A stretch of 64,000 nt of DNA from assembly GCF_006539145.1 (NCBI RefSeq), contig NZ_BJML01000005.1:124001-188000 (forward strand), in the 5' to 3' direction. Made by a program: the position numbers and the translations under genes. Each line of letters starts with the position of its first letter. Position 1 is the first letter of the stretch. Shown piece after piece: positions 1-64,000 of this stretch. The notes below the pieces were generated by a model. It was given only the letters and a program-made list of their open reading frames with translations. It was not told where the DNA came from and did no database searches. The stretch is from Microbacterium testaceum. GTDB taxonomy: Bacteria > Actinomycetota > Actinomycetes > Actinomycetales > Microbacteriaceae.

Positions 1-1052
1 CGCCCGCCCAGGCCGAGCACGCCATCCGCGATTCCCTCGCCGACACGGCCGCGGAGCTCATCGACACCGTGGCGCGGCGCCCCGAGCTGGCCGGTATGGG
101 CACCACGGTGAGCGCTCTGGTCATGGTCGACGACTACGCCGTCATCGGCCATATCGGCGACTCGCGCATCTACCTGTATCGCGACGACACTCTCACCCAG
201 ATCACCGCCGATCACACCTTCGTGCAGCGCCTGGTCGACTCGGGTCGCATCACGCCCGAAGAGGCGCGGTACCACCCCCGTCGCTCGGTCCTGATGCGGG
301 TGCTCGGTGACATGGATCCCGACCCCGAGATCGACAGCTTCATCATGCCGACGCAGGACGGCGACCGCTGGCTGCTCTGCTCCGACGGCCTCTCGGGTGT
401 CGTCGACGACGCGCACACCGCGAAGACGCTCGCTCTCGGCATGCCCCCGGCCCGTACCGCCGACGCTCTGCTCAAGCAGGCACTCGACGGCGGCGCACCC
501 GACAACGTCACCGTCGTCCTCGTCGACGTCGGTGGCCAGCACCCGGTCTTCATCGGAACCCCGACGATCGTCGGCTCCGCCTCGAACCCCAGCGGCGTGG
601 TGGTCCCCGCCGCGCGTCCCGGTCGCTCCGGCTGGCTCCACCACGCCCGTCAGGTCGCGAACGAACCCACGCACTTCGAGCCGGCGGCCGAGTTCCTCGA
701 GGAGTTGATCGAAGAAGACCGCCGTCGCGCCCGCCGTCGCCGCTTCGGCTGGCTCGCCGCGTTGATCGTGGTGCTCGCCGCGATCGGCCTCGGCCTGTTC
801 GCCGGGTACACCTGGACCCAGACGCTCTACTACGTCGGCGCCGACAGCGACTCCGTGGTGATCTACCGCGGCATCCAGCAGTCCATCGGCCCGATCTCGC
901 TGTCGACGGTCTATCAAGATACGAACATCCCCCTGAACCAGCTGTCCGACTTCGATCGGCAGACCGTTCAGGCCACCATCTCCGCCCCGTCACTGAACGA
1001 CGCGGAGAAGATCGTCGAACGCTTGCGTCCCGCAGCGGAGGGAAGCGGATGA
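1..1052 (+). CDS. pstP: PP2C-family Ser/Thr protein phosphatase (PstP), 5' truncated by window edge
   Basis: Metal-dependent phosphatase that reverses phosphorylation by the PknA/PknB kinases encoded downstream. The frame is open from base 3, so the N-terminus lies outside the window and 349 residues are visible. PP2C motifs seen: GMGTT, GHIGDSR (metal-binding Asp), CSDGLSG and PDNVT. After the catalytic domain comes a basic linker (RRRARRRR) and one membrane segment (about 20 residues from WLAALIV), then a short extracellular tail of about 75 residues. The stop overlaps the next start by 4 bp (ATGA), so this is the head of the visible pstP-SEDS-pbpA-pknA operon. This order is the classical actinobacterial one, which makes the assignment firm. 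Confidence 0.95.
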   Translation, partial: PAQAEHAIRDSLADTAAELIDTVARRPELAGMGTTVSALVMVDDYAVIGHIGDSRIYLYRDDTLTQITADHTFVQRLVDSGRITPEEARYHPRRSVLMRVLGDMDPDPEIDSFIMPTQDGDRWLLCSDGLSGVVDDAHTAKTLALGMPPARTADALLKQALDGGAPDNVTVVLVDVGGQHPVFIGTPTIVGSASNPSGVVVPAARPGRSGWLHHARQVANEPTHFEPAAEFLEELIEEDRRRARRRRFGWLAALIVVLAAIGLGLFAGYTWTQTLYYVGADSDSVVIYRGIQQSIGPISLSTVYQDTNIPLNQLSDFDRQTVQATISAPSLNDAEKIVERLRPAAEGSG

Positions 1053-2452
1053 CCGACCAGAAGCTCACCCGTCCGGGCGACGCCGTGTCCACCGACACGG
1101 CCGTCATGCGCGCGCTCAAGAAGATCCGCGTCCCCGCCAAGCAGCGCAATCGCGAGCTCGGTCTGCTCCTGTTCGCGATCGTCGTCTACGGCGGAGCCGT
1201 CGTGCTCGTCCAGCTCGGGGTGAACAACACCGTCGAGACCGGCTACCTCAGCATCGCGGCGATCCCGGCCGTTCTCGCGCTCGTCATGCACGTGGTGCTG
1301 CGCCTGCGCGCCCGAGACGCCGACCCCTTCGTGCTGCCCATCGCCACCGTCCTCACGGGTCTCGGTATCGCGATGATCTACCGCATCGACCTGGCCGAGA
1401 AAGCGAGCGGATGGGATGCCACGGGCAACCGCCAGATCGCCTGGGCGGCCCTCGCGATGCTCGCGGCCCTCGCCGTGCTGATCTTCCTGCGCAACTACCG
1501 CGTGCTCTTCCGGTACACCTACCTCTTCGGCCTCGTCGGCATCTTGCTCCTCCTGCTGCCGTTCGTGCCGGGCCTCGGTACCGACCAGAACGCCGACGTC
1601 TGGGTGTCCCTCGGGTTCGTGTCGTTCCAGCCGGGAGAGCTCGCCAAGATCTGTCTGGCCGTCTTCTTCGCCGGGTACCTCGTGCGCACGCGGGAGAGCC
1701 TCACCTCGACCGGAACGCGCTTCCTCTTCATGACTTGGCCGCGCGCACGCGAACTCGGCCCGGTGCTGATCATCTGGCTCGTCTCGCTCGGCATCATCGT
1801 GCTCCAGCGCGACCTCGGTACGGGCCTGCTCATCTTCGGCATGTTCGTCGCGATGCTGTACGTCGCGACCGGCAAGACGAGCTGGGTGCTGATCGGTCTG
1901 ATCCTGGTCGGAGTCGGTGCCCTCCTGGCATCCCAAGTCCTCCCCTACGTCAACGGCCGCTTCGCCAACTGGCTGAGCGCCTTCGACCCCGAGGTCATCA
2001 ACCGCGACGGGGGCAGCTACCAGCTCGTTCAGGGCATCTTCGGCCTCGCGCACGGCGGACTGTTCGGCACCGGTCTCGGCCAGGGCCGGCCCTACATCAC
2101 GCCCCTCTCCCAGAGCGACTACATCGTGCCGAGTCTCGGCGAGGAGCTGGGCCTGGTGGGCCTGTTCGCGATCCTCGCGCTCTACATGGTGTTCACCAGC
2201 CGCGGCATCCGCATCGGTCTGGCCGGTCAGGACGACTTCGGCAAGCTGCTCGCGACGGGTTTCTCGTTCACGATCGCCTTGCAGGTGTTCATCATGGTCG
2301 GCGGCGTCACCCGTGTGATCCCGCTGACCGGACTCACGACACCGTTCCTCGCGGCCGGCGGATCCTCGCTGATCGCGAACTGGATCATCGTCGCGTTCCT
2401 GCTGCGGATCTCCGACGCGGTGCGCAGCCGCCCCCGGGTGGTGATCGGCTGA
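1049..2452 (+). CDS. rodA: SEDS-family peptidoglycan glycosyltransferase (RodA/FtsW type)
   Basis: Integral membrane protein of 467 residues that polymerises lipid II into glycan strands, working with the class B PBP encoded next. Hydrophobic segments fill residues about 30-460. Family signatures seen near the C-terminal half: GGSYQ with a preceding Arg-Asp (NRDGGSYQ), then SDYIVPSLGEELGL, the SEDS hallmark. The first 30 residues are a charged cytoplasmic tail, which is common in actinobacterial homologues. The start codon overlaps the pstP stop (ATGA), suggesting translational coupling. RodA and FtsW are hard to separate by sequence alone; the location in the pstP-pknB cluster is that of rodA, so the symbol rests on synteny. 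Confidence 0.93.
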   Translation: MTDQKLTRPGDAVSTDTAVMRALKKIRVPAKQRNRELGLLLFAIVVYGGAVVLVQLGVNNTVETGYLSIAAIPAVLALVMHVVLRLRARDADPFVLPIATVLTGLGIAMIYRIDLAEKASGWDATGNRQIAWAALAMLAALAVLIFLRNYRVLFRYTYLFGLVGILLLLLPFVPGLGTDQNADVWVSLGFVSFQPGELAKICLAVFFAGYLVRTRESLTSTGTRFLFMTWPRARELGPVLIIWLVSLGIIVLQRDLGTGLLIFGMFVAMLYVATGKTSWVLIGLILVGVGALLASQVLPYVNGRFANWLSAFDPEVINRDGGSYQLVQGIFGLAHGGLFGTGLGQGRPYITPLSQSDYIVPSLGEELGLVGLFAILALYMVFTSRGIRIGLAGQDDFGKLLATGFSFTIALQVFIMVGGVTRVIPLTGLTTPFLAAGGSSLIANWIIVAFLLRISDAVRSRPRVVIG

Positions 2453-2501
2453 TGACCCTCCCGTCCGCTCCCGTCGACGCCCCGATCATGGAGGAGGCAC
2501 C

Positions 2502-3956
2502 GTGACCAAAGAGCTCCGACGCCTCAGCATCGTCATGCTGGCGATGTTCCTGGCCCTGTTCGCTTCGACGAGCATCATCCAGGTCGCCCAGGCCAGTTCG
2601 TTGACCAACACCACGGGCAACACCCGCGCGCTGTACGACTCGTACCAGATCCAGCGGGGATCGATCATCGCCGGCGGCACCGCGATCGCCTCCTCGGTTC
2701 CCTCGGACGACGTGTACAGCTGGCAGCGTCAGTACACGGATGCCGCGATGTGGGCGCCCGTGACGGGCTACATGAACCCCGTGCTCGACAGCAAGACCCA
2801 GATCGAGTCGGCGGAGAACAGTGTGCTCAGCGGCTCCGATTCGAACCAGTTCTTCTCGCGCATCGACCGGGCCATCACCGGTCAGGCTCCGCGCGGATCG
2901 AACGTCGAGCTCTCGCTCGATCCGACCGTGCAGAAGGCCGCCTGGGACGCCATGGGCGACCTCCAGGGTGCCGTCGTCGCGATCGAGCCCTCGACCGGCC
3001 GCATCCTGGCGATGGTCTCGACGCCCAGCTACGACACCAACACGCTCGCCTCGCACGACACCGACGCCGTCAACGCGGCATACGACCAGCTCGTGGCCGA
3101 CCCGTCGAAGCCGATGGACAATCGCGCCATCGCGGGCAACCTCAACCCCCCGGGCTCGACCTTCAAGCTCGTCGTGGCGTCGGCCGCCCTGGCATCCGGT
3201 CGTTACACACCCGATTCCGCGTTCCCCAACCTCGCCGCGTACACCCTGCCGCAGTCGACGAACGTCGTCAGCAACGCCGGCGGCGGCACCTGCGGCGGGG
3301 GCGACACCGTCACGATCGCGACCGCGCTGCGCCTGAGCTGCAACATCCCGATGGCCGAGCTCGCCGTCGAGCTCGGCGACGACGCCATTCGCGCCGAGGC
3401 GGAGAAGTACGGCTTCAACAAATCGTTCAGCATGCCGCTTGAGTCGACCCCCTCCACCTACCCGACCTCGCCGAACGCCCCGCAGACCGCGCTCAGCGGC
3501 TTCGGCCAGGGCGACGTGCGCGCCACGCCCCTGCAGATGGCGATGGTGTCGGCTGGCATCGCGAACGGCGGCGTCGTCATGAACCCGCGCATGGTCGACC
3601 GCGTGATCGAGCCGAACCTGTCGGTCAAAGACGAGGCGAGCAGCAGCGAATTCGGGCGGGCTCTCGAGCCATCGATCGCCTCGCAGATGGTCACCATGAT
3701 GACGGCGAACGTCCAGGACGGCGCAGCATCGAATGCAAGAATAGACGGGGTCGCAGTGGCGGGTAAGACCGGCACGGCGGAGAACGATTCCCGTCCCTAC
3801 ACTCTCTGGTTCACCGGCTTCGCACCGGCGGAAGACCCCAAGGTCGCCGTCGCCGTGGTCGTCGAAAACGGTGGTGGCCAGGGGCAGAACGGGAGCGGCA
3901 ACGAGATCGCCGCCCCGATAGCGAAGAAGGTCATGGAGGCGGTGCTGGGTAAATGA
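2502..3956 (+). CDS. pbpA: Penicillin-binding protein A, class B transpeptidase
   Basis: Cross-links peptidoglycan; partner of the SEDS polymerase upstream. 484 residues: N-terminal membrane anchor at about 8-32, a linker/dimerisation part, and a transpeptidase domain with the three active-site motifs STFK (about 219), SCN (about 279) and KTG (about 422). The GTG start is chosen because it follows a strong GGAGGAGG ribosome site at about 7 nt and the membrane anchor begins just after. The 49-bp gap from the SEDS gene carries no terminator. The stop overlaps the pknA start (ATGA). An expected substrate of PknB-type kinases by analogy with mycobacteria; this regulation is inference. Confidence 0.95.
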
Positions 3957-5731
3957 GACCGACGCAAGGTGTGACCTTCGGAGGACGCTACGAGCTCGAT
4001 TCGCGGATCGCGATCGGCGGTATGGGCGAGGTCTGGGAGGCGACGGATCACGTCATCGGACGTACCGTCGCGATCAAGATCCTCAAAGACGAGTACATGG
4101 GCGACCCGGGCTTCCTCGAGCGCTTCCGTGCCGAGGCCCGTCACGCTGCCCTCGTCAACCACGAAGGCATCGCCAGCGTGTTCGACTACGGCGAAGAAGA
4201 CGGCAGCGCCTTCCTCGTGATGGAACTCGTCCCGGGCGAAGCCCTGTCGACGATCCTCGAGCGCGACGGCTCTCTCTCGACCGACAAGACTCTCGACATC
4301 GTCGCCCAGACGGCCGCCGCCCTCCAGGCCGCGCACGCGGCGGGCCTCGTCCACCGCGACATCAAGCCGGGCAACCTGCTGATCACGCCCGACGGTCGCG
4401 TGAAGATCACCGACTTCGGCATCGCGCGCATCGCCGATCAGGTGCCGCTCACCGCGACCGGCCAGGTCATGGGCACGGTGCAGTACCTCTCGCCCGAGCA
4501 GGCGTCCGGTCACCCGGCGTCGCCGGCCACCGACACGTACTCGCTCGGAATCGTCGCCTACGAGTGCCTCGCCGGAAAGCGCCCCTTCACGGGCGAGTCG
4601 CAGGTCGCGATCGCGATGGCGCAGATCAACGAGCAGCCCGCTCCGCTCCCGCCCACCGTCGCGCCGTCGGTGCAGAACCTCGTGATGGCGATGATCGCCA
4701 AGAAGCCCGATGACCGACCGGCCTCCTCCGCTGCCGTCTCGCGCGCTGCCACGGCCCTGCGTCGGGGCGACCTCGCCGCTGCGGCGGCCGCCGTACCGGC
4801 GATCGCGGGCGGTGCGGCCCTCGTCGACGACGCGACGCAGCTGCTCACGGCCGGCGGACAGACGTCCGCCACGACACGCCTCATGCCTGCCTCCGCAGCC
4901 GCGACGTCGCTTCTCAGCGAGGAGCACCGAGAAGAAGACCCCGCACCGCAGAAGAAGAAGCGCAGCCCCTGGACGTGGCCGTTGATCGCGCTCATCGCGC
5001 TGCTCGCGCTCGTTCTGATCGGCACGCTCGTCACGCTGCTGTCGAACCAGGGTGAACCGGATGCCGTCCCGGCGAGCCCCTCGGCCTCGTCCTCGACCCC
5101 GGCACCTCGGCCGTCGTCGCCCTCACCGAGCGCGTCCCCGTCGAGCACTCTCGTCGACGTCGACGCGCTGAACCTCATCGGCAAGACCTGCGACGAGGCC
5201 CGCGAGCTCTTGCGTGACGCGAACCTCGGTGCCACCTGCGCCACCGGCAACGCCGCAGCGAGCGCCGATCAGGTGGGAAAGATCTACGTGGTCGACCCCA
5301 CCGGGCGCAACCCGCAGGGCACCAACATCGAGGTCACGGTCTACGGCGACGAGACGCCCCTCTCCACCCCCGGCACCCCGACCCTCCCCGGAACCTCGGT
5401 GACGGCCGGGAGCGACATCCAGGTCTCGTGGCAGCAGTACTCCTGCCCCTCGGGCACCGGGTCGGTCACGTCGTACAACTTCACCGCGACCAACGGCACC
5501 TTCGACACCAACGGTCAGTCGACCGCGTCGTTCGCGCCGGACGCGCGGAACGCGAAGCTGACGGTCAGCAACGCCCCCGGTCAGACCCTGCGCGTGACGT
5601 ACACCGTCAGCTGCTCGGGCGCCGGTGACCGGACGGCCGGTCCGTCGGGTGAGGCCTCGGCGACGATCTCGGGCGGCAGCTCGGCATCGCCTTCGGCCAG
5701 CCCCGCGGCCGTTCCGACCGTCAAGCCCTGA
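3953..5731 (+). CDS. pknA: Ser/Thr protein kinase PknA-type with PASTA-like and Ig/Fn3-like extracellular tail
   Basis: Transmembrane Hanks-type kinase of 592 residues. Kinase domain at residues about 10-270 with the glycine loop GGMGEVWEA, catalytic [11 protein letters not shown] and SPEQ. A cytoplasmic juxtamembrane stretch is followed by one membrane segment (about 340-362), a Ser/Pro-rich spacer, one PASTA-like module (about 400-465, two Cys) and a further domain of about 100 residues, rich in Ser/Thr/Gly with two Cys, that looks like an Ig or Fn3 fold. Mycobacterial PknA lacks such an ectodomain, so this protein may sense an external ligand itself. Start overlaps pbpA stop. The identity as kinase is certain; the PknA label rests on position. 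Confidence 0.93.
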
Positions 5732-5764
5732 TCCCCCCGTCCCCCCACGCCAGGAGCTCCACCC

Positions 5765-7465
5765 GTGACCACTGAGACGCGCGTCCTTTCCGGGCGCTAC
5801 CGCGTCGACGACCTCATCGGTCGCGGCGGCATGGCCAGCGTCTATCGCGGGTACGACCAGACGCTCGGCCGCACGGTCGCGATCAAGGTCCTGAAGGCCG
5901 ACCTGGCCGGGGATGCGGCGTTCCGCACGCGCTTCCGCCTCGAGGCGCAGGCGGCCTCGCGCATGGCGCACCCGACGATCGTGCGGGTGTTCGACGCGGG
6001 CGAAGACGTCGAGACCGGCGCAGACGGCCACGAGCGTCCCGTGCCGTACATCGTCATGGAGCTCGTGCACGGGCGCCTGCTCAAAGACGTCATCGCCGCC
6101 GGCCCCGTCCCCACCGACGACGCGCTGCGGTACGTCGACGGCATCCTCGAGGCTCTCGAATACTCTCATCGCGCCGGCGTCGTCCACCGGGACATCAAGC
6201 CGGGCAACGTCATGATCACCGACTCCGGTCGCGTCAAGGTCATGGACTTCGGGATCGCCCGCGCGGTCTCCGACTCGTCGTCGACGGTCGCCGAGACCAC
6301 CGCGATCGTCGGGACCGCGGCCTACTTCTCGCCCGAGCAGGCCAAGGGCGAATCCGTCGACGCGCGCGCCGACCTGTACTCGACAGGCGTCGTGCTCTAC
6401 GAGCTCCTCACGGGACGCACCCCGTTCCGCGGCGAGACGCCGGTGGCCGTGGCCTACCAGCACGTCAGCGAGGCGCCGGTCCCGCCCAGTGAGATCGTCG
6501 AAACGGTCCCTCGGGCTCTGGATGCCATCGTGCTGCGCGCCCTGGCGAAAGATCCGTTCCAGCGCCCGCAGGACGCCGCGAGCTTCCGCGAAGCTCTCGA
6601 CGAGACGATCGACGGGAAGGGCCCGACGAAACGCCAGATGTCGGCGCTGTCGAACGAGCTGTACGGGCCTAATCCACGTCAAGCGGCCGAGACCGCCCGC
6701 TCGTTGCGTCAGCTCAGCACCGACACGACGATGCGCCGCACTCAGCCCGGTCCTCCCGTGGCGTGGATCTGGGCGGGCGTCACCGTTCTCGCGGTGCTTC
6801 TGGTGGCGGTGCTCATCTGGGTCATGCAGATCCAACCGAGCAACGACGTCCCCACCAGTGCCTACACGGTGCCGAATGTGGTCGACATGTCGTACGACCG
6901 TGCCGTCGAAACGCTCGAGGCGCAACAGCTCACCACCAGCCGTGTGAACGAGTCCGACGAGAAGATCGCCGCCGGAAACGTCGTGAGCACGGTCCCCGAG
7001 GCGGGAACGAACGTCACCGCGGGACAGCGGATCACCGTCTACGTCTCCACCGGTCCCGACACGGCGACGGTACCGACGCTCAACGGGATCACCGAGAGTG
7101 AGGCGCGCACGTCGCTGCAGAAAGCCGGGCTGTCGGTCGGTTCGATCCGACGCCAGGACAACCCCGCACTGGCCGCGGGCACGATCATCTCGTCGAGCGT
7201 CGAATCCGGCTCCGAGGTCGCCAAGGGCACGACGGTCAACCTCGTGGTGGCCAGCGGTCAGGTCGTCATCGTGGACTACACCGGGTACACGGTCGACGCT
7301 GCGCAACGCGAGCTGGAGTCCGACTCGAAGCAACTGACGGTCACGAAGCAGCAGGATCCCGGATGCAAGGCGGCGACGCCCCAGACGGTCAAGACGCAGT
7401 CTCTGGCCCCGGGCGAAGTTCCCGTGCACAGCGAGATCACGCTGACGGTGTGCTCGGGCTCCTGA
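5765..7465 (+). CDS. pknB: Ser/Thr protein kinase PknB with PASTA repeats
   Basis: Membrane kinase (566 residues) that senses muropeptides or lipid II through its extracellular PASTA repeats and phosphorylates cell-wall and division proteins. Kinase domain about 10-270 ([32 protein letters not shown]). Membrane helix at about 336-356. Outside the cell are three PASTA units, each about 65 residues (starting at YTVPNVV, ATVPTLN and VIVDYTG), the last with two Cys. GTG start follows CAGGAG at about 8 nt. It lies 33 bp after pknA and is the last gene of the operon. Its 3' end overlaps the convergent amidotransferase gene by 29 bp. Confidence 0.95.
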   Translation: MTTETRVLSGRYRVDDLIGRGGMASVYRGYDQTLGRTVAIKVLKADLAGDAAFRTRFRLEAQAASRMAHPTIVRVFDAGEDVETGADGHERPVPYIVMELVHGRLLKDVIAAGPVPTDDALRYVDGILEALEYSHRAGVVHRDIKPGNVMITDSGRVKVMDFGIARAVSDSSSTVAETTAIVGTAAYFSPEQAKGESVDARADLYSTGVVLYELLTGRTPFRGETPVAVAYQHVSEAPVPPSEIVETVPRALDAIVLRALAKDPFQRPQDAASFREALDETIDGKGPTKRQMSALSNELYGPNPRQAAETARSLRQLSTDTTMRRTQPGPPVAWIWAGVTVLAVLLVAVLIWVMQIQPSNDVPTSAYTVPNVVDMSYDRAVETLEAQQLTTSRVNESDEKIAAGNVVSTVPEAGTNVTAGQRITVYVSTGPDTATVPTLNGITESEARTSLQKAGLSVGSIRRQDNPALAAGTIISSSVESGSEVAKGTTVNLVVASGQVVIVDYTGYTVDAAQRELESDSKQLTVTKQQDPGCKAATPQTVKTQSLAPGEVPVHSEITLTVCSGS

Positions 7466-8093
7466 CCCCGCGGGGATGAAGGAGGGAGCCGCGCGCGGCG
7501 GCCCCGGTCAAGCCGGAATTCTCGAGCCAGCGGCCGAGCAGCAGGTGACCCCCCTCGGTGAGCACGCTTTCGGGATGGAACTGCACACCTTCGATCGGTG
7601 CTTTCCTGTGACGTATACCCATCACCACACCGCTGTCCGTCTGCGCCGTGATCTCGAGTTCGGCCGGGAGGGAATCCGGTTCGACCGCGAGGGAGTGGTA
7701 TCTCGTGGCGACGAAGGGGCCGGGGAGATCGGCGAAGACTCCCTCCCCGTCGTGTCGGATCACGCTCGTGATCCCGTGCAGCAGTTCCGGCGCGTGCCCC
7801 ACCCGCGCGCCGAAGGCGGTCGCGATGACCTGATGGCCGAGGCAGACCCCGAGCAGGGGGATGCCGGCATCGAGGGCCGCGTGAACGACAGCGACGGAGT
7901 GTCCGGCGTCGTCGGGATGTCCCGGTCCCGGTGAGACGAGGATCGCATCCGCCTCGCGGACGGCTCGCCGAGGCAGCGCGCGCTCCTCGGCGTCGAACAG
8001 AACGGTCTGGGCGCCGAGGTCGCGGAGGTAGCCCGCGAGGGTGTGGACGAAGCTGTCGCGATTGTCGACGACGACGACGCGCCAGGGCCTCAC
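7437..8093 (-). CDS. Class I glutamine amidotransferase (anthranilate/aminodeoxychorismate synthase component II)
   Basis: Supplies ammonia from glutamine to a chorismate-using synthase, for folate (PabA) or tryptophan (TrpG). About 218 residues from the GTG at 8093. Triad visible: nucleophile Cys in GVCLGHQ, and His/Glu in VQFHPES. The N-terminus VVVVDNRDSF is typical of the family. A longer upstream reading gives a low-complexity Arg/Pro extension and is rejected. The GTG overlaps the stop of the 51-aa gene (GTGA), so it is the last gene of the sortase operon. Whether it serves folate or tryptophan synthesis cannot be told here because no partner synthase is in the window. Confidence 0.9.
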   Translation of the reverse strand: MRPWRVVVVDNRDSFVHTLAGYLRDLGAQTVLFDAEERALPRRAVREADAILVSPGPGHPDDAGHSVAVVHAALDAGIPLLGVCLGHQVIATAFGARVGHAPELLHGITSVIRHDGEGVFADLPGPFVATRYHSLAVEPDSLPAELEITAQTDSGVVMGIRHRKAPIEGVQFHPESVLTEGGHLLLGRWLENSGLTGAAARGSLLHPRGVRSPSTPSA

Positions 8094-8245
8094 TCGACCG
8101 TGACCTCCTGGGGATAGACGAGGTCGCTCACCCACGGGAAGACGTAGAAGAAGAGGCCGTACAGGACGGCAGCGACAAGCACGAGGATGATCAACACGCG
8201 CACCCACCACGGACCGGGGAGGACGCGCCAGAGGGCTCCGTACAT
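8090..8245 (-). CDS. Small single-pass membrane protein of unknown function (51 aa)
   Basis: A 51-residue protein (starts MYGALWRVLPGPWW) consisting mostly of one membrane helix (WVRVLIILVLVAAVLYGLFF) followed by a short polar tail with an aromatic-rich stretch. The ATG overlaps the sortase stop (TGATG) and its own stop overlaps the amidotransferase start (GTGA); this double translational coupling is the main evidence that it is real. I recognise no domain. Its fixed position between a sortase and a PabA-like gene suggests a role at the membrane linked to the sortase, but that is inference. Confidence 0.75.
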   Translation of the reverse strand: MYGALWRVLPGPWWVRVLIILVLVAAVLYGLFFYVFPWVSDLVYPQEVTVE

Positions 8246-9039
8246 CAGGATGCTCCAGAGGTCAGGGACGTCGGCGGACCGGCGTCGGTGCGCGGGGTGA
8301 AGGACTCGAAGACGCCGTACCCGATAGCCCGCTCCGAGAAGCCGTAGCGCGGGCTGCAGGTGGTCATCGTGATCAGTCGGTCCGTCGCCTCGACCTGCGG
8401 CTGCTGCGGCGTGGGCAGCAGGACGTTCACCCCGTCGGGGCGCACGTACTCGATGTTGCGGAAGCGGTAGGTGAACCATCCGACCTCGGTCTCGACGACG
8501 ATGGCGTCACCGATGTGCAGCGAGGGGAGGTCGGCGAATGGGGCTCCGTGACTGCCACGATGGCCGGCGATGGCGAAGTTGCCCACCTGCCCGGGCATCG
8601 CGGTGTCGGGATAATGCCCCAAGCCGATCGGGTCGAGCGTGCGCGACGAGCTGACCCCGCCCGCCACGGTGAAGTGGTAATCGGGTCCGAGACGCGGGAT
8701 GTACACCACACCGAATCGTTGTGCGTCGCCGGGCTGCTCGAGGGCGGGCGGGTCCGCCGTCGGCGGGGCCGCGGGCTGGGACGGAGACGTCGTGATGGCC
8801 GAGGGAACGGGGGGCGGCGGATCGGCGTTCCACTGCTCGCTGAGCTCTTTGCCCTGGTCTTTGAACTGGGCACCGATGATGGCGTCACCGATCCAGAGTT
8901 GCCACACGACGAAAAGGAGCACGAGAACGCCTGCGGTGACCAGCAGGTCGCCGATCACCCCGATCACGGTCACCCGTCGACGCGGCGCACGCCCGCGCCG
9001 TGATCCCCGACGGGTCTGCGGCTGGTCGACGGTCTGCAC
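8245..9039 (-). CDS. Class E sortase (transpeptidase)
   Basis: Membrane-anchored cysteine transpeptidase that joins surface proteins to peptidoglycan. 264 residues: basic N-terminus, membrane helix at about 27-48, Pro-rich spacer, sortase beta-barrel at about 100-250. Catalytic residues seen: His in AIAGHRG, Cys in TMTTCSPR, and the Arg in SERAIGYG. The 'TTC' block and N-terminal anchor fit class E, the housekeeping sortase of high-G+C actinobacteria. GTG start is supported by a TAGACT box 6 nt upstream (leaderless arrangement). First gene of an overlapping three-gene operon and divergent from crgA. Confidence 0.9.
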   Translation of the reverse strand: MQTVDQPQTRRGSRRGRAPRRRVTVIGVIGDLLVTAGVLVLLFVVWQLWIGDAIIGAQFKDQGKELSEQWNADPPPPVPSAITTSPSQPAAPPTADPPALEQPGDAQRFGVVYIPRLGPDYHFTVAGGVSSSRTLDPIGLGHYPDTAMPGQVGNFAIAGHRGSHGAPFADLPSLHIGDAIVVETEVGWFTYRFRNIEYVRPDGVNVLLPTPQQPQVEATDRLITMTTCSPRYGFSERAIGYGVFESFTPRTDAGPPTSLTSGAS

Positions 9040-9045
9040 GGGGGC

Positions 9046-9086
9046 AGTCTAGTTCCGCGGGATCACGCGTACCTGACCGTTAGACT
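9046..9086. promoter_or_regulatory. Back-to-back leaderless promoters for the sortase operon and crgA
   Basis: TAGACT at 9046-9051 on the minus strand ends 6 nt before the sortase GTG; TAGACT at 9081-9086 on the plus strand ends 7 nt before the crgA ATG. Transcription from such -10 boxes would begin at or next to the start codon, giving leaderless mRNAs. Only 29 bp separate the two boxes, so the polymerase footprints must overlap and the two genes may compete or be co-regulated. Confidence 0.65.
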
Positions 9087-9093
9087 GTCCGGC

Positions 9094-9333
9094 ATGGCAC
9101 GAACTGGCAAAGGCGAAGACCCGATCGCTGAGCGCAACGAAGGCGGATCGGCTCCGAACCCCGTGTGGTTCTTGCCCATCATGATCGGCCTCATGCTCAT
9201 CGGTCTCGTGTGGGTGCTGGTGTTCTACCTCAGCAACTCGCAGTTCCCGATCCCGGGCATCGGCCCGTGGAACCTCGTCATCGGCTTCGGAATCGCTTTC
9301 GTCGGATTCCTCATGACGACGAAGTGGCGCTGA
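9094..9333 (+). CDS. crgA: Cell division protein CrgA
   Basis: Small septal membrane protein (79 residues) that in actinobacteria bridges FtsZ, FtsI/PBPs and CwsA and tunes division timing. Two membrane helices (about 25-47 and 57-74) and the family signature APNPVWF just before the first helix. The ATG lies 7 nt after a TAGACT box with no room for a ribosome site, so the mRNA is probably leaderless. Its location beside the pknB/pbpA cluster is conserved in actinobacteria. Confidence 0.95.
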   Translation: MARTGKGEDPIAERNEGGSAPNPVWFLPIMIGLMLIGLVWVLVFYLSNSQFPIPGIGPWNLVIGFGIAFVGFLMTTKWR

Positions 9334-9359
9334 GTTACACACATGTAATTCATCCCCAC

Positions 9360-9381
9360 CTGTGGATGGGGCTGTGGATAA
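9360..9381 (+). other. Pair of DnaA-box-like sequences in the crgA/rhomboid convergent gap
   Basis: TGTGGATAA at 9373-9381 is a perfect DnaA box in reverse orientation (TTATCCACA on the other strand), preceded 13 bp earlier by TGTGGATGG at 9360-9368. They sit in the 51-bp gap between two converging genes, about 13 kb from oriC. The gap also holds TTACACACATGTAA, a weak hairpin. Confidence 0.5.
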
Positions 9382-9384
9382 CTC

Positions 9385-10311
9385 TCAGACGTAGAACAGA
9401 GCCGGGATCGCCAGCAGGGCGATCAGCAGCACGCTGAGCCCGACGAGCAGGCCGATCTGCAGGCGCTTCTGCGTTGCGGCACGGGTGCGCGCGTACACCA
9501 GCCCCACAGCCGCTCCGGTGATGAGACCACCGAGGTGGGCCTGCCACGAGATACCCACCGCCGCGAGCGATCCGGCGAAGTCGCCCGATCCGATGGCACC
9601 GATCGCCGCGATCACGAACGGCCAGGCGAAGTTGATGGCGATCAGCACGGCGATGACGCGGATGTCCGCGCCGATGTGCCGCCCGATCACCAGGAGCGCA
9701 CCGAACAGCGCGAAGATCGCCCCCGAGGCCCCGACCGTCCAGACGCCGGGGGCGAGCAGAGCGACGGCCACCGATCCGCCCAGCGCGCCGATCAGATAGA
9801 GCAAGAGGAAACGCGCACGCCCGAGCAGAGGCTCGAGGCTGCGACCGATGAACCAGAGCGCGAGCATGTTCAGGCCGACGTGGAAGAAGCCGCTATGGAC
9901 GAGAGCGACCGTGAGCAGCCGCCACGGCTCCAGTACGCCGAGTTGCGGCACCACGTACAGACTGTTGAACGCGAGCACGTTCCGGACGAAGCCGCCCACA
10001 CCGGGGATCAGACCGATGATGTAGACGAGTCCGGTGACGGCGATGATGCCGAGCGTCATCTGAGGTCTGCCCGACGAGACCACCGACAGGGGGCGCGACG
10101 CCCAGCGGCGCTGCGCCTTCTTCTGAGCAGGGGTCTGGGAGGCGCGCTGCTGCGCCATGCACTCGGGGCAGATGACACCGACGGCGGCGGGGGTGCGGCA
10201 GTCCGAACACACGGTGCGCATGCACCGCTGGCACAGCACGAAGCTCTGCCGGTCGGGATGCCGGTAGCAGAAGTTGTCGCTGTTGCGACGGAACTCGTCA
10301 GTCGTGGACAC
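9385..10311 (-). CDS. Rhomboid-family intramembrane serine protease with N-terminal zinc ribbon
   Basis: 308 residues. The first 55 residues carry a B-box-like zinc-binding module with paired Cys/His (CYRHPDR, CQRC, CSDC, CPEC). Membrane helices fill about 82-300. The catalytic dyad is seen as Ser in GASGAIF and His in QAHLGG, with HxxxN (HVGLNM) in the second helix. GTG start lies 18 bp after the cyclophilin stop, so both are likely co-transcribed. Substrates are unknown. This zinc-ribbon plus rhomboid layout next to ppiA and crgA is common in Micrococcales. Confidence 0.9.
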   Translation of the reverse strand: MSTTDEFRRNSDNFCYRHPDRQSFVLCQRCMRTVCSDCRTPAAVGVICPECMAQQRASQTPAQKKAQRRWASRPLSVVSSGRPQMTLGIIAVTGLVYIIGLIPGVGGFVRNVLAFNSLYVVPQLGVLEPWRLLTVALVHSGFFHVGLNMLALWFIGRSLEPLLGRARFLLLYLIGALGGSVAVALLAPGVWTVGASGAIFALFGALLVIGRHIGADIRVIAVLIAINFAWPFVIAAIGAIGSGDFAGSLAAVGISWQAHLGGLITGAAVGLVYARTRAATQKRLQIGLLVGLSVLLIALLAIPALFYV

Positions 10312-10329
10312 CCGCCGCCGCCTGGAAGA

Positions 10330-10887
10330 TCAGACCGAGACGATGTCGACCGACTGGAGCACGACGGGCTCGATCGGACGGTCGCCCGCGGCGGTGGGAA
10401 CAGAGGCGATCTTGTCGACGACGGCCTTCGAGTCATCGTCGGCCACCTCGCCGAAGATCGTGTGCTTGCCCTGGAGCCACGGGGTGGGGTCGGTCGTGAT
10501 GAAGAACTGCGAGCCGTTGGTGCCCTCGGGCTGGCCGGTGATGGCGTTGCGGCGCAGACCGGCGTTGGCCATGGCGAGCTTGTAGGGCTGGGTGAAGTCC
10601 AGCTCGGGGCTGATCTCGTCGTTGAAGTTGTATCCCGGTCCACCGATGCCCTGACCGAGCGGGTCTCCGCCCTGGATCATGAAGTTGGGGATGATGCGGT
10701 GGAAGATGACGTCCTTGTAGAGGGGACCCTCGCCCTTGGCACCCGTTGCCGGGTTCGTCCACTCCTGGGTTCCGTCGGAGAGCCCGACGAAGTTGCGGAC
10801 GGTGCGCGGAGCGTGGTCGCCGAACAGGTTGACGACGATGTCGCCGTGGTTGGTGTGCAGGGTCGCGACGGCGGTGTGGTTGGCCAT
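10330..10887 (-). CDS. ppiA: Cyclophilin-type peptidyl-prolyl cis-trans isomerase
   Basis: Protein-folding enzyme of 185 residues covering one cyclophilin domain. Seen: FHRIIPNFMIQGGDP (active-site Arg, Phe and Gln region), FFITTDPTPWL and HTIFGEV. No signal peptide, so it acts in the cytoplasm. The upstream gap to the divergent gene at 10988 is 100 bp and probably holds both promoters. The rhomboid gene follows 18 bp downstream. Confidence 0.95.
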   Translation of the reverse strand: MANHTAVATLHTNHGDIVVNLFGDHAPRTVRNFVGLSDGTQEWTNPATGAKGEGPLYKDVIFHRIIPNFMIQGGDPLGQGIGGPGYNFNDEISPELDFTQPYKLAMANAGLRRNAITGQPEGTNGSQFFITTDPTPWLQGKHTIFGEVADDDSKAVVDKIASVPTAAGDRPIEPVVLQSVDIVSV

Positions 10888-10987
10888 GGCTACATTCTCT
10901 CAGAGTTATCTGCAAGGGTCGGCGGTGCCGGCGACCCGTTCTGGCAAGATGAACGAACGTACATCCCATCGACAGGGAGGATGAGCC

Positions 10988-11560
10988 GTGGGCCTCAGCC
11001 GCAAGAGCAAGAAGGAACTGCGCAAGCTCCAGAAGCACGCCGCGAAGGTGTGGGAGTCGCAGCAGGTGCTGCTGGGCGAGAGCGGGAAGGTCGCTCGAGA
11101 AGCCGGCCACCAGCTCGGTCGCTTCAGCCGCGAAGACCTCGTCCCCGCCGTGCAGGACGGGTACAACAAGTACGCCGCTCCGTACGTCGACAAGAGCGTG
11201 AAGTACAGCAATCGCTTCCTCAGCCACAAGGTCGTTCCCGCGGCCGGTGCCGTGGTCGGCGGAGCGATGTCGGTGTGGGACGCCGCGGGCGACACCCGCG
11301 ACCGTCTCGCGAAGGGTCGTGGCTTCGAGCTCGACACGCACAAGTACGCCAAGCGTGCCGAGAAGTACGGCAAGCAGGCGTCTAAGCGTCTCGCCAAGAA
11401 GCTTCCCTCGCAGCACGACGGCATCGGCGCCGGTGGCGTCATCGCCATCATCCTCGGCGTGGTCGCCGCTGCCGGCGTCGCGTACGCCGCGTGGCAGACA
11501 CTGCGTGCCGACGACGAGCTGTGGGTGGCGGACGACCCGCTGCGCGCACCCGACGCGTGA
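10988..11560 (+). CDS. Conserved membrane-anchored basic protein of unknown function
   Basis: 190 residues, Lys/Arg-rich with heptad-like helical content in the first 140 residues and a single membrane helix near the C-terminus (about 150-171), followed by a short acidic tail. The GTG start follows CAGGGAGGATGAG; an ATG at 10981 is in another frame. The stop overlaps the next start (GTGA). No catalytic motif is visible and I do not recognise the family; amphipathic basic helices plus a tail anchor suggest a structural or surface-binding role. The high-G+C third positions support that it is a real gene. Confidence 0.75.
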   Translation: MGLSRKSKKELRKLQKHAAKVWESQQVLLGESGKVAREAGHQLGRFSREDLVPAVQDGYNKYAAPYVDKSVKYSNRFLSHKVVPAAGAVVGGAMSVWDAAGDTRDRLAKGRGFELDTHKYAKRAEKYGKQASKRLAKKLPSQHDGIGAGGVIAIILGVVAAAGVAYAAWQTLRADDELWVADDPLRAPDA

Positions 11561-12030
11561 GCGATCCCACCATCAGAGTCAGAGAGGCCGCGCGAGAGCG
11601 CGGCCTCTCCGTCGATATCCGCGAGCGTCCCTCCGCATCGAGCCTCGACGAGGCGGCCGAGCTGCTCGGCATCCCCTCTGCATCCATTGTGAAGACGCTG
11701 GTGGTCAAGCGGTCCGACGACACGTACCTGTTCGCTCTCGTGCCCGGTGACCGTGCCATCTCCTGGCCCAAGCTGCGTGCGGTGGTCGGGGTCAACAAGC
11801 TGCGCCTCCCGGAGCCCGAGCTGGCCCTCTCCGCCACCGGCTACGAGCGAGGCACCATCGTCCCCATCGGGAGCAGCACCGACTGGCCCGTGTACGCCGA
11901 CGAGCGCATCGTCGGAACGCGGATCGCCATGGGAGCCGGCGCGCACGGCTACAGTCTGTTCGTCGACGCGGACGATCTCATCGCCGCGTACGACGCAACG
12001 GTCGCCGACATCACGGCAGAGCGAGCCTGA
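11557..12030 (+). CDS. YbaK/EbsC-family aminoacyl-tRNA deacylase
   Basis: 157 residues in one YbaK/ProX-like editing domain that hydrolyses mischarged tRNA (often Cys-tRNA-Pro). Seen: SIVKTLVVK (conserved Lys), LFALVPGDR, VGVNKLRL and ERIVGTRIAMGAG. The GTG at 11557 overlaps the preceding stop by 4 bp, favouring coupled translation. The first codons form a perfect 12-bp stem hairpin at 11582-11609. Substrate preference cannot be read from sequence. Confidence 0.88.
   Translation: MSDPTIRVREAARERGLSVDIRERPSASSLDEAAELLGIPSASIVKTLVVKRSDDTYLFALVPGDRAISWPKLRAVVGVNKLRLPEPELALSATGYERGTIVPIGSSTDWPVYADERIVGTRIAMGAGAHGYSLFVDADDLIAAYDATVADITAERA
11582..11609 (+). other. Perfect 12-bp stem hairpin inside the 5' end of the deacylase gene
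   Basis: GAGAGGCCGCGC, loop GAGA, then its exact complement, starting 25 nt after the GTG start. It has a terminator-like stem with a GNRA tetraloop but no U-tract, and lies in codons coding for well-conserved positions (REAARERGL), so it is not an intergenic terminator. Confidence 0.6.
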
Positions 12031-12033
12031 CGT

Positions 12034-12465
12034 TCAGGAGCCGAGGAGGCCGGCCATCCGCAGGGCGACGTCGACCAGCTGAACGCGACGAAGTTTACGG
12101 GTCGCCCCGAGGGTGAACCACTCCGCTCGGTCGGTGGATCCGTCGGTCTCGAATCGCAGATGCCCGCCCACGACCCGGGCGCGGTAGACGATCCGCAATG
12201 CGTGTAGGGCACCCGTGGCCCCGTCGGCGAGCCGTGCCTGCGCGGGGATCACTCGAGAGTGGATGCCGAGCAGCTCGTCGACGACGACGCGGAAGCCCGT
12301 CTCCTCGCGCACCTCGCGGCGTACCGCCTGCGCGGGGTCTTCACCGTCCTCGAGGCCGCCGCCGGGCAGGGTCCACGCTCCCCGTCGTCCGTCGATCCAG
12401 TGAGCGAGCAGCACACGGTCGTCGGCGTCGGTCACGACGGCGTACGCGGCCACGCGCATGTCCAT
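12034..12465 (-). CDS. Nudix hydrolase
   Basis: 143 residues, one Nudix domain. The Nudix box is intact: GGGLEDGEDP followed by REVREETGF, with the metal-binding Glu residues present. The family hydrolyses nucleoside-diphosphate-X compounds; substrate unknown. The ATG at 12465 lies 6 nt from a TAGAGT box on the same strand (12472-12477), a leaderless arrangement. Its stop lies 3 bp from the stop of the converging deacylase gene. Confidence 0.9.
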   Translation of the reverse strand: MDMRVAAYAVVTDADDRVLLAHWIDGRRGAWTLPGGGLEDGEDPAQAVRREVREETGFRVVVDELLGIHSRVIPAQARLADGATGALHALRIVYRARVVGGHLRFETDGSTDRAEWFTLGATRKLRRVQLVDVALRMAGLLGS

Positions 12466-12471
12466 GACCAG

Positions 12472-12477
12472 ACTCTA
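12472..12477 (-). promoter_or_regulatory. Leaderless -10 box of the Nudix gene
   Basis: TAGAGT on the minus strand, 6 nt before the ATG. It matches the spacing seen at crgA, the sortase, the cca gene, the gene at 46011 and the gene at 53744. Confidence 0.55.
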
Positions 12478-12541
12478 GCGAGCGTGTTCACCCGCGTGTC
12501 GGAGGTGACGGGAAGCGCCCGGCACCCGCCACGATGGTGGC

Positions 12542-13804
12542 ATGCGCACAGAGCTTCCTCCGACGACCTCCGACGTCTCGCGCCGCGATCTCACACTGGA
12601 CCTCGCCCGCGTCACGGCGGTGTGTTTCGTCGTCATCGTTCACCTGCTGCAGGTGGGGGTGGGGTGGGGCCCCGACGGCTCCCTCATCACGTCTCGGCCC
12701 GCGGAGATGCAGCCCTGGTTCGACGCCGCCACCTGGTTCGGCCAGATCATGCCGTTGTTCTTCGTCGTCGGCGGATTCGCTTCTGCGGCCGGATGGGCGA
12801 CATGGCGGAGTCGTGGAGGTGACGCGCGCGGGTTCGTCCGCTCTCGCACGCTCCGGCTGGCGCAGCCGGCTCTGCCCCTGTTCGTCTTCGTCGCTGTCGT
12901 CCTGGTCGCCGCCGCCGCGATCGGAGTGGATCCGTCGCTGGTCGACGCCGCCGTGGTCGGCGTCGGGATGCCGCTGTGGTTCCTGGCGGCGTACCTCCTG
13001 TGCCAGGCGGTCGTACCTCTCGCCGCTCGCTGGCACGAGAGGGCCCCTCGCGGCACTCTCGTGATGCTTCTGGCCGCAGTGGTTGCGGTCGACGCCGTGC
13101 GATTCCTGTCCGGGATCGAGGAACTGGGCTACCTCAACCTGCTCTTCGTCTGGCCGCTCATCCAGCAGCTGGGATTCTGGTACCGCGACGGGTGGTTCGA
13201 TCGCCGCTCGGCTGTATCTCTCCTGGCCCTCGCGACCTCCTGTTACCTCGTGGTCGGCGCCGTGGTCGTGTGGGGGCCCTACTCCGACAACATGCTGGCG
13301 AATCTCAACCCGCCCACTCTTCCCCTCGTGCTGTTTGGTCTCGCTCAGGCGTGTCTGCTGCGTCTGGCGAAGCCCGCGCTCACCGTGCTCATGCGCACGC
13401 GCCTCGCGCAGGGGGTGGTGTTCGCGATCGGATCCCGCCTGATGACGGTGTACCTGTGGCACCTGCCCGTCATCCTCATCATCTCGGGGATCGCCCTGCT
13501 CATCCCCGGCGCAGCTCCCGCGCCCGCGAGCCCGCAGTGGTGGGCAACGCGCCCCCTGGTCTTCCTGGCGACGGCGATCGTGCTCGGATTGCTCTCGCTG
13601 ATCCTGATCCGATTCGAGGCGCTGGGCGACCTTCCGCCGGCACCGGGATCGGTCATCCTGGCGATCGCGTGGTTCTGCGCATTCCTCCCGCCCTTCGCCG
13701 TGACGCTGCAGGGGATGAACACGGTGCTCGCGGTCGGCGGGGCGGTCCTGTACACGGCATCCGTCGTTCTGCTCCGAAGAGGGCGGCGACGACGCGCCTC
13801 GTGA
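12542..13804 (+). CDS. Acyltransferase 3 family membrane protein
   Basis: 420 residues with about ten membrane helices. The N-terminal half shows family features: RRDLTLDLAR and an early His (VIVHLLQ) at the start of helix 1, FFVVGGF, and an Arg-rich loop (RSRTLRLAQP). Such proteins move acyl groups onto sugars, lipids or peptidoglycan at the membrane. No neighbour suggests a substrate. Convergent with the tRNA genes; the shared terminator follows at 13825-13852. Confidence 0.85.
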   Translation: MRTELPPTTSDVSRRDLTLDLARVTAVCFVVIVHLLQVGVGWGPDGSLITSRPAEMQPWFDAATWFGQIMPLFFVVGGFASAAGWATWRSRGGDARGFVRSRTLRLAQPALPLFVFVAVVLVAAAAIGVDPSLVDAAVVGVGMPLWFLAAYLLCQAVVPLAARWHERAPRGTLVMLLAAVVAVDAVRFLSGIEELGYLNLLFVWPLIQQLGFWYRDGWFDRRSAVSLLALATSCYLVVGAVVVWGPYSDNMLANLNPPTLPLVLFGLAQACLLRLAKPALTVLMRTRLAQGVVFAIGSRLMTVYLWHLPVILIISGIALLIPGAAPAPASPQWWATRPLVFLATAIVLGLLSLILIRFEALGDLPPAPGSVILAIAWFCAFLPPFAVTLQGMNTVLAVGGAVLYTASVVLLRRGRRRRAS

Positions 13805-13824
13805 GAGCGACGGCGGAAAAGAAA

Positions 13825-13852
13825 AAGAGCCGGTCCCGATGGACCGGCTCTT
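13825..13852 (-). terminator. Intrinsic terminator for the tRNA/gyr transcripts, possibly bidirectional
   Basis: AAGAGCCGGTCC, loop CGAT, perfect 12-bp complement. Read leftward the hairpin is followed by TTTCTTTTCC, a good U-tract, so it ends the minus-strand tRNA transcription unit. Read rightward it follows the acyltransferase stop by 20 nt with a weaker tail. Confidence 0.85.
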
Positions 13853-13864
13853 CCTTCTCGATTG

Positions 13865-13937
13865 TGGAGCCTAGGAGATTCGAACTCCTGACATCCTGCT
13901 TGCAAAGCAGGCGCTCTACCAGCTGAGCTAAGGCCCC
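13865..13937 (-). tRNA. tRNA-Ala (anticodon TGC)
   Basis: 73 nt cloverleaf on the minus strand, anticodon TGC in CTTTGCA. The acceptor stem pairs GGGGCCT with AGGCTCC, giving the G3-U70 wobble that identifies alanine tRNA; T-arm GTTCGAATC is intact. The CCA tail is not encoded, consistent with the CCA-adding enzyme gene at 41111. Confidence 0.97.
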
Positions 13938-13949
13938 GCGAGGGAGGGG

Positions 13950-14023
13950 TGGGGCTACCAGGACTTGAACCTGGGACCTCTTCATTATCAGTGAAGCGCT
14001 CTAACCGCCTGAGCTATAGCCCC
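13950..14023 (-). tRNA. tRNA-Ile (anticodon GAT)
   Basis: 74 nt on the minus strand; acceptor GGGGCTA pairs with TAGCCCC, anticodon GAT in CTGATAA, T-arm GTTCAAGTC. CCA not encoded. Ile then Ala after gyrA is the conserved actinobacterial order. Confidence 0.97.
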
Positions 14024-14088
14024 GTCTCGCTGACGTGATGTCAACCTCGAAGACTTTACCGGACTTGCAAGGTTTTGACGAATCGACG

Positions 14089-14490
14089 TCAGTTCGAGGT
14101 GAACCCGACGAGCAGGCCGCCGGTGACCTTGACCGCGAGGTTGTAGATACCCGCCATCACGGCGCCGAGCACCGTCACGATGACGAGGTTGAGGATCGCG
14201 ATGATCGCCGCGAACGCCATGACCTGGGGCAGACCGACGTACTGCGAGAGGGTCGCGCCGCCGTCGGTGAAGCTGGTGAAGAACTCATCGAGCTTGGTCA
14301 GCAAGGTCGCCGACACCACCAAGTAGATCAGGAAGTACGACACGACCGTCACGATGGCCAGGGCCACCGCGGCAAGGAACGACAGCTTCACCGCCGACCA
14401 GAAGTCGATGTACACCAGTCGCAGGCGGACCTGCTTGGCGGGGGTCTTGTGAGTCGACTTCTTGGCGAGCTTGTCGGCTACCGTGCTCAT
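14089..14490 (-). CDS. DUF3566 transmembrane protein downstream of gyrA
   Basis: 133 residues with two or three long hydrophobic segments (about 32-58 and 90-118) and a basic N-terminus. The family is restricted to actinobacteria and nearly always follows gyrA; function unknown. The ATG overlaps the gyrA stop (ATGA), so it is translated with gyrase. It ends 65 bp before tRNA-Ile. Confidence 0.9.
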
Positions 14491-17117
14491 GCGTCAGTAC
14501 TTTCCTCGGGGGTCTCGGAAGAGGAGGCGTCGGCCTCGTCCGCGGGGGAAGCGGCGGGCTCCGTGGTCGTCTCCGTCGTCTCGGTCAGGTTCCGCTCTGC
14601 GTTTCGAGCGATGGCGATGATCCTGTCATCACCTCCGGCTCGTGCGAACACGACACCCATTGTGTCGCGTCCCTTGGCGGGTACCTCGGCCACGGCAGAG
14701 CGTACCACCTTGCCACTGGCAAGAACCACGAGGACCTCATCGCCTTCCGACACCATCATTCCGCCCGCGAGAACGCCGCGATCGTCGGTCAGGCGGGCCA
14801 CCTTGATGCCCAGACCACCTCGGTTCTGCATCCGGTACTCGGTGACGGCGGTGCGCTTGGCGTAGCCGCCCTCGGTCACGACGAAGACGAACTCGTCGTC
14901 CTTGGCGACGGATGCCGAGAGCAGGCTGTCCCCCTCGCGGAAGTCCATGCCCTTCACGCCCGAGGTCGACCGCCCCATCGGGCGCAGCGCGCTGTCGGTG
15001 GCGGAGAAGCGCAGCGACTGTCCGAGCCGGCTGATGAGGAGGATGTCGTCACCCTCGTCGACCAGCATCGCGCTGACAAGCTCGTCGGCGCTGCCCTGCT
15101 CGGCCTCGTCGCCCTCCTCGGCGACCTGTCCGCGGAGCTTGATCGCGATCACCCCGCCCTGGCGGTTGGTGTCGTACTCGTCGAGACGGGTCTTCTTCAC
15201 GAGACCGTTCCGGGTCGCGAGCACGAGGTAGGTCGCGACGCTGTAGTCGCGGATGTCGAGAATCTGCGCGATCTCTTCGTCGGGCTGGAGGGCGAGCAGG
15301 TTCGCGACGTGCTGACCCTTGGCATCGCGGCCCGCCTCGGGCACCTCATAGGCCTTCGAGCGGTAGACCCGGCCCTTGTTCGTGAAGAACAGCAGCCAGT
15401 GGTGCGTCGTGGTGACGAAGAAGTGCTCGACCACGTCGTCGGCGCGCAGCTGCGCACCCTTCACGCCTTTGCCACCGCGGTGCTGCGAACGGTAGTTGTC
15501 GCTGCGCGTGCGCTTGATGTAGCCGTCGCGGGTGACCGTGACCACCATCTCTTCTTCGGCGATGAGGTCCTCGATCGACACGTCGCCGTCGAATCCGTGG
15601 AGGATCTCGGTGCGACGGTCGTCACCGAAGCGGTCGGTGATGGCCGTGAGCTCGTCGCGGATGATGGTGCGCTGGCGAGCGGGGGTGGCGAGAATGTCGT
15701 TGTAGTCCGCGATACGGGCCTCGAGCTCGGTGGCCTCGTCGACGATCTTCTGGCGCTCGAGGGCCGCGAGTCGACGCAGCTGCATATCGAGAATGGCCTG
15801 CGCCTGGATGTCGTCGATGTCGAGGAGCTTCTGCAGTCCCTCGTTGGCATCCTGGGCCGTGGGCGAGCGACGGATGAGCGCGATGACCTCATCGAGCGCG
15901 TCGAGCGCCTTCAGGTAGCCGCGCAGGATGTGCATGCGCTCTTCGGCCTTGCGGAGGCGGTACTGCGTGCGCCGCACGATGACCTCGACCTGGTGGTCGA
16001 TCCACAGGCTGATGAAACCGTCGAGAGACAGCGTGCGGGGCACCCCGTCGACGATCGCGAGCATGTTCGCGCCGAAGTTCTCCTGCAGCTGCGTGTGCTT
16101 GTACAGGTTGTTCAGCACGACCTTGGCGACGGCGTCGCGCTTGAGCACGACGACCAGACGCTGACCGGTGCGGCCCGAGCTCTCGTCGCGGATGTCGGCG
16201 ACGCCGGTGATCTTGCCCTCGCGGGCGAGGTCGCCGATCTTGACGGCGACGTTGTCGGGATTCACCTGGTACGGCAGCTCGGTGATCACGAGGCACGTGC
16301 GGCCCTGGATCTCCTCGATGTTGACGACCGCCCGCATCGTGATGGAGCCTCGGCCGGTGCGGTACGCGTCCTTGATGCCGCGGGTGCCGAGGATCTGCGC
16401 GCGCGTCGGGAAGTCGGGGCCGGGAATGCGCTCCATGAGCGCTTCGAGCAGCTCCTCGCGCGTGGCATCCGGGTTCTCGAGGGCCCAGAGGGCACCGGAC
16501 GAGACCTCGCGCAGGTTGTGCGGGGGGATGTTCGTGGCCATGCCGACCGCGATGCCGACCGAGCCGTTGACGAGCAGGTTCGGGAAGCGCGCGGGCAGGA
16601 CCGTCGGCTCCTGGGTCTGACCGTCGTAGTTGTCCTGGAAGTCGACGGTCTCTTCCTCGATGTCGCGCACCATCTCGAGCGCGAGGGGAGCCATCTTCGT
16701 CTCGGTGTATCGCGGGGCTGCGGCGCCCTGATTGCCGGGCGAACCGAAGTTCCCCTGTCCGAGAGCGAGGGGGTAGCGCAGCGACCAAGGCTGCACGAGG
16801 CGCACGAGGGCGTCGTAGATGGGGGCGTCACCGTGCGGGTGGTAGTGACCCATCACCTCGCCGACGACACGGGCGCACTTCGAGAACGACTTGTCGGGGC
16901 GGAAGCCGCCGTCGTACATGCCGTAGATCACGCGGCGGTGCACGGGCTTGAGACCGTCGCGCACGTCGGGCAGAGCACGCCCGACGATGACGCTCATCGC
17001 GTAGTCGAGGTAGCTCCGCTGCATCTCGAGCTGGAGGTCGACCTGGTCGATCTTGCCGTGGTCGTGCGCCGGCTCGCCGCGGACGTCGTCGGATTCGGGC
17101 GTGATGTCGTCAGCCAT
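14487..17117 (-). CDS. gyrA: DNA gyrase subunit A
   Basis: 876 residues; DNA breakage-reunion subunit that introduces negative supercoils with GyrB. Seen: [16 protein letters not shown] near the N-terminus, the catalytic Tyr in APRYTE, and the GyrA-box QHRGGKG in the C-terminal beta-pinwheel domain, followed by an acidic tail (about 45 residues rich in Glu/Thr/Ala). The quinolone-determining stretch reads [12 protein letters not shown]: Ala occupies the position of E. coli Ser83, as in mycobacteria. It lies 33 bp after gyrB and overlaps the DUF3566 gene. Confidence 0.98.
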
Positions 17118-17150
17118 GTCTTCTCAGTTCCGTGAATGCGTCGTGCGAGA

Positions 17151-19190
17151 TCAGATGTCGAGGAAGCGGACGTCTTTGGCGTTGCGCTGGATGAAGCTGC
17201 GTCGCGACTCGACGTCTTCGCCCATGAGCACCGAGAAGATCTCGTCGGCCGCGGCGGCGTCGTCGATCGTGACCTGCTTCAGCGTGCGCGTCTGCGGGTC
17301 CATCGTGGTCTCCCACAGCTCGTGGTCGTTCATCTCGCCGAGACCCTTGTAGCGCTGGATGCCGTTGTCCTTGGGGATCCGGCGACCCGAGGCCTGACCA
17401 TCGACGAGCATCGCGTCGCGCTCGCGGTCGCTGTACGCGTACTCGTGGGGGTGGTTCGACCACTTCAGGCGGTACAGGGGCGGCTGAGCGAGGTAGACGT
17501 ACCCGGCCTCGATGAGACCGCGCATGTAGCGGAACAGCAGCGTCAGCAGCAGCGTCGTGATGTGCTGACCGTCGACGTCGGCATCGGCCATCAGCACGAT
17601 CTTGTGGTACCGCGCCTTGGCCATGTCGAAGTCTTCGCCGATACCCGTGCCGAAGGCCTGGATCATCGCCTGGACTTCCTTGTTCCCCAGAGCGCGGTCG
17701 AGACGCGCGCGCTCGACGTTCAGGATCTTGCCGCGCAGCGCCAGGATCGCCTGCGTGTGCGGATCGCGACCCTGCACCGCGGAGCCACCGGCGGAATCAC
17801 CCTCGACGAGGAAGATCTCGCTGATCGAGGGATCCTTCGAGGTGCAGTCCTTCAGCTTGTCGGGCATCGCGGCCGACTCGAACACGCTCTTACGACGGGC
17901 GGTCTCGCGCGCCTTGCGCGCGGCGAGGCGCGCGGTCGCGGCGTCGATCGCCTTGCGGATGATGTTCTTGGCCTGACCCGGATTGCGGTCGAACCAATCG
18001 CCGAGCTTGTCGCCCACGACCTTCTGCACGTACGCGCGCGCCTCGGTGTTGCCGAGTTTGGTCTTGGTCTGCCCCTCGAACTGCGGCTCCGACAGCTTGA
18101 CCGAGATGACCGCGGTGAGACCCTCGCGGATGTCGTCGCCGGTGAGGTTGTCGTCCTTCTCTTTGAGGAGGTTGTTCGCGCGGGCGTAACGGTTCACGAG
18201 CGTCGTCAGGGCGGCGCGGAAACCCTCTTCGTGCGTTCCGCCCTCGTGCGTGTTGATGGTGTTCGCATAGGTGAACACGTTCTCGGTGTAGGCCGTCGTC
18301 CACTGCATCGCGAGTTCGAGGGCGATCTTGCGATCGGTGTCCTCGGACTCGACCTCGATGATCTCGTCGTTGACCACGTCGGCCTTGCGCACACGGTTCA
18401 GGTGCTCGACATAGTCGACGAGACCGCGCTCGTAGAGGAACGTGTCGTGGCGGGCCTCGGTGACCTCTGCGCCCGGCTCACCCTCGGTGACCACGGACTG
18501 GGCGCGTTCGTCGCGGAGGCCGATGCGCAGACCCTTGTTGAGGAACGCCATCTGCTGGAAGCGCGTGCGTAGCGTGTCGTAGTCGAAGTCGATGGTGTCG
18601 AAGATCGTGGCATCCGGCCAGAACGTGATCGTCGTTCCCGTCGCGTCGCTCTCCTCGTCTTTCGAGAGAGGAGCGAGCGGCACGCCGCCGTCGCGGAACG
18701 ATTGACGCCACACGTGCCCCTGGCGGCGCACCTCGACGTCGAGGCGCGTGGAGAGGGCATTCACGACGGATGAGCCCACGCCGTGCAGACCGCCCGAGAC
18801 CGCGTATCCGCCGCCGCCGAACTTTCCGCCGGCGTGCAGCACGGTCAGCACGACCTCGACGGTCGACTTGCCCTCGGTGCGGTGCATGTCGACCGGGATG
18901 CCACGGCCGTTGTCGACCACACGCACGGCGCCGTCGCTGAGGATCGTGACCTGGATCGTGTCGCAGTACCCGGCCAGCGCCTCGTCGACGGAGTTGTCGA
19001 CGATCTCTTGCACGAGGTGATGCAGCCCGCGCTCACCCGTGGAGCCGATGTACATACCGGGACGCTTGCGAACAGCCTCGAGGCCCTCGAGCACCTGGAT
19101 GGCGTCCGCCCCGTACTCGTTGGGAACCTTTTTGGTCGCGGCGGGGACTTCGGGTTCCTCGGAAACGCTGTCGGGGTTTTCGGACGTCAT
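17151..19190 (-). CDS. gyrB: DNA gyrase subunit B
   Basis: 679 residues from the ATG at 19190 (MTSENPDS). ATPase domain with [20 protein letters not shown] and [17 protein letters not shown] domain with EGDSAGG and DADVDGQH; C-terminal YKGLGEM. A longer reading upstream to 19610 crosses the 120-bp gap and part of the dciA gene and gives Arg-rich noise, so it is rejected. Followed after 33 bp by gyrA. Confidence 0.98.
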
Positions 19191-19309
19191 GTGTACGCGC
19201 GCTCCAGATCGATTCGTCGGAACCTCCATCCTATCGCGGACGGGCTCTCGAAATGGCGTGTACGCCCCTACGCGGCCATAAATCGTGTCGAACCGGGATC
19301 GACCATGAC

Positions 19310-19798
19310 TCAGCCGTAGGTATCGCGCGGACCGCGGCCTGGAACGGCTCTGGGCCCCCATTTCCACGAGGGAACGTCCGGGCCCACGAACCGGATCGCT
19401 TCGACACCGGCCTCGGGAAAGCGTCGGAGGATCTCCGAGAGGATCTGCGCGCGCATGAACTGCAGCTGCTTCGCCCACGCCGTCGAATCGGCCTGAACGG
19501 TGAGTGTGCCGTTCTCGAGGGCGACGGGACGCGTGTGCGCGGCGGTGTCCGCCCCGGCGACCTGATCCCACGTACGCACGAGATCTTCGCGGGAGAGCTG
19601 GGGCTCCCACCCCGCCGACTGCGTCAGCGCCGAGATCACATCGCCCAGACCGCGCGGGTCGCGGCCCGGGCTGAATGGAGCGTTCTCGCCGTCGTCCGCC
19701 CGACGACGACGCTTCTTCTTGCGGTACGGAGAGGGCTCGAGCCCACGAAGCCGCAAGTAGGTCGACATCGTTTCGGGGATCTCGGCGTCATCACTCAC
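19310..19798 (-). CDS. dciA: DciA-type replicative helicase loader (DUF721)
   Basis: 162 residues from the GTG at 19798, which overlaps the end of recF by 8 bp. The C-terminal 100 residues form the DUF721/DciA domain (WDQVAG, then [15 protein letters not shown] and [10 protein letters not shown]); the N-terminus has a basic stretch (YRKKKRRRR). DciA loads or activates DnaB in bacteria lacking DnaC/DnaI. The recF-dciA-gyrB order is standard in actinobacteria. Confidence 0.92.
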
Positions 19799-20945
19799 CG
19801 CGGGGCTCCTCGATGCGGCCCGCCTCGACGCGGACGACGTGTGCCCGCAGGACATCGGGGACATCTTCTTCGACGGCCGAGGTGACGATGACCTGCTCGT
19901 AGCCACCGGCCAGCTCGGCCAGTCGGGTGCGACGGCCGGCGTCGAGCTCGGCGAACACATCGTCGAGGATGAGAACCGGGTCGCCCAGACGAGACTCGGC
20001 GCGAAGGAGTTCGGCGGATGCCAGGCGCAGAGCGAGCGCCACCGACCAGGACTCCCCGTGCGAGGCGTAACCCTTGACCGGCAGACCCCGAACGCGCAGC
20101 ACCAGATCATCGCGGTGCGGGCCCACGAGGGTCAGACCGCGCTCGAGCTCGGCCGAACGCTTCGCCGCGAGGGCTGCTCGGAACTGATCGGCCAGGGGCT
20201 CGCTCGATCGCGCGCCATCGACGGCATCCCCCTCTTCGGGGTCGCCGCCGCCCACCGAGAGCGCCCACGACAACCGCGGCTCGTGGTCGGCGCCGGCGAT
20301 CGCCGCGTAGGCCGCGGCCACGGGATCGGAGAGGTCGGATGCCAACGCGCTCCGCGCCTCGATCACCTCGGTGCCCAGAGCGACGAGCTTCTCGTCCCAG
20401 ACGTCGAGCGTGCGAAGCGCTTCGCCGCGGAGTCCCCGGGCGCGCGCCGACTTCAACAGAGCGCTACGCTGACGCAGAACACGGTCGTAGTCGCCGATCA
20501 CCCCGGCCATGCGAGGGGTGCGCTGGACGATGAGCTGATCGGCGAACCGGCGGCGGGCAGAGGGGTCGCCCCGCACGATCTGCAGGTCTTCGGGCGCGAA
20601 GAGGACCACCTGCGCGTACCGCGGCAGTTCGGAGGTACGGACGTTGACGCCGTTCACGCGAGCCTTGTTCGCGCCCTGGCGGTTGAGCTGCAACTCGAGC
20701 AGCACGCTGCGCTCACCGTGCGTGAGCCGCGCGCGCACGATCGCGGCATCCGTCCCGTCTCTGACCAGGGGTGCATCGTTCGAGACACGATGCGAGCCGA
20801 GAGTCGCGAGGTAGGCGATGGCTTCGACGAGGTTCGTCTTGCCCTGCCCGTTGCGGCCGACGAAGACATTCGCCCCCGAGGAGAGCTCGACGTCGGCTTC
20901 CGCGTAATTGCGGAAGTCCTTCAGTCCGAGCTGCTCCACGATCAC
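19791..20945 (-). CDS. recF: DNA replication and repair protein RecF
   Basis: 384 residues; SMC-like ATPase that helps RecOR load RecA at gaps and stalled forks. Walker A GRNGQGKTN at about 32-40, Walker B region PVLILDDVFAELD, and the signature SYA-type segment YASHGESWS. GTG start (VIVEQLGLKDFRNY) gives the conserved N-terminus. It is 47 bp after dnaN and overlaps dciA. Confidence 0.96.
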   Translation of the reverse strand: MIVEQLGLKDFRNYAEADVELSSGANVFVGRNGQGKTNLVEAIAYLATLGSHRVSNDAPLVRDGTDAAIVRARLTHGERSVLLELQLNRQGANKARVNGVNVRTSELPRYAQVVLFAPEDLQIVRGDPSARRRFADQLIVQRTPRMAGVIGDYDRVLRQRSALLKSARARGLRGEALRTLDVWDEKLVALGTEVIEARSALASDLSDPVAAAYAAIAGADHEPRLSWALSVGGGDPEEGDAVDGARSSEPLADQFRAALAAKRSAELERGLTLVGPHRDDLVLRVRGLPVKGYASHGESWSVALALRLASAELLRAESRLGDPVLILDDVFAELDAGRRTRLAELAGGYEQVIVTSAVEEDVPDVLRAHVVRVEAGRIEEPRGE

Positions 20946-20992
20946 CGAGTCAGACTACCCGCCGCCTCCGACACGGCAGCATGCGGTGCCGG

Positions 20993-22144
20993 TCAGCGCA
21001 ACAGCAGGTTGGGCTGCAAGAGGTACTTGAACGTGCCCTCGCCGCCCTTCTCGACCGAGGTCTGGGGCGTGACCAGCACGGGGCTGAGCTTGTTCGCGTT
21101 GTCGCTCGAGGTGAAGGTGATTCGCGTGAACTCGCTGCGCACGGCACCGAGCGACTCGATGAGGTACTGCGGGTTGAGACCCAGCGTGACCTCATCGCCC
21201 ACGAGCGTCGCGTCGACCGACTCCGTCGCCCGAGCCTGCTCGGTGCCGGCGGCGTCCATCGACACACCGTCGGGGCCGAACGTGAAACGCAAGGGCGCGG
21301 AACGGTCGAGCACGAGCGCGACACGGCGGACCGCCTCGACGAGCTCGGCCGTGTTGACCACGCTGTGGTGCTCGGTCTGCGCGGGGAAGAGTCGGCGCAC
21401 GGGCGGGAAGTTGCCCTTGATGAGCAACGACGTGACGGTCTTGTTGCCCGACGAGAACGCGATGATCTCGCGGTCGCCCGAGCCCGAGAAGGCGATGGAG
21501 ATGTCGCCGCTGTGAGCGAAGGTCTTGCCGACTTCCTGCAGCGTACGCGCGGGCACGAGAGCGGACGTGGTCTCATCGGATGCCACGGCTCCGCCGTCCC
21601 ACGGGATCTCGCGGAGCGCGACGCGGTAGCGGTCGGTAGCGACCAGGCTCAAGCGGGTGCCGGAGACCTCGAGCTGCACGCCGGTGAGGACGGGGGTCAC
21701 GTCGTCGCGCGAGGCTGCGAACGCGACCTGTGCGATCGCCGTGGCGAACTCGTCGGCGGGGACGAGACCGGATTCGCCGGTGACCTCGGGGATCGCCGGG
21801 TACTCCTGAACGGGCATGGAGGCAAGCGTGAAGCGCGCGGAGCCGCAGGTCAGCAGGATGCCACCGTCGTCGTCGACCGTGATCTGGATCGGAGCGTTGG
21901 GCAGACGGCTCGCAATGTCGCTGAGGAGTCGGCCGTGCACCAGGATCGTGCCGGGCTCGTCGACGGTCGCCTCGATCGTCGTGCGCGCGGAAGCCTCGTA
22001 ATCGAAGGCGGCCAGGGTCAATCCCTGTTCGTTGGCCTCGATGAGCACACCGGCCAGGATCGGCTGCGGGTTTCGCTGGGGCAGGAGCTTGACCACGAAC
22101 GAGACGGCTTCGCTGAACACATCGCGATTGACGTGGAACTTCAC
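20993..22144 (-). CDS. dnaN: DNA polymerase III beta sliding clamp
   Basis: 383 residues, three repeated clamp domains of about 125 residues. The N-terminus MKFHVNRDVFSEAVSFV and the final block ILVTPQTS match the family. Start is GTG at 22144. Transcribed leftward out of oriC; because a terminator lies between dnaA and the origin, it probably has its own promoter within oriC. Confidence 0.97.
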   Translation of the reverse strand: MKFHVNRDVFSEAVSFVVKLLPQRNPQPILAGVLIEANEQGLTLAAFDYEASARTTIEATVDEPGTILVHGRLLSDIASRLPNAPIQITVDDDGGILLTCGSARFTLASMPVQEYPAIPEVTGESGLVPADEFATAIAQVAFAASRDDVTPVLTGVQLEVSGTRLSLVATDRYRVALREIPWDGGAVASDETTSALVPARTLQEVGKTFAHSGDISIAFSGSGDREIIAFSSGNKTVTSLLIKGNFPPVRRLFPAQTEHHSVVNTAELVEAVRRVALVLDRSAPLRFTFGPDGVSMDAAGTEQARATESVDATLVGDEVTLGLNPQYLIESLGAVRSEFTRITFTSSDNANKLSPVLVTPQTSVEKGGEGTFKYLLQPNLLLR

Positions 22145-22271
22145 GGGTGCTCCCTTGACGGCGGGTATGGCTTACCCATGCTAGTGCCCCCTTGCGGCGA
22201 CGCCCGCCGAGCGACGTCCCCACGGCAAGGTCATCGAATCTCTCTTAACAAAGAACTTGGATCTTCATCTT

Positions 22272-22422
22272 GTTAACAGCTGTGGAGAGTGTGGATAACT
22301 TGCGACACGCTTGTTAACGGCAGGGAACCAGGGGTCTGTTAACTGTGGACGAGCTGCGGAGAGCCTGTCGAGTTAACGACGGGTGTCGCGAGCGCCTTCG
22401 GCTGTTCCTCCACAGTGTTAAC
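22272..22422. repeat. Cluster of five GTTAAC palindromes in oriC
   Basis: GTTAAC at 22272, 22313, 22338, 22372 and 22417, at intervals of 41, 25, 34 and 45 bp, mostly in context TGTTAAC or AGTTAAC. A further copy lies at 24201 upstream of dnaA and one inside parA at 31747. The hexamer is expected about once in 16 kb at 70% G+C. Confidence 0.75.
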
Positions 22423-22547
22423 GCCTGAGTGCACAGATCATCCCGAGGAAAATCGAGTTATCCACAGGTTTTCCACACTGTGTAGAACCCCCTCCAAAAC
22501 CCCCTGTGTACGGCCTTATATGCCCGATCAGGCGCGGAAAAAGAGAA

Positions 22548-22580
22548 AGGGGCTCGAACCACGGTCGTGGTCGAGCCCCT
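22548..22580 (-). terminator. Intrinsic terminator of dnaA
   Basis: Hairpin with a 15-bp stem, one bulged A and a GT loop; on the minus strand it is followed by TTCTCTTTTT. It starts 14 bp after the dnaA stop and separates dnaA transcription from the origin and dnaN. Confidence 0.85.
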
Positions 22581-22594
22581 CGGGGAACGGGTGC

Positions 22595-24016
22595 TCAGCG
22601 CATACGGCCGAGCTGACTGGTGATCTCCGACACCTGGTTGAAGATCGACCGACGCTCCTTCATGAGGTCGCTGATCTTCTTGTACGCGTACATCACCGTC
22701 GTGTGGTCTCGGTTGCCGAACAGCTGGCCGATCTTCGGGAGCGACAGACTCGTGCGCTCACGGCAGAGGTACATCGCGATCTGACGCGCGGTGGCCACCG
22801 CCTGCGAGCGGCTCGAACCGTAGAGGTCGTCGACCGACAGCTTGAAGTACTGCGCGGTCGCCGTGATGATGTCCGTCGGCGAGATCACGTTCGCGTCGTC
22901 CTGGTCGATGATGTCTCGCAGGACAGTCTGCGCGAGCGACATGTCGAGCGTCGATCGATTCAGACTGGCGAACGCGGAGACGCGGATGAGGGCGCCTTCG
23001 AGCTCGCGGATGTTCGACGAGACGACCGTGGCGATGTACTCGAGCACGTCGTCGGGAATGAGAAGTCGTTCGCTCTGCGCCTTCTTGCGAAGGATCGCGA
23101 TGCGCGTTTCGAGGTCGGGCGCCTGGACGTCGGTGATCAGACCCCACTCGAAGCGGCTGCGCATACGGTCTTCGAACCCGGTCAGCTGCTTCGGCGGCAG
23201 ATCGCTCGTGATGACCACCTGCTTGTCGTGGTCGTGCAGCGTGTTGAACGTGTGGAAGAAGGCTTCCTGCGTCTCGGCGCGACCCTGCAGGAACTGGATG
23301 TCGTCGATCAACAGGATGTCGACGTCGCGGTAGCGCGCCTGGAAGGCCGATCCCCGATTGTTGGCGATCGAGTTGATGAAGTCGTTCGTGAACTCTTCGC
23401 TCGAGACATAACGGACTCGGATGCCGGCGTACATGCTCGCGGCATAGTCGCCGATCGCGTGGAGGAGGTGCGTCTTGCCGAGGCCTGAGTCGCCGTAGAT
23501 GAACAGCGGGTTGTACGCCTTGGCCGGCGCCTCGGCGACCGCGACCGCCGCGGCGTGCGCGAAACGGTTGGACTGACCGATGACGAAATTGTCGAAGGTG
23601 TACTTCGGGTTGAGGCGCGTGTCGTTCCGCGACGCCGGGACGATCGGCTCGGGCGCCTGCTCACTCGCTGGCGAATGCACGGGTGCCGCCTGCGGGCGCT
23701 CTTCGCGCGGGGCGGCGGAGGAGCTGCGCTGCGTCTCGATCACATCGGGGTTCACGACGACGCGGAACGTCCCGATCTGAGGGTCTTCTCCTTGCACCTG
23801 CGCCAGCGCCTCGAGGATCGGCGCCCGCATGCGCTTGTTGAACTGCGCGGCGGTGAGGTCGTTCGGGACGTCGAGGTAAAGGGTTCCGCCCATCACGCCC
23901 TGCGGGACAGCGAGGTTCAGAAAACCGTGTAGCTGCGGGGTGACGCGATCATCGGTGAGAAGCTGGTCCAGCACGGATGACCAGACGGGCACATCCGGTG
24001 CTTCGTGCAGAGACAT
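22595..24016 (-). CDS. dnaA: Chromosomal replication initiator DnaA
   Basis: 473 residues from ATG at 24016, preceded by a strong GGAGGGG site. Domain I at about 1-90, a variable Pro/Glu-rich linker (about 90-135), AAA+ domain with Walker A GDSGLGKTH and Walker B LLIDDIQFL, and the domain IV signature GNRDHTTVMYAYKKI near the C-terminus that reads DnaA boxes. An upstream-extended reading to 24541 is discarded as it crosses the dnaA-rpmH gap. DnaA boxes in its upstream region suggest autoregulation. Confidence 0.98.
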   Translation of the reverse strand: MSLHEAPDVPVWSSVLDQLLTDDRVTPQLHGFLNLAVPQGVMGGTLYLDVPNDLTAAQFNKRMRAPILEALAQVQGEDPQIGTFRVVVNPDVIETQRSSSAAPREERPQAAPVHSPASEQAPEPIVPASRNDTRLNPKYTFDNFVIGQSNRFAHAAAVAVAEAPAKAYNPLFIYGDSGLGKTHLLHAIGDYAASMYAGIRVRYVSSEEFTNDFINSIANNRGSAFQARYRDVDILLIDDIQFLQGRAETQEAFFHTFNTLHDHDKQVVITSDLPPKQLTGFEDRMRSRFEWGLITDVQAPDLETRIAILRKKAQSERLLIPDDVLEYIATVVSSNIRELEGALIRVSAFASLNRSTLDMSLAQTVLRDIIDQDDANVISPTDIITATAQYFKLSVDDLYGSSRSQAVATARQIAMYLCRERTSLSLPKIGQLFGNRDHTTVMYAYKKISDLMKERRSIFNQVSEITSQLGRMR

Positions 24017-24311
24017 AGCCCCTCCGGGATCTTGACGCGACGGGTGATCGACGTGTCGCGTCGAACCTGTGGATAACTTCCGGGGCCACGCTAGTTCGCG
24101 GCCCTGTCGGAGCAAAATCCACTGTAGGACTCGGTCGCGTGTCTTTGCCACGCTTGTGGACAACGCCTGGGGATAATGGGCGGTCGCGGTTTCGGTTTGA
24201 GTTAACGCCCCGCGCGACGTAGCCTTAGTCGGTTGACTTATGCCTATACGGCAGTCCCGACCCCCGTCCCCGGCAGAAGAGCATCGGGCGACATCACCTC
24301 CGGAGTGACCC
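24017..24311. promoter_or_regulatory. dnaA-rpmH divergent control region with DnaA boxes
   Basis: 295 bp between two divergent genes. DnaA boxes (reverse orientation): perfect TGTGGATAA at 24068-24076 and TGTGGACAA at 24155-24163, the form favoured in Streptomyces. GTTAAC at 24201. TTGACT at 24233-24238 is a possible -35 element for rpmH. Together these fit DnaA-controlled expression of dnaA and an auxiliary part of the origin. Confidence 0.7.
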
Positions 24312-24449
24312 ATGAGCAAGCGCACCTTCCAGCCCAACAACCGTCGTCGTGCCAAGAAGCACGGCTTCCGCGCCCGCATGCGTACGCGTGCCGGCCGTGG
24401 CATCCTGGCCGCACGTCGCGCCAAGGGCCGCACCGAGCTCTCGGCCTGA
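24312..24449 (+). CDS. rpmH: Ribosomal protein bL34
   Basis: 45 residues, very basic, full family match: [19 protein letters not shown] at the N-terminus and a C-terminal [14 protein letters not shown]. Component of the large ribosomal subunit. Ends 8 bp before the rnpA start; rpmH-rnpA-yidD-yidC-khpB-rsmG form one rightward operon. Confidence 0.97.
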
Positions 24450-24457
24450 CGGACCCG

Positions 24458-24796
24458 GTGCTCGCGAAGCCGAACCGACTCACTCGCGGATCGGACTACA
24501 AAGCCACGGTCCGACGGGGTACTCGCTGTGCCGGAGCGCACACCGTGACGTACGTCGGGATCTCGGCTGAGACCGATTCGCCCCGGTTCGGCTTCATCGT
24601 GAGTCGCCAGGTCGGCTCCGCGGTCACCCGCAATACCATTCGCCGCCGCCTCAAGGCGGTGTGCGCCGAGGCGCTCCCGTCTGTTCGAGGGGGCGCCTCG
24701 ATCGTCATCCGCGCACTGCCGTCGGCAGCGACCGTCGACTATTCGACGCTTCGTGCCGAAGTGGTGCGATGCCTCGAGCGAAAAGCATCGGTATGA
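24458..24796 (+). CDS. rnpA: Ribonuclease P protein component
   Basis: 112 residues from GTG 24458 (VLAKPNRLTRG). The RNase P signature is present: SRQVGSAVTRNTIRRRLKAV, the basic RNR-like helix that contacts RNA. Cofactor of the catalytic RNA in 5' tRNA maturation. The stop overlaps the yidD start (ATGA). A longer upstream reading would overrun rpmH and is rejected. Confidence 0.95.
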   Translation: MLAKPNRLTRGSDYKATVRRGTRCAGAHTVTYVGISAETDSPRFGFIVSRQVGSAVTRNTIRRRLKAVCAEALPSVRGGASIVIRALPSAATVDYSTLRAEVVRCLERKASV

Positions 24797-25149
24797 GTGC
24801 TTCTACTCTCCCGACCTCGTCCACGGGGACCGGACGGCTCACTGTCGACGGCGTCGTGGCATCCGTGCCGCTCCTCCCCCGCAATGCGGGGCTGGCACTG
24901 CTGCACGCGTATCGAGCGACGATCTCGCACGTCTACGGCGACGTGTGCAAGTACTACCCGTCCTGCTCCGCCTATTCGGTGGGTGCCGTACAGCAGCATG
25001 GACTCGTGAAGGGTATCGCGTTCACCGCGGCCCGTCTCGCACGCTGTCATCCCTGGGCTCAGGGTGGCATCGACGACGTCCGTCCTCATCGGGCCTTCCG
25101 CCACGAACTCACTCGGCACGGATTCGTCGTGCCCTCCCGAAAGGACTGA
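24793..25149 (+). CDS. yidD: Membrane protein insertion efficiency factor YidD
   Basis: 118 residues; small amphipathic protein that assists YidC-dependent membrane insertion. The conserved core is clear: YRATISH, then CKYYPSCSAYS with its Cys residues, and HPWAQGGIDDV. The ATG overlaps the rnpA stop by 4 bp. The N-terminal 35 residues before LLPRNAG are longer than in E. coli and low in complexity. yidC begins 2 bp after the stop. Confidence 0.93.
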   Translation: MSASTLPTSSTGTGRLTVDGVVASVPLLPRNAGLALLHAYRATISHVYGDVCKYYPSCSAYSVGAVQQHGLVKGIAFTAARLARCHPWAQGGIDDVRPHRAFRHELTRHGFVVPSRKD

Positions 25150-25151
25150 TC

Positions 25152-26225
25152 GTGCAATTCGATCTCATTGGGACCATCCTCTGGCCACTGAAGTGGGTGG
25201 TCGAACTCGTGCTGGTGGGGTGGCACGCTCTCTTCACGGCGTTGGGCATGGCCCCCGCGGCCGGTCTGACCTGGGTGCTGTCGATCGTCGGCCTGGTACT
25301 CATCGTGCGCGCCGCTCTGATCCCGCTCTTCGTGAAGCAGATCAAGAGCCAGCGCAAGATGATGGAGATCGCCCCTGAGCTGCGCAAGGTGCAGGAGAAG
25401 TACAAGGGCAAGCGCGACCAGCTCTCCCGTGAGGCGATGAGCCGCGAGACCATGGCGCTGTACAAGAAGCACGGTACGACGCCGGTTTCGAGCTGCCTGC
25501 CCCTTCTGGTGCAGATGCCGATCTTCTTCGCCCTCTTCAGCGTGTTGAACGACGTGTCGAAGCACGCCGCCAGCGGCATCGGCGGCGTGGGTCTGCTCAC
25601 GCCGGAGCTCACGACCGAGTTCTACGACGCACGCCTTTTCGACGTGGCATCCATGCACGTCAACCTCGTCACGGCGTGGGGCCAGTCGGACGGCCAGGTG
25701 ACCGTCGCGATCCTGCTGACGCTCGTCGTACTCATGATCGGCTCGCAGTTCTTCACCCAGCTGCAGATCATCTCGAAGAACCTGTCGCCCGAGGCCAAGA
25801 CCGGTCAGGCGTACCAGATGCAGAAGATCATGCTGTACATCCTGCCGCTGGCCTTCATCTTCTCGGGTGTGTTCTTCCCGCTCGGTGTCGTCATCTACTG
25901 GTTCGTCAGCAACCTGTGGACGATGGTCCAGCAGTTCGTGGTCATTCGCGAGATGCCGACTCCCGGTTCCGACGCGGCGAAGGCGCGGGAAGAGCGCTTG
26001 GCGCGGAAGGGCAAGGCCATCGATTCGTCGGGCAAGGTCGTGCCCATCGAGAAGTACCGCGCCGAGCAGCAGCGGCTCCTCGAAGAGGCCGAGAAGGCCC
26101 GCGCGGCCCAGCCCAAGCGCCAGCAGCCGGTCGGCAAGCAGCGGGCGAAGAAGCAGCAGTCCACGAAGAACACCGGTGCCGCGGGCGGAGCCGCCGGCAC
26201 AGCCGGCTCCGCACCCGCCTCCTGA
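25152..26225 (+). CDS. yidC: Membrane protein insertase YidC (Oxa1 family)
   Basis: 357 residues from GTG 25152. Inserts and folds inner-membrane proteins. Five hydrophobic segments with the 60KD_IMP core: a long basic cytoplasmic loop after helix 1-2 (QIKSQRKMMEIAPELRKVQEKYKG region), PVSSCLPLLVQMPIFFALF, and the helix with GVVIYWFVSNLW. The C-terminal 90 residues are basic and Ala/Gln-rich, a ribosome-binding type tail common in actinobacteria. Confidence 0.96.
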   Translation: MQFDLIGTILWPLKWVVELVLVGWHALFTALGMAPAAGLTWVLSIVGLVLIVRAALIPLFVKQIKSQRKMMEIAPELRKVQEKYKGKRDQLSREAMSRETMALYKKHGTTPVSSCLPLLVQMPIFFALFSVLNDVSKHAASGIGGVGLLTPELTTEFYDARLFDVASMHVNLVTAWGQSDGQVTVAILLTLVVLMIGSQFFTQLQIISKNLSPEAKTGQAYQMQKIMLYILPLAFIFSGVFFPLGVVIYWFVSNLWTMVQQFVVIREMPTPGSDAAKAREERLARKGKAIDSSGKVVPIEKYRAEQQRLLEEAEKARAAQPKRQQPVGKQRAKKQQSTKNTGAAGGAAGTAGSAPAS

Positions 26226-26240
26226 GAACCGGAGATCACG

Positions 26241-26744
26241 ATGACGACATCCGATCAGATCGCACCCGAGCACACGGCCGCCACGGTGGAGCAGCTCGAG
26301 CAGGAAGGCGATATCGCCGCCGACTACCTCGAGGGTCTTCTCGACATCGCCGACATCGACGGTGACCTCGCTATGGACGTGCGCGCAGGCCGCGCGTACG
26401 TCTCGGTCGAGGCCGAAGATGCAGCCGCACTGTCGACGCTGTCGCACCCCGACACCGTGCAGGCCCTCCAGGAGCTCACGCGTCTTGCAGTGCAGAACTC
26501 GACGGGCCGATTCTCGCGGCTCATCCTCGATATCGGTGGCTCCCGTGATGCGCGTCAGCGCCAGCTCGAGAACCTCGTCGACCGGGCGATCGCGCGTCTC
26601 GACGAGGGTGCGTCGCAGGCGTCGCTCCCGGCGATGTCGAGCTACGAACGCAAGCTGGTGCACGACATCGCGGCCGATCGCGGCTTCTCGTCCGAATCGT
26701 TCGGTGAGGGCGCTGACCGTCACACCGTGCTTCGCCGCGGCTGA
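26241..26744 (+). CDS. khpB: KH/R3H RNA-binding protein KhpB (Jag)
   Basis: 167 residues. A KH-like domain at about 40-95 (LDIADIDGDLAMDV) and an R3H domain at about 105-165 (MSSYERKLVHDIAADRG, containing the R-x3-H motif). Short actinobacterial form without the extended Jag N-domain. Follows yidC by 15 bp and precedes rsmG by 8 bp. In other bacteria it binds RNA together with KhpA and influences division. Confidence 0.92.
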   Translation: MTTSDQIAPEHTAATVEQLEQEGDIAADYLEGLLDIADIDGDLAMDVRAGRAYVSVEAEDAAALSTLSHPDTVQALQELTRLAVQNSTGRFSRLILDIGGSRDARQRQLENLVDRAIARLDEGASQASLPAMSSYERKLVHDIAADRGFSSESFGEGADRHTVLRRG

Positions 26745-26752
26745 GTCTCGGG

Positions 26753-27382
26753 ATGCCGGAACAGCTCGAGGCAGAGCCGAGTGCAGCGCTGACGCTGTTC
26801 GGCGACAACATCGAGAAGGCCCGTCGCTTCACCGAGAACCTGGCCCTGTACGGGGAGCAGCGCGGTCTCATCGGCCCGCTCGAGGTCCCGCGACTCTGGA
26901 CGCGTCACATTCTCAACAGTGCGATCGCTGCGCCGTACTTCGCGGGTCGCGCGGTCGACGTGGGCTCGGGCGCCGGGCTGCCCGGGCTCGTGCTGGCCAT
27001 CGCGCGGCCGGACGTCGAGTGGACGCTCATCGAACCCATGGAGCGTCGCACGGCCTGGTTGTCGGAGCAGGTCGGTGAGCTCGAGCTCGAGAACGTGACC
27101 GTTGCACGCATGCGCGGCGAGGAGTGGAGCGAGGGGCGCGTGTTCGATGTCGCGACAGCGCGCGCTGTGAGCGCGCTGCGGACTCTGCTTCCGTTCACCG
27201 CTCCCCTGGTGCGTCCCGGCGGGCGTCTCGTCTTCCTGAAGGGCGCCAACGTCGGAGCGGAGGTCGAGGCGGCCGCGAAGCAGGTGCGCAAGTACGGCCT
27301 CACCGATGTATCGATCGAGGTCGTCGGCGAGGGCGTGCTCGACGAGCCAACGCGGGTCTTCCTCGCCACGCTCGGTCGCTGA
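26753..27382 (+). CDS. rsmG: 16S rRNA m7G527 methyltransferase RsmG (GidB)
   Basis: 209 residues. SAM-binding motif VDVGSGAGLPGLVLAIARP, the acidic end of strand 2 (LIEPMERRTAWL) and RAVSALRTLLPF in the C-terminal part fit RsmG. Last gene of the rpmH operon; loss in other species gives low-level streptomycin resistance. ATG start follows the khpB stop by 8 bp. The large gene-free centromere region begins immediately after its stop. Confidence 0.95.
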   Translation: MPEQLEAEPSAALTLFGDNIEKARRFTENLALYGEQRGLIGPLEVPRLWTRHILNSAIAAPYFAGRAVDVGSGAGLPGLVLAIARPDVEWTLIEPMERRTAWLSEQVGELELENVTVARMRGEEWSEGRVFDVATARAVSALRTLLPFTAPLVRPGGRLVFLKGANVGAEVEAAAKQVRKYGLTDVSIEVVGEGVLDEPTRVFLATLGR

Positions 27383-27922
27383 GTGAGGCATGTGCACATA
27401 CGGCATGTGCTTTGGCGCTTTATCTATGTTTTTCCTATGCACGTGAAAGTTCTCTACTCGTGGGTGGAAACGTCGCTGACGTCGATCTCAGCAACCTTCA
27501 GAGCATCGAGAACAGCACCGCGCAGCACGCGAGGGTGACGAGGTCGACCGGAGTGGGTCGTGCCGCCCGGTCGCGTTGTCTCGATATGGGGCGCGGGGTG
27601 CAGTGCCGAACGGGAGCTCGGCAGGAAGTGCCGTTGTGAGAAGGCGGTAGAGGCTGCGATCGACGCGTGACCAGATGGCTCGCGCATCGGTGGCACCTAT
27701 GCTGTCTGCTTCGGTGCCGTGACGTCTTGGTCGTCGAATCCGGGGCTCCGAAAGACTTCGGCGTGTCCGTCGGAATGTGACCCTGGCGTGGCGGGAGGCC
27801 GTTTTCGAGCTCGGCAGGTTCGTTCGCTGGCGGTGAGTGATGTGTGCGCTCCGCGCCGTTCAGGTGACGTGTACGGGGCGGCCGGCCGGCCCGGGACCAC
27901 GTGCCGGGTGTGCAGGACATGA

Positions 27923-27936
27923 GTTTCACGTGAAAC
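27923..27936. other. parS: parS site 1
   Basis: Perfect GTTTCACGTGAAAC palindrome, the ParB (Spo0J) binding site. The most rsmG-proximal copy, 1.1 kb from the next. Confidence 0.95.
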
Positions 27937-29022
27937 GGTTTCGCGGCAGTTGCATCCCGGGGGGCTCGGGCGCTGCGATACGCCGGGGCGGGTTCGGCCA
28001 CGACGGACGTTCTCTGGTCACGCGTGGAACGAGTGGGCTGAACGACGATTGTCGTCTCGTCACCGAAGCCCTCGGCCGGTACCCGCGGAGGTCGCTGACC
28101 TTCGGCTCCCAGCGTGATCGGGTTCGTTCGGCGTGGCTTCGTCGCGCGCTAGCGAGCCGTGGTGCGTTTCGCGTCAGGATCGACCGCCACGGCGGAGGTA
28201 AAGCACCCGCGAGCGCTCTCGCGCTCTACTTCGAGTCTGGGACGCGCGCGAGACCACGGGAGTTCGCTCGTGCGTAGGCGTAGATGTCCGCGTGATCCGC
28301 ACGCACGTCTAGCCTTGTTCGGGCTCAAGAGAGACCGACGGCTCTCCCCCACTCGCACGGCGGCCTCCTTCCATAGCGCGCTCAAGAGCGCACACGTCTG
28401 CAGGGTGAGAGAGGCTCCTGCACGACGTGCCCGGCACGTACTCGCGTTCCCTGGAACGACAGGGGTGGGCAGCTCTCGCAACGATCACGGCGCACATCGG
28501 GCTGTGTCGCGCGTCGGGTCCCCTGCCGGGCACTGAGCCGACCGCCCGGGTGCTTGGTGGCGGGGTGCGGGAGTCGCACGACACAGTCACTGTTCCAGCG
28601 TCTGCGGGGCGGGGTGACGTCGTGGTCGACCCGCGACCAGGGGCCTACGGGCAGCACCGATACGTGATCGTCGAGCGGTTCATCTGAGCGAGCCGGCTGG
28701 TGGGTGGCGGCGCTCTCCGTTCCGTCTGATGTCGGCGGTGACAGTCGCATCAGCTCGGTCCGATGCACGGGGCGACTGAGATCTTCTCGTTGGCCACACT
28801 CAGTGTCACGCGCCCGCATGGAAGGCCGCCCCCCCCGACGCGGCTGAGACGGGGCCCTTGGATGGTCGGGCTGCTCGTCGTGGTGAGGCCCGGATGTTCT
28901 CTTGCGGTTCGCCTCGTACGGCGGCGAACTCTCAATCGTCGCCCCTGCTTCTACTCCCCTGCTGGCTGATCGTCCACCTGCCGCACAATCCACGCGGCGT
29001 TCTCACGTCGGTGTGCCGCTTG

Positions 29023-29036
29023 GTTTCACGTGAAAC
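29023..29036. other. parS: parS site 2
   Basis: Perfect GTTTCACGTGAAAC palindrome. It is the first of a closer group of sites between 29.0 and 30.1 kb. Confidence 0.95.
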
Positions 29037-29219
29037 GTCCCGTTGATCCTGCGCGCGATGATTGCGCAGGTGGTGCGTTCTAGGCCGGCGGGGAAGTCGT
29101 GGGTCGACACTGCTCGGATCGTGGGTGCTCCGTGCCCGTTGAGGTGGAGCTTGCGCGATCAATTGCGTCGGCAATCGATGCAGTGCGACGGCAATCTGAG
29201 CCGGTTCGATGTGGCACGT

Positions 29220-29233
29220 GTTTCACGTGAAAC
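29220..29233. other. parS: parS site 3
   Basis: Perfect GTTTCACGTGAAAC, immediately preceded by GGCAC, which forms a second CACGTG core (29215-29220) directly abutting the site. Confidence 0.95.
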
Positions 29234-29604
29234 AGCGGAGGCGTGTCGGGTGGTGGCGTGTCTGTCGGTGGGTGCTGAAGGGTGAGCACGCAGCGTCGGA
29301 CCGTGGGACTGCGCCAACATGGAGAGATGCACGCCGTGTGCCCTAGCGGTCACGAACTCACGGTCATTGTCGCGAGATAGCTGGCGGACAATCGGCCTTT
29401 GGGTACTCTTCGCGCGGAGCGGAAACGCACTTCTATCTGTCGTCGGCCACGTGTCCCGGGTTGGCGTGGGCAGATTGATAGTGCACGCCCGATCGAAGGC
29501 GGCGCGCGGCTAGTTCATCGCTACCCACCGCTACCCACCTGTTGACGAGCGCGGAGTGCGACACCGCGACCGGACGCGGTGACGCCGGAGGAGAGCTGAT
29601 GAGG

Positions 29605-29618
29605 GTTTCACGTGAAAC
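29605..29618. other. parS: parS site 4
   Basis: Perfect GTTTCACGTGAAAC palindrome, preceded by a GGAGGAGAG purine tract (29586-29594) that resembles a ribosome site but precedes no convincing gene. Confidence 0.95.
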
Positions 29619-29780
29619 ACCGCTGCGAAGCGAGCCACTGGGCGATGTTGCGTCGGGTTTCTCGGGTTGTCCGCTGCTGTGCTCCGTCCACGGCCACTCC
29701 GATTATCCAGAGTCCCCTAGCTTCTCCGTCTACGTACTTGGACGGTCAGTGCTCCGACGGGCGTGGTGAGGACAGCGAGA

Positions 29781-29950
29781 GGTCGGCGCACCTGCTGGGG
29801 TTTCGCCCGATAGGAGCTTCGTGCCCTGGGAGTGAGTGTCCGTCATCTCGCGGTGGGCGGAGGCGGCGCACTAGCGCGGGTTTCGTCCGGTGGGAGCTTC
29901 GTGCCCTGGGAGTGAGTGTCCATCATCGCGCGGTGGGCGGGGGCGGCGTA
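29781..29950 (+). repeat. 80-bp tandem duplication in the centromere region
   Basis: Two adjacent copies with an exact 80-bp period: TTTCGCCCGATAGGAGCTTC (29801) matches TTTCGTCCGGTGGGAGCTTC (29881), and CGGTGGGCGG recurs at 29851 and 29931. Similarity continues into GGCGGCGCA/GGCGGCGTA at the joins, giving about 2.1 units. The copies differ at several positions, so the duplication is not recent. Confidence 0.85.
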
Positions 29951-30037
29951 CATCGGCGTGGTCACCCGCCGGTGAAGCGGGACTCCCCCGCATCTCGAGC
30001 CGCGAGTCAGCGGAGCTCATCACCAGTGATCGGCACC

Positions 30038-30051
30038 GTTTCACGTGGAAC
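30038..30051. other. parS: Degenerate parS site 5
   Basis: GTTTCACGTGGAAC: one mismatch (G for A at position 11) from the consensus palindrome. Probably a weaker ParB site. Confidence 0.75.
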
Positions 30052-31179
30052 ACGCGCCCGCGTGAGGGCTAAGACCTGCACGCCAGCTCCACCTTGACGG
30101 GAGAGATGGATAGCTGACCGGCGCCCAAGAAGGGTCTGACGCTGTGTGACATGGAGGGGCTTATCCGGCTCCACGCACGGCAGGCATGTAGCGAGCGGCC
30201 TCAGCCGTGGTCATCAGGGCCATCCGCCTTCTACGCCACGATGCAGAAGACCGCGATGTTTTGGACCGGCCGGCGCCGAGGTGTTGGCGCTCAGCTGCTC
30301 GCACTGTTCCGCAGTCGAAACCGTGTCGACCCGCGTGCGAGGTGCCGGGTGGAAGTCACGACGACCCACTGTCATCGCGCGCATTGATCTGTCCCTCAGG
30401 GTCCCGCGCTGGCTGATGGCCACGAGCCTTCTAGGCGGACCGCGAAAAAATGCGCTCCTGTTTGCGGAGGAGGACGCATCAGCGCTGTTCCCCTGCGTCC
30501 GATGACCGAAGCGTGCGAGATCGCGGCAGGTGAGGCCCGGGATACACAGCCGATCACCGTTCCGGTCCGGCTCTCGTGGCGAGCACCTTCTCTTCCCGAC
30601 ACCTCGGACTGCTGGGCGAGGGTGAACGTACGCTGAGCAGGGTGACATCGTGAACTGCCAGGCGTCCACGGTACGACGACACATTGGAGACAGCCGCATC
30701 CGAACGGACGCCTACTGTCTCCCGAGACCTCGACAGCTTGCGCTCAACCTTTTCGATGAGGGTGTCGAGTGCCGTCGGGTCTTGCGGGAGTCCCCAGTCG
30801 CTCTTTGGGGTTCAAAGTCGAGTGCCGCTCTCCCCGGCGCTCGTCCACCGAAACGCGGGCAAACGTGATCCGAAGCCGGTCGGGACGAGACGAGACGAGA
30901 CGCAGGGCGCGGGTGCAGCTGAACCGTCGGAGTGTGTCCTCCCCAGGTTCTTCGACTGTCGAGAGGCTGCTCGATCGTGACTCCCGTCTACTGTTGTGGA
31001 GTCTGTGACCTACTCTCTGCACCTCGACGGAGACGCGGATGGACGCGCGCGGGAAGCGGCCTCTCGCTCTCCCCCGGCGCCTGGCAATTACCGCTCAAGT
31101 GCATCTCGTGACTAGACCCGACGCGACTTCAGGACATCGGCACGATCGCCAAGGGGGAATCCAATGCCCCGTCACGAAC

Positions 31180-31193
31180 GTTTCACGTGAAAC
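31180..31193. other. parS: parS site 6
   Basis: Perfect GTTTCACGTGAAAC palindrome, first of three closely spaced sites leading into parA. Confidence 0.95.
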
Positions 31194-31324
31194 GCCGGCG
31201 ATTATGGGGACGCCGTGCAGGGACCCTTCGGGGCGTTGAGGCCACTCAGATGTGAGCGCGGAGCCGCACAGAGCTGGAATCGGAGCCGTCGGAGGACGGA
31301 CGTGCGTACGCTCACCGTCTGCAT

Positions 31325-31338
31325 GTTTCACGTGAAAC
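31325..31338. other. parS: parS site 7
   Basis: Perfect GTTTCACGTGAAAC palindrome, about 200 bp upstream of the parA -10 box. Confidence 0.95.
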
Positions 31339-31526
31339 GTGAATGACCACAGGCGCGTGTGGCGGCGCGTCGTCGCTCTCGGTGCGCTTCGCTGGCCGCC
31401 TGATGGTGGAGCGCAGGAACTCCCTGCAACGAGCTGGGCGCTCGAGAAGGCCGGGTGAGCCACGATCGACAAGCTTTGAATACACAGCCACGCCAGCCGT
31501 CCATCATGAGCGGGCCAGAGCGCGGG

Positions 31527-31532
31527 TAGACT
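31527..31532 (+). promoter_or_regulatory. Putative -10 box of parAB
   Basis: TAGACT, matching the box used at crgA and the sortase. Transcription would start near 31539, giving a leader of about 26 nt with the purine-rich site AGGGAGAGG at 31546-31554, before the GTG inside parS. Confidence 0.55.
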
Positions 31533-31557
31533 GAGCGGGTTGCCGAGGGAGAGGTGC

Positions 31558-31571
31558 GTTTCACGTGAAAC
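31558..31571. other. parS: parS site 8, overlapping the parA start codon
   Basis: Perfect GTTTCACGTGAAAC; the central GTG (31565-31567) is the parA start and the remaining bases encode the second and third codons. ParB bound here would cover the translation start and sit just downstream of the promoter. Confidence 0.9.
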
Positions 31572-32482
31572 AGTCCGATGAGGCGCCCGCGTCGACGTCG
31601 TTCGACGACTCCCCCATCGCTCGGGAGATCGCGAATCTCTCGGCGCGCCGGCGCACCCTGGAAGAGACGACCGTGGAGCTGTCGGGTCGCACCCGCGTGT
31701 TCACGGTCTCGAACCAGAAGGGCGGGGTGGGGAAGACTACGACCGCCGTTAACATCGCAGCGGCCCTGGTGTCGGTGGGAGCTCGTGTTCTCGTCGTCGA
31801 CCTCGACCCACAGGGCAACGCGTCCACGGCACTGGGTGTCGCACATAACGCGGACACGCCCAGCGTGTACGACGTCCTCATCGATGAGTTTCCTCTCGCG
31901 GACATCATTCAGACCAGTCCGGAGTCCCCGAAGCTGCTGTGCGCACCCAGCACGATCCATCTCGCCGGGGCCGAGATCGAACTGGTATCGCAGGTCGCTC
32001 GTGAGCACCGCCTCCGTGGGGCTCTGCGCGACTATCTCGACATCGAGGGCAACCACCTCGATTTCGTCATCATCGACTGCCCTCCCTCCCTCGGCCTTCT
32101 GACGATCAACGCATTCACCGCAGCAGACGAAGTGCTCATACCTATCCAGTGCGAGTACTACGCGCTCGAGGGCCTCAGTCAGCTTCTCGGCAGCGTGCAG
32201 ATGATTCAGAAGCACCTGAACCCCGGTCTTCACGTGTCGACGATCCTGCTGACCATGTATGACGGTCGCACGCGGTTGGCCCAGCAGGTCGCCGAGGAAG
32301 TTCGCTCGCACTTCACCGACGAGGTCCTGAACACCGTCATCCCTCGATCCGTGCGCGTCTCTGAAGCCCCGAGCTTCGGGCAGACCGTCATCGCGTACGA
32401 TGGCCAATCAGCGGGCGCCATCGCCTATCGCGAGGCCGCGGTCGAGATCGTCGCTCGCGACACCACCAAGAAGGGTTCCTGA
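31565..32482 (+). CDS. parA: Chromosome partitioning ATPase ParA (Soj)
   Basis: 305 residues. Deviant Walker A KGGVGKTTT at about 56-64, Walker A' DLDPQGNAST and Walker B FVIIDCPPSLG. ParA dimers on the nucleoid pull ParB-parS complexes, moving origins apart. A 50-residue N-terminal extension precedes the ATPase core. Start: the GTG in parS site 8 has a ribosome site 10 nt upstream, and the only earlier GTG (31554) hits a TGA at once. The stop overlaps the parB start (TGATG). Confidence 0.96.
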   Translation: MKQSDEAPASTSFDDSPIAREIANLSARRRTLEETTVELSGRTRVFTVSNQKGGVGKTTTAVNIAAALVSVGARVLVVDLDPQGNASTALGVAHNADTPSVYDVLIDEFPLADIIQTSPESPKLLCAPSTIHLAGAEIELVSQVAREHRLRGALRDYLDIEGNHLDFVIIDCPPSLGLLTINAFTAADEVLIPIQCEYYALEGLSQLLGSVQMIQKHLNPGLHVSTILLTMYDGRTRLAQQVAEEVRSHFTDEVLNTVIPRSVRVSEAPSFGQTVIAYDGQSAGAIAYREAAVEIVARDTTKKGS

Positions 32483-33453
32483 TGGCTAAGAGGACCGGTC
32501 TGGGCCGCGGTATCGGCGCCCTCATCCCCACCATGGAGCCGTCCGAGGCGCGTCCCGTCGACGTCTTCTTTCCCGACGGCAACACGAAGAGTTCGGACGC
32601 TGCCGCGGAGACCGCCGCTCCGGAGTCGTCCGACGACAACCTCGTCACCGTCCCCGGTGCGCGGCTCGTTCACATCGACCCGAAGTCGATCGTTCCCAAC
32701 CCACGCCAACCACGCACGAACTTCGACGCGGACGACCTCGCGGAGCTCGTCCACTCCGTCCGCGAGTTCGGAGTCCTGCAGCCGGTCGTCGTCCGGGATA
32801 AGGGCGATGGCACGTTCGAGCTGATCATGGGCGAGCGTCGCACCCGCGCCTCGCGCGAGGCGGGACTCGAGACGATTCCTGCCGTTGTCCGCGAGACGGA
32901 TGATGAGTACCTGCTCCGCGATGCTCTGCTCGAGAACCTTCACCGCTCGCAGCTGAATCCGCTGGAAGAAGCCTCCGCCTATCAGCAGCTGCTGGAGGAC
33001 TTCGGTATCACGCAGGAGGAGCTCGCAACGCGCATCGGCCGCTCCCGCCCCCAGATCAGCAACACCATTCGCCTGCTCAAGCTACCGGTCGCCGTGCAGC
33101 AGCGCGTCGCCGCGGGTGTCCTGAGCGCTGGACATGCTCGTGCCATCCTCTCGTTGGATGACCCCAAAGAGATGCAGAAGCTCGCCGACAAGATCGTCAA
33201 CGAAGATCTCTCCGTGCGGGCGGCCGAAGCCGCCGCGAAGATGCCGGGCGTCGCCCCCCTCCGCCAGAAGCCCAAGGCAGGATCGCAGCGATCGGGTCTG
33301 GATGCCATCGCCAATCGGCTCGGGGATCGCTTCGATACGAAGGTGCGCGTTTCGCTGAGCGCAAAAAAAGGCCAGATCAGCATCGATTTCGCGAGCATTC
33401 AGGATCTGAATCGCATCCTCGCCACCCTGGGTGAAGAGGGATACACCGGCTGA
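32482..33453 (+). CDS. parB: Chromosome partitioning protein ParB (Spo0J)
   Basis: 323 residues. N-terminal ParA-activating segment (KRTGLGRGIGALIP), ParB/Srx CTPase domain with box II GERRTRAS, then ENLHRSQLNPLEEA, the helix-turn-helix that reads parS (RIGRSRPQISNTIRLL), and a C-terminal dimerisation domain. CTP-dependent clamp loaded at parS sites upstream. Expressed with parA through a 1-bp stop/start overlap. Confidence 0.96.
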   Translation: MAKRTGLGRGIGALIPTMEPSEARPVDVFFPDGNTKSSDAAAETAAPESSDDNLVTVPGARLVHIDPKSIVPNPRQPRTNFDADDLAELVHSVREFGVLQPVVVRDKGDGTFELIMGERRTRASREAGLETIPAVVRETDDEYLLRDALLENLHRSQLNPLEEASAYQQLLEDFGITQEELATRIGRSRPQISNTIRLLKLPVAVQQRVAAGVLSAGHARAILSLDDPKEMQKLADKIVNEDLSVRAAEAAAKMPGVAPLRQKPKAGSQRSGLDAIANRLGDRFDTKVRVSLSAKKGQISIDFASIQDLNRILATLGEEGYTG

Positions 33454-33523
33454 GAGGCCTGCCGCTGATGAGCGTCTCCCGGGCAGCGAGCGACTTTCGA
33501 GGCCTGGTGTCGGTCCCTCGACG

Positions 33524-33529
33524 TAACCT
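33524..33529 (+). promoter_or_regulatory. Leaderless -10 box of the orphan gene at 33536
   Basis: TAACCT ending 6 nt before GTG 33536. The same spacing elsewhere argues for this GTG rather than the ATG three bases earlier. Confidence 0.5.
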
Positions 33530-33535
33530 GGAATG

Positions 33536-33883
33536 GTGACAGCGAACGACGACACTCCCCGCCGTCGCGCCAGCCTCGAGCTACTGCGCGCGGAGGCCTC
33601 CGACGAACTCGCGGTCCTCATCCACGAGCGCCTGCGCGGTGGAGAAGACCCGTGGGACTTCATGGAGGATCTTCCGAGCGTCGACGAACTGGTCGTGCTC
33701 ATCCTGCGGGCTGACAACATCTCGGAGAATGGCGGCGTCCGACCGACCCGCGCGCGCAACTACCGCGTGCTCCGACAGATCGCTCTCGACTACCCCGCCC
33801 TCACGAAGGCTGTGTGGCGCATTCTGGGCGAAGAAGAGCCACACCGCCGCTGGGACGCCAGCGTTCGTCTCGACGTCTCCTGA
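33536..33883 (+). CDS. Small conserved acidic protein of unknown function after parB
   Basis: About 115 residues, soluble, predicted mostly helical, no Cys. Notable stretches: DTPRRRASLELLRAEASDEL, GGEDPWDFMEDLPSVDELV and RARNYRVLRQIALDYP. Codon use matches the flanking genes, so it is real. It does not resemble a family I can name. It lies 80 bp after parB with its own -10 box, so it is probably not part of the parAB operon, though its location raises a possible link with segregation. Confidence 0.7.
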   Translation: MTANDDTPRRRASLELLRAEASDELAVLIHERLRGGEDPWDFMEDLPSVDELVVLILRADNISENGGVRPTRARNYRVLRQIALDYPALTKAVWRILGEEEPHRRWDASVRLDVS

Positions 33884-34104
33884 GGGGCGCTCACGGTCCC
33901 TCAGAGACATTCGTGCCTCTTCTCGTACCAAGGGCGCTGTCTTCCCTCCCGGGCCCCGACTCCGCGGTTCATTCGAGGTCATGGCGCAACGGCTTCGACA
34001 GCGGGGGGAGCCCCCGCGCTCCGGCGTTCGACGCCGCCCCTGCACACGTCGTCAGAGGCGGCCATACCTGTGATCGTCGTGACGAGCCCGGCACCCACAA
34101 CGCA

Positions 34105-34138
34105 AACGTCCCCGGCACCATACGGCACCGGGGACGTT
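34105..34138 (-). terminator. Terminator hairpin after trxA
   Basis: AACGTCCCCGG and its 11-bp exact complement around a 12-nt loop, 13 bp beyond the trxA stop. The minus-strand tail (TGCGTTGTGG) is poor in U, so termination may be Rho-assisted. The 33884-34104 stretch to its left holds nothing I can identify. Confidence 0.65.
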
Positions 34139-34151
34139 CACACGGCAGGTC

Positions 34152-34475
34152 TTAGCCGAGGAAAGCGGCGAGATCCTGCTCGAGAGCGTACTTGGGCTTC
34201 GCGCCGATGATGGTCGTCTTGACCTCACCGCCGTGGAAGACCTTCATCGCGGGGATGGAGGTGATCTGGTACTTCATCGCGAGGTCGGGGTTCTCGTCGA
34301 CGTTGAGCTTGAGGACGGTGATCTTGCCCGCGTTCTCGTTCTGGATCTCGTCGAGGACGGGAGCGACCATGCGGCACGGGCCGCACCACTCGGCCCAGAA
34401 GTCTACGAGAACGGGTCCGTCGGCCTGCAGGACGTCCTGCTCGAACGTTGCGGAGGTCGTCGCCTTGGCAGTCAT
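34152..34475 (-). CDS. trxA: Thioredoxin
   Basis: 107 residues, single thioredoxin fold with the active site WAEWCGPCRM (both Cys present) and the cis-Pro in TSIPAM. Reduces protein disulfides in the cytoplasm; reduced by TrxB encoded upstream, 62 bp away on the same strand. Full-length, nothing unusual. Confidence 0.97.
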   Translation of the reverse strand: MTAKATTSATFEQDVLQADGPVLVDFWAEWCGPCRMVAPVLDEIQNENAGKITVLKLNVDENPDLAMKYQITSIPAMKVFHGGEVKTTIIGAKPKYALEQDLAAFLG

Positions 34476-34537
34476 TGCATTTCTCCTTAGATGAAAGCGT
34501 CAGTTCGTGAAAACGCCGGTGAGCGCGGTTTTGTTCC

Positions 34538-35524
34538 TCAGACGACCGCGGCGTCGGGGAGTCCCTCGATGGGGCTCTCGGCGACGGCGGGCTCGCCGGC
34601 CTCACCGCGCGCGGCGAGGAAGTGCTCCACGTCGAGAGCCGCGACCGTTCCGCTGCCCGCGGCCGTGATCGCCTGGCGATAGGTCGGGTCGATGACGTCA
34701 CCGGCGGCGAACACGCCGTCGACCGAGGTGCGCGACGAACGGCCGTCGACCCAGATGGTGCCCTGGTCGGTGAGCTGCAGCTTGTCGTGCACGAGGTGCG
34801 TGCGCGGGTCGTTGCCGATCGCGACGAACAGACCGTCGAGGGGCAGCTCACGGGTCGAGTCGTCGACGGTCGAGCGCAGACGCACGCCGTTGACCGCGTC
34901 CTCACCGAGGATCTCGTCGACGGCGCTGTTCCAGATGAACTCGATCTTGGGGTTCGCGAAGGCGCGCTCCTGCATGATCTTCGACGCGCGGAGCGAGTCC
35001 TTGCGGTGGATGATGTAGACCTTCGACGCGAACTTGGTCAGGAAGTTGGCCTCTTCCATCGCCGAATCGCCACCGCCGACCACGGCGATCGTGCGGTCGC
35101 GGAAGAAGAAGCCGTCACACGTGGCACACCACGAGACCCCACGGCCGGAGAGGCGATCTTCCCCCTCGAGTCCGAGCTTGCGGTAGGCCGAGCCGGTCGC
35201 GTAGATGAGCGAGACTGCTTCTTCGACCTTGCCGCTGCCGAGCGTGATCTTCTTGACGGGGCCGTCGAGCTCGAGCGACACGACGTCGTCGTACAGCACC
35301 TGGGCACCGAAGCGCTCGGCCTGCGCCTGCATCTTGGCCATGAGGTCGGGGCCCTGGATGCCGTCGGGGAACCCGGGGAAGTTCTCGACCTCGGTCGTGT
35401 TCATGAGGTCGCCGCCGGCTTCGACGGAGCTCGCGACGACGAGGGGCTCGAGGTTGGCTCGGGCAGCGTAGATGGCGGCCGTGTATCCGGCCGGGCCCGA
35501 TCCGATGATGATGACGTGACGCAC
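34538..35524 (-). CDS. trxB: Thioredoxin reductase
   Basis: 328 residues from GTG 35524, preceded by GAGGAAGG. FAD-binding GSGPAGYTAAIYAAR at the N-terminus, redox-active CATC in WCATCDGFFF, NADPH-binding GGGDSAMEEA and the C-terminal FAD motif VFAAGDV. Transfers electrons from NADPH to thioredoxin. The trxB-trxA pair downstream of murJ is the usual actinobacterial arrangement. Confidence 0.97.
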   Translation of the reverse strand: MRHVIIIGSGPAGYTAAIYAARANLEPLVVASSVEAGGDLMNTTEVENFPGFPDGIQGPDLMAKMQAQAERFGAQVLYDDVVSLELDGPVKKITLGSGKVEEAVSLIYATGSAYRKLGLEGEDRLSGRGVSWCATCDGFFFRDRTIAVVGGGDSAMEEANFLTKFASKVYIIHRKDSLRASKIMQERAFANPKIEFIWNSAVDEILGEDAVNGVRLRSTVDDSTRELPLDGLFVAIGNDPRTHLVHDKLQLTDQGTIWVDGRSSRTSVDGVFAAGDVIDPTYRQAITAAGSGTVAALDVEHFLAARGEAGEPAVAESPIEGLPDAAVV

Positions 35525-35597
35525 GGTTGCGCCTTCCTCTCGTTGATTCCGTCGGATGAAACCCATGGTAGCCGCGGGGTATTCCGCAGCGCCGGGG

Positions 35598-37196
35598 CTA
35601 GCGCTTGGGGAGGAACCGCCGACCGAGCGCGAGCGCCGGGGCGAGTTCGGGAGTGCGGAAGAGGGCCAGGATGCCGATGTACACGGCGAGGACGACGATG
35701 CCCAGCACCGCGGCACCGGCGATACCGGCCCCGACGCTGCTCGTCATCCATCCTTCGGGTCCGCCCAGGAGAAGCAGGGTCCCCCATCCGGCGGCGGCGG
35801 CGGGAATCGCAGCCAGGGCGAAGCGTCCGAGCGCGGGGAGCCATGAGCCCGTGCCGATGCCGGAGAGCCGTCGACGGAGCAGGATCGTCGCGACGATCAC
35901 CTGCACGATGCTGGCGAACGACTGGGTGAGGGCGACGCCGGCAGCCAGTTCCGACCGGTCGATGACCGCACCGGCCGCGAGAGCACCGCCCGCGACGAGC
36001 GCACACTGCAGCAGGGTGAAGAAGAACGGCGTGCGGGTGTCGTTGTAGGCGTAGAACGTCCGCTGGATGACGAACAGAACTGCGAGCGGCACCAGGCACA
36101 CGAGGAAGGACCACAGCACCGGGGCCGCCGCGAGGGCCTCCTCCGGCCCGTTGGTGAAGATGCGGCTTGCGGGGACCGCCGCGACCGCGAGTGCCGCCGT
36201 GGCGGCGACGATGAAGAACCCGAGGGTTCGGATGCTGCGCGCGATGTCGGCCCGCACCTCGTCGTCGCGTCCGGCCGCGGCGTGCTCGCTGAGCTGCGTG
36301 AAGTAGGGCGTTCCGATCGAGAGCACGATGATCGAGTACGGCAGCATGAACAGCAGCCAGGCGTTCTGCGAGGCGAAGATCGCGGGGTCGTTGCCGGAGG
36401 CCCCGGAGAGCACGTTGGATTGCACGATGCCCGCCAACTGGCCGGCGACCACCATGAGGAAGGTCCAGCCGGCGAGCCGGCTGATGTGCCGGAGCCCCAC
36501 ACCCTTCCACCGGAAGTCGGGCCGGAGAGTGAGCCCTGCGCGGCGCCAGAAGAACATCAGCACGACCGTCTGCACGACGATCCCACCCGTCGCCGTGGCC
36601 GCGAGCAGGGTGATCATCGACGGGGTCCACGCGCCCACGTTCTCTTGCGGACCGCCGAACAGCAGGATGAACGCCCCGAAACCCGCGATCGACACGACGT
36701 TGTTGACGATCGGCGCCCACGTGTACGGGCCGAAGACGCGCCGGGCGTTGAGGATCTCGCCCAGCAGCGCGTACAGCCCGTAGAAGAAGATCTGCGGCAG
36801 GCACCAGTAGGCGAAAGCGGTCGAGAGCGCGAGCTGGTCCCCGGTGAATTTGCTCGCGTAGACCTGCACGAGGAGCGGGGCGGCGATCATCGCGAGAGCG
36901 GTGGCGCCCAGCAGACCGACGGTGCCCAGGGTGAACAGTTTGGAGATGAAGGCCTGTCCCCCATCGGCGTGCGCGGCGGCCTTCACGATCTGCGGGACGA
37001 CCACGGCGGTCAACAGGCCGGTCGAGATGATCGCGTAGATGTTGTTCGGGAGCTGGTTCGCGACGGCGAAGGCGTCACCCGCTCTGCTCTGCGAACCGAT
37101 GGCCGCGACGAGCACGATGGTGCGCAGCACCCCGCTCACGCGGGACGCGATGGTCCCGGCTCCGATGAGCACGCTGGCCCGTCCGATACTGCTCAC
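35598..37196 (-). CDS. murJ: Lipid II flippase MurJ
   Basis: About 532 residues from GTG 37196 (VSSIGRASVLIGAGTIASRVSG). About 14 membrane helices of the MOP/MVF superfamily; features such as RTFYAYNDTRTPFF in the middle match MurJ. Moves lipid II across the membrane for the SEDS/PBP enzymes. Its GTG overlaps the stop of the DUF6049-like gene (GTGA). It lacks the long C-terminal pseudokinase extension of mycobacterial MurJ. A longer reading to 37832 is a shadow of that upstream gene. Confidence 0.93.
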   Translation of the reverse strand: MSSIGRASVLIGAGTIASRVSGVLRTIVLVAAIGSQSRAGDAFAVANQLPNNIYAIISTGLLTAVVVPQIVKAAAHADGGQAFISKLFTLGTVGLLGATALAMIAAPLLVQVYASKFTGDQLALSTAFAYWCLPQIFFYGLYALLGEILNARRVFGPYTWAPIVNNVVSIAGFGAFILLFGGPQENVGAWTPSMITLLAATATGGIVVQTVVLMFFWRRAGLTLRPDFRWKGVGLRHISRLAGWTFLMVVAGQLAGIVQSNVLSGASGNDPAIFASQNAWLLFMLPYSIIVLSIGTPYFTQLSEHAAAGRDDEVRADIARSIRTLGFFIVAATAALAVAAVPASRIFTNGPEEALAAAPVLWSFLVCLVPLAVLFVIQRTFYAYNDTRTPFFFTLLQCALVAGGALAAGAVIDRSELAAGVALTQSFASIVQVIVATILLRRRLSGIGTGSWLPALGRFALAAIPAAAAGWGTLLLLGGPEGWMTSSVGAGIAGAAVLGIVVLAVYIGILALFRTPELAPALALGRRFLPKR

Positions 37197-39445
37197 GGGC
37201 GTGTCTCCTGCTCGGTTTCCGACGCGGTCGCGCGGGGTGTCTGGTCGTCGTGCTCGAAGTCCTCGGCGTCTTCCGCGGGGCTGCGCCCGTCGGCATCCGG
37301 ATCTTTCAGGACGATCCCGTCCGCGGGCTCGTCGTCGTGAGGGGTCTGAGGTGCGGCTTCTTCGGCACGCAAGCGGCGTCGACGGGCGACCGTGCGCACC
37401 ACTCCGAGGCTCAGGAAGCCGACGATGAGGGCGATGACCACCACGATGCCGATGTTCTCCCACTCGGCGCGCACCTCGACGTCGACCGCCTGAGGCGAAC
37501 CGATCGGCACGCCCGTGGGGCTGAAGAGCTGCAGGTCGACGCTGACCTCGCCGTTGGCGATGCGGGCTTCGACGGGGACCTCGACGCGGGTGTTGGCGGA
37601 GGCCTGGGCGTCGATGGTCGTGTGGTCTTGGACGCGAAGCCGCACGTCGTTGGTGCGGACCGCCATGACGACGGTGATCGGCCAGGGCAGATCGTTGCGT
37701 ACCCACGGCCGCAGCGGGGCGCTGGAGCTGACCAGGCGGAAGTCGGACGACAGGATGCCGACGGAGTCGAGCGTCGTGCGCGTGGCGTCGCGGTGGTCGG
37801 AGACGGCCTGGCGGGCGGCATCCCCCGTCCACGAGACGTTCGTGACCTGCAGGACCTCGGCGCGTTCGCGCCCGGTCAGGAGCTCGGGCTGGTCGAGGAT
37901 CGAGGCGAAGCGGTCGATGCTCTGTTCGTCGCCGAGGAGGTTGCGGACCTCTTCGACACGGGCGGCGTCGACGGTCGGGGTGGTGAGGGAGACCTCGGAT
38001 GCCGGGAGGGCAGCCACCGTACGCAGCGTCGAGGCCGTGAAGCCCGGCGCTGTCGCGGCGAGGCCGAGGGTCGCGCGCAGGCTCACACGAGAGCGGTCGG
38101 TGCCCCGGTCGAGGACGGCGAGCACCGGCTGGTCGCCGGTGGCGGCGCGTGCGATGGAGAGATACGCCTGGGCGGCCGCCAACGAGGCTCCGCGCCGGGT
38201 GCTGTCGTTCTGCCCCGCCGCGTCGGCGAGAGCACGCGAGACCTCGGCGTCGTAGACCGGGGTGGACACCCCTCCGACGCGGGCGGAGGCCTGCCGGCCG
38301 CCGCCCGAGACGCTCGTCGACGGGATGAGGACGTGGGTGGGGTCATCGGTGCTGCCGAGGGCGCCCAGGGCGGCGACGGTATCCGAACCCGCGGATCCGG
38401 TGGCAGGCCAATAGACGTGGGGGGTGGCGACTCCGATGTCGAGCAGCGTCGACAGGGACGGGTAGGTCGGCTGGCCGGGCGTCGTGCTCGGGGCGGGTTC
38501 GGGAGTCGACACCGCCGAGACGGCCGGCGCCGGCTGCACGAAGTCGGCCGCGGTCATGTAGTTCTGCAGCGATGTGGGGGTCAGCGGGGCCGTCAGCCCG
38601 GCGTGCAGCTGAGCCGCGACGTCGGAGTCGCCGAACTGCAGGGCGAACCGGTCGTTGGGGAGGGCCATCAGACGCTGGAGCCACGACACCGCGGTGGGCG
38701 GGGCCGCGGAGCCGAGCACGCGGATCGCGGCGGGGATGGCGGGGTCGACCGCCAGGGTCGCGGCCGTACCGTCGACCGCGTCGAGCTGCGCCGAGAGCGC
38801 GCCGTCGACAGCGGTGAGCTCGGCCAGTTCGTTCGCCGTGAGCAGGCCGCGGGTGAGGGGGGCCGCCTTGATGGGCACGACGAGGGCGATCGGGGTCTGC
38901 GCGCCCGTCTCGGCGGGGACGACGACGACGCTGGGTGCGGTCAGTCCCCCGCTCGTCGCGAGCACCGGGTAGACCCCGGCGCCCCGGTTCGCGAGGGCCG
39001 GGTCGTTACCGAGCGCCGTGAGCGTCGTGGTGGATTGCGAGCCGGAGGCCGCGGCATCCAGGGTTCCCGTGGCGACCTGCTGAAGCGTCACGCCGGCGGC
39101 ATCACCGCTGAGCCATCGGTCTATCGCGGCGTCGTCGGCGAGAGGGGCGGCACCGAGGGACAGGGCCACGGGCCCCGCGGACGCCGGCGAGGTTCCGGCG
39201 GCGACGCTGACGACGACCGAGAGGGCTTCGCCGGGGCGCAGGATGCCGTTCGCCGCGGGAGCGGCGGTGAGCACCGACGGCGATGTCGAGGCGGACGGCG
39301 ACGGGCTGGGCGTGGCCGCGGAGGCGGTCGTGACCGGCAGTGCGATGCCCGCGACGATGGCCCCGGCGGCCAGGGTCGCCAGGAGCCGGCGCGTGAGGGA
39401 GCGCCGCGGCACGGGTGCGCCCGAAGGCTGGGAGGTCACGGTCAT
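37193..39445 (-). CDS. Large exported protein, DUF6049 family
   Basis: 750 residues. N-terminal signal-type helix (about 20-43, ending ASA), long Ala/Ser/Thr-rich extracellular region, one C-terminal membrane helix (about 678-700) and an acidic cytoplasmic tail of about 50 residues. Built of beta-rich repeats without catalytic motifs that I can see. Actinobacterial homologues sit directly before murJ, and the 4-bp overlap with murJ supports a joint role in envelope assembly, which is inference. The family name is from memory. Confidence 0.8.
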   Translation of the reverse strand: MTVTSQPSGAPVPRRSLTRRLLATLAAGAIVAGIALPVTTASAATPSPSPSASTSPSVLTAAPAANGILRPGEALSVVVSVAAGTSPASAGPVALSLGAAPLADDAAIDRWLSGDAAGVTLQQVATGTLDAAASGSQSTTTLTALGNDPALANRGAGVYPVLATSGGLTAPSVVVVPAETGAQTPIALVVPIKAAPLTRGLLTANELAELTAVDGALSAQLDAVDGTAATLAVDPAIPAAIRVLGSAAPPTAVSWLQRLMALPNDRFALQFGDSDVAAQLHAGLTAPLTPTSLQNYMTAADFVQPAPAVSAVSTPEPAPSTTPGQPTYPSLSTLLDIGVATPHVYWPATGSAGSDTVAALGALGSTDDPTHVLIPSTSVSGGGRQASARVGGVSTPVYDAEVSRALADAAGQNDSTRRGASLAAAQAYLSIARAATGDQPVLAVLDRGTDRSRVSLRATLGLAATAPGFTASTLRTVAALPASEVSLTTPTVDAARVEEVRNLLGDEQSIDRFASILDQPELLTGRERAEVLQVTNVSWTGDAARQAVSDHRDATRTTLDSVGILSSDFRLVSSSAPLRPWVRNDLPWPITVVMAVRTNDVRLRVQDHTTIDAQASANTRVEVPVEARIANGEVSVDLQLFSPTGVPIGSPQAVDVEVRAEWENIGIVVVIALIVGFLSLGVVRTVARRRRLRAEEAAPQTPHDDEPADGIVLKDPDADGRSPAEDAEDFEHDDQTPRATASETEQETRP

Positions 39446-39546
39446 ACGATCGTCGGTGGAACGAGGGGGCCTCGCACCGCCTGCGAGTCTAGGCCCGCGT
39501 ACCTACAAGCCCCCCGATAGCCTCGCGCAGACGGTTGAATGGACCG

Positions 39547-41061
39547 GTGCTCCCCGAACCCGATCCCCAGCTGTGCCAGGCCCTCGCCGACGACCTCCGC
39601 GCGGCGGGCTACACGAGCGCCGCCCTCCGCGACGCGTGGGGAACACAGGCCGACGACGCCGTCGCCCGCGGGCTCCGTCGACCCGCTACCCGGGCCCTGG
39701 GCGATCGCGGCGACGCCCTCGCCGTGCTGGGCCGCCTGTGGGGGCTCGGGCTGCCCGTCCCCCGCGGTGACGCCGAGGCGGCTCTTCCCACCCTGCGCGT
39801 CGACGGGGCTGCGGCCCTCGGTCTGTTGGAGATCTCGGGGGATGCCGTGACTCCGGCGGTGCTCGTGAGGCCTCAGGCCTTCGCCGACGACGAGGGTGAG
39901 GTCGAATGGTGGATCGCCAGCGACCTCGATGAAGCAGCCCTCGAGGGTCCTCTTCCCGAGGACCATGTGCTCGGCGTCGGCGGGGCGTCACAGACACTCG
40001 CGCGCCTTCAGCTCACCCGTCGCGCGCGCTCTGCCCTCGACATCGGCACGGGCTGCGGCATCCAGGCCCTTCGACTCCGCCGGCTCGTCGATCGCGTCGT
40101 CGCGACGGACATCTCCGAGCGCGCCCTGCGCTTCACCCGCCTCAACGCCCTCGTGAACGGGGTGGACGGGATCGAGACCCGCCTGGGCTCCCTGTTCGAG
40201 CCCGTCGCCGGTGAGACCTTCGACCGAGTGGCATCCAATCCCCCGTTCGTCATCACGCCGCGGGTCGCGGGGGTGCCCGCGTACGAGTACCGCGACGGGG
40301 GGATGGAGGGCGACTCGCTCGTCGCATCGGTCATCTCGGGTGTCGGGGAGCACCTCGCGCCCGGCGCGGTGGCGCAATCGCTCGGCAACTGGGAGTACCG
40401 CTGGGGCGAGTCGGGGCTCGACCGCGTGCGGGGATGGGTCGGACCGTCGCTCGACGCGTGGGTGATCGAGCGCGAGGTGCTCGACCCCCTCGCCTACGCC
40501 GAGCTGTGGGTGCGCGACGGCGGCACGGTGCCCGGCACTCCCGCCTACGCGCGTCTGATCGACGCCTGGCTCGACGATTTCGCCCGACGCGGAGTCACGG
40601 GCGTCGGCTTCGGGTACGTGCTGCTGCGTCGACCTCTCGCCGGTGGACCCACGCTCGCGCGCTACGAGCGCGTCTCGGGCGGCGGGGAATCGGCGTTCGG
40701 GCCGCACCTGTCGGCATCCCTCGCCGCGCACGACCGTGCGGCCCTGCTCGACGACGAGGACGTGGCCGCGAGCGTGCTGCGCGTCGCCCCCGACGTCACC
40801 GAGGCGCGTCATCACCGCCCGGGTGAGGAGGACCCCTCGGTCATCGAGCTGCGTCAGGGCGGCGGCTTCGCGCGCACGCTCGAGGTCGACCCGGGTCTGG
40901 CGGCGCTCGTCGGCGCCTGCGACGGTGACCTGCCGGTGGGCTCCCTCGTCGATGCGATCGCGCAGTTGATGGAGGTGGATGCCGCGGCCCTGCGCGCTGA
41001 TCTGCTGCCGCGCGTGCGCGAGCTGCTGGTGACGGGCTTCTTGGGTTTCGCCGACGATTGA
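39547..41061 (+). CDS. Class I SAM methyltransferase with PrmC/HemK-like NPPF motif
   Basis: About 504 residues. Central methyltransferase domain (about 150-330): SAM motif LDIGTGCGIQALRL, DISERALRF, and catalytic-type NPPF in ASNPPFVI, found in enzymes that methylate glutamine or adenine nitrogen. N-terminal 130 residues (DUF7059-like) and C-terminal 150 residues are extra domains peculiar to actinobacterial members. Start is uncertain: GTG 39547 chosen; TTG 39535 in frame would add four residues. Divergent from the DUF6049 gene. Confidence 0.82.
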   Translation: MLPEPDPQLCQALADDLRAAGYTSAALRDAWGTQADDAVARGLRRPATRALGDRGDALAVLGRLWGLGLPVPRGDAEAALPTLRVDGAAALGLLEISGDAVTPAVLVRPQAFADDEGEVEWWIASDLDEAALEGPLPEDHVLGVGGASQTLARLQLTRRARSALDIGTGCGIQALRLRRLVDRVVATDISERALRFTRLNALVNGVDGIETRLGSLFEPVAGETFDRVASNPPFVITPRVAGVPAYEYRDGGMEGDSLVASVISGVGEHLAPGAVAQSLGNWEYRWGESGLDRVRGWVGPSLDAWVIEREVLDPLAYAELWVRDGGTVPGTPAYARLIDAWLDDFARRGVTGVGFGYVLLRRPLAGGPTLARYERVSGGGESAFGPHLSASLAAHDRAALLDDEDVAASVLRVAPDVTEARHHRPGEEDPSVIELRQGGGFARTLEVDPGLAALVGACDGDLPVGSLVDAIAQLMEVDAAALRADLLPRVRELLVTGFLGFADD

Positions 41062-41097
41062 TCCGGCCCCCGCTCGGTGGCGTTCCGCGGCCCCGGA

Positions 41098-41103
41098 TAG
41101 GCT
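41098..41103 (+). promoter_or_regulatory. Leaderless -10 box of the CCA-adding enzyme gene
   Basis: TAGGCT ending 7 nt before ATG 41111; no ribosome-site sequence lies between. Confidence 0.55.
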
Positions 41104-41110
41104 CGAAGGC

Positions 41111-42538
41111 ATGCTGAACATGGCTGAGGGTCTCGCGCGCCTCGAGGAGCTCGCCGCGCATCCCGTGGTCGCCACGCTCGCTCGCGTGTTCGCCGAGGCC
41201 GGTCGTGATCTGGCCATCGTGGGGGGTCCCGTGCGCGACGCTCTGCTCGGCCGCGTCACCCACGACTTCGATTTCACGACCGACGCCCGCCCCGACGAGA
41301 TCCTCGCGCTGGTGAAGCCCGTCTCGTCGGTGCAGTGGGATGTGGGCCGGGCCTTCGGCACGATCGGCGCCCGGGTGAAGGGCGAACAGGTCGAGATCAC
41401 CACCTACCGCGCGGACAGCTACGACGGCGTCACCCGCAAGCCCACCGTCGAGTTCGGCGACACGCTCGAGGCCGACCTGAGCCGCCGCGACTTCACGGTC
41501 AACGCGATGGCTCTCCGGGTTCCGGCCCGCACCCTCGTCGACCCCACCGGCGGCGTCGAAGACCTGGTCGCGGGGCGCCTGCGCACCCCCATCGACCCGT
41601 CCGTGAGCTTCGGCGACGACCCGCTGCGCATGCTGCGCGGGGCTCGCTTCTCGTCTCAGCTCGACTTCGCCGTCGACTCCGACACCCTCGACGCCGTCCG
41701 CGAGCTGCGCGGTTCGCTGCAGATCGTCAGCCCCGAGCGGGTGCAGGCGGAACTCGTACGGCTCCTGCAGACCGATGACCCCGTGCGCGGCATCCGGGTG
41801 CTCGTCGAGACCGGACTGATCGAGGAGTTCCTGCCCGAGGTGCCCGCGCTGCGCCTCGAGGTCGATGAGCACCACCACCACAAAGACGTCTACGAGCACT
41901 CGCTCACGGTGCTGCGCCAGGCGATCGCGCTCGAGAAGCAGCGTCACCCGGATGCCGCACCCGACGTGCCCCTGCGCCTGGCAGCGCTGCTGCACGACAT
42001 CGGCAAGCCCGCCACCCGTCGCCTCGAAGCGGGCGGTGGAGTGACGTTCCACCACCACGACATCAAGGGCGCGCGCATGGCGCGCAAGCGTTTGCAGGCC
42101 CTGCGTTTCGACGCCGCGACCACGGCCGTCGTCGCCCGCCTGGTCGAGCTCCACCTGCGCTTCTTCGGCTACGCCGAGGGAGCGTGGACGGATGCCGCGG
42201 TCCGCCGCTACGTGCGCGATGCGGGCGACGAGCTCGAACGCCTGCACATCCTCACGCGTGCCGACGTGACCACGCGCAACAAGCGGAAGGCCCAGCGCCT
42301 GGCATCCGCGTACGACGACATCGAGGCCCGCATCGCGGCGCTCCGCGAGCAGGAGGAGATCGACTCGATCCGCCCCGAGCTCGACGGTAACCGCATTCAA
42401 GAGGTGCTCGGGTTGAAGCCGGGTCGCGAGGTGGGCGAGGCGTATCGCTTCCTGCTCGACCTGCGACTCGACGAGGGCGTGCTCGGCGAGGACGAGGCCG
42501 AGAAGCGCCTGCGGGAATGGTGGGCGGCGCGGGGCTGA
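41111..42538 (+). CDS. cca: CCA tRNA nucleotidyltransferase
   Basis: 475 residues. Adds or repairs the 3' CCA of tRNAs, needed here because the two tRNA genes in the window do not encode it. Class II nucleotidyltransferase head: GGPVRDALLG and DFDFTTDARP (metal-binding Asp pair), SRRDFTVNAMAL, RRxxR-type FGDDPLRMLRGARF, then an HD domain (LLHDIGKP, HHHDIKGA). The HD domain makes this the longer actinobacterial form. Confidence 0.95.
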   Translation: MLNMAEGLARLEELAAHPVVATLARVFAEAGRDLAIVGGPVRDALLGRVTHDFDFTTDARPDEILALVKPVSSVQWDVGRAFGTIGARVKGEQVEITTYRADSYDGVTRKPTVEFGDTLEADLSRRDFTVNAMALRVPARTLVDPTGGVEDLVAGRLRTPIDPSVSFGDDPLRMLRGARFSSQLDFAVDSDTLDAVRELRGSLQIVSPERVQAELVRLLQTDDPVRGIRVLVETGLIEEFLPEVPALRLEVDEHHHHKDVYEHSLTVLRQAIALEKQRHPDAAPDVPLRLAALLHDIGKPATRRLEAGGGVTFHHHDIKGARMARKRLQALRFDAATTAVVARLVELHLRFFGYAEGAWTDAAVRRYVRDAGDELERLHILTRADVTTRNKRKAQRLASAYDDIEARIAALREQEEIDSIRPELDGNRIQEVLGLKPGREVGEAYRFLLDLRLDEGVLGEDEAEKRLREWWAARG

Positions 42539-42800
42539 ACCGGGGCCAGGCTTCCCCCCGGTGGGCGGGACCGTCGCGCGGAGTTCGTCGGTGACACGCC
42601 GACGATGACACGCCGACGGTGACGGGCCGTCGGCGGCGGGTCGGGCGCGCGCTCCGCACGACGGTGCGGGGTGGGGCGGCCTCGTAGGGCGTTGTTCGTG
42701 GCCCCGGGGCGTTCTGTGTGGCCCCGGGGCCATTGGCGAGAGAGAGGGGCGGCGTCATCGGGTTGCTCGAAGGTCGGATGCCACCCCCTCACTGCCCGCG
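42539..42800. other. Intergenic region with short direct repeats
   Basis: 262 bp between two converging genes. Holds GTGGCCCCGGGGC twice at a 20-bp period (42698-42710 and 42718-42730) and repeated GACACGCCGACG motifs near 42595-42625. No credible gene. Confidence 0.6.
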
Positions 42801-43835
42801 TCAGGGCACGACGACCGCGCGCCCCCGGACCTCCCCCTTGTGCAGCTTCCCGTATGCCTCGACGGCGCCGTCGAAGCCGTAGCGCTCCACGTGCACGCCG
42901 ACCGCGCCGCTGCGGGCGAGATCGAGCACCTCGATGAGTTCGCTGCGGGTGCCCCAGTACGGAGCGCGGACAGCCGCGCCCATCGGCGTAGAGAAGAAAC
43001 CGGCGGGGAGGATGCCGCCGCCGATGCCCACGATGTGGATGAAGCTGTCCATTCCCGCGACCGCACGGGCGAGGTCGATCGTCGGCTGGACGCCGACGAA
43101 GTCGAAGACAGCGGTCGCACCGAGGCCGTTCGTCAGTTCCTTGATGCGCTCGGCCGCATGCTCGTCGGAGGTGACCGTGTGGTGCGCGCCCACCTCGCGG
43201 GCCAGTGCCAGCTTGTCTTCGCCCAGGTCGACCGCGATGACCGTCGCCTGCGTGATCGCGCGGAGGATCTGGACGCCGACGTGACCGAGGCCTCCGACAC
43301 CGATCACGACCGCTGTGGCACCGGGGTACAACTTCTCCTTCGCCGCGACGATGGCGTGGTACGGCGTGAGGCCGGCATCCGTGAGCGAGACGGTCTCGAC
43401 CGGGTCGAGGTCGCCGAGGGGCGCGAGGTGACGCGGATCGTCGACGATCACGTACTCGGCCATGGCTCCGGGGCTGCCCAGTCCTGGAGGCGTGATGCCC
43501 ATCTCGGCCGCGTAGGGGCAATAGTTCTCGGCCCCCTGGGCGCAGGCATGGCAGCGGCCGCAGCCCCACGGTCCGTAGATCGCGTACGCCGCGCCCATCT
43601 CGACGCCTTCGACACCTTCGCCGAGCTCGTCGACGACACCCGCTCCCTCGTGACCCAGCGTGAGAGGGAGTCCGTAGGTGTACTGGTCTTCGGGCAGGTC
43701 CATGACGAACCAGTCCGAGTGGCACAGGCCGGCCGCGGTGACCTTCAGGCGCACCTGGCCGGGACCCGCGTGGGGCTCATCGATGTCGACGACCTCGGGG
43801 CCTTTGCCGATCTCGCGATACTGCACTGCCTTCAT
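42801..43835 (-). CDS. adhP: Zinc-dependent alcohol dehydrogenase (AdhP type)
   Basis: 344 residues from ATG 43835, preceded by AAAGGGAT. Medium-chain dehydrogenase oxidising primary alcohols to aldehydes with NAD. Catalytic zinc ligands in GLCHSDW and LGHEGAG; structural zinc Cys cluster CGRCHACAQGAENYC; Rossmann motif GVGGLGHVGVQ. An upstream extension of 27 residues is not supported. Lies near the exaC-like aldehyde dehydrogenase and GAF regulator, suggesting ethanol or other alcohol use. Confidence 0.93.
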   Translation of the reverse strand: MKAVQYREIGKGPEVVDIDEPHAGPGQVRLKVTAAGLCHSDWFVMDLPEDQYTYGLPLTLGHEGAGVVDELGEGVEGVEMGAAYAIYGPWGCGRCHACAQGAENYCPYAAEMGITPPGLGSPGAMAEYVIVDDPRHLAPLGDLDPVETVSLTDAGLTPYHAIVAAKEKLYPGATAVVIGVGGLGHVGVQILRAITQATVIAVDLGEDKLALAREVGAHHTVTSDEHAAERIKELTNGLGATAVFDFVGVQPTIDLARAVAGMDSFIHIVGIGGGILPAGFFSTPMGAAVRAPYWGTRSELIEVLDLARSGAVGVHVERYGFDGAVEAYGKLHKGEVRGRAVVVP

Positions 43836-43947
43836 GGCATCCCTTTCTCTCGTTCTTTCCACCGTGGGGCGCGTCCTCTGTGTTTCCTGTGGGGGTTGAC
43901 GGCGTTTTCGGGACATCGGGAACGGTTCTCATCGGCAGGCTGGGGCA

Positions 43948-44508
43948 ATGGATGCCACGGACTGCGTGTTTCACGCCCGGGTCGGTCTCGCGCAGGGCAC
44001 GTCGGCGCTCGTGCCGATGAGCGACCTCGCCGGAATCGCGCCCGAGGCCTATCGAGACGCCTTCGCAAAGTACGACGACACCGCCGAGCGGCGCCGGCTG
44101 CGCGACACCGTCATTCCCGGCCTCGACCGGACGTGGACAGAGGTCGTCTTCCTCTCCCCCGTGCACCCGCACGCGATCTGGCAGGCGTGGCTCGAGATCC
44201 GGGGGGGTGAGAGGCCCCCAGTGGAGTTCTGGGCCATTCCGGCCGCTGACCTTCCCGATGGCTGTGTCGTGCTGGACCGCACGCTCACCGCCACGGGTGA
44301 ACCCATCGACCCGCGTGAGGTCCTGCCGTTCGATCGTGCGTCCCATCGAGCGGCACTGACGACGACCCCGCAGAATCGCGCCTGGCTCGAGGATTGCGCG
44401 CGCCGAGGGGTGAGCGGGGCCTGGTTCCACGGCATCCCGCATGTCCTGGCTCCGGGGTCCGTCCCGCTCGACCGCGCTCGTGTCGTGTCCTGGGAGGTCG
44501 CGCCGTAG
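43948..44508 (+). CDS. Conserved hypothetical protein, unknown function
   Basis: 186 residues, soluble, rich in Trp and Pro. Segments that look conserved: FHARVGLAQGTS, PVHPHAIWQAWLEIRG, VEFWAIPAADLP and GAWFHGIPHVLA. No known motif recognised. Divergent from adhP with a 112-bp gap, followed by a hairpin at 44521. Codon use fits the neighbours. Confidence 0.65.
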   Translation: MDATDCVFHARVGLAQGTSALVPMSDLAGIAPEAYRDAFAKYDDTAERRRLRDTVIPGLDRTWTEVVFLSPVHPHAIWQAWLEIRGGERPPVEFWAIPAADLPDGCVVLDRTLTATGEPIDPREVLPFDRASHRAALTTTPQNRAWLEDCARRGVSGAWFHGIPHVLAPGSVPLDRARVVSWEVAP

Positions 44509-44520
44509 CGGGGTGTCTTT

Positions 44521-44557
44521 CGTGCACCGGGGCGCTCGCTGACCGCCCCAGTGCACG
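44521..44557 (+). terminator. Long hairpin after the gene at 43948
   Basis: CGTGCAC-C-GGGGCG pairs with CGCCCC-A-GTGCACG around a 9-nt loop, 13 bp beyond the stop. One C/A mismatch; no U-tract, so a factor-dependent terminator is likely. Confidence 0.55.
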
Positions 44558-44645
44558 GACTGCGCCCCGGTCGATTCGACCCTCCCGATCGCGGACCACC
44601 CGACCTACACTGGGACCCACCTCCGTCACCGCCGATGGGAGTCCC

Positions 44646-45932
44646 GTGCCCTCTCCATGGTCGCGACCGGCCGTTTCCCCCGAGACCTCGGGGCTGCTGA
44701 TCGCGCGTGCTCACGACGAGCTCCTCGCCGGCAATGACGACCGGCGCCTCGATGACGTGCGGCCCCTCGTGCAGGATTCGTGGCGGAGGTCGCTGGCATC
44801 CTTCGTTGGGCCCGAAGGTCTTCCGCCGCTCGATCTGCCCAGCGGTGAGCTGGAGGCGTACCGCCGCGCTCACCCGCTCGCGGGGGTCATGGACATGGTT
44901 CGCTCGTTGCTCCTGCCCGGCACCGCGGAGGAATCAGGAGTGGTCGTGGCGGTGGGCGACGCCGCGGGCCGCCTGCTGTGGGTCGAGGGCGATCGTCATA
45001 TCCGCGCCCTGACCGGCGATATGGGGTTCGTGGCGGGGGCGAATTGGGCGGAGGATGCCGTGGGCACCTCGGCCCCGGGGACGGCCCTGACCCTCGACAG
45101 GTCGGTGCAGATCCGCGGCGCGGAACACTTCAACCGGCTCGTGCAGCCCTGGTCGTGTACCGCGGCGCCCGTTCACGACCCCGAGACGCGCCGGCTGCTC
45201 GGCGTGATCGACGTCACCGGAGGGCCCGAGGCGGTGACTCCTCAAGCCCAATTACTGGTGGACGCCACGGCTCGGGCGATCGAGAGCGAGATCCTCGTGG
45301 CGAGACTGCGCGCGCGGCAGACTCCTCCCCCGCGTCGATCGGCGCCGGCGAGGGCCCTGCTGCGCATCCTGGGTCGAGACCGTGCCCTGCTGGAGGTCGG
45401 CGGCGCGTCCGTCGAACTCAGCGCGCGGCACGCGGAGATCCTGCTACTGCTCGCCGTCCACCGCGAGGGTCTGTCCGCCGAGGCACTGAGTGAGGCGGTG
45501 TACGGCCACGCTGCCGTCGAGACGCTGCGGCCCGAAATGGTGAGGCTGCGGCGCGTGCTCGCCCCGGTGGCGCCGCGCCTCGTCCCCACCTCGCGGCCCT
45601 ACCGGCTTCCCGTGGGCCTCGAAACGGACGCGCAGCACGTGCTGTCGCTGCTCGATCGCGGGGCGCACCGGGTGGCGCTCGCGGCGTATGCGGGCTCGGT
45701 GCTCCCCGACTCCGAGGCTCCGGGGGTGGTCGAGGTGCGTGAGTCGGTGCGCTCGACGCTGCGTGAGGCGCTGATCGCCGAAGCGGGGGTGGATGTGCTT
45801 CTCGCCTACGCCGAGACCGCCGACGCGCGCGACGACGAGGAGGTGCTGCGCTTGTGTTTGAAGCTGGTGCCCGCCCGCTCACCCAAACGCGCGGGTCTCG
45901 TGGCTCGGCTGGCGAGCCTCGAAAGCGCGTGA
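44646..45932 (+). CDS. GAF-domain transcriptional regulator with winged-helix/SARP-like C-terminus
   Basis: 428 residues from GTG 44646. Residues about 80-225 form a GAF-like sensor (VVAVGDAAGRLLWVEGD, NWAEDAVGTSAPGTAL, PVHDPETRRLLGVIDVTG), as in AcoR-type regulators; residues about 245-428 hold a winged helix (SARHAEILLLLAVHREGLSAEALSEAVYG) plus helical tail resembling OmpR/SARP DNA-binding and BTAD modules, in place of the AAA+ domain. Adjacent to adhP and upstream of exaC and a DUF779 gene, a grouping that suggests control by an alcohol or aldehyde. A TACACT box lies at 44605-44610. Confidence 0.82.
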   Translation: MPSPWSRPAVSPETSGLLIARAHDELLAGNDDRRLDDVRPLVQDSWRRSLASFVGPEGLPPLDLPSGELEAYRRAHPLAGVMDMVRSLLLPGTAEESGVVVAVGDAAGRLLWVEGDRHIRALTGDMGFVAGANWAEDAVGTSAPGTALTLDRSVQIRGAEHFNRLVQPWSCTAAPVHDPETRRLLGVIDVTGGPEAVTPQAQLLVDATARAIESEILVARLRARQTPPPRRSAPARALLRILGRDRALLEVGGASVELSARHAEILLLLAVHREGLSAEALSEAVYGHAAVETLRPEMVRLRRVLAPVAPRLVPTSRPYRLPVGLETDAQHVLSLLDRGAHRVALAAYAGSVLPDSEAPGVVEVRESVRSTLREALIAEAGVDVLLAYAETADARDDEEVLRLCLKLVPARSPKRAGLVARLASLESA

Positions 45933-45998
45933 CACTCCGTGCTCCCCCGCGCCACCAGGGGATTTGCTGAGAGCCTCCCCGATGTCGGAGGCCCTCGT

Positions 45999-46004
45999 TA
46001 CGCT
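45999..46004 (+). promoter_or_regulatory. Leaderless -10 box of the gene at 46011
   Basis: TACGCT ending 6 nt before ATG 46011. Confidence 0.5.
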
Positions 46005-46010
46005 GACCGT

Positions 46011-46535
46011 ATGGACGAAAAAGCTCTCGACATCTTCTCGGCAGCTCGCGCCCGTCGCGACGTGGGGCGCATCCGCGAGGCACTCGCCGAGGTCAAGGCG
46101 GGCGACGTCGCCCGCGTCATCGTCCGCTCGCCCCGCTACGGGCTCTACGCGCTCGAGGGCACTGTGCGCATCGGCGTCGGCGGGCAGCCGCTCGTCGGCG
46201 ACGTCATCCTCGCCACGAGCGCCGAGATCCAGCGCATCGACCTCGGCATCGAGGCCCCGCAGCCCGCGCTCGAGGCCGACGTGGTCGACCCCTCGACCCT
46301 TCCCCACGGCACCCCCGTGCGGGTGACCTTCGTCACCCCGACCCACCAGACCTTCGCGCTGACGGGTCCTATCACGGCCGGCAACGACCGCTTCCTCCTC
46401 GTCGGCAGCTGGATCGTCGCCGACGACCGCGCGATCGCGCCACGCGTGCAGAGCATCGAGCGCCTCGACGACGTCGACCTGCACGAGGTCAACGTGCCTC
46501 CGCTGCGTTCGGTGCTGGCCGACGCCGACGCGTAG
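46011..46535 (+). CDS. Conserved hypothetical protein, beta-rich, unknown function
   Basis: 174 residues starting MDEKALDIFSAARARRDVGRI. Helical first 35 residues, then alternating beta-type strands (RVIVRSPRYGLYALEG, LVGDVILATSAEI, VRVTFVTPTHQTFALTG). No signal peptide, helices or catalytic motif. I do not recognise the family. It stands alone with a leaderless-type promoter and a terminator. Confidence 0.7.
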   Translation: MDEKALDIFSAARARRDVGRIREALAEVKAGDVARVIVRSPRYGLYALEGTVRIGVGGQPLVGDVILATSAEIQRIDLGIEAPQPALEADVVDPSTLPHGTPVRVTFVTPTHQTFALTGPITAGNDRFLLVGSWIVADDRAIAPRVQSIERLDDVDLHEVNVPPLRSVLADADA

Positions 46536-46568
46536 TCGCGCGGCTGCGCCGAGTCTTCGACGCGCAGA

Positions 46569-46602
46569 ACGGATGCCACGGCCTCGGGGTCGTGGCATCC
46601 GT
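46569..46602 (+). terminator. Terminator hairpin after the gene at 46011
   Basis: ACGGATGCCACG, 10-nt loop, exact 12-bp complement, followed by CGTTTCG. Both arms contain the GGATGCC/GGCATCC heptamer that is common across the window. Confidence 0.65.
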
Positions 46603-46627
46603 CGTTTCGCGGGGTGCGGTGAGGTCG

Positions 46628-46694
46628 CGAGATCACGTGATCTCGCCGACATCACCCGTCTTGTCGTGTGTTTTTGTCCAGGTCACGTGATCTC
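46628..46694. promoter_or_regulatory. Pair of CACGTG-centred palindromes upstream of the aldehyde dehydrogenase
   Basis: CGAGATCACGTGATCTCG (46628-46645) is a perfect 18-bp palindrome. A second site, GGTCACGTGATCTCG (46681-46695), shares 14 of 15 bases with its right part; core centres are exactly 50 bp apart. They lie 118-175 bp before the exaC start and could bind the GAF regulator. Confidence 0.6.
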
Positions 46695-46811
46695 GCGCCC
46701 TCCGCGGCCACGACGACCCCGTGCAACCCGATGCAACCTCTCCCGGCGTACCGTCGGCGCATCGCCGCCCGAAGCCGACGCGGCGACTCATGACCGTCGA
46801 AGGAGACACGC

Positions 46812-48362
<1,551 letters not shown>

Positions 48363-48371
48363 GCTTCCTCC

Positions 48372-48502
48372 GGAACGTCCCGCTTCGCGCGAGCTCGACG
48401 GACTGAACTCGCACGAAGTGGGACACGCAACGTGGCGGACGGTATGCATGTCCCACTTTGTGCGGATCGGGTTCGCGATCTCCGCACGAAGTGGGACATG
48501 CC
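48372..48502. repeat. Four alternating inverted copies of a 19-bp element
   Basis: Copies in strict alternation: 48372-48390 (minus, degenerate), 48410-48428 (plus), 48446-48464 (minus), 48482-48502 (plus). Consensus GCACGAAGTGGGACATGCC; spacing about 37 bp start to start. The layout can fold into two hairpins and resembles REP/BIME-type elements. It fills the exaC-DUF779 gap. Confidence 0.75.
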
Positions 48503-48522
48503 TCAACGAAGGACGGGAACGG

Positions 48523-48915
48523 ATGCCAGAACTCTCCCGCGTGGACGTGACGGATGCCGCGGCCGCGCTGCTGCGCGAGCTGACGGTGAAGCACGGGCCG
48601 CTGATGTTCCACCAGTCCGGCGGGTGCTGCGATGGTAGCTCCCCCATGTGTTACCCCGTGGGCATGTTCCTCACCGGGCCTAGCGACGTGCACCTCGGCG
48701 ACATCGAGGTCGGACTCGACGACCCCGTCGAGGTCTACATGTCGGAGTCGCAGTTCGAGTACTGGAAGTTCACGCACCTGACGATCGACGTCGTTCCGGG
48801 ACGCGGCGCCGGCTTCTCGGTCGAGGGCCCGACGGGCATGCGGTTCCTCATTCGGTCGCGGATGCTGACGGAGGAAGAGGCGGTGGCGTTCGGGGTGGGC
48901 ACTCCGTCCGGATGA
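48523..48915 (+). CDS. DUF779 protein linked to aldehyde dehydrogenase
   Basis: 130 residues from ATG 48523 (MPELSRVDVT), with AAGGACGG upstream; readings extending further back run through the repeat element and are rejected. Family features: FHQSGGCCDGSSPMCYP (Cys-rich, probably metal-binding), DVHLGDI, VYMSESQFEYWKFTHLTIDV. Function unknown; the family co-occurs with ExaC-like dehydrogenases. Confidence 0.88.
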   Translation: MPELSRVDVTDAAAALLRELTVKHGPLMFHQSGGCCDGSSPMCYPVGMFLTGPSDVHLGDIEVGLDDPVEVYMSESQFEYWKFTHLTIDVVPGRGAGFSVEGPTGMRFLIRSRMLTEEEAVAFGVGTPSG

Positions 48916-49156
48916 GGCTTGCCCGCCAGCGCTTGTCACGCAGGGCCGTCACCGAGGCAAGGGTCAGGACGAGAACCGGGACGGCGAGCACCGCGTCCGG
49001 AACGAGGTAGGACACCAGAAACCCCGTTGCCGAAGCGCAAGCCACCGCGATCCAGTAAGTGGAATGCCGAGCCGGGTCGATGAGGTATCCCCAGCCCATT
49101 CCGAGCAGAGCCGCGAAGACGGTGACGATAAGACTGAGGTCGGGGGTCTCGTGCAC
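48848..49156 (-). CDS. Small membrane protein of unknown function
   Basis: 102 residues from GTG 49156, with CTGGAG 7 nt upstream. Two or three hydrophobic segments (SLIVTVFAALLGMGWGY, YWIAVACASATGFLVSYL, VLAVPVLVLTLASV) and a basic, Pro-rich tail. Its last 68 bp overlap the convergent DUF779 gene, so the exact end or the reality of the tail is uncertain. No family recognised. Confidence 0.55.
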   Translation of the reverse strand: MHETPDLSLIVTVFAALLGMGWGYLIDPARHSTYWIAVACASATGFLVSYLVPDAVLAVPVLVLTLASVTALRDKRWRASLIRTECPPRTPPPLPPSASATE

Positions 49157-49267
49157 GTGGATTCTCCAGGTCCGTGGAGAGGTCAATGTGGCATACCGTG
49201 TCCGTCCTCGGCGGGAGAATCACCTTCGGGCGGACGGTATTCACCCGTCCTGTCGCGGCCCGGCCCG

Positions 49268-49873
49268 CTACAGCCACCCGCGCTCGACCGCGACCCGCAC
49301 GGCATCCGCCCGATTCCGCCCGCCGGTCTTGCCGATGGCGCTCGACAGGTGGTTCTTCACCGTTCCCTCCGAGAGGTGAACAGTCCGCGCGATGTCGGCG
49401 ATCGAGCCGCCGTCGCGCGCCGCGGCGAGCACGTCGGTCTCACGTTCGGTCAGGGGTGAGTCGCCCTGCGCCAGCGACTCGGCGGCGAGAGCAGGATCCA
49501 CCACTCGCAACCCGGCAGACACCCGCCGCACAGCATCGGCGAGCTCGGCTGCGGGGGTGTCTTTCACCACGAACCCCGAGGCTCCTGCTTGCATGGCCCG
49601 CGCCAGGTACCCGGGGCGTCCGAAGGTCGTGACGATGAGGGCGCGGCATCCGGGAACCTTCGACCGCAATTCAGTGGCCGCGGCGATCCCGTCGATTCCC
49701 GGCATCTCGATGTCGAGCAGGGCGACGGTGGCCCCCGACGTCCGTGCCGCCTCGACCACATGGTCACCGCGACCCACCTGGGCGACGACCTCGATGTCGG
49801 ATTCGAGTCCCAGCAGGGCGGCGAGGGCCCCGCGGACGAGAGCTTGATCGTCGGCGATGAGCAGTCGGATCAC
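49268..49873 (-). CDS. NarL/LuxR-family response regulator
   Basis: 201 residues from GTG 49873. Receiver domain at about 1-120 with acidic pocket (ADDQ), phospho-acceptor Asp in LLDIEMPG, and Lys in VVKDTP; LuxR-type helix-turn-helix at about 140-200 (LTERETDVLAAARDG, GTVKNHLSSAIGKTG). The start overlaps the kinase stop (GTGA). Last gene of the ABC exporter / two-component operon and probably controls it. Confidence 0.93.
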   Translation of the reverse strand: MIRLLIADDQALVRGALAALLGLESDIEVVAQVGRGDHVVEAARTSGATVALLDIEMPGIDGIAAATELRSKVPGCRALIVTTFGRPGYLARAMQAGASGFVVKDTPAAELADAVRRVSAGLRVVDPALAAESLAQGDSPLTERETDVLAAARDGGSIADIARTVHLSEGTVKNHLSSAIGKTGGRNRADAVRVAVERGWL

Positions 49874-50988
49874 CAGGCCACCTTCACTCTGAATCCTCCG
49901 AGGTCGCTGCGGCCGATCGTCAACCGTGCCCCCGAACTCTCGACACGTTCCCGAAGCCCGGTCAGACCCGAACCGGTGGATGCCGTGGACGCCGGGCCGC
50001 AACCGTCGTCGGCGACCTCGATGGAGCGGTTGTCGAGTCGCACGCGGCAGGCGTTCGCTCCGGAATGGCGGACCACGTTGGTCACGGCTTCTCGAACGAC
50101 CCAGCCGGCGAGTTCACGCCGGTCGGCGGGAACCTGGTCGGTGGAGCCGGGGAGGTCGGCGGACACTCCCGCGCTCTCGAGCGCCGCTCGCGCCGCGGCG
50201 AGCTCGCCGCTGATGCTCACGCCCCGGTAACCGTGAACCGTCGCCCGCACGTCGGCCAGCGCTCCCCGCGACAGCTCCTCGATCTGGCCGATCTCGTCAC
50301 GGGCGGCCGGGGAGCCGGCATCCATTAGTCGTCCCGCCAATTCGGCCTTGACGGTGATCACGGTGAGCGAGTGTCCGAGGATGTCGTGTACATCGCGGGC
50401 GACCCGTCCGCGTTCGCGCTCGGCGGCGAGTTCGGCGATCTGCTCTTGCGCGTCGCGGAGACGCTCGAGGGTCGAGATGTTCTCGACGAAGCTGAACATC
50501 ATGATCGAGATCGAGAGGATGATCGCCGAGTTCACGACGTTCGACAACGCGTCGGCGCCCATCGCCTCGCCGACGACGAACGACAGAGCGCTGAGGGCCG
50601 GGACGAACAGCCAGGTCGTCCGCCGGCCCATCGCCGAGACGGCGAACGCGACGCCGACGAACGTCCACATCCAACGGATGTCGGCGCCGAGCCACGGCAG
50701 CAGCGCGAGGCTCAGCGCGAAGAGCACTACCGTCGGCAACAGCCGGTGCAGTCGCGACGCGGTGACGCGGGCGTAGGGAACCGTCGCCATGAACACGGCG
50801 GCGAACGCGACCACGATCCCTGTGCCCACGAGGTGACCCGCAACGCTCGGACCCTCCCACAATTCGACGAGGACCGGGAAGGTCCAGATCAGCGAAATCG
50901 ACGCCCCGATGAACCAGCCGCGGCGGAACGGACGGCGGCCCGGAACGCGGGTGCGCTCCGGGCCGGTCGTCGTGCTCACGTCGTTCAC
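49870..50988 (-). CDS. DesK/NarX-type sensor histidine kinase
   Basis: 372 residues. Five or six membrane helices in the first 170 residues, then a HisKA_3 dimerisation domain with the phospho-acceptor His in ARDVHDILGHSLTV, and an ATPase domain (NVVRHSGA, VADDGCG, GLTGLRERV). GTG 50988 is the longest start; GTG 50979, 7 nt after a TAGGGT box at 50987-50992, may be the true leaderless start and would shorten it by three residues. Lies 10 bp after the ABC permease gene. Confidence 0.9.
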   Translation of the reverse strand: MNDVSTTTGPERTRVPGRRPFRRGWFIGASISLIWTFPVLVELWEGPSVAGHLVGTGIVVAFAAVFMATVPYARVTASRLHRLLPTVVLFALSLALLPWLGADIRWMWTFVGVAFAVSAMGRRTTWLFVPALSALSFVVGEAMGADALSNVVNSAIILSISIMMFSFVENISTLERLRDAQEQIAELAAERERGRVARDVHDILGHSLTVITVKAELAGRLMDAGSPAARDEIGQIEELSRGALADVRATVHGYRGVSISGELAAARAALESAGVSADLPGSTDQVPADRRELAGWVVREAVTNVVRHSGANACRVRLDNRSIEVADDGCGPASTASTGSGLTGLRERVESSGARLTIGRSDLGGFRVKVAW

Positions 50989-50998
50989 CCTAGGCGCG

Positions 50999-51796
50999 TC
51001 AGCCGCGACGCGTGTCGCGACGGAAGAAGTACACGGTTCCGGCGACGAACACCGCGAGCCAGACCACCGCGTTGATCAGGGCGCCGAGATCGAATCCGTC
51101 ACCGGTGAGGGGCGAACGGGCGAGCTCGCCGATGCCGTACACCGGCGTCAGCTTGCCAATGACCTGGAGAAAGTCGGGCATCGACGACAGCGGGAAGAAC
51201 AGTCCGCCGAGGAACGACAGCAGCACCACCGCGAGGCTCGTGATCTGCGCCGCGTTCTCGCCCGGCACCATGTACCCGACCATGAGACCGAGCGTCGTGA
51301 AGACGGCGCCGGCGAGCACCCAGGCCGCCAGGCCCGTGACGATCCACTGCGCCGGGGCGAGCTGAACACCGGCGCCGGCGGCGACCGCGTACGTCGCGAT
51401 CACGGCGATGAGGCCGAACATCATGCCCGCGAGCATCTTCACCACGACGTTCGCGACGGGGTTGAGGGGCGTGAGCCGCAGCTGGCGCGACCAACCCTGC
51501 GCGCGCTCGACCGCGACCGATGCCCCGGTCTGGGTCGCCGACATCATGGTTCCGTACATCGCCATCGAGACCATGATGTACGCGGCCACCGACACTCCCC
51601 CGGCCGCCAGCGGGGTGTCCGTGAGCGGCACGTCCAGCGTCTGGAACCCGACGATGAAGAACATCAGCACGGGGAACGCGACGGTGAAGAGGATGCTCCG
51701 AGGATTCCGCAGCTTGCGCACCAGCTCGATGCGCAGATAGGTCAGGGTGAAGCCGCCGAAGGCGGGGACCGGGCGGTCGAGGGCGATGGCGGTCAT
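50999..51796 (-). CDS. ABC-2 type transporter permease
   Basis: 265 residues from ATG 51796, six membrane helices typical of ABC-2 exporters of drugs or antibiotics (for example LRNPRSILFTVAFPVLMFFIVG near the N-terminus and LGLMVGYMVPGENAAQ in the middle). Its ATG overlaps the ATPase stop (ATGA). Readings extending to 52327 are shadows of the ATPase gene. Confidence 0.92.
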   Translation of the reverse strand: MTAIALDRPVPAFGGFTLTYLRIELVRKLRNPRSILFTVAFPVLMFFIVGFQTLDVPLTDTPLAAGGVSVAAYIMVSMAMYGTMMSATQTGASVAVERAQGWSRQLRLTPLNPVANVVVKMLAGMMFGLIAVIATYAVAAGAGVQLAPAQWIVTGLAAWVLAGAVFTTLGLMVGYMVPGENAAQITSLAVVLLSFLGGLFFPLSSMPDFLQVIGKLTPVYGIGELARSPLTGDGFDLGALINAVVWLAVFVAGTVYFFRRDTRRG

Positions 51797-52728
51797 CGAA
51801 GTGATCCATTCAAGGCGAGGCCGGATGCCGAGGGCTCGGCGGTGAGAGTCAAGAAGACGCTCTCGAGGTTCTGCGCGGTGATCTCCAGATCGCGCGCCGT
51901 GGTCGTGCTGAGCAGGTGCCGGGCGAGGGCGTCGGAGTCCCGCGTGCGCACCGAGACGCGCTCGCCGTTGGCCTCGACCGAGTCGACGCCGGGCAGCGCC
52001 GCGAGCGCCGTGAGGTCGGCATCCGGAAGCGTCGCCTGAACCACACGACCCGAGACGAGGTTCTTGATCTCGGTGGTGCTGCCGTCGGCCACGATCTGCC
52101 CGCCTCGCATGAGCACGATGCGGTCGGCGTACTCGTCGGCCTCGTCGAGATAGTGCGTGGCGAACATCACGGTGCGTCCGCGCGCGGCATCCGCTCGAAT
52201 CGCGCTCCAGAACGAGCGGCGCGCCTCGACGTCCATGCCGGTGGTGGGCTCGTCGAGGATCAGCAGCGCCGGGTCGCTCACGAGCGCCATCGCGAAGCGC
52301 AGCCGCTGCTGCTCGCCGCCCGAGCACAGGCCCACCTTGCGGCGGGCGAGATTCCGGATGCCGGCACGCTCGAGCGCCTCGTCGACGGGACGCTTCTCGG
52401 CGAACAGGCTCGCCGTGAGCTCCACCGTTTCTCGCACGGTCAGGTCTTTCAGCAGTCCGCCCGACTGGAGGACGGCGGAGACGAGACCGCGGGCGACGGC
52501 GCCGCGAGCGGTGTGGCCGAACACCTCGATGCTGCCGGCGTCGGGGTTCGTGAGGCCGAGGATCATGTCGATCGTGGTGGTCTTGCCCGCGCCGTTCGGG
52601 CCGAGGAAGGCCACGATCTCGCCCGGTCGGACGGTGAGGTCGACGCCGCGCACGGCGTGGACGGAGCCGAAGCTCTTGACGACGCCCCGCGCGTCGATCG
52701 CGGCGGGGATGGGGGTGGAGGAGGTCAT
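51793..52728 (-). CDS. ABC transporter ATP-binding protein (multidrug/antibiotic export type)
   Basis: 311 residues from ATG 52728. Walker A LGPNGAGKTTT, signature CSGGEQQRLRFA, Walker B LLILDEPTTGMD, H-loop FATHYLDE. The C-terminal 90 residues are the extension found in DrrA/CcmA-like exporters. First gene of the operon ATPase-permease-kinase-regulator, a common actinobacterial self-resistance or envelope-stress module. Substrate unknown. Confidence 0.93.
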   Translation of the reverse strand: MTSSTPIPAAIDARGVVKSFGSVHAVRGVDLTVRPGEIVAFLGPNGAGKTTTIDMILGLTNPDAGSIEVFGHTARGAVARGLVSAVLQSGGLLKDLTVRETVELTASLFAEKRPVDEALERAGIRNLARRKVGLCSGGEQQRLRFAMALVSDPALLILDEPTTGMDVEARRSFWSAIRADAARGRTVMFATHYLDEADEYADRIVLMRGGQIVADGSTTEIKNLVSGRVVQATLPDADLTALAALPGVDSVEANGERVSVRTRDSDALARHLLSTTTARDLEITAQNLESVFLTLTAEPSASGLALNGSLR

Positions 52729-52811
52729 GACTTCATGCTGGCCTCGGCACGCTCGCCGCACATCGGACGGCTGTCACCATTCAGAGGTGACGTTCGTCAT
52801 GGGTGAATCCG

Positions 52812-53642
52812 TTACGCCACCTTCGTCGCCCGAATCGTGTAGCTGAGCGGCGCGACCGACGGCTGCTGCGTCAGCGCGTACTCGCCGTCCGCGCGCTCGG
52901 TCATGCGGCCGGGCAGCGCTTCCCACGGCACGCTGTCGTGCTCGACCAGGGTGTCGAGGCGCAGCCCGCGCGCGAGCAGGGCCGTGACGATCTCGCCGAG
53001 GCCGTGGTTCCACTCGTACGTCTTCGTCGCGGTCAGCGGTGCCGACACATCGACGTAGGTGCTGCCGTCGTCCCACGCGAGAGGCGCCGTCTGCTCGAAG
53101 TACGGGAAGGCCAGCGTCAGACCGGGCTGCTCCTCGTCCATGGACCACAGGATCGGGTGACATTCCCGCAGGTGCAGGGTGCCTCCGGGGGCGAGCAGGT
53201 CGTTCACCACCCCCGCCCAGTCCTCGATGGACGGTAGCCAGCAGAGGGCGCCGATGCCCGTGTACACGAGGTCGAAGCTCTCGCGCGGCAGGACGGTGGC
53301 GGCATCCCGCACATCTGACTGGACGAATGCGGCCTCGACTCCCGCCTCGGCAGCGAGCCGCCGGGCCTCGGCGACGGCGTTCTCGGAGAAATCCAGTCCG
53401 GTCACCTGTGCGCCCAGGCGTGCGAGCGACAGGGTGTCGGTGCCGATGTGGCACTGCAGGTGCACGGTGCGCCGCCCCGCGATATCGCCCAGCAGCGGCA
53501 GGTCGAAGCGCACGACGTCCGACAGCGCCTCGCGGTCGTCCACATAGCGCTGGATGCCGTAGCCCGAGCCGTCGCGGGCGGCGTGCAGCGTCGCACGCTC
53601 GTTCCAGTTGGCGCGGTTCGCGTCGATGTAGTCGGAGGTCAT
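52812..53642 (-). CDS. Class I SAM-dependent methyltransferase
   Basis: 276 residues starting MTSDYIDANRANWNERA. SAM motif I-like HLQCHIGTDTLSLARLGA, motif II VTGLDFS and motif V region DLVYTGIGALCWLP. The N-terminus and LQCHIGxDT pattern match a widespread small-molecule methyltransferase family of unknown substrate. ATG follows AAAGGGAT. Sits 83 bp upstream of the exporter operon on the same strand; a weak hairpin (GTCACC/GGTGAC, 52773-52791) lies between. Confidence 0.85.
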   Translation of the reverse strand: MTSDYIDANRANWNERATLHAARDGSGYGIQRYVDDREALSDVVRFDLPLLGDIAGRRTVHLQCHIGTDTLSLARLGAQVTGLDFSENAVAEARRLAAEAGVEAAFVQSDVRDAATVLPRESFDLVYTGIGALCWLPSIEDWAGVVNDLLAPGGTLHLRECHPILWSMDEEQPGLTLAFPYFEQTAPLAWDDGSTYVDVSAPLTATKTYEWNHGLGEIVTALLARGLRLDTLVEHDSVPWEALPGRMTERADGEYALTQQPSVAPLSYTIRATKVA

Positions 53643-53731
53643 GGCATCCCTTTCCCGAGATCGAGCCTAGGGATGCCATGACCCGGTGTCGCCACATGAC
53701 GCGGTGCGGGCGCGATGTCGGAGGTGCGGGT

Positions 53732-53737
53732 TAGCCT
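53732..53737 (+). promoter_or_regulatory. Leaderless -10 box of the ATP-grasp gene
   Basis: TAGCCT ending 6 nt before ATG 53744. Confidence 0.55.
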
Positions 53738-53743
53738 GGCGGC

Positions 53744-54685
53744 ATGTCGGGCAAGGTCTATGTCATCCACGAGAACTCCCAGTGGATTCCGCCGTTCGCG
53801 GCGGCGTTCGAGGCGGAGGGCGTGCCGTTCGAGGAGTGGCTGCTCACCGACGGGTCGATCGACCTCGCGGTCGAGCCTCCGGAGGGAGTGTTCTGGTCGC
53901 GGTTGAGCGCATCGGCGCACACGCGCGATCACGCGCACAGCAAGGAGTTCGGTCGGGCCGTGTTGCGGTGGCTGGCGTCGTGGGGACGAACGGTCATCAA
54001 CGGTGCCGACGTTCTCGAGCTCGAGGTCAGCAAGGTCGCGCAGCATGCCGCCCTGCGTCACGCGGGTATCGACGTCCCGCGCACCGTCGCCGTCTTCGGC
54101 ACCGACGATCTCGTCGCCAAGGCGCGGGAGTTCGGGGCGCCCTTCATCAGCAAGCACAATCAGGGCGGAAAGGGCCTCGGCGTTCGCCGCTGGGACTCCC
54201 TTGCCGAGTTCGCGGCGTGGGTCGACGGTCCCGACTTCGAACCCTCCCCCGACGGCATCACCCTCCTGCAGGAGTTGCTGGTCGCGCAGACGCCGTTCAT
54301 CACGCGCGCCGAGTTCGTCGCCGGTGATTTCGTCTACGCGGTTCGCGTCGACACGAGCGCGGGCAGCTTCGAGCTCTGCCCGGCCGAGGCCTGCGCGATC
54401 CCGGGCGCCGACGGGGTCGAGCCCGAGCCGCTGTTCCGGCGTCGTGACGACGTCGATCCGGCGCTCATCGACCGCTACCTCGCCTTCCTCGCGGCAGAAG
54501 GCGTGGGCATCGCGGGCATCGAGTTCATCGAGACGCGCGACGGTCGGACCGTCACCTACGACGTGAACACCAACACCAACTACAACCCCGACGTCGAGGC
54601 GACCGCGCCGCGCTCCGGGCCGCGCGAGATCGCTCGCTGGCTCGGCTCGCTGCTGCCCAAAGAAGCGGTCGGTCTTCGTGGCTGA
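53744..54685 (+). CDS. ATP-grasp superfamily ligase (RimK-like)
   Basis: 313 residues. N-terminal Rossmann-like part (VYVIHENSQWIPPF), then an ATP-grasp fold with KHNQGGKGLGVRRW (phosphate loop), FITRAEFVAGDFVYAVRVD and the metal-binding VTYDVNTNTNYNPD. Such enzymes join an acyl-phosphate to an amine or thiol. The reaction is unknown. The last 8 bp overlap the start of the PLP-enzyme gene, so the two are translationally coupled and probably act in one pathway. Confidence 0.82.
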   Translation: MSGKVYVIHENSQWIPPFAAAFEAEGVPFEEWLLTDGSIDLAVEPPEGVFWSRLSASAHTRDHAHSKEFGRAVLRWLASWGRTVINGADVLELEVSKVAQHAALRHAGIDVPRTVAVFGTDDLVAKAREFGAPFISKHNQGGKGLGVRRWDSLAEFAAWVDGPDFEPSPDGITLLQELLVAQTPFITRAEFVAGDFVYAVRVDTSAGSFELCPAEACAIPGADGVEPEPLFRRRDDVDPALIDRYLAFLAAEGVGIAGIEFIETRDGRTVTYDVNTNTNYNPDVEATAPRSGPREIARWLGSLLPKEAVGLRG

Positions 54686-55991
54686 GGCCGCTCCCCCGCA
54701 CTCCGATTGGCAGGGCTTCGGCTTCGCCACGCGCCAAGTGCACGCGGGCGAGGTCGAAGACCTGACGCACGGCTCGCGCATCACACCGGTGCACCTGTCG
54801 GCCGCCTACCGGTTCGACTCGTTCCAAGAGGCGACCGACCGGTTCGCGGGAGCCGATCTCGGCCACCTCTACTCGCGCAACGCCAACCCCACCAACCAGG
54901 TGGCTGAGGCGCGATTGGCCTCGCTCGAAGGCGGTTCGGGTGCGATCGTCGTCGGCTCGGGCCAGGCGGCGATCACCATCGCCCTGCTCGGTCTCGCCGG
55001 CAGCGGCGAGCACATCGTCTCGACCGCGAGCATCTACAGCGGAACGCGCGTCCTCTTCGACCGCACCTTCGCCCGCATGGGCGTGACCGTCGAGTACGTC
55101 TGGGACCCCGCGGACGACGCCGAATGGGACGCCCTGATCCGCCCCGAGACGAAGGCGATCTTCACCGAGACGCTGCCGAACCCCAAGAACGACGTGGTCG
55201 ACATCGCCGCCGTCGCGCGCGTCGCGCGTCGGCACGGCATCCCTCTGATCGTCGACAACACCATCGCGACGCCGTTCCTGATCCGCCCGATCGAGCATGG
55301 AGCCGACATCGTCGTGCACTCGGCGACGAAGTTCCTCTCGGGACACGGCGCGAACCTCGCGGGCGCGGTGGTCGATGGGGGGACGTTCGATTGGGTGGCA
55401 TCCGCTCGGTCCTATCCCTCCCTCACCGACACGGCCATCGCCGGACACGCGTCGTTCATCGATGCGTTCGGGCCGCGCGCGTTCGAGCTGTCGTTACGGT
55501 TCGGCATCGCGAACGACACCGGGCCGGCGCTCTCGCCGCTCAACGGCTTCCTGCTGCAGCAGGGCATGGAAACCCTGTCGGTGCGCATGCGCCAGCACCT
55601 CGCGAGCGCCCGCACGGTCGCTGAGTGGCTGGAGGAGCACGCCTCCGTCGAGAGCGTCGACTACGCGGGCCTGCCCTCGCACCCGCAGCACGCGCTCGCG
55701 GTGCGCGATTACGGAGGTCTCTCGGGTTCGGTGTTCTCGTTCACCGTGCGCGGGGGTCGTCCCGCAGCCGAGCGGTTCTTCGACGCCCTGCGGTTGTTCA
55801 GCCGCATGACCAACATCGGCGACACGCGGTCGATGGCCCTGCACCCCGCGACCACGACGCACCTGGGCTTCACGCAAGAGACGCGCGATCGCCTCGGCAT
55901 CGGCGATGGTCTCATCCGGTTGTCGATCGGCCTCGAAGACGCCGAGGACCTCATCGCCGACCTCGATCAGGCCCTGCGCGCGGCGAGCTGA
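54678..55991 (+). CDS. PLP-dependent Cys/Met metabolism enzyme (O-acetylhomoserine sulfhydrylase-like)
   Basis: 437 residues from GTG 54678. Type I fold, Cys/Met-metabolism family: N-terminal FATRQVHAGEVED and YSRNANPTN, PLP-binding Lys in HSATKFLSGHG, and SIGLEDAEDLIADL at the C-terminus. The long form and GFATRQVHAG start favour O-acetylhomoserine or O-acetylserine sulfhydrylase over cystathionine gamma-synthase, but methionine gamma-lyase cannot be excluded. Near sfnG and other sulfur-type monooxygenases. Confidence 0.9.
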   Translation: MAEAAPPHSDWQGFGFATRQVHAGEVEDLTHGSRITPVHLSAAYRFDSFQEATDRFAGADLGHLYSRNANPTNQVAEARLASLEGGSGAIVVGSGQAAITIALLGLAGSGEHIVSTASIYSGTRVLFDRTFARMGVTVEYVWDPADDAEWDALIRPETKAIFTETLPNPKNDVVDIAAVARVARRHGIPLIVDNTIATPFLIRPIEHGADIVVHSATKFLSGHGANLAGAVVDGGTFDWVASARSYPSLTDTAIAGHASFIDAFGPRAFELSLRFGIANDTGPALSPLNGFLLQQGMETLSVRMRQHLASARTVAEWLEEHASVESVDYAGLPSHPQHALAVRDYGGLSGSVFSFTVRGGRPAAERFFDALRLFSRMTNIGDTRSMALHPATTTHLGFTQETRDRLGIGDGLIRLSIGLEDAEDLIADLDQALRAAS

Positions 55992-56044
55992 GTCCGCACG
56001 CCCACGCGCGCCTCACCGGGTGAGCCCGCCGCCGCGGCGCGAGA

Positions 56045-57106
56045 TCAGGCGTCGCGCTGCGCCTCCAGGCGCCGGACGCGCGGGATCACCTCGGCGGCGA
56101 AGCGCTGCAGCTCGGGCAGGTGCGGCGAGAACTGCAGCAGCAGCGTCGACACCCCCACGTTCGCGAACGCCACGATGCGTTCCGCCACCTGGTCAGGGGT
56201 TCCGACGAGGTTCGGCCGCAGGCCGCGGTTCGAGACCGAGTACTCCTTGAGGTCGACCTGGGTGTCGAGCTTCGACTTGCTCACGAAGTCCTGGTACGAG
56301 CCGTACGCCGCTCCCCCGCGGACGTCGGTGATGCGGTCGATCTCTGCCTGGGCCTCTTCCTCGGTGTCGCGAACGATCGCGTAGGCGGCCATGCCGAAGG
56401 CCTCGAACGGGGTCGCGCCGGCCTCGGACCGACGACGACGCATGTCGGCGACCTTCGTCTCGAGCTCCTTGAGGGTGCCGCCGTGAGTGAGGTAGGCGTC
56501 GGCGAACCGCGTGATGGAGGTGCGCCCGGCCTCGCTCTCGCCCCCGGCGTAGAGGCGCGGCGTCACGCGGGGCTTCGGCTCGAGGTAGGTGCCCTCGGTG
56601 CGGTAGTACTCGCCCTCGTAGGCGAACGGCGTCTCGGACCACAGTCCGCGCAGCACCTCGACCCACTCGATCGTGCGGGCGTAGCGGTCGTCGTGGGCGC
56701 TGAACAGGCCGTCGTACTGCTTGGCCTCCTCGGCCCACCAGGCCGACACGACGTTGAGGGTGAACCGGCCGCCGCTGATCTCGTCGATCGTCGCGGCCTG
56801 CTTCGCGGTGTGGAACGGGTTGTGGAAGCCGGGGCGAACGGCGGTCATCAGCTCGAGCTTCGACGTCACCGCGGCGAGACCAGCCGTCACGGCCCAGGCG
56901 TCGAGCGACGGCGCCTCGACGCCCTTGATGTCGTTGAGGTTGAGCTCGGGAATCAGCGTCAGGTCGAACCCACCCTCTTCGGCGACGCGGGCGATCTCGG
57001 CGACGTGCGCGAACGACACGGGGGTCTGCTCGTCGTCGACGTTGCGCAGCCATCCGCCGAAGATCGGGGTCCAGTAACCGAAACGCACGCGCTGGGGGGA
57101 GGTCAT
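56045..57106 (-). CDS. LLM-class FMN-dependent monooxygenase (SsuD/SfnG-like)
   Basis: 353 residues from ATG 57106, TIM-barrel luciferase-like monooxygenase. Family positions: FGYWTPIFGGWL, RPGFHNPFHTAKQAATIDEISGGR, NVVSAWWAEEAKQYDG and WVEVLRGLWSE. Members use FMNH2 and O2 to cleave C-S bonds of alkanesulfonates or related compounds. Divergent from sfnG with a 124-bp shared upstream region, so both are probably induced together under sulfate limitation; exact substrate unknown. Confidence 0.88.
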   Translation of the reverse strand: MTSPQRVRFGYWTPIFGGWLRNVDDEQTPVSFAHVAEIARVAEEGGFDLTLIPELNLNDIKGVEAPSLDAWAVTAGLAAVTSKLELMTAVRPGFHNPFHTAKQAATIDEISGGRFTLNVVSAWWAEEAKQYDGLFSAHDDRYARTIEWVEVLRGLWSETPFAYEGEYYRTEGTYLEPKPRVTPRLYAGGESEAGRTSITRFADAYLTHGGTLKELETKVADMRRRRSEAGATPFEAFGMAAYAIVRDTEEEAQAEIDRITDVRGGAAYGSYQDFVSKSKLDTQVDLKEYSVSNRGLRPNLVGTPDQVAERIVAFANVGVSTLLLQFSPHLPELQRFAAEVIPRVRRLEAQRDA

Positions 57107-57230
57107 GGCTCCATCCTCGCCCGGTCGATGAGGCCCGGCGTCACGCGGCGACATGGTCCGTCATATGTCGTTGACGCCTCGGCCGAGCGGTGCGACGGTA
57201 TCCGGGTTCCGATCCCGCCAGGAGGACCCC

Positions 57231-58364
57231 ATGACCGACACCACGCCCACCCACGAGCCGCTGAAGTTCGCCTACTGGGTGCCCAACGTCAGCGGCGGTC
57301 TCGTCATCAGCTCGATCGAGCAGCGCACCGACTGGGGCTACGACTACAACGTGAAGCTCGCTCGCACCGCCGAGCGGGTGGGGTTCGAGTACGCCCTGAG
57401 CCAGGTGCGGTACGCCTCGAGCTACGGTGCCGCGCAGCAGCACGAGTCCACCTCGATCAGCCTCGCGCTGCTGCTGGCCACCGAGAAGCTCAAGGTCATC
57501 TCGGCGATCCACCCCGGGATCTGGCATCCGGCGGTCCTGGCGAAGTTCATCAACACCGCCGATCAGTTCTCGCACGGGCGTGCGGCGGTCAACGTCGTCA
57601 GCGGATGGTTCAAAGACGAGTACACCGACCTCGGCCTCGAGTGGCTCGAGCACGATGAGCGGTACGAGCGCGCGGCCGAGTTCATCCAGGTGCTGCGCGG
57701 GTTGTGGACGCAGGAGAAGTTCTCGTTCCACGGGAAGTACTACGACATCACCGACTTCACCCTGCGCCCGTTCCCGTACGAGGTGCCGGGACGCACTCAC
57801 CCCGACATCTTCCAGGGCGGCAACTCCACGGCGGCGCGGTTCAACGGCGGCGCGTACTCCGACTGGTACTTCTCGAACGGTAAGGACTTCGACGGCTTCA
57901 CCGAGCAGTACGACGACGTCACGCGCATCGCCGCCGAGCACGGGCGCCGCACGCGCTTCGGGCTCAACGGCTTCGTCATCCAACGCGACTCCCGCGCCGA
58001 GGCGGAGGCCCAGCTGCGCGAGATCATCGCCCACGCCGACGGCGGGGCGGTCGACGGGTTCCGCAAGAGCGTCCAGGAGGCCGGCGCCTCCACGAAGGAC
58101 GGCAAGGGGATGTGGGCCGACTCGACCCTCGACGACCTCGTGCAGTACAACGACGGCTTCCGCACGCAGCTGTTCGGCGACGCTCAGCAGATCGCGGAGC
58201 GCATCATCGAGTACAAGAAGCGGGGGGTCGACCTGTTCCTGCTCGGCTTCCTGCACTTCCAGGAGGAGCTCGAGCGCTTCGGCGAGACGGTGATCCCGAT
58301 CGTGCGCGAGATCGAGGCCGACCTCGCCCGCACCGGCGACCCGATCGAGGTCGCGACGCGCTGA
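57231..58364 (+). CDS. sfnG: Dimethylsulfone monooxygenase SfnG
   Basis: 377 residues from ATG 57231 with an ideal CAGGAGGA site. Strong match to SfnG in the N-terminus: KFAYWVPNVSGGLV, SSIEQRT, then NVVSGWFKDEYTDLG and EHDERYERAAEFI. Oxidises dimethylsulfone to methanesulfinate using FMNH2 from a reductase, releasing sulfur for growth. An in-frame start at 57153 would overlap the divergent promoter and lacks a ribosome site. Companion to the divergent LLM gene. Confidence 0.9.
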   Translation: MTDTTPTHEPLKFAYWVPNVSGGLVISSIEQRTDWGYDYNVKLARTAERVGFEYALSQVRYASSYGAAQQHESTSISLALLLATEKLKVISAIHPGIWHPAVLAKFINTADQFSHGRAAVNVVSGWFKDEYTDLGLEWLEHDERYERAAEFIQVLRGLWTQEKFSFHGKYYDITDFTLRPFPYEVPGRTHPDIFQGGNSTAARFNGGAYSDWYFSNGKDFDGFTEQYDDVTRIAAEHGRRTRFGLNGFVIQRDSRAEAEAQLREIIAHADGGAVDGFRKSVQEAGASTKDGKGMWADSTLDDLVQYNDGFRTQLFGDAQQIAERIIEYKKRGVDLFLLGFLHFQEELERFGETVIPIVREIEADLARTGDPIEVATR

Positions 58365-58441
58365 CGACGGCCGCGAGCCCGCGGATCCGTCTTAGCCTGG
58401 AGGGACATTCCTTGACGGGCATAGGACGGTGAGGCTTCGAC

Positions 58442-59482
58442 ATGAGCGGCGCACGACTCGGTTTCTTCACGAGACTCCTGGATGCCGGCACCGACGGCGA
58501 GCGATACCACCGGGCGCTCGCGCAGGTACGCGCCGCCGAGCGGCACGGCTTCGCGTCGCTCTGGGTGGCTCAACACCACTTCGACCGCGACGAGGGTGGG
58601 CTGCCGTCGCCCTTCGCGTTCCTGGCGGCAGCGGCGGTGCAGACCGAGCGGATCGCCCTCGGCACCGGCATCGTGACCCTGCCCCTCGACGATCCGATAC
58701 GCGTCGCCGAGGATGCGGCCGTCGTCGATGCGCTCAGCGACGGCCGGGTGCAGCTGGGGATCGGAACGGGCGGGACGCCGGGCTCGTTCGCCGCGTTCGA
58801 GCGCTCCTCCGATGACCGACGCCAAATCCAGGCCGCGCACCTGAAGGTCCTGCGCGACGCCTTCGCCGGGCGCGGCATCCGCGGCACCGATTCGCGCCTG
58901 AATCCCGCTGCGTCACAGCTGGGCGGGCGCCTGTGGCAGGCGACCTTCTCGGTCGAGGGCGGCCGCAGGGCGGGCGCCGACGGAGATGGGCTGCTGCTCT
59001 CGCGCACCCAACCACGCGACGAGAGCGTGCCACTGCACGCGGTACAGGTGCCGATCGTCGAGGCCTATCTCGCCGCTCTGCCCGCGGGCGTGACGCCGCG
59101 CATCCTCGCCTCGCGGACGGCGGTGGTGGTGGATGCCGAGAACCTCGACGCCACGTGGAGCGCGGCCGAGCCCGGTGTGCGACGCCTGACGCGTACATTC
59201 CTCAAGCGGAATATGGACGGTGAACTGCGCGACCTCGCGCGCCAGACCGACACGCACCTCGGAACCGTCGAGCAGGTAACCGCCTCACTGACCGCCGATG
59301 AGACCCTCGCGCTGGCCACCGACGTCGCGTTCCAGGTGCACTCCGTCGATCCTGCGCACGAGATCACGCTGCGCTCGATCGAGCTGCTGGCGACCGAGGT
59401 CGCGCCGCGCGTGGGGCTGCGCACGGGCGCCGAGGCGGCGGAGGAGCTGCGGGCCCTGGGGTCGCCGCCACTCCCCCGCTGA
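58442..59482 (+). CDS. Luciferase-like FMN-dependent monooxygenase
   Basis: 346 residues. N-terminal LGFFTRLLDAG, SLWVAQHHFDRDEGGLPSP and IALGTGIVTLPLDDP place it in the bacterial luciferase family, in a subgroup distinct from SsuD. Substrate unknown. It follows sfnG by 77 bp on the same strand and may belong to the same sulfur-scavenging set. ATG is preceded by GGTGAGG. Confidence 0.85.
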   Translation: MSGARLGFFTRLLDAGTDGERYHRALAQVRAAERHGFASLWVAQHHFDRDEGGLPSPFAFLAAAAVQTERIALGTGIVTLPLDDPIRVAEDAAVVDALSDGRVQLGIGTGGTPGSFAAFERSSDDRRQIQAAHLKVLRDAFAGRGIRGTDSRLNPAASQLGGRLWQATFSVEGGRRAGADGDGLLLSRTQPRDESVPLHAVQVPIVEAYLAALPAGVTPRILASRTAVVVDAENLDATWSAAEPGVRRLTRTFLKRNMDGELRDLARQTDTHLGTVEQVTASLTADETLALATDVAFQVHSVDPAHEITLRSIELLATEVAPRVGLRTGAEAAEELRALGSPPLPR

Positions 59483-59551
59483 CAGGGAGCTGCGTGATGG
59501 ACGGCGCACGGAGACGCGGGTGGACGCCCGGAGCGACGCCCACCCGCACGG

Positions 59552-60355
59552 TCAATCGAAGACGCGAGGTCCGCGGATCACGGCGTCGGCGCCGCCGTCG
59601 ATGAACACCACCTGACCCGTGATGTGGGCGTTGGGGGCGTCCGAGAGCCAGGCCAGCACCTCGGCGATCGCCTCGGGTCGAGCCGGTCCGGCCAGCGGCA
59701 TCGGCACGACCTGCATGAGCGCGTCGCGTCCCTCGGCCGTGGCGAGCAGAGGCTCGGTCATGGGCGTCAGGATGATGCCGGGTCCGACCGCGTTGAGCGG
59801 GATTCCGGATGCCGCCCACTCGGGCGTCACCGCCCGTTCGCGCACCCACTCCGCGATCGCGCGTTTCGTCGACGGGTAGATGAGATCGCCCTGGTTCTCA
59901 CCGACGAGCTCGTCGGCGCGGGCGACCGCGGCATCCTCGTCGCCCGCACGGAGCAGATCGACGAGTTCGGCGTCGTTCTGCTGAAGGGCCGAGAACGAGG
60001 CCACCACGACGGCGCGCGGTGCGGGCGAGTTCCGCAGGAGCGGAAGGAGCTCCTCGAGAGTCGCGATCGCGCCGAAGTAGTTGACCCGCACCGTGAGAGA
60101 CGTGGGCAGGGCCACGCCCGCGACGGCGATGACGGCGTCGACGGTGTCGCCGACCGCCCCGCGAACCGCGTCGGCGACGGACCGGCGACCCTCCCCGGTC
60201 GACAGGTCGGCATCGATGTCACTGCCGCGCAGGTCGATCCCGATCACGCGATGCCCGCGCGAGCGCAGGAGGGCGGCGGTGGCCGCGCCGATTCCGGATC
60301 CTGCCCCGGTGACGACGTAGGAGCGGGGCGTCGTGCCCTCCGATGCCGCCGTCAC
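59552..60355 (-). CDS. Short-chain dehydrogenase/reductase
   Basis: 267 residues from GTG 60355. Cofactor motif VTGAGSGIGAAT, catalytic YPSTK (Tyr/Lys pair), and GQVVFIDGGADA at the C-terminus. IDLRG after strand 2 (Asp) favours NAD(H). The central segment is shorter and atypical (IAVAGVALPTS). The start overlaps the stop of the upstream SDR (GTGA). Substrate unknown, possibly a hydroxysteroid or related alcohol. Confidence 0.9.
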   Translation of the reverse strand: MTAASEGTTPRSYVVTGAGSGIGAATAALLRSRGHRVIGIDLRGSDIDADLSTGEGRRSVADAVRGAVGDTVDAVIAVAGVALPTSLTVRVNYFGAIATLEELLPLLRNSPAPRAVVVASFSALQQNDAELVDLLRAGDEDAAVARADELVGENQGDLIYPSTKRAIAEWVRERAVTPEWAASGIPLNAVGPGIILTPMTEPLLATAEGRDALMQVVPMPLAGPARPEAIAEVLAWLSDAPNAHITGQVVFIDGGADAVIRGPRVFD

Positions 60356-61266
60356 GGGACGAGCGCGAACTCGGCGACCATCGACTCGGGGACCGCGTAG
60401 CCCTCGAGGTCGCGGATACGGTCGATGTGGGCGGCGACGTCGTCGGCGGTGGCGACCGGCTCGTCGTGAGCGACGTGCCATCCCGGAGCGACGCCCATGA
60501 AGACGCGGGCATAGCGTCCCCGCGCGATCGAGTACAGCTCGCGGGTCGCGGTGTTCTGTTCGCTGGCGAGGTACGCGACCATCGCGGTGATCATCTCGGG
60601 CTCGCCGTGGGCGGGGGTCGTCGGCATTCCGACGAACTGCTCCGCATTCATGTCGGCCTGCATGCGACTGTTCGCGGCGGGGAGGATCGTGTTGACCAGG
60701 ATGCCGTGCGGCTTTCCTTCGAGGGCGACGACATTCGCGAGGCCGAAGACGGCCCCCTTGGCGGCGGCGTAGTTCGCCTGCTGAATGGAGCCGAAGAGTC
60801 CGGCCGCCGAGGACGTGAAGACGATGCGGCCGTAGCCGTTGTCCCGCATGACCTCGAACGCCGGTTGAGTGACGTGGAACGCGCCCTTGACGTGCACGGC
60901 GAGCAGCGACTCGACGGATTCGGGCGAGAGGTCCGTGAAAGGAGCGTTGCGGATGTTGCCGGCGTTGTTGACGAGGATGTCGACGCGGCCGAAGGCGTCG
61001 AGCGCGGTCTCGACGATTCCTCTTCCCCCCTCGGGCGTGGCAACCGAGTCGTAGTTGGCGACGGCGTCACCGCCGGCGGCCTGGATCTCGGCGACCACGT
61101 CGTCGGCCATCGCGGTGCCGCCGTTCGCGCCGGAGATGTCTCCGCCGAGGTCGTTGATGACCACCTTGGCCCCTCGTCGAGCGATTTCGAGCGCGTGGGC
61201 TTTCCCCAGTCCTCCGCCGGCACCGGTGACGATGGCCACTCTGCCTGCGAACGAAATTTCGGACAT
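60352..61266 (-). CDS. Short-chain dehydrogenase/reductase (HSD17B4-like subgroup)
   Basis: 304 residues from ATG 61266 with AAGGAGAA upstream. Motifs: VTGAGGGLGKAHAL, VINDLGGD (typical of multifunctional beta-oxidation dehydrogenases), NNAG, catalytic Ser and YAAAK. C-terminal 60 residues extend beyond the classic SDR. Co-translated with the next SDR; divergent from a TetR gene with a palindromic operator in the gap, so probably repressed by it. Confidence 0.9.
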   Translation of the reverse strand: MSEISFAGRVAIVTGAGGGLGKAHALEIARRGAKVVINDLGGDISGANGGTAMADDVVAEIQAAGGDAVANYDSVATPEGGRGIVETALDAFGRVDILVNNAGNIRNAPFTDLSPESVESLLAVHVKGAFHVTQPAFEVMRDNGYGRIVFTSSAAGLFGSIQQANYAAAKGAVFGLANVVALEGKPHGILVNTILPAANSRMQADMNAEQFVGMPTTPAHGEPEMITAMVAYLASEQNTATRELYSIARGRYARVFMGVAPGWHVAHDEPVATADDVAAHIDRIRDLEGYAVPESMVAEFALVP

Positions 61267-61302
61267 GTTGTTCTCCTTTGAAGCTGAGCGATGCGCTGTG
61301 TG

Positions 61303-61321
61303 GCGTAGTCTGCCACTACGC
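61303..61321. promoter_or_regulatory. Palindromic TetR-type operator between the SDR operon and its regulator
   Basis: GCGTAGTctgccACTACGC: perfect 7-bp arms around a 5-bp spacer, placed in the 91-bp divergent gap, 37 bp from each start codon. Size and placement are typical of TetR operators controlling both directions. Confidence 0.75.
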
Positions 61322-61357
61322 ATATGTGTGTCACTAGAGAGGCGGCATACTTGGCCC

Positions 61358-61957
61358 ATGTCCGAAAGCCGTCTTCCGCCCGCGCCGACGCTGCGTGAGC
61401 GGCGCCGCATCGAGACGATGGCCCTCATCGAGGCCGCTGCGGCAGACCTCTTCGAGGCGCAGGGCTACGAGCAGACGACCGTGGAGCAGATCGCCGACCG
61501 AGCGGGGATCTCGATGCGCACGTTCTACCGGCACTGCCCGAGCAAGGACGGCACGCTGGTGGGCGAACTGGCCGATGGTCCCGCGACGTTCATCCGACAC
61601 CTCGCCGCTCATCTGCCGGGGCCGCTGCTCTCGGCCGTGGTCGAGGGGTTCGCGGAGTCGACCGCCGTGGAGCCCGAGATGCGCCGCAGACTGACCCGAA
61701 TCATCGTGCAGACACCGGCGTTGCGCGCGTCGTGGCTCGCCGCCGGGCGTCAGGCACAGGACGACCTCGTCGAGTTGTTCCGGCGCGAGCGTCCCGAGCT
61801 GGGGCCCCTCGCCGTGCGCGGGTTGGCCGCGGCGACGATCGCGTCCTTGACGATGGCCGTCGAGTCCTGGGCGCTCGGAGAGTCCCCCACGGCCCGGGAG
61901 GCCGCCGTCGAGGCCCTGGGTGCGATCGCACCGGCGCTCGCGGGGCCCTTGCCCTGA
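61358..61957 (+). CDS. TetR-family transcriptional regulator
   Basis: 199 residues from ATG 61358. N-terminal helix-turn-helix: ALIEAAAADLFEAQGYEQTTVEQIADRAGISMRTFYRHCPSKD read across about residues 22-64; C-terminal ligand/dimer domain of about 130 residues. Divergent from the SDR operon and flanked by the GCGTAGT/ACTACGC palindrome, hence likely its local repressor. Inducer unknown. Confidence 0.92.
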   Translation: MSESRLPPAPTLRERRRIETMALIEAAAADLFEAQGYEQTTVEQIADRAGISMRTFYRHCPSKDGTLVGELADGPATFIRHLAAHLPGPLLSAVVEGFAESTAVEPEMRRRLTRIIVQTPALRASWLAAGRQAQDDLVELFRRERPELGPLAVRGLAAATIASLTMAVESWALGESPTAREAAVEALGAIAPALAGPLP

Positions 61958-61965
61958 ATTGCCTT

Positions 61966-61979
61966 CGGGAGCGCTCCCG
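61966..61979. promoter_or_regulatory. CebR/CelR-like LacI-family operator candidate
   Basis: CGGGAGCGCTCCCG, a perfect 14-bp palindrome whose 12-bp core GGGAGCGCTCCC equals the core of the operator bound by cellobiose-responsive LacI regulators (CebR, CelR) in actinobacteria. It lies 8 bp after the tetR stop and 162 bp before the ABC binding-protein gene. Confidence 0.55.
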
Positions 61980-62141
61980 CCCGGAACATGTCCGAACCCG
62001 AAATACGCACACCGGAAGATATTCGAGGTTTCGTTATCGTAAAAAGACGGGCAAAGAGTTGGTGTGCGGGCTGCTGAAGACCAAGATGTCCCAAGGACCG
62101 CGGCATCTGTCGCGATTGACACTTCACAGCAGAGGTAATTC

Positions 62142-63773
62142 ATGACACTGCACAACAGTGGACGCGGCCGTCTCGGCCTCGCTCTCGGCGCTCTCGGCGC
62201 GTCGGCCCTCGTTCTGGCGGGCTGCACGACCACGACCGGGGGCGGCTCCTCGGACGGCGGATCGACCGACCCGCTCGTCATCGGCACCACCGACAAGATC
62301 ACCTCGATCGACCCGGCCGGCTCGTACGACAACGGCTCGTTCGCCGTCATGACGCAGATCTACCCCTTCCTCATGAACAGCCAGTACGGCACGTCCGAGG
62401 TCACTCCCGACATCGCCGAGTCGGCCGAGTTCACCTCGCCGACCGAGTACACGGTCAAGCTCAAGTCCGGCCTGAAGTTCGCGAACGGCCACGACCTGAC
62501 GTCGTCCGACGTGAAGTTCTCGTTCGACCGCCAGGTCGCCATCAACGACCCGAACGGCCCCGCATCGCTGCTGGGCAACCTCGACAGCGTCGCCACTCCC
62601 GACGACACCACCGTCGTCTTCACCCTCAAGAACGGCAACGACCAGGTCTGGCCCCAGATCCTGTCGAGCCCCGCCGCGCCGATCGTCGACGAACAGGTCT
62701 TCTCGGCCACCGCCGTCACCTCCGACGACACCATCGTCGAGGGCAAGGCCTTCGCCGGTCAGTACACGATCGATTCGTACAAGCCCAACGAGCTCATCTC
62801 GTACAAGCCGTACGCGGACTACATGGGGTCCCTCCCCAAGGCTGCCAACGGTGGCATCTCGACCAAGTACTACGCCGACTCGTCGAACCTCAAGCTCGAC
62901 GTGCAGTCGGGTGCGATCGACGTGGCCTACCGCAGCCTCAGCGCGACCGACGTCGCCGACCTGCAGAAGGACGACGCGGTCAAGGTCGTCGACGGCCCCG
63001 GCGGAGAGATCCGCTACATCGTCTTCAACTTCGACACCATGCCCTACGGCACGAAGACGGCCGACGCCGACCCCGCCAAGTCGCTCGCGATCCGCCAGGC
63101 CGCGGCCGACCTCGTCGACCGCCAGGCCATCGCGACCGACGTGTACAAGGACACCTACTCGCCGCTGTACTCCTACGTTCCGCAGGGTCTCGCGGGCGCC
63201 AACGAGGCGCTCAAGGACATGTACGGCGACGGCAACGGCAAGCCCGATGCCGCCAAGGCCAAGGCGACTCTCGAGGCCGCCGGTCTCACGACGCCCGTCA
63301 CGCTGAACCTTCAGTACAACGGCGACCACTACGGCCCCTCGTCGGGCGACGAGTACGCCGCGGTCAAGGCGCAGCTCGAGAAGGACGGCCTGTTCACGGT
63401 CAACCTCGCTCAGACCGAGTGGGTGCAGTACACGAAGGACCGCAAGGCCGACGCGTACCCCGCGTACCAGCTCGGCTGGTTCCCCGACTACTCGGATGCC
63501 GACAACTACCTCACCCCGTTCTTCTCGAAGGACAACTTCCTGCTGAACCACTACGACAACGCCGAGGTCCAGAAGCTGCTCGTCGACCAGGCGACGCAGA
63601 CCGACAAGACCACGCGCGAGTCGGAGATCGGCGAGATCCAGGACAAGGTGGCCGCCGATCTGTCGACGCTGCCGCTGCTCCAGGGCAAGCAGGTCGCGAT
63701 CGTGGGCTCGAGCGTCGAGGGCGCCGTCCTCGACGGGTCGTTCAAGTTCCGTTACGCACCGCTGCACAAGTAA
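62142..63773 (+). CDS. ABC transporter substrate-binding lipoprotein, family 5 (peptide/oligosaccharide)
   Basis: 543 residues. Lipoprotein signal with lipobox LVLAGC (Cys about 28), then a Gly/Ser linker and a SBP_bac_5 domain: GTTDKITSIDPAGSYDNGSF, VKLKSGLKFANGHDLTSSDV and DYSDADNYLTPFF. Binds di/oligopeptides, nickel or oligosaccharides outside the membrane. ATG follows AGAGG at 8 nt. Permease gene follows after a hairpin. The CebR-like operator upstream hints at a sugar ligand, which is inference only. Confidence 0.92.
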   Translation: MTLHNSGRGRLGLALGALGASALVLAGCTTTTGGGSSDGGSTDPLVIGTTDKITSIDPAGSYDNGSFAVMTQIYPFLMNSQYGTSEVTPDIAESAEFTSPTEYTVKLKSGLKFANGHDLTSSDVKFSFDRQVAINDPNGPASLLGNLDSVATPDDTTVVFTLKNGNDQVWPQILSSPAAPIVDEQVFSATAVTSDDTIVEGKAFAGQYTIDSYKPNELISYKPYADYMGSLPKAANGGISTKYYADSSNLKLDVQSGAIDVAYRSLSATDVADLQKDDAVKVVDGPGGEIRYIVFNFDTMPYGTKTADADPAKSLAIRQAAADLVDRQAIATDVYKDTYSPLYSYVPQGLAGANEALKDMYGDGNGKPDAAKAKATLEAAGLTTPVTLNLQYNGDHYGPSSGDEYAAVKAQLEKDGLFTVNLAQTEWVQYTKDRKADAYPAYQLGWFPDYSDADNYLTPFFSKDNFLLNHYDNAEVQKLLVDQATQTDKTTRESEIGEIQDKVAADLSTLPLLQGKQVAIVGSSVEGAVLDGSFKFRYAPLHK

Positions 63774-63807
63774 GACCGAATCGGCGCCTCGCGCGGTTCC
63801 GCACGCT

Positions 63808-63840
63808 CAACGACCGAGGGTCACGTACCCTCGGTCGTTG
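63808..63840 (+). terminator. Strong hairpin between binding-protein and permease genes
   Basis: CAACGACCGAGGGT and its exact 14-bp complement around loop CACGT, 34 bp after the stop. No U-tract follows. Such hairpins often lower permease expression relative to the binding protein by partial termination or mRNA protection. Confidence 0.7.
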
Positions 63841-63894
63841 GGCGAGAGCGGTGCGACGAGGCGCCGTTCCCCCTTCGAGTGAGGTCTCTCCCGT

Positions 63895-64000
63895 ATGGTC
63901 ACCGCCGTCGACGCTGCCGACATCGCCAAACCCGTCGCCCCCAGGGGCGGAGGACTGTGGCGCTACATCCTGGTCCGTCTGCTCCTGATCATCCCGACGG
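63895..64000 (+). CDS. ABC transporter permease (DppB-like), 3' truncated by window edge
   Basis: Only 35 codons are visible, from ATG 63895. A polar N-terminus (MVTAVDAADIAKPVAPRG) leads into the start of the first membrane helix (LWRYILVRLLLIIPT), the arrangement of the first permease in family-5 binding-protein systems. Position directly after the binding-protein gene supports this. Confidence 0.75.
   Translation, partial: MVTAVDAADIAKPVAPRGGGLWRYILVRLLLIIPT

Follow-up and report, generated by a model that had tools for sequence, protein, structure and literature searches.

What could keep more than 4 kb of parS-studded DNA free of genes between rsmG and parA? In the window, the whole 64,000-nt stretch of Microbacterium testaceum DNA analysed here and to which all positions refer, the interval between rsmG (gidB; 26753-27382, plus strand; Pfam GidB 3e-43) and parA (31565-32482, plus strand; Pfam AAA_31 8e-59) measures 4182 bp. 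The adjoining parB (32482-33453, plus strand) has N-terminal, HTH and dimerisation domains (Pfam ParB_N, HTH_ParB, ParB_C). The presumed oriC, the dnaN-dnaA gap at 22145-22594, is inferred from gene order, with its neighbours identified by gene calls and Pfam; the first parS is some 5.3 kb away from it and 3.4 kb away from the start of dnaA. SMC is encoded in the genome (TIGR02168 at 835 bits, above cut-off; G000:C13). The clustering of parS palindromes near the origin inferred from dnaA, together with a parA ATPase gene adjoining a parB with the full domain set, is that of a chromosomal ParABS system of type Ia.

Gene content of the block

A sequence-only reading of this DNA had described a gene-free, parS-studded, centromere-like block, and codon models, period-3 analysis, Pfam and Rfam support that description for 27383-31557. 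The best coding score of any ORF in the block is 0.1 with the main codon model, trained on 352 genes, and 0.2 with a second model trained on the window, versus 13-390 (mostly >30) for the window's called genes. GC period-3 power is 0.08 over the whole interval versus a gene median of 62.5, and it peaks at 4.3 in the best 501-bp window of the block, close to the value of 4.2 that marks the 1st percentile of coding windows. A six-frame Pfam scan, where conserved or decayed genes would have spoken against the description, gives no match in the block. An Rfam search gives none either, and RNA genes of described families were rejected on that basis. Within 464 kb of its own genome no uncalled stretch is longer than the block; next in length come gaps of 1412 bp, which conceals an ORF scoring 132, and 1256 bp. 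An origin as a copy of other genomic DNA was discarded, no such copy being present in the genome. Neither the six-frame Pfam scan nor a comparison with 72,556 plasmid and 50,697 phage records points to a mobile element or prophage remnant, and a phage or plasmid origin was set aside. A replication origin within the block was rejected for the absence of exact TTATCCACA or TTGTCCACA matches on either strand. A tandem 80-bp repeat (29784-29943; two copies, 88% alike) marks duplication as one route of block growth. Annotators should keep in mind that a short ORF in a block of this kind may be parS read-through.

parS sites and their spacing

The palindrome GTTTCACGTGAAAC occurs exactly at seven places in 27383-31571 and with a single mismatch at one more, which bears out all eight positions first proposed. 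By motif scan the perfect sites are parS 1 (27923-27936), parS 2 (29023-29036), parS 3 (29220-29233), parS 4 (29605-29618), parS 6 (31180-31193), parS 7 (31325-31338) and parS 8 (31558-31571), and the near-parS at 30038-30051 reads GTTTCACGTGGAAC (A11G). parS 8 overshoots the originally proposed block end by 7 bases because the GTG start codon of parA (31565) lies inside it. All eight are confined to 3.65 kb. At up to three mismatches there are nine matches in the 64-kb window versus 1.65 expected, a count reached in 0 of 100 shuffles; the ninth, at 22126, carries three. With one mismatch allowed, the whole assembly (28 contigs, 3.59 Mb) holds the same eight places only.

In the intervals of Microbacterium and near kin, the near-parS class A11G and its mirror T4C occur 30 times versus 0.0014 expected and fall in gaps between perfect sites. 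A matching parS half-site terminates 68 of 75 rsmG-parA intervals. Flanks are more than 50% identical in only 4 of 670 within-interval site pairs, and most sites are therefore not recent duplicates.

Sites are more evenly spaced than chance (mean quantile 0.24, KS 3e-8, 41 intervals), and likewise in 34 intervals with hardly any mutual alignment (0.26); six control motifs, each usable in 4-40 intervals, give 0.37-0.64. Once the null enforces a minimum distance of up to 90 bp, little of the evenness is left (0.41, p 0.03), which weakens regular spacing as a ruler. The expectation of conserved parS spacing thus holds in part, as an evenness across species that is mostly a minimum distance; it fails for the window's own eight-site layout, which is not even (0.67).

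-10 elements and the parA leader

Across intervals of related species TANNNT occurs at 0.52 of the expected frequency on one strand and at 0.57 on the other. The window's block shows avoidance on one strand only (0.91 forward, 0.27 reverse; 56 TA each). Avoidance is genome-wide (0.36 antisense to genes by a same-phase measure, 0.68 in convergent spacers), so promoter avoidance peculiar to the block was rejected. Within 27000-31900 there are no sigma-70-type promoter-like sites (shuffles 0.4) and one terminator-like site (shuffles 2.6). Besides parS, the only part of the block aligned across species by blastn is the parA leader (31521-31564, plus strand; 7 loci, 82-89% identity), which contains a probable -10 element, TAGACT (31527-31532).

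Interval length across relatives

The rsmG-parA interval ranges from 94 to 7143 bp (median 1973) in a set of 75 loci from Microbacterium or near kin. In the window's clade (23 members, support 100) 22 of 23 intervals reach 3.35 kb or more, and the remaining one measures 2.17 kb; on the tree, the other 22 members carry 2.2-6.3 kb at the same place. Close relatives therefore do not share a short interval, the finding that would have pointed to a recent insertion, and length is kept within the clade while sequence drifts. In the rest of the family, long blocks turn up at scattered points of the tree, on which interval length crosses the 1-kb mark 22 times or more, and in four genera (four genomes) a parS-rich stretch lies behind parB instead. 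Of 20 genomes from outside Microbacteriaceae, 19 have a distance of no more than 500 bp. In 63 of 72 loci, and in 20 of 20 within the window's clade, the par gap exceeds every other gap of its locus; the largest other gap in the 72 loci is at most 1230 bp. Sites per interval increase with interval length (rho 0.66). The total of perfect parS per 15-20 kb locus (median 6, 72 loci) barely tracks it (rho 0.21, p 0.08), with means of 4.4 for intervals <700 bp and 6.3 for those >3 kb.

The absence of genes holds for the window's block and not for all relatives. Of the 92 intervals no shorter than 300 bp, 24 hold an ORF scoring >8 (3 of the 24 score <10, near the level reached by chance), so the place also receives genes, among them split IS4/5 transposase, GIY-YIG nuclease, GNAT, AAA and lipid-kinase genes. 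A coding-like 501-bp window is present in 19 of 65 Microbacterium-type intervals >600 bp.

Sequence turnover

Sister species 26% apart at fourfold sites share almost nothing in the interval. For L012/L018, L016/L028, L021/L028 and L016/L021 the intervals, compared without their last 70 nt, align over 0-3%, and other intergenic pieces from these same loci over 88-99%. Fourfold sites of the window and L011 are already 49% apart; the failure of their blocks to align was thus rejected as proof of hyper-evolution, and only pairs below 40% are informative. The eight such pairs disagree. The aligned share is 86% in L037/L058 and 91% in L044/L059, whose intervals are 0.7-1 kb long, 24% in L009/L010 and 0-10% in the five remaining pairs. 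L009/L010, 22% different at fourfold sites, retain all seven perfect sites in the same order. Shuffled controls reach 0.65-0.68 and make global-alignment identities uninformative, so the inter-site comparison rests on alignment scores and local matches; between two sites of this pair an alignable stretch is 57% identical (624 columns), and four of the six inter-site segments score clearly above shuffles, two short ones not. A search of 365 further genomes of the genus reports no match >70 bp to the block sequence.

Possible function of the block

Comparable blocks with very different sequences in relatives suggest that what counts is length and sites, not the letters between them. It seems somewhat probable that the block serves the chromosome as a platform for loading and spreading ParB. 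ParB would load at the eight parS, close as a clamp and slide onto the inter-site DNA to build a partition complex, which would be moved by ParA and from which SMC would presumably be loaded. A dense, little-interrupted ParB domain would result from multiple loading sites, as a rule separated by some 90 bp or more, on DNA that offers few -10 elements for RNA polymerase to bind and has no gene regulators. Inter-site letters would drift fast, renewed through insertion, local duplication and deletion, because under this proposal only sites, total length and lack of promoters matter. ParB probably also represses parAB, since parS 8 covers the parA start codon. All perfect parS of the assembly lie in the block, and a full ParB and SMC are encoded in the genome, which supports the platform. 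It is also favoured by the long intervals of the clade despite fast turnover, the site order kept in L009/L010, the even spacing, the rise of site number with interval length, the low TANNNT counts and the scattered long blocks of other genera, in four genomes behind parB. In E. coli, F-plasmid ParB occupancy falls at promoters owing to bound proteins (PMC6238139, in excerpt), a further point in favour of the platform; active transcription is described there as no major obstacle to F ParB, so transcription-free DNA alone would bring little. Against the platform, intervals down to 94 bp within the genus mean that length is not needed genus-wide, and in C. glutamicum a single parS suffices for wild-type-like growth (PMC7083940, in excerpt). 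The weak dependence of the parS total per locus on interval length also counts against it, as do the close pairs whose intervals still align, the evenness that is mostly a minimum distance and is absent from the window, and the genome-wide reach of -10 avoidance.

The main rival holds that only parS is selected and that DNA landing between rsmG and parA is tolerated, decays and is slowly lost, long blocks being a by-product of an insertion balance of IS elements, stray genes and duplications. The transposase and stray genes in relatives' intervals, the coding-like windows, the 80-bp duplication in the window's own block, the scattered lengths and the repeated crossings of the 1-kb mark all fit such a balance. 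It sits poorly with the fact that 464 kb of the genome hold no second uncalled gap as long, with a par gap so often the largest of loci whose other gaps stay small, with clade members on the tree never below 2.1 kb, and with a window block that has no recognisable gene remains. We regard this account as possible and somewhat doubtful.

Small RNAs or short proteins missed by standard searches are highly improbable contents of the block. The size of the block and an AT-richer patch directly behind rsmG (27400-27460, read from the sequence) would suit them; they are opposed by the empty Rfam and six-frame Pfam searches, the negligible ORF scores and period-3 signal, the promoter-like and terminator-like counts at or below those of shuffles, and the lack of matches within the genus. 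Hidden RNAs, once suggested as the block's function, are disfavoured on the same grounds. Least credible of all is a recent strain-specific insertion, for instance a decayed fragment of a prophage or plasmid. The block sequence is indeed not found in the other genomes of the genus, but long intervals at the same place in the clade reject it, nothing similar is present among the plasmid and phage records, and a parS at the parA start is common to relatives.

Comparison with known systems

Eukaryotic regional centromeres resemble the block in being gene-poor, with fast-evolving sequence and lasting position and extent; they differ in their epigenetic histone mark and satellite arrays, whereas the Microbacterium block keeps a defined 14-bp site. 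As a tentative view, to which we give rather less than even weight, Microbacteriaceae may repeatedly have evolved, on either side of parAB, a regional centromere that is promoter-poor and gene-free, with length and parS layout selected and turnover faster than at synonymous sites, a counterpart of the fast-evolving eukaryotic ones. The family allows a test of whether gene-free DNA length, not sequence, can be a functional part of a bacterial centromere. In Streptomyces, unlike here, parS lie among genes.

Why parS numbers differ, and why sites cluster when one often suffices, are questions raised in an excerpted review (PMC7333895); a family that shares one ParB system and varies little in site number, with intervals from <0.1 to >7 kb, is a natural experiment on them. 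Among the open-licence titles listed, none describes a gene-free parS block in Microbacterium or Microbacteriaceae, and the one paper on Microbacteriaceae with ParB and parS concerns herbicide degradation. The clusters of P. aeruginosa, B. subtilis and S. coelicolor have the same kind of parS and ParB near the origin; those of P. aeruginosa and B. subtilis differ in lying among genes, and excerpts of the two sources describe no long non-coding parS block for any of the three (PMC7022226, PMC7333895). A dedicated non-coding parS block had been called unusual, which stands for its size and not for intergenic parS as such, 9 of 10 being intergenic in C. glutamicum (PMC7083940, in excerpt). That actinobacterium likewise has several identical parS near the origin; its ten sites are spread over 35 kb, 73 kb from oriC (same excerpt), whereas the Microbacterium block gathers eight in 3.65 kb of gene-free DNA directly before parA.

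The gene-free interval between rsmG and parA

The sequence-only reading had claimed a gene-free, parS-studded centromere region of about 4.2 kb, and the feature is real. The rsmG stop (27382) and parA's GTG start (31565) enclose 4182 bp (27383-31564), which carry seven perfect parS sites and one single-mismatch site. The eighth site, 31558-31571, spans the GTG start codon itself. The gene order is dnaN, dnaA, yidC (60KD_IMP), jag (R3H domain), rsmG, the block, parA and parB, with the dnaN-dnaA gap as the presumed site of oriC. No parS with at most one mismatch occurs outside the block in the whole assembly (3.59 Mb, 28 contigs, 99.99% complete), nor does the genome hold a second copy of the block.

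Coding signal is absent from the block. Under a codon model built on 352 training genes (464 kb of the same genome), its top ORF scores 0.1; scored with a window-trained model, 200 Markov resamples of the block had their median at -0.5 and their 95% point at 4.8, and the highest reached 9.0. GC period-3 power is 0.08 versus a gene median of 62.5, with 4.3 in the block's top 501-bp window. Searches of all six frames, stops written as X, returned no Pfam family, and there were no Rfam matches. The block is the longest uncalled gap in the 464 kb; the runners-up measure 1412 bp, which conceals an ORF, and 1256 bp. G exceeds C and T exceeds A on its strand, as in most intervals above 500 bp (62/66 and 56/66, respectively), which would be expected of little-constrained leading-strand DNA. 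Downstream, 3' of parB, a 116-aa ORF (33533-33883) has a coding score and no Pfam match.

Interval length within and beyond the genus

Among the best 80 of 296 relatives from the RsmG scan, 74 have both rsmG and parA, including five records with a higher-rank name only (L022, L046, L066, L077, L083); parA is missing from the locus in L023, L036, L043, L050, L080 and L088. With the window included (n=75), the shortest interval is 94 bp and the longest 7143 bp (quartiles 1080, 1973 and 3805). In a quick-method tree of RsmG, ParA and ParB from 135 loci, with weak inner branches at 43 of 132, the window falls in a clade of 23 members (support 100), of which 22 have intervals of 3.35-6.33 kb and one of 2.17 kb. 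On this tree, interval length must have crossed 1 kb at least 22 times and 3 kb at least eight times. In a separate count, perfect parS turned up in 115 of 119 genomes sampled from the genus, the window's own genome included.

In the family, 60 loci from 120 genomes searched for ParA, all of other genera and three genera represented twice, have a median interval of 114 bp, with 14 of 60 reaching 1 kb. In the 15 longest, no 501-bp window looks coding (all score 6.9 or less, versus parA/parB medians of 11-34); one of the longest, L177, has a 60-aa ORF scoring 16. Twelve loci were inspected behind parB. Four (L150, L153, L158, L160) combine a short rsmG-parA gap (85-500 bp) with four or five parS within the first 1-1.4 kb behind parB, and period-3 power there stays low for at least the initial 0.8 kb. 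In seven Microbacterium-type loci, between one and three parS follow parB at 0.4-0.8 kb. A search of 59 genomes of the class supplied 20 loci from other families; 19 of these have rsmG and parA 46-500 bp apart, and the remaining one has them 2016 bp apart. A third cluster placement is seen in L185, with six parS 0.9-2.1 kb before the rsmG stop and not between rsmG and parA.

Layout of the parS sites

Perfect sites are spaced more evenly than under uniform placement (mean quantile 0.24, KS 3e-8, 41 intervals), compared with 0.37-0.64 for six control motifs, each usable in 4-40 intervals. The evenness persists in 34 intervals hardly alignable with one another (0.26, 6e-6) and is mostly accounted for by a minimum distance of up to 90 bp (remaining quantile 0.41, p 0.03); 16 of 248 spacings are below 100 bp. 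The window's own sites show no even spacing (quantile 0.67). One-mismatch sites of the A11G or T4C class number 30, where 0.0014 would be expected, and their distance from perfect sites exceeds that of random points (0.71, p 6e-4), as if they were filling the gaps. The number of parS inside the interval climbs with its length (rho 0.66). Across 485 sites, T or C is favoured immediately outside, followed by A.

A parS half-site at the parA start closes the interval in 68 of 75 cases, which suggests putative direct autorepression of parAB by ParB. In some species (e.g. L045, L061, L078) AT precedes the start-codon parS, so an in-frame ATG is also available. Outside the window's clade, 43 of 52 loci carry a perfect parS near the rsmG start, about -630 to -740 from the rsmG match end, and many other genera have one near the rsmG start as well; it is found in 0 of 22 loci within the clade, and the window likewise lacks it.

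Sequence turnover and gene entry

Against 365 other genomes of the genus, with two candidates scored per genome, the block (minus its last 44 bp) gave no match above 70 bp and matches of about 31-70 bp in 24. Fourfold-site difference between the window and L011 is 0.49, near saturation, so the non-matching of distant pairs carries little meaning. Informative pairs, at 22-40% fourfold difference, were compared by coverage of the non-coding interval, its last 70 nt omitted. Coverage (fourfold difference in brackets) was 0.24 (0.223) for L009/L010, 0.00 (0.257) for L012/L018, 0.02 (0.303) for L016/L028, 0.10 (0.347) for L047/L061, 0.01 (0.385) for L021/L028 and 0.03 (0.396) for L016/L021; the short intervals of L037/L058 and L044/L059 gave 0.86 (0.232) and 0.91 (0.335). 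Control intergenic pieces, 150 bp or longer and excised in the same manner, had coverage of 0.64-0.99 across the eight pairs, at three or four pieces per locus and with constrained elements possibly among them. In simulation, near-zero coverage takes about 45% substitutions plus a few percent indels. Seven perfect parS are collinear in L009/L010, and one inter-parS stretch there aligns at 57% over 624 columns.

Of the 92 intervals that measure 300 bp or more, 24 contain an ORF scoring above 8. Pfam, run on ten of the encoded proteins, identified a split IS4/5 transposase inside the parS block of L012 (interval 3220-4114), apparently an insertion in decay, together with GIY-YIG (L033, L140), GNAT (L038), AAA_18 (L072), glyoxalase (L076) and diacylglycerol kinase (L084), and no family for L010 and L027. 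Sister species L025, L027, L029, L030 and L031 share a minus-strand ORF in the first 0.4-0.8 kb after rsmG, before the parS sites, without a Pfam match (L027 protein). Spurious block ORFs in L129, L131, L133, L168, L175 and L177 contain FHVK or VSRET, which are parS translated in different frames; either string in a block ORF marks a doubtful gene call.

Genes enter the intervals and then presumably decay, the best support for regarding the block as a tolerated graveyard in which only the parS sites are selected. That reading is a possible one, though the less probable. Somewhat favoured is a predicted platform, where ParB would load at parS and spread over the spacer and where gene-free length would itself matter. 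Comparison alone cannot tell the two apart, because short-interval species exist and the total parS number per locus hardly tracks interval length (rho 0.21).

Promoter-like motifs

When the 64 patterns of this form are ranked by avoidance in the blocks, TANNNT comes first on either strand; for the window by itself it ranks 22nd on the forward strand and first on the reverse. Relative to expectation, T occupies the sixth place after TA at 0.52 and 0.54, and offsets further along are close to 1. In the control comparison, the -10 measure was 0.52 and 0.57 for blocks, versus 0.36 antisense and 0.68 sense for flanking genes (against same-phase offsets), 0.36 antisense and 1.22 sense for tandem spacers, 0.68 for convergent spacers and 1.03 for divergent spacers (1.40 against same-phase offsets). 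By these values the blocks look like DNA kept promoter-poor, unlike regulatory spacers, but -10 avoidance is general and no peculiarity of the blocks. PMC1939733 describes how -10 motifs come under selection in genomes across the bacteria.
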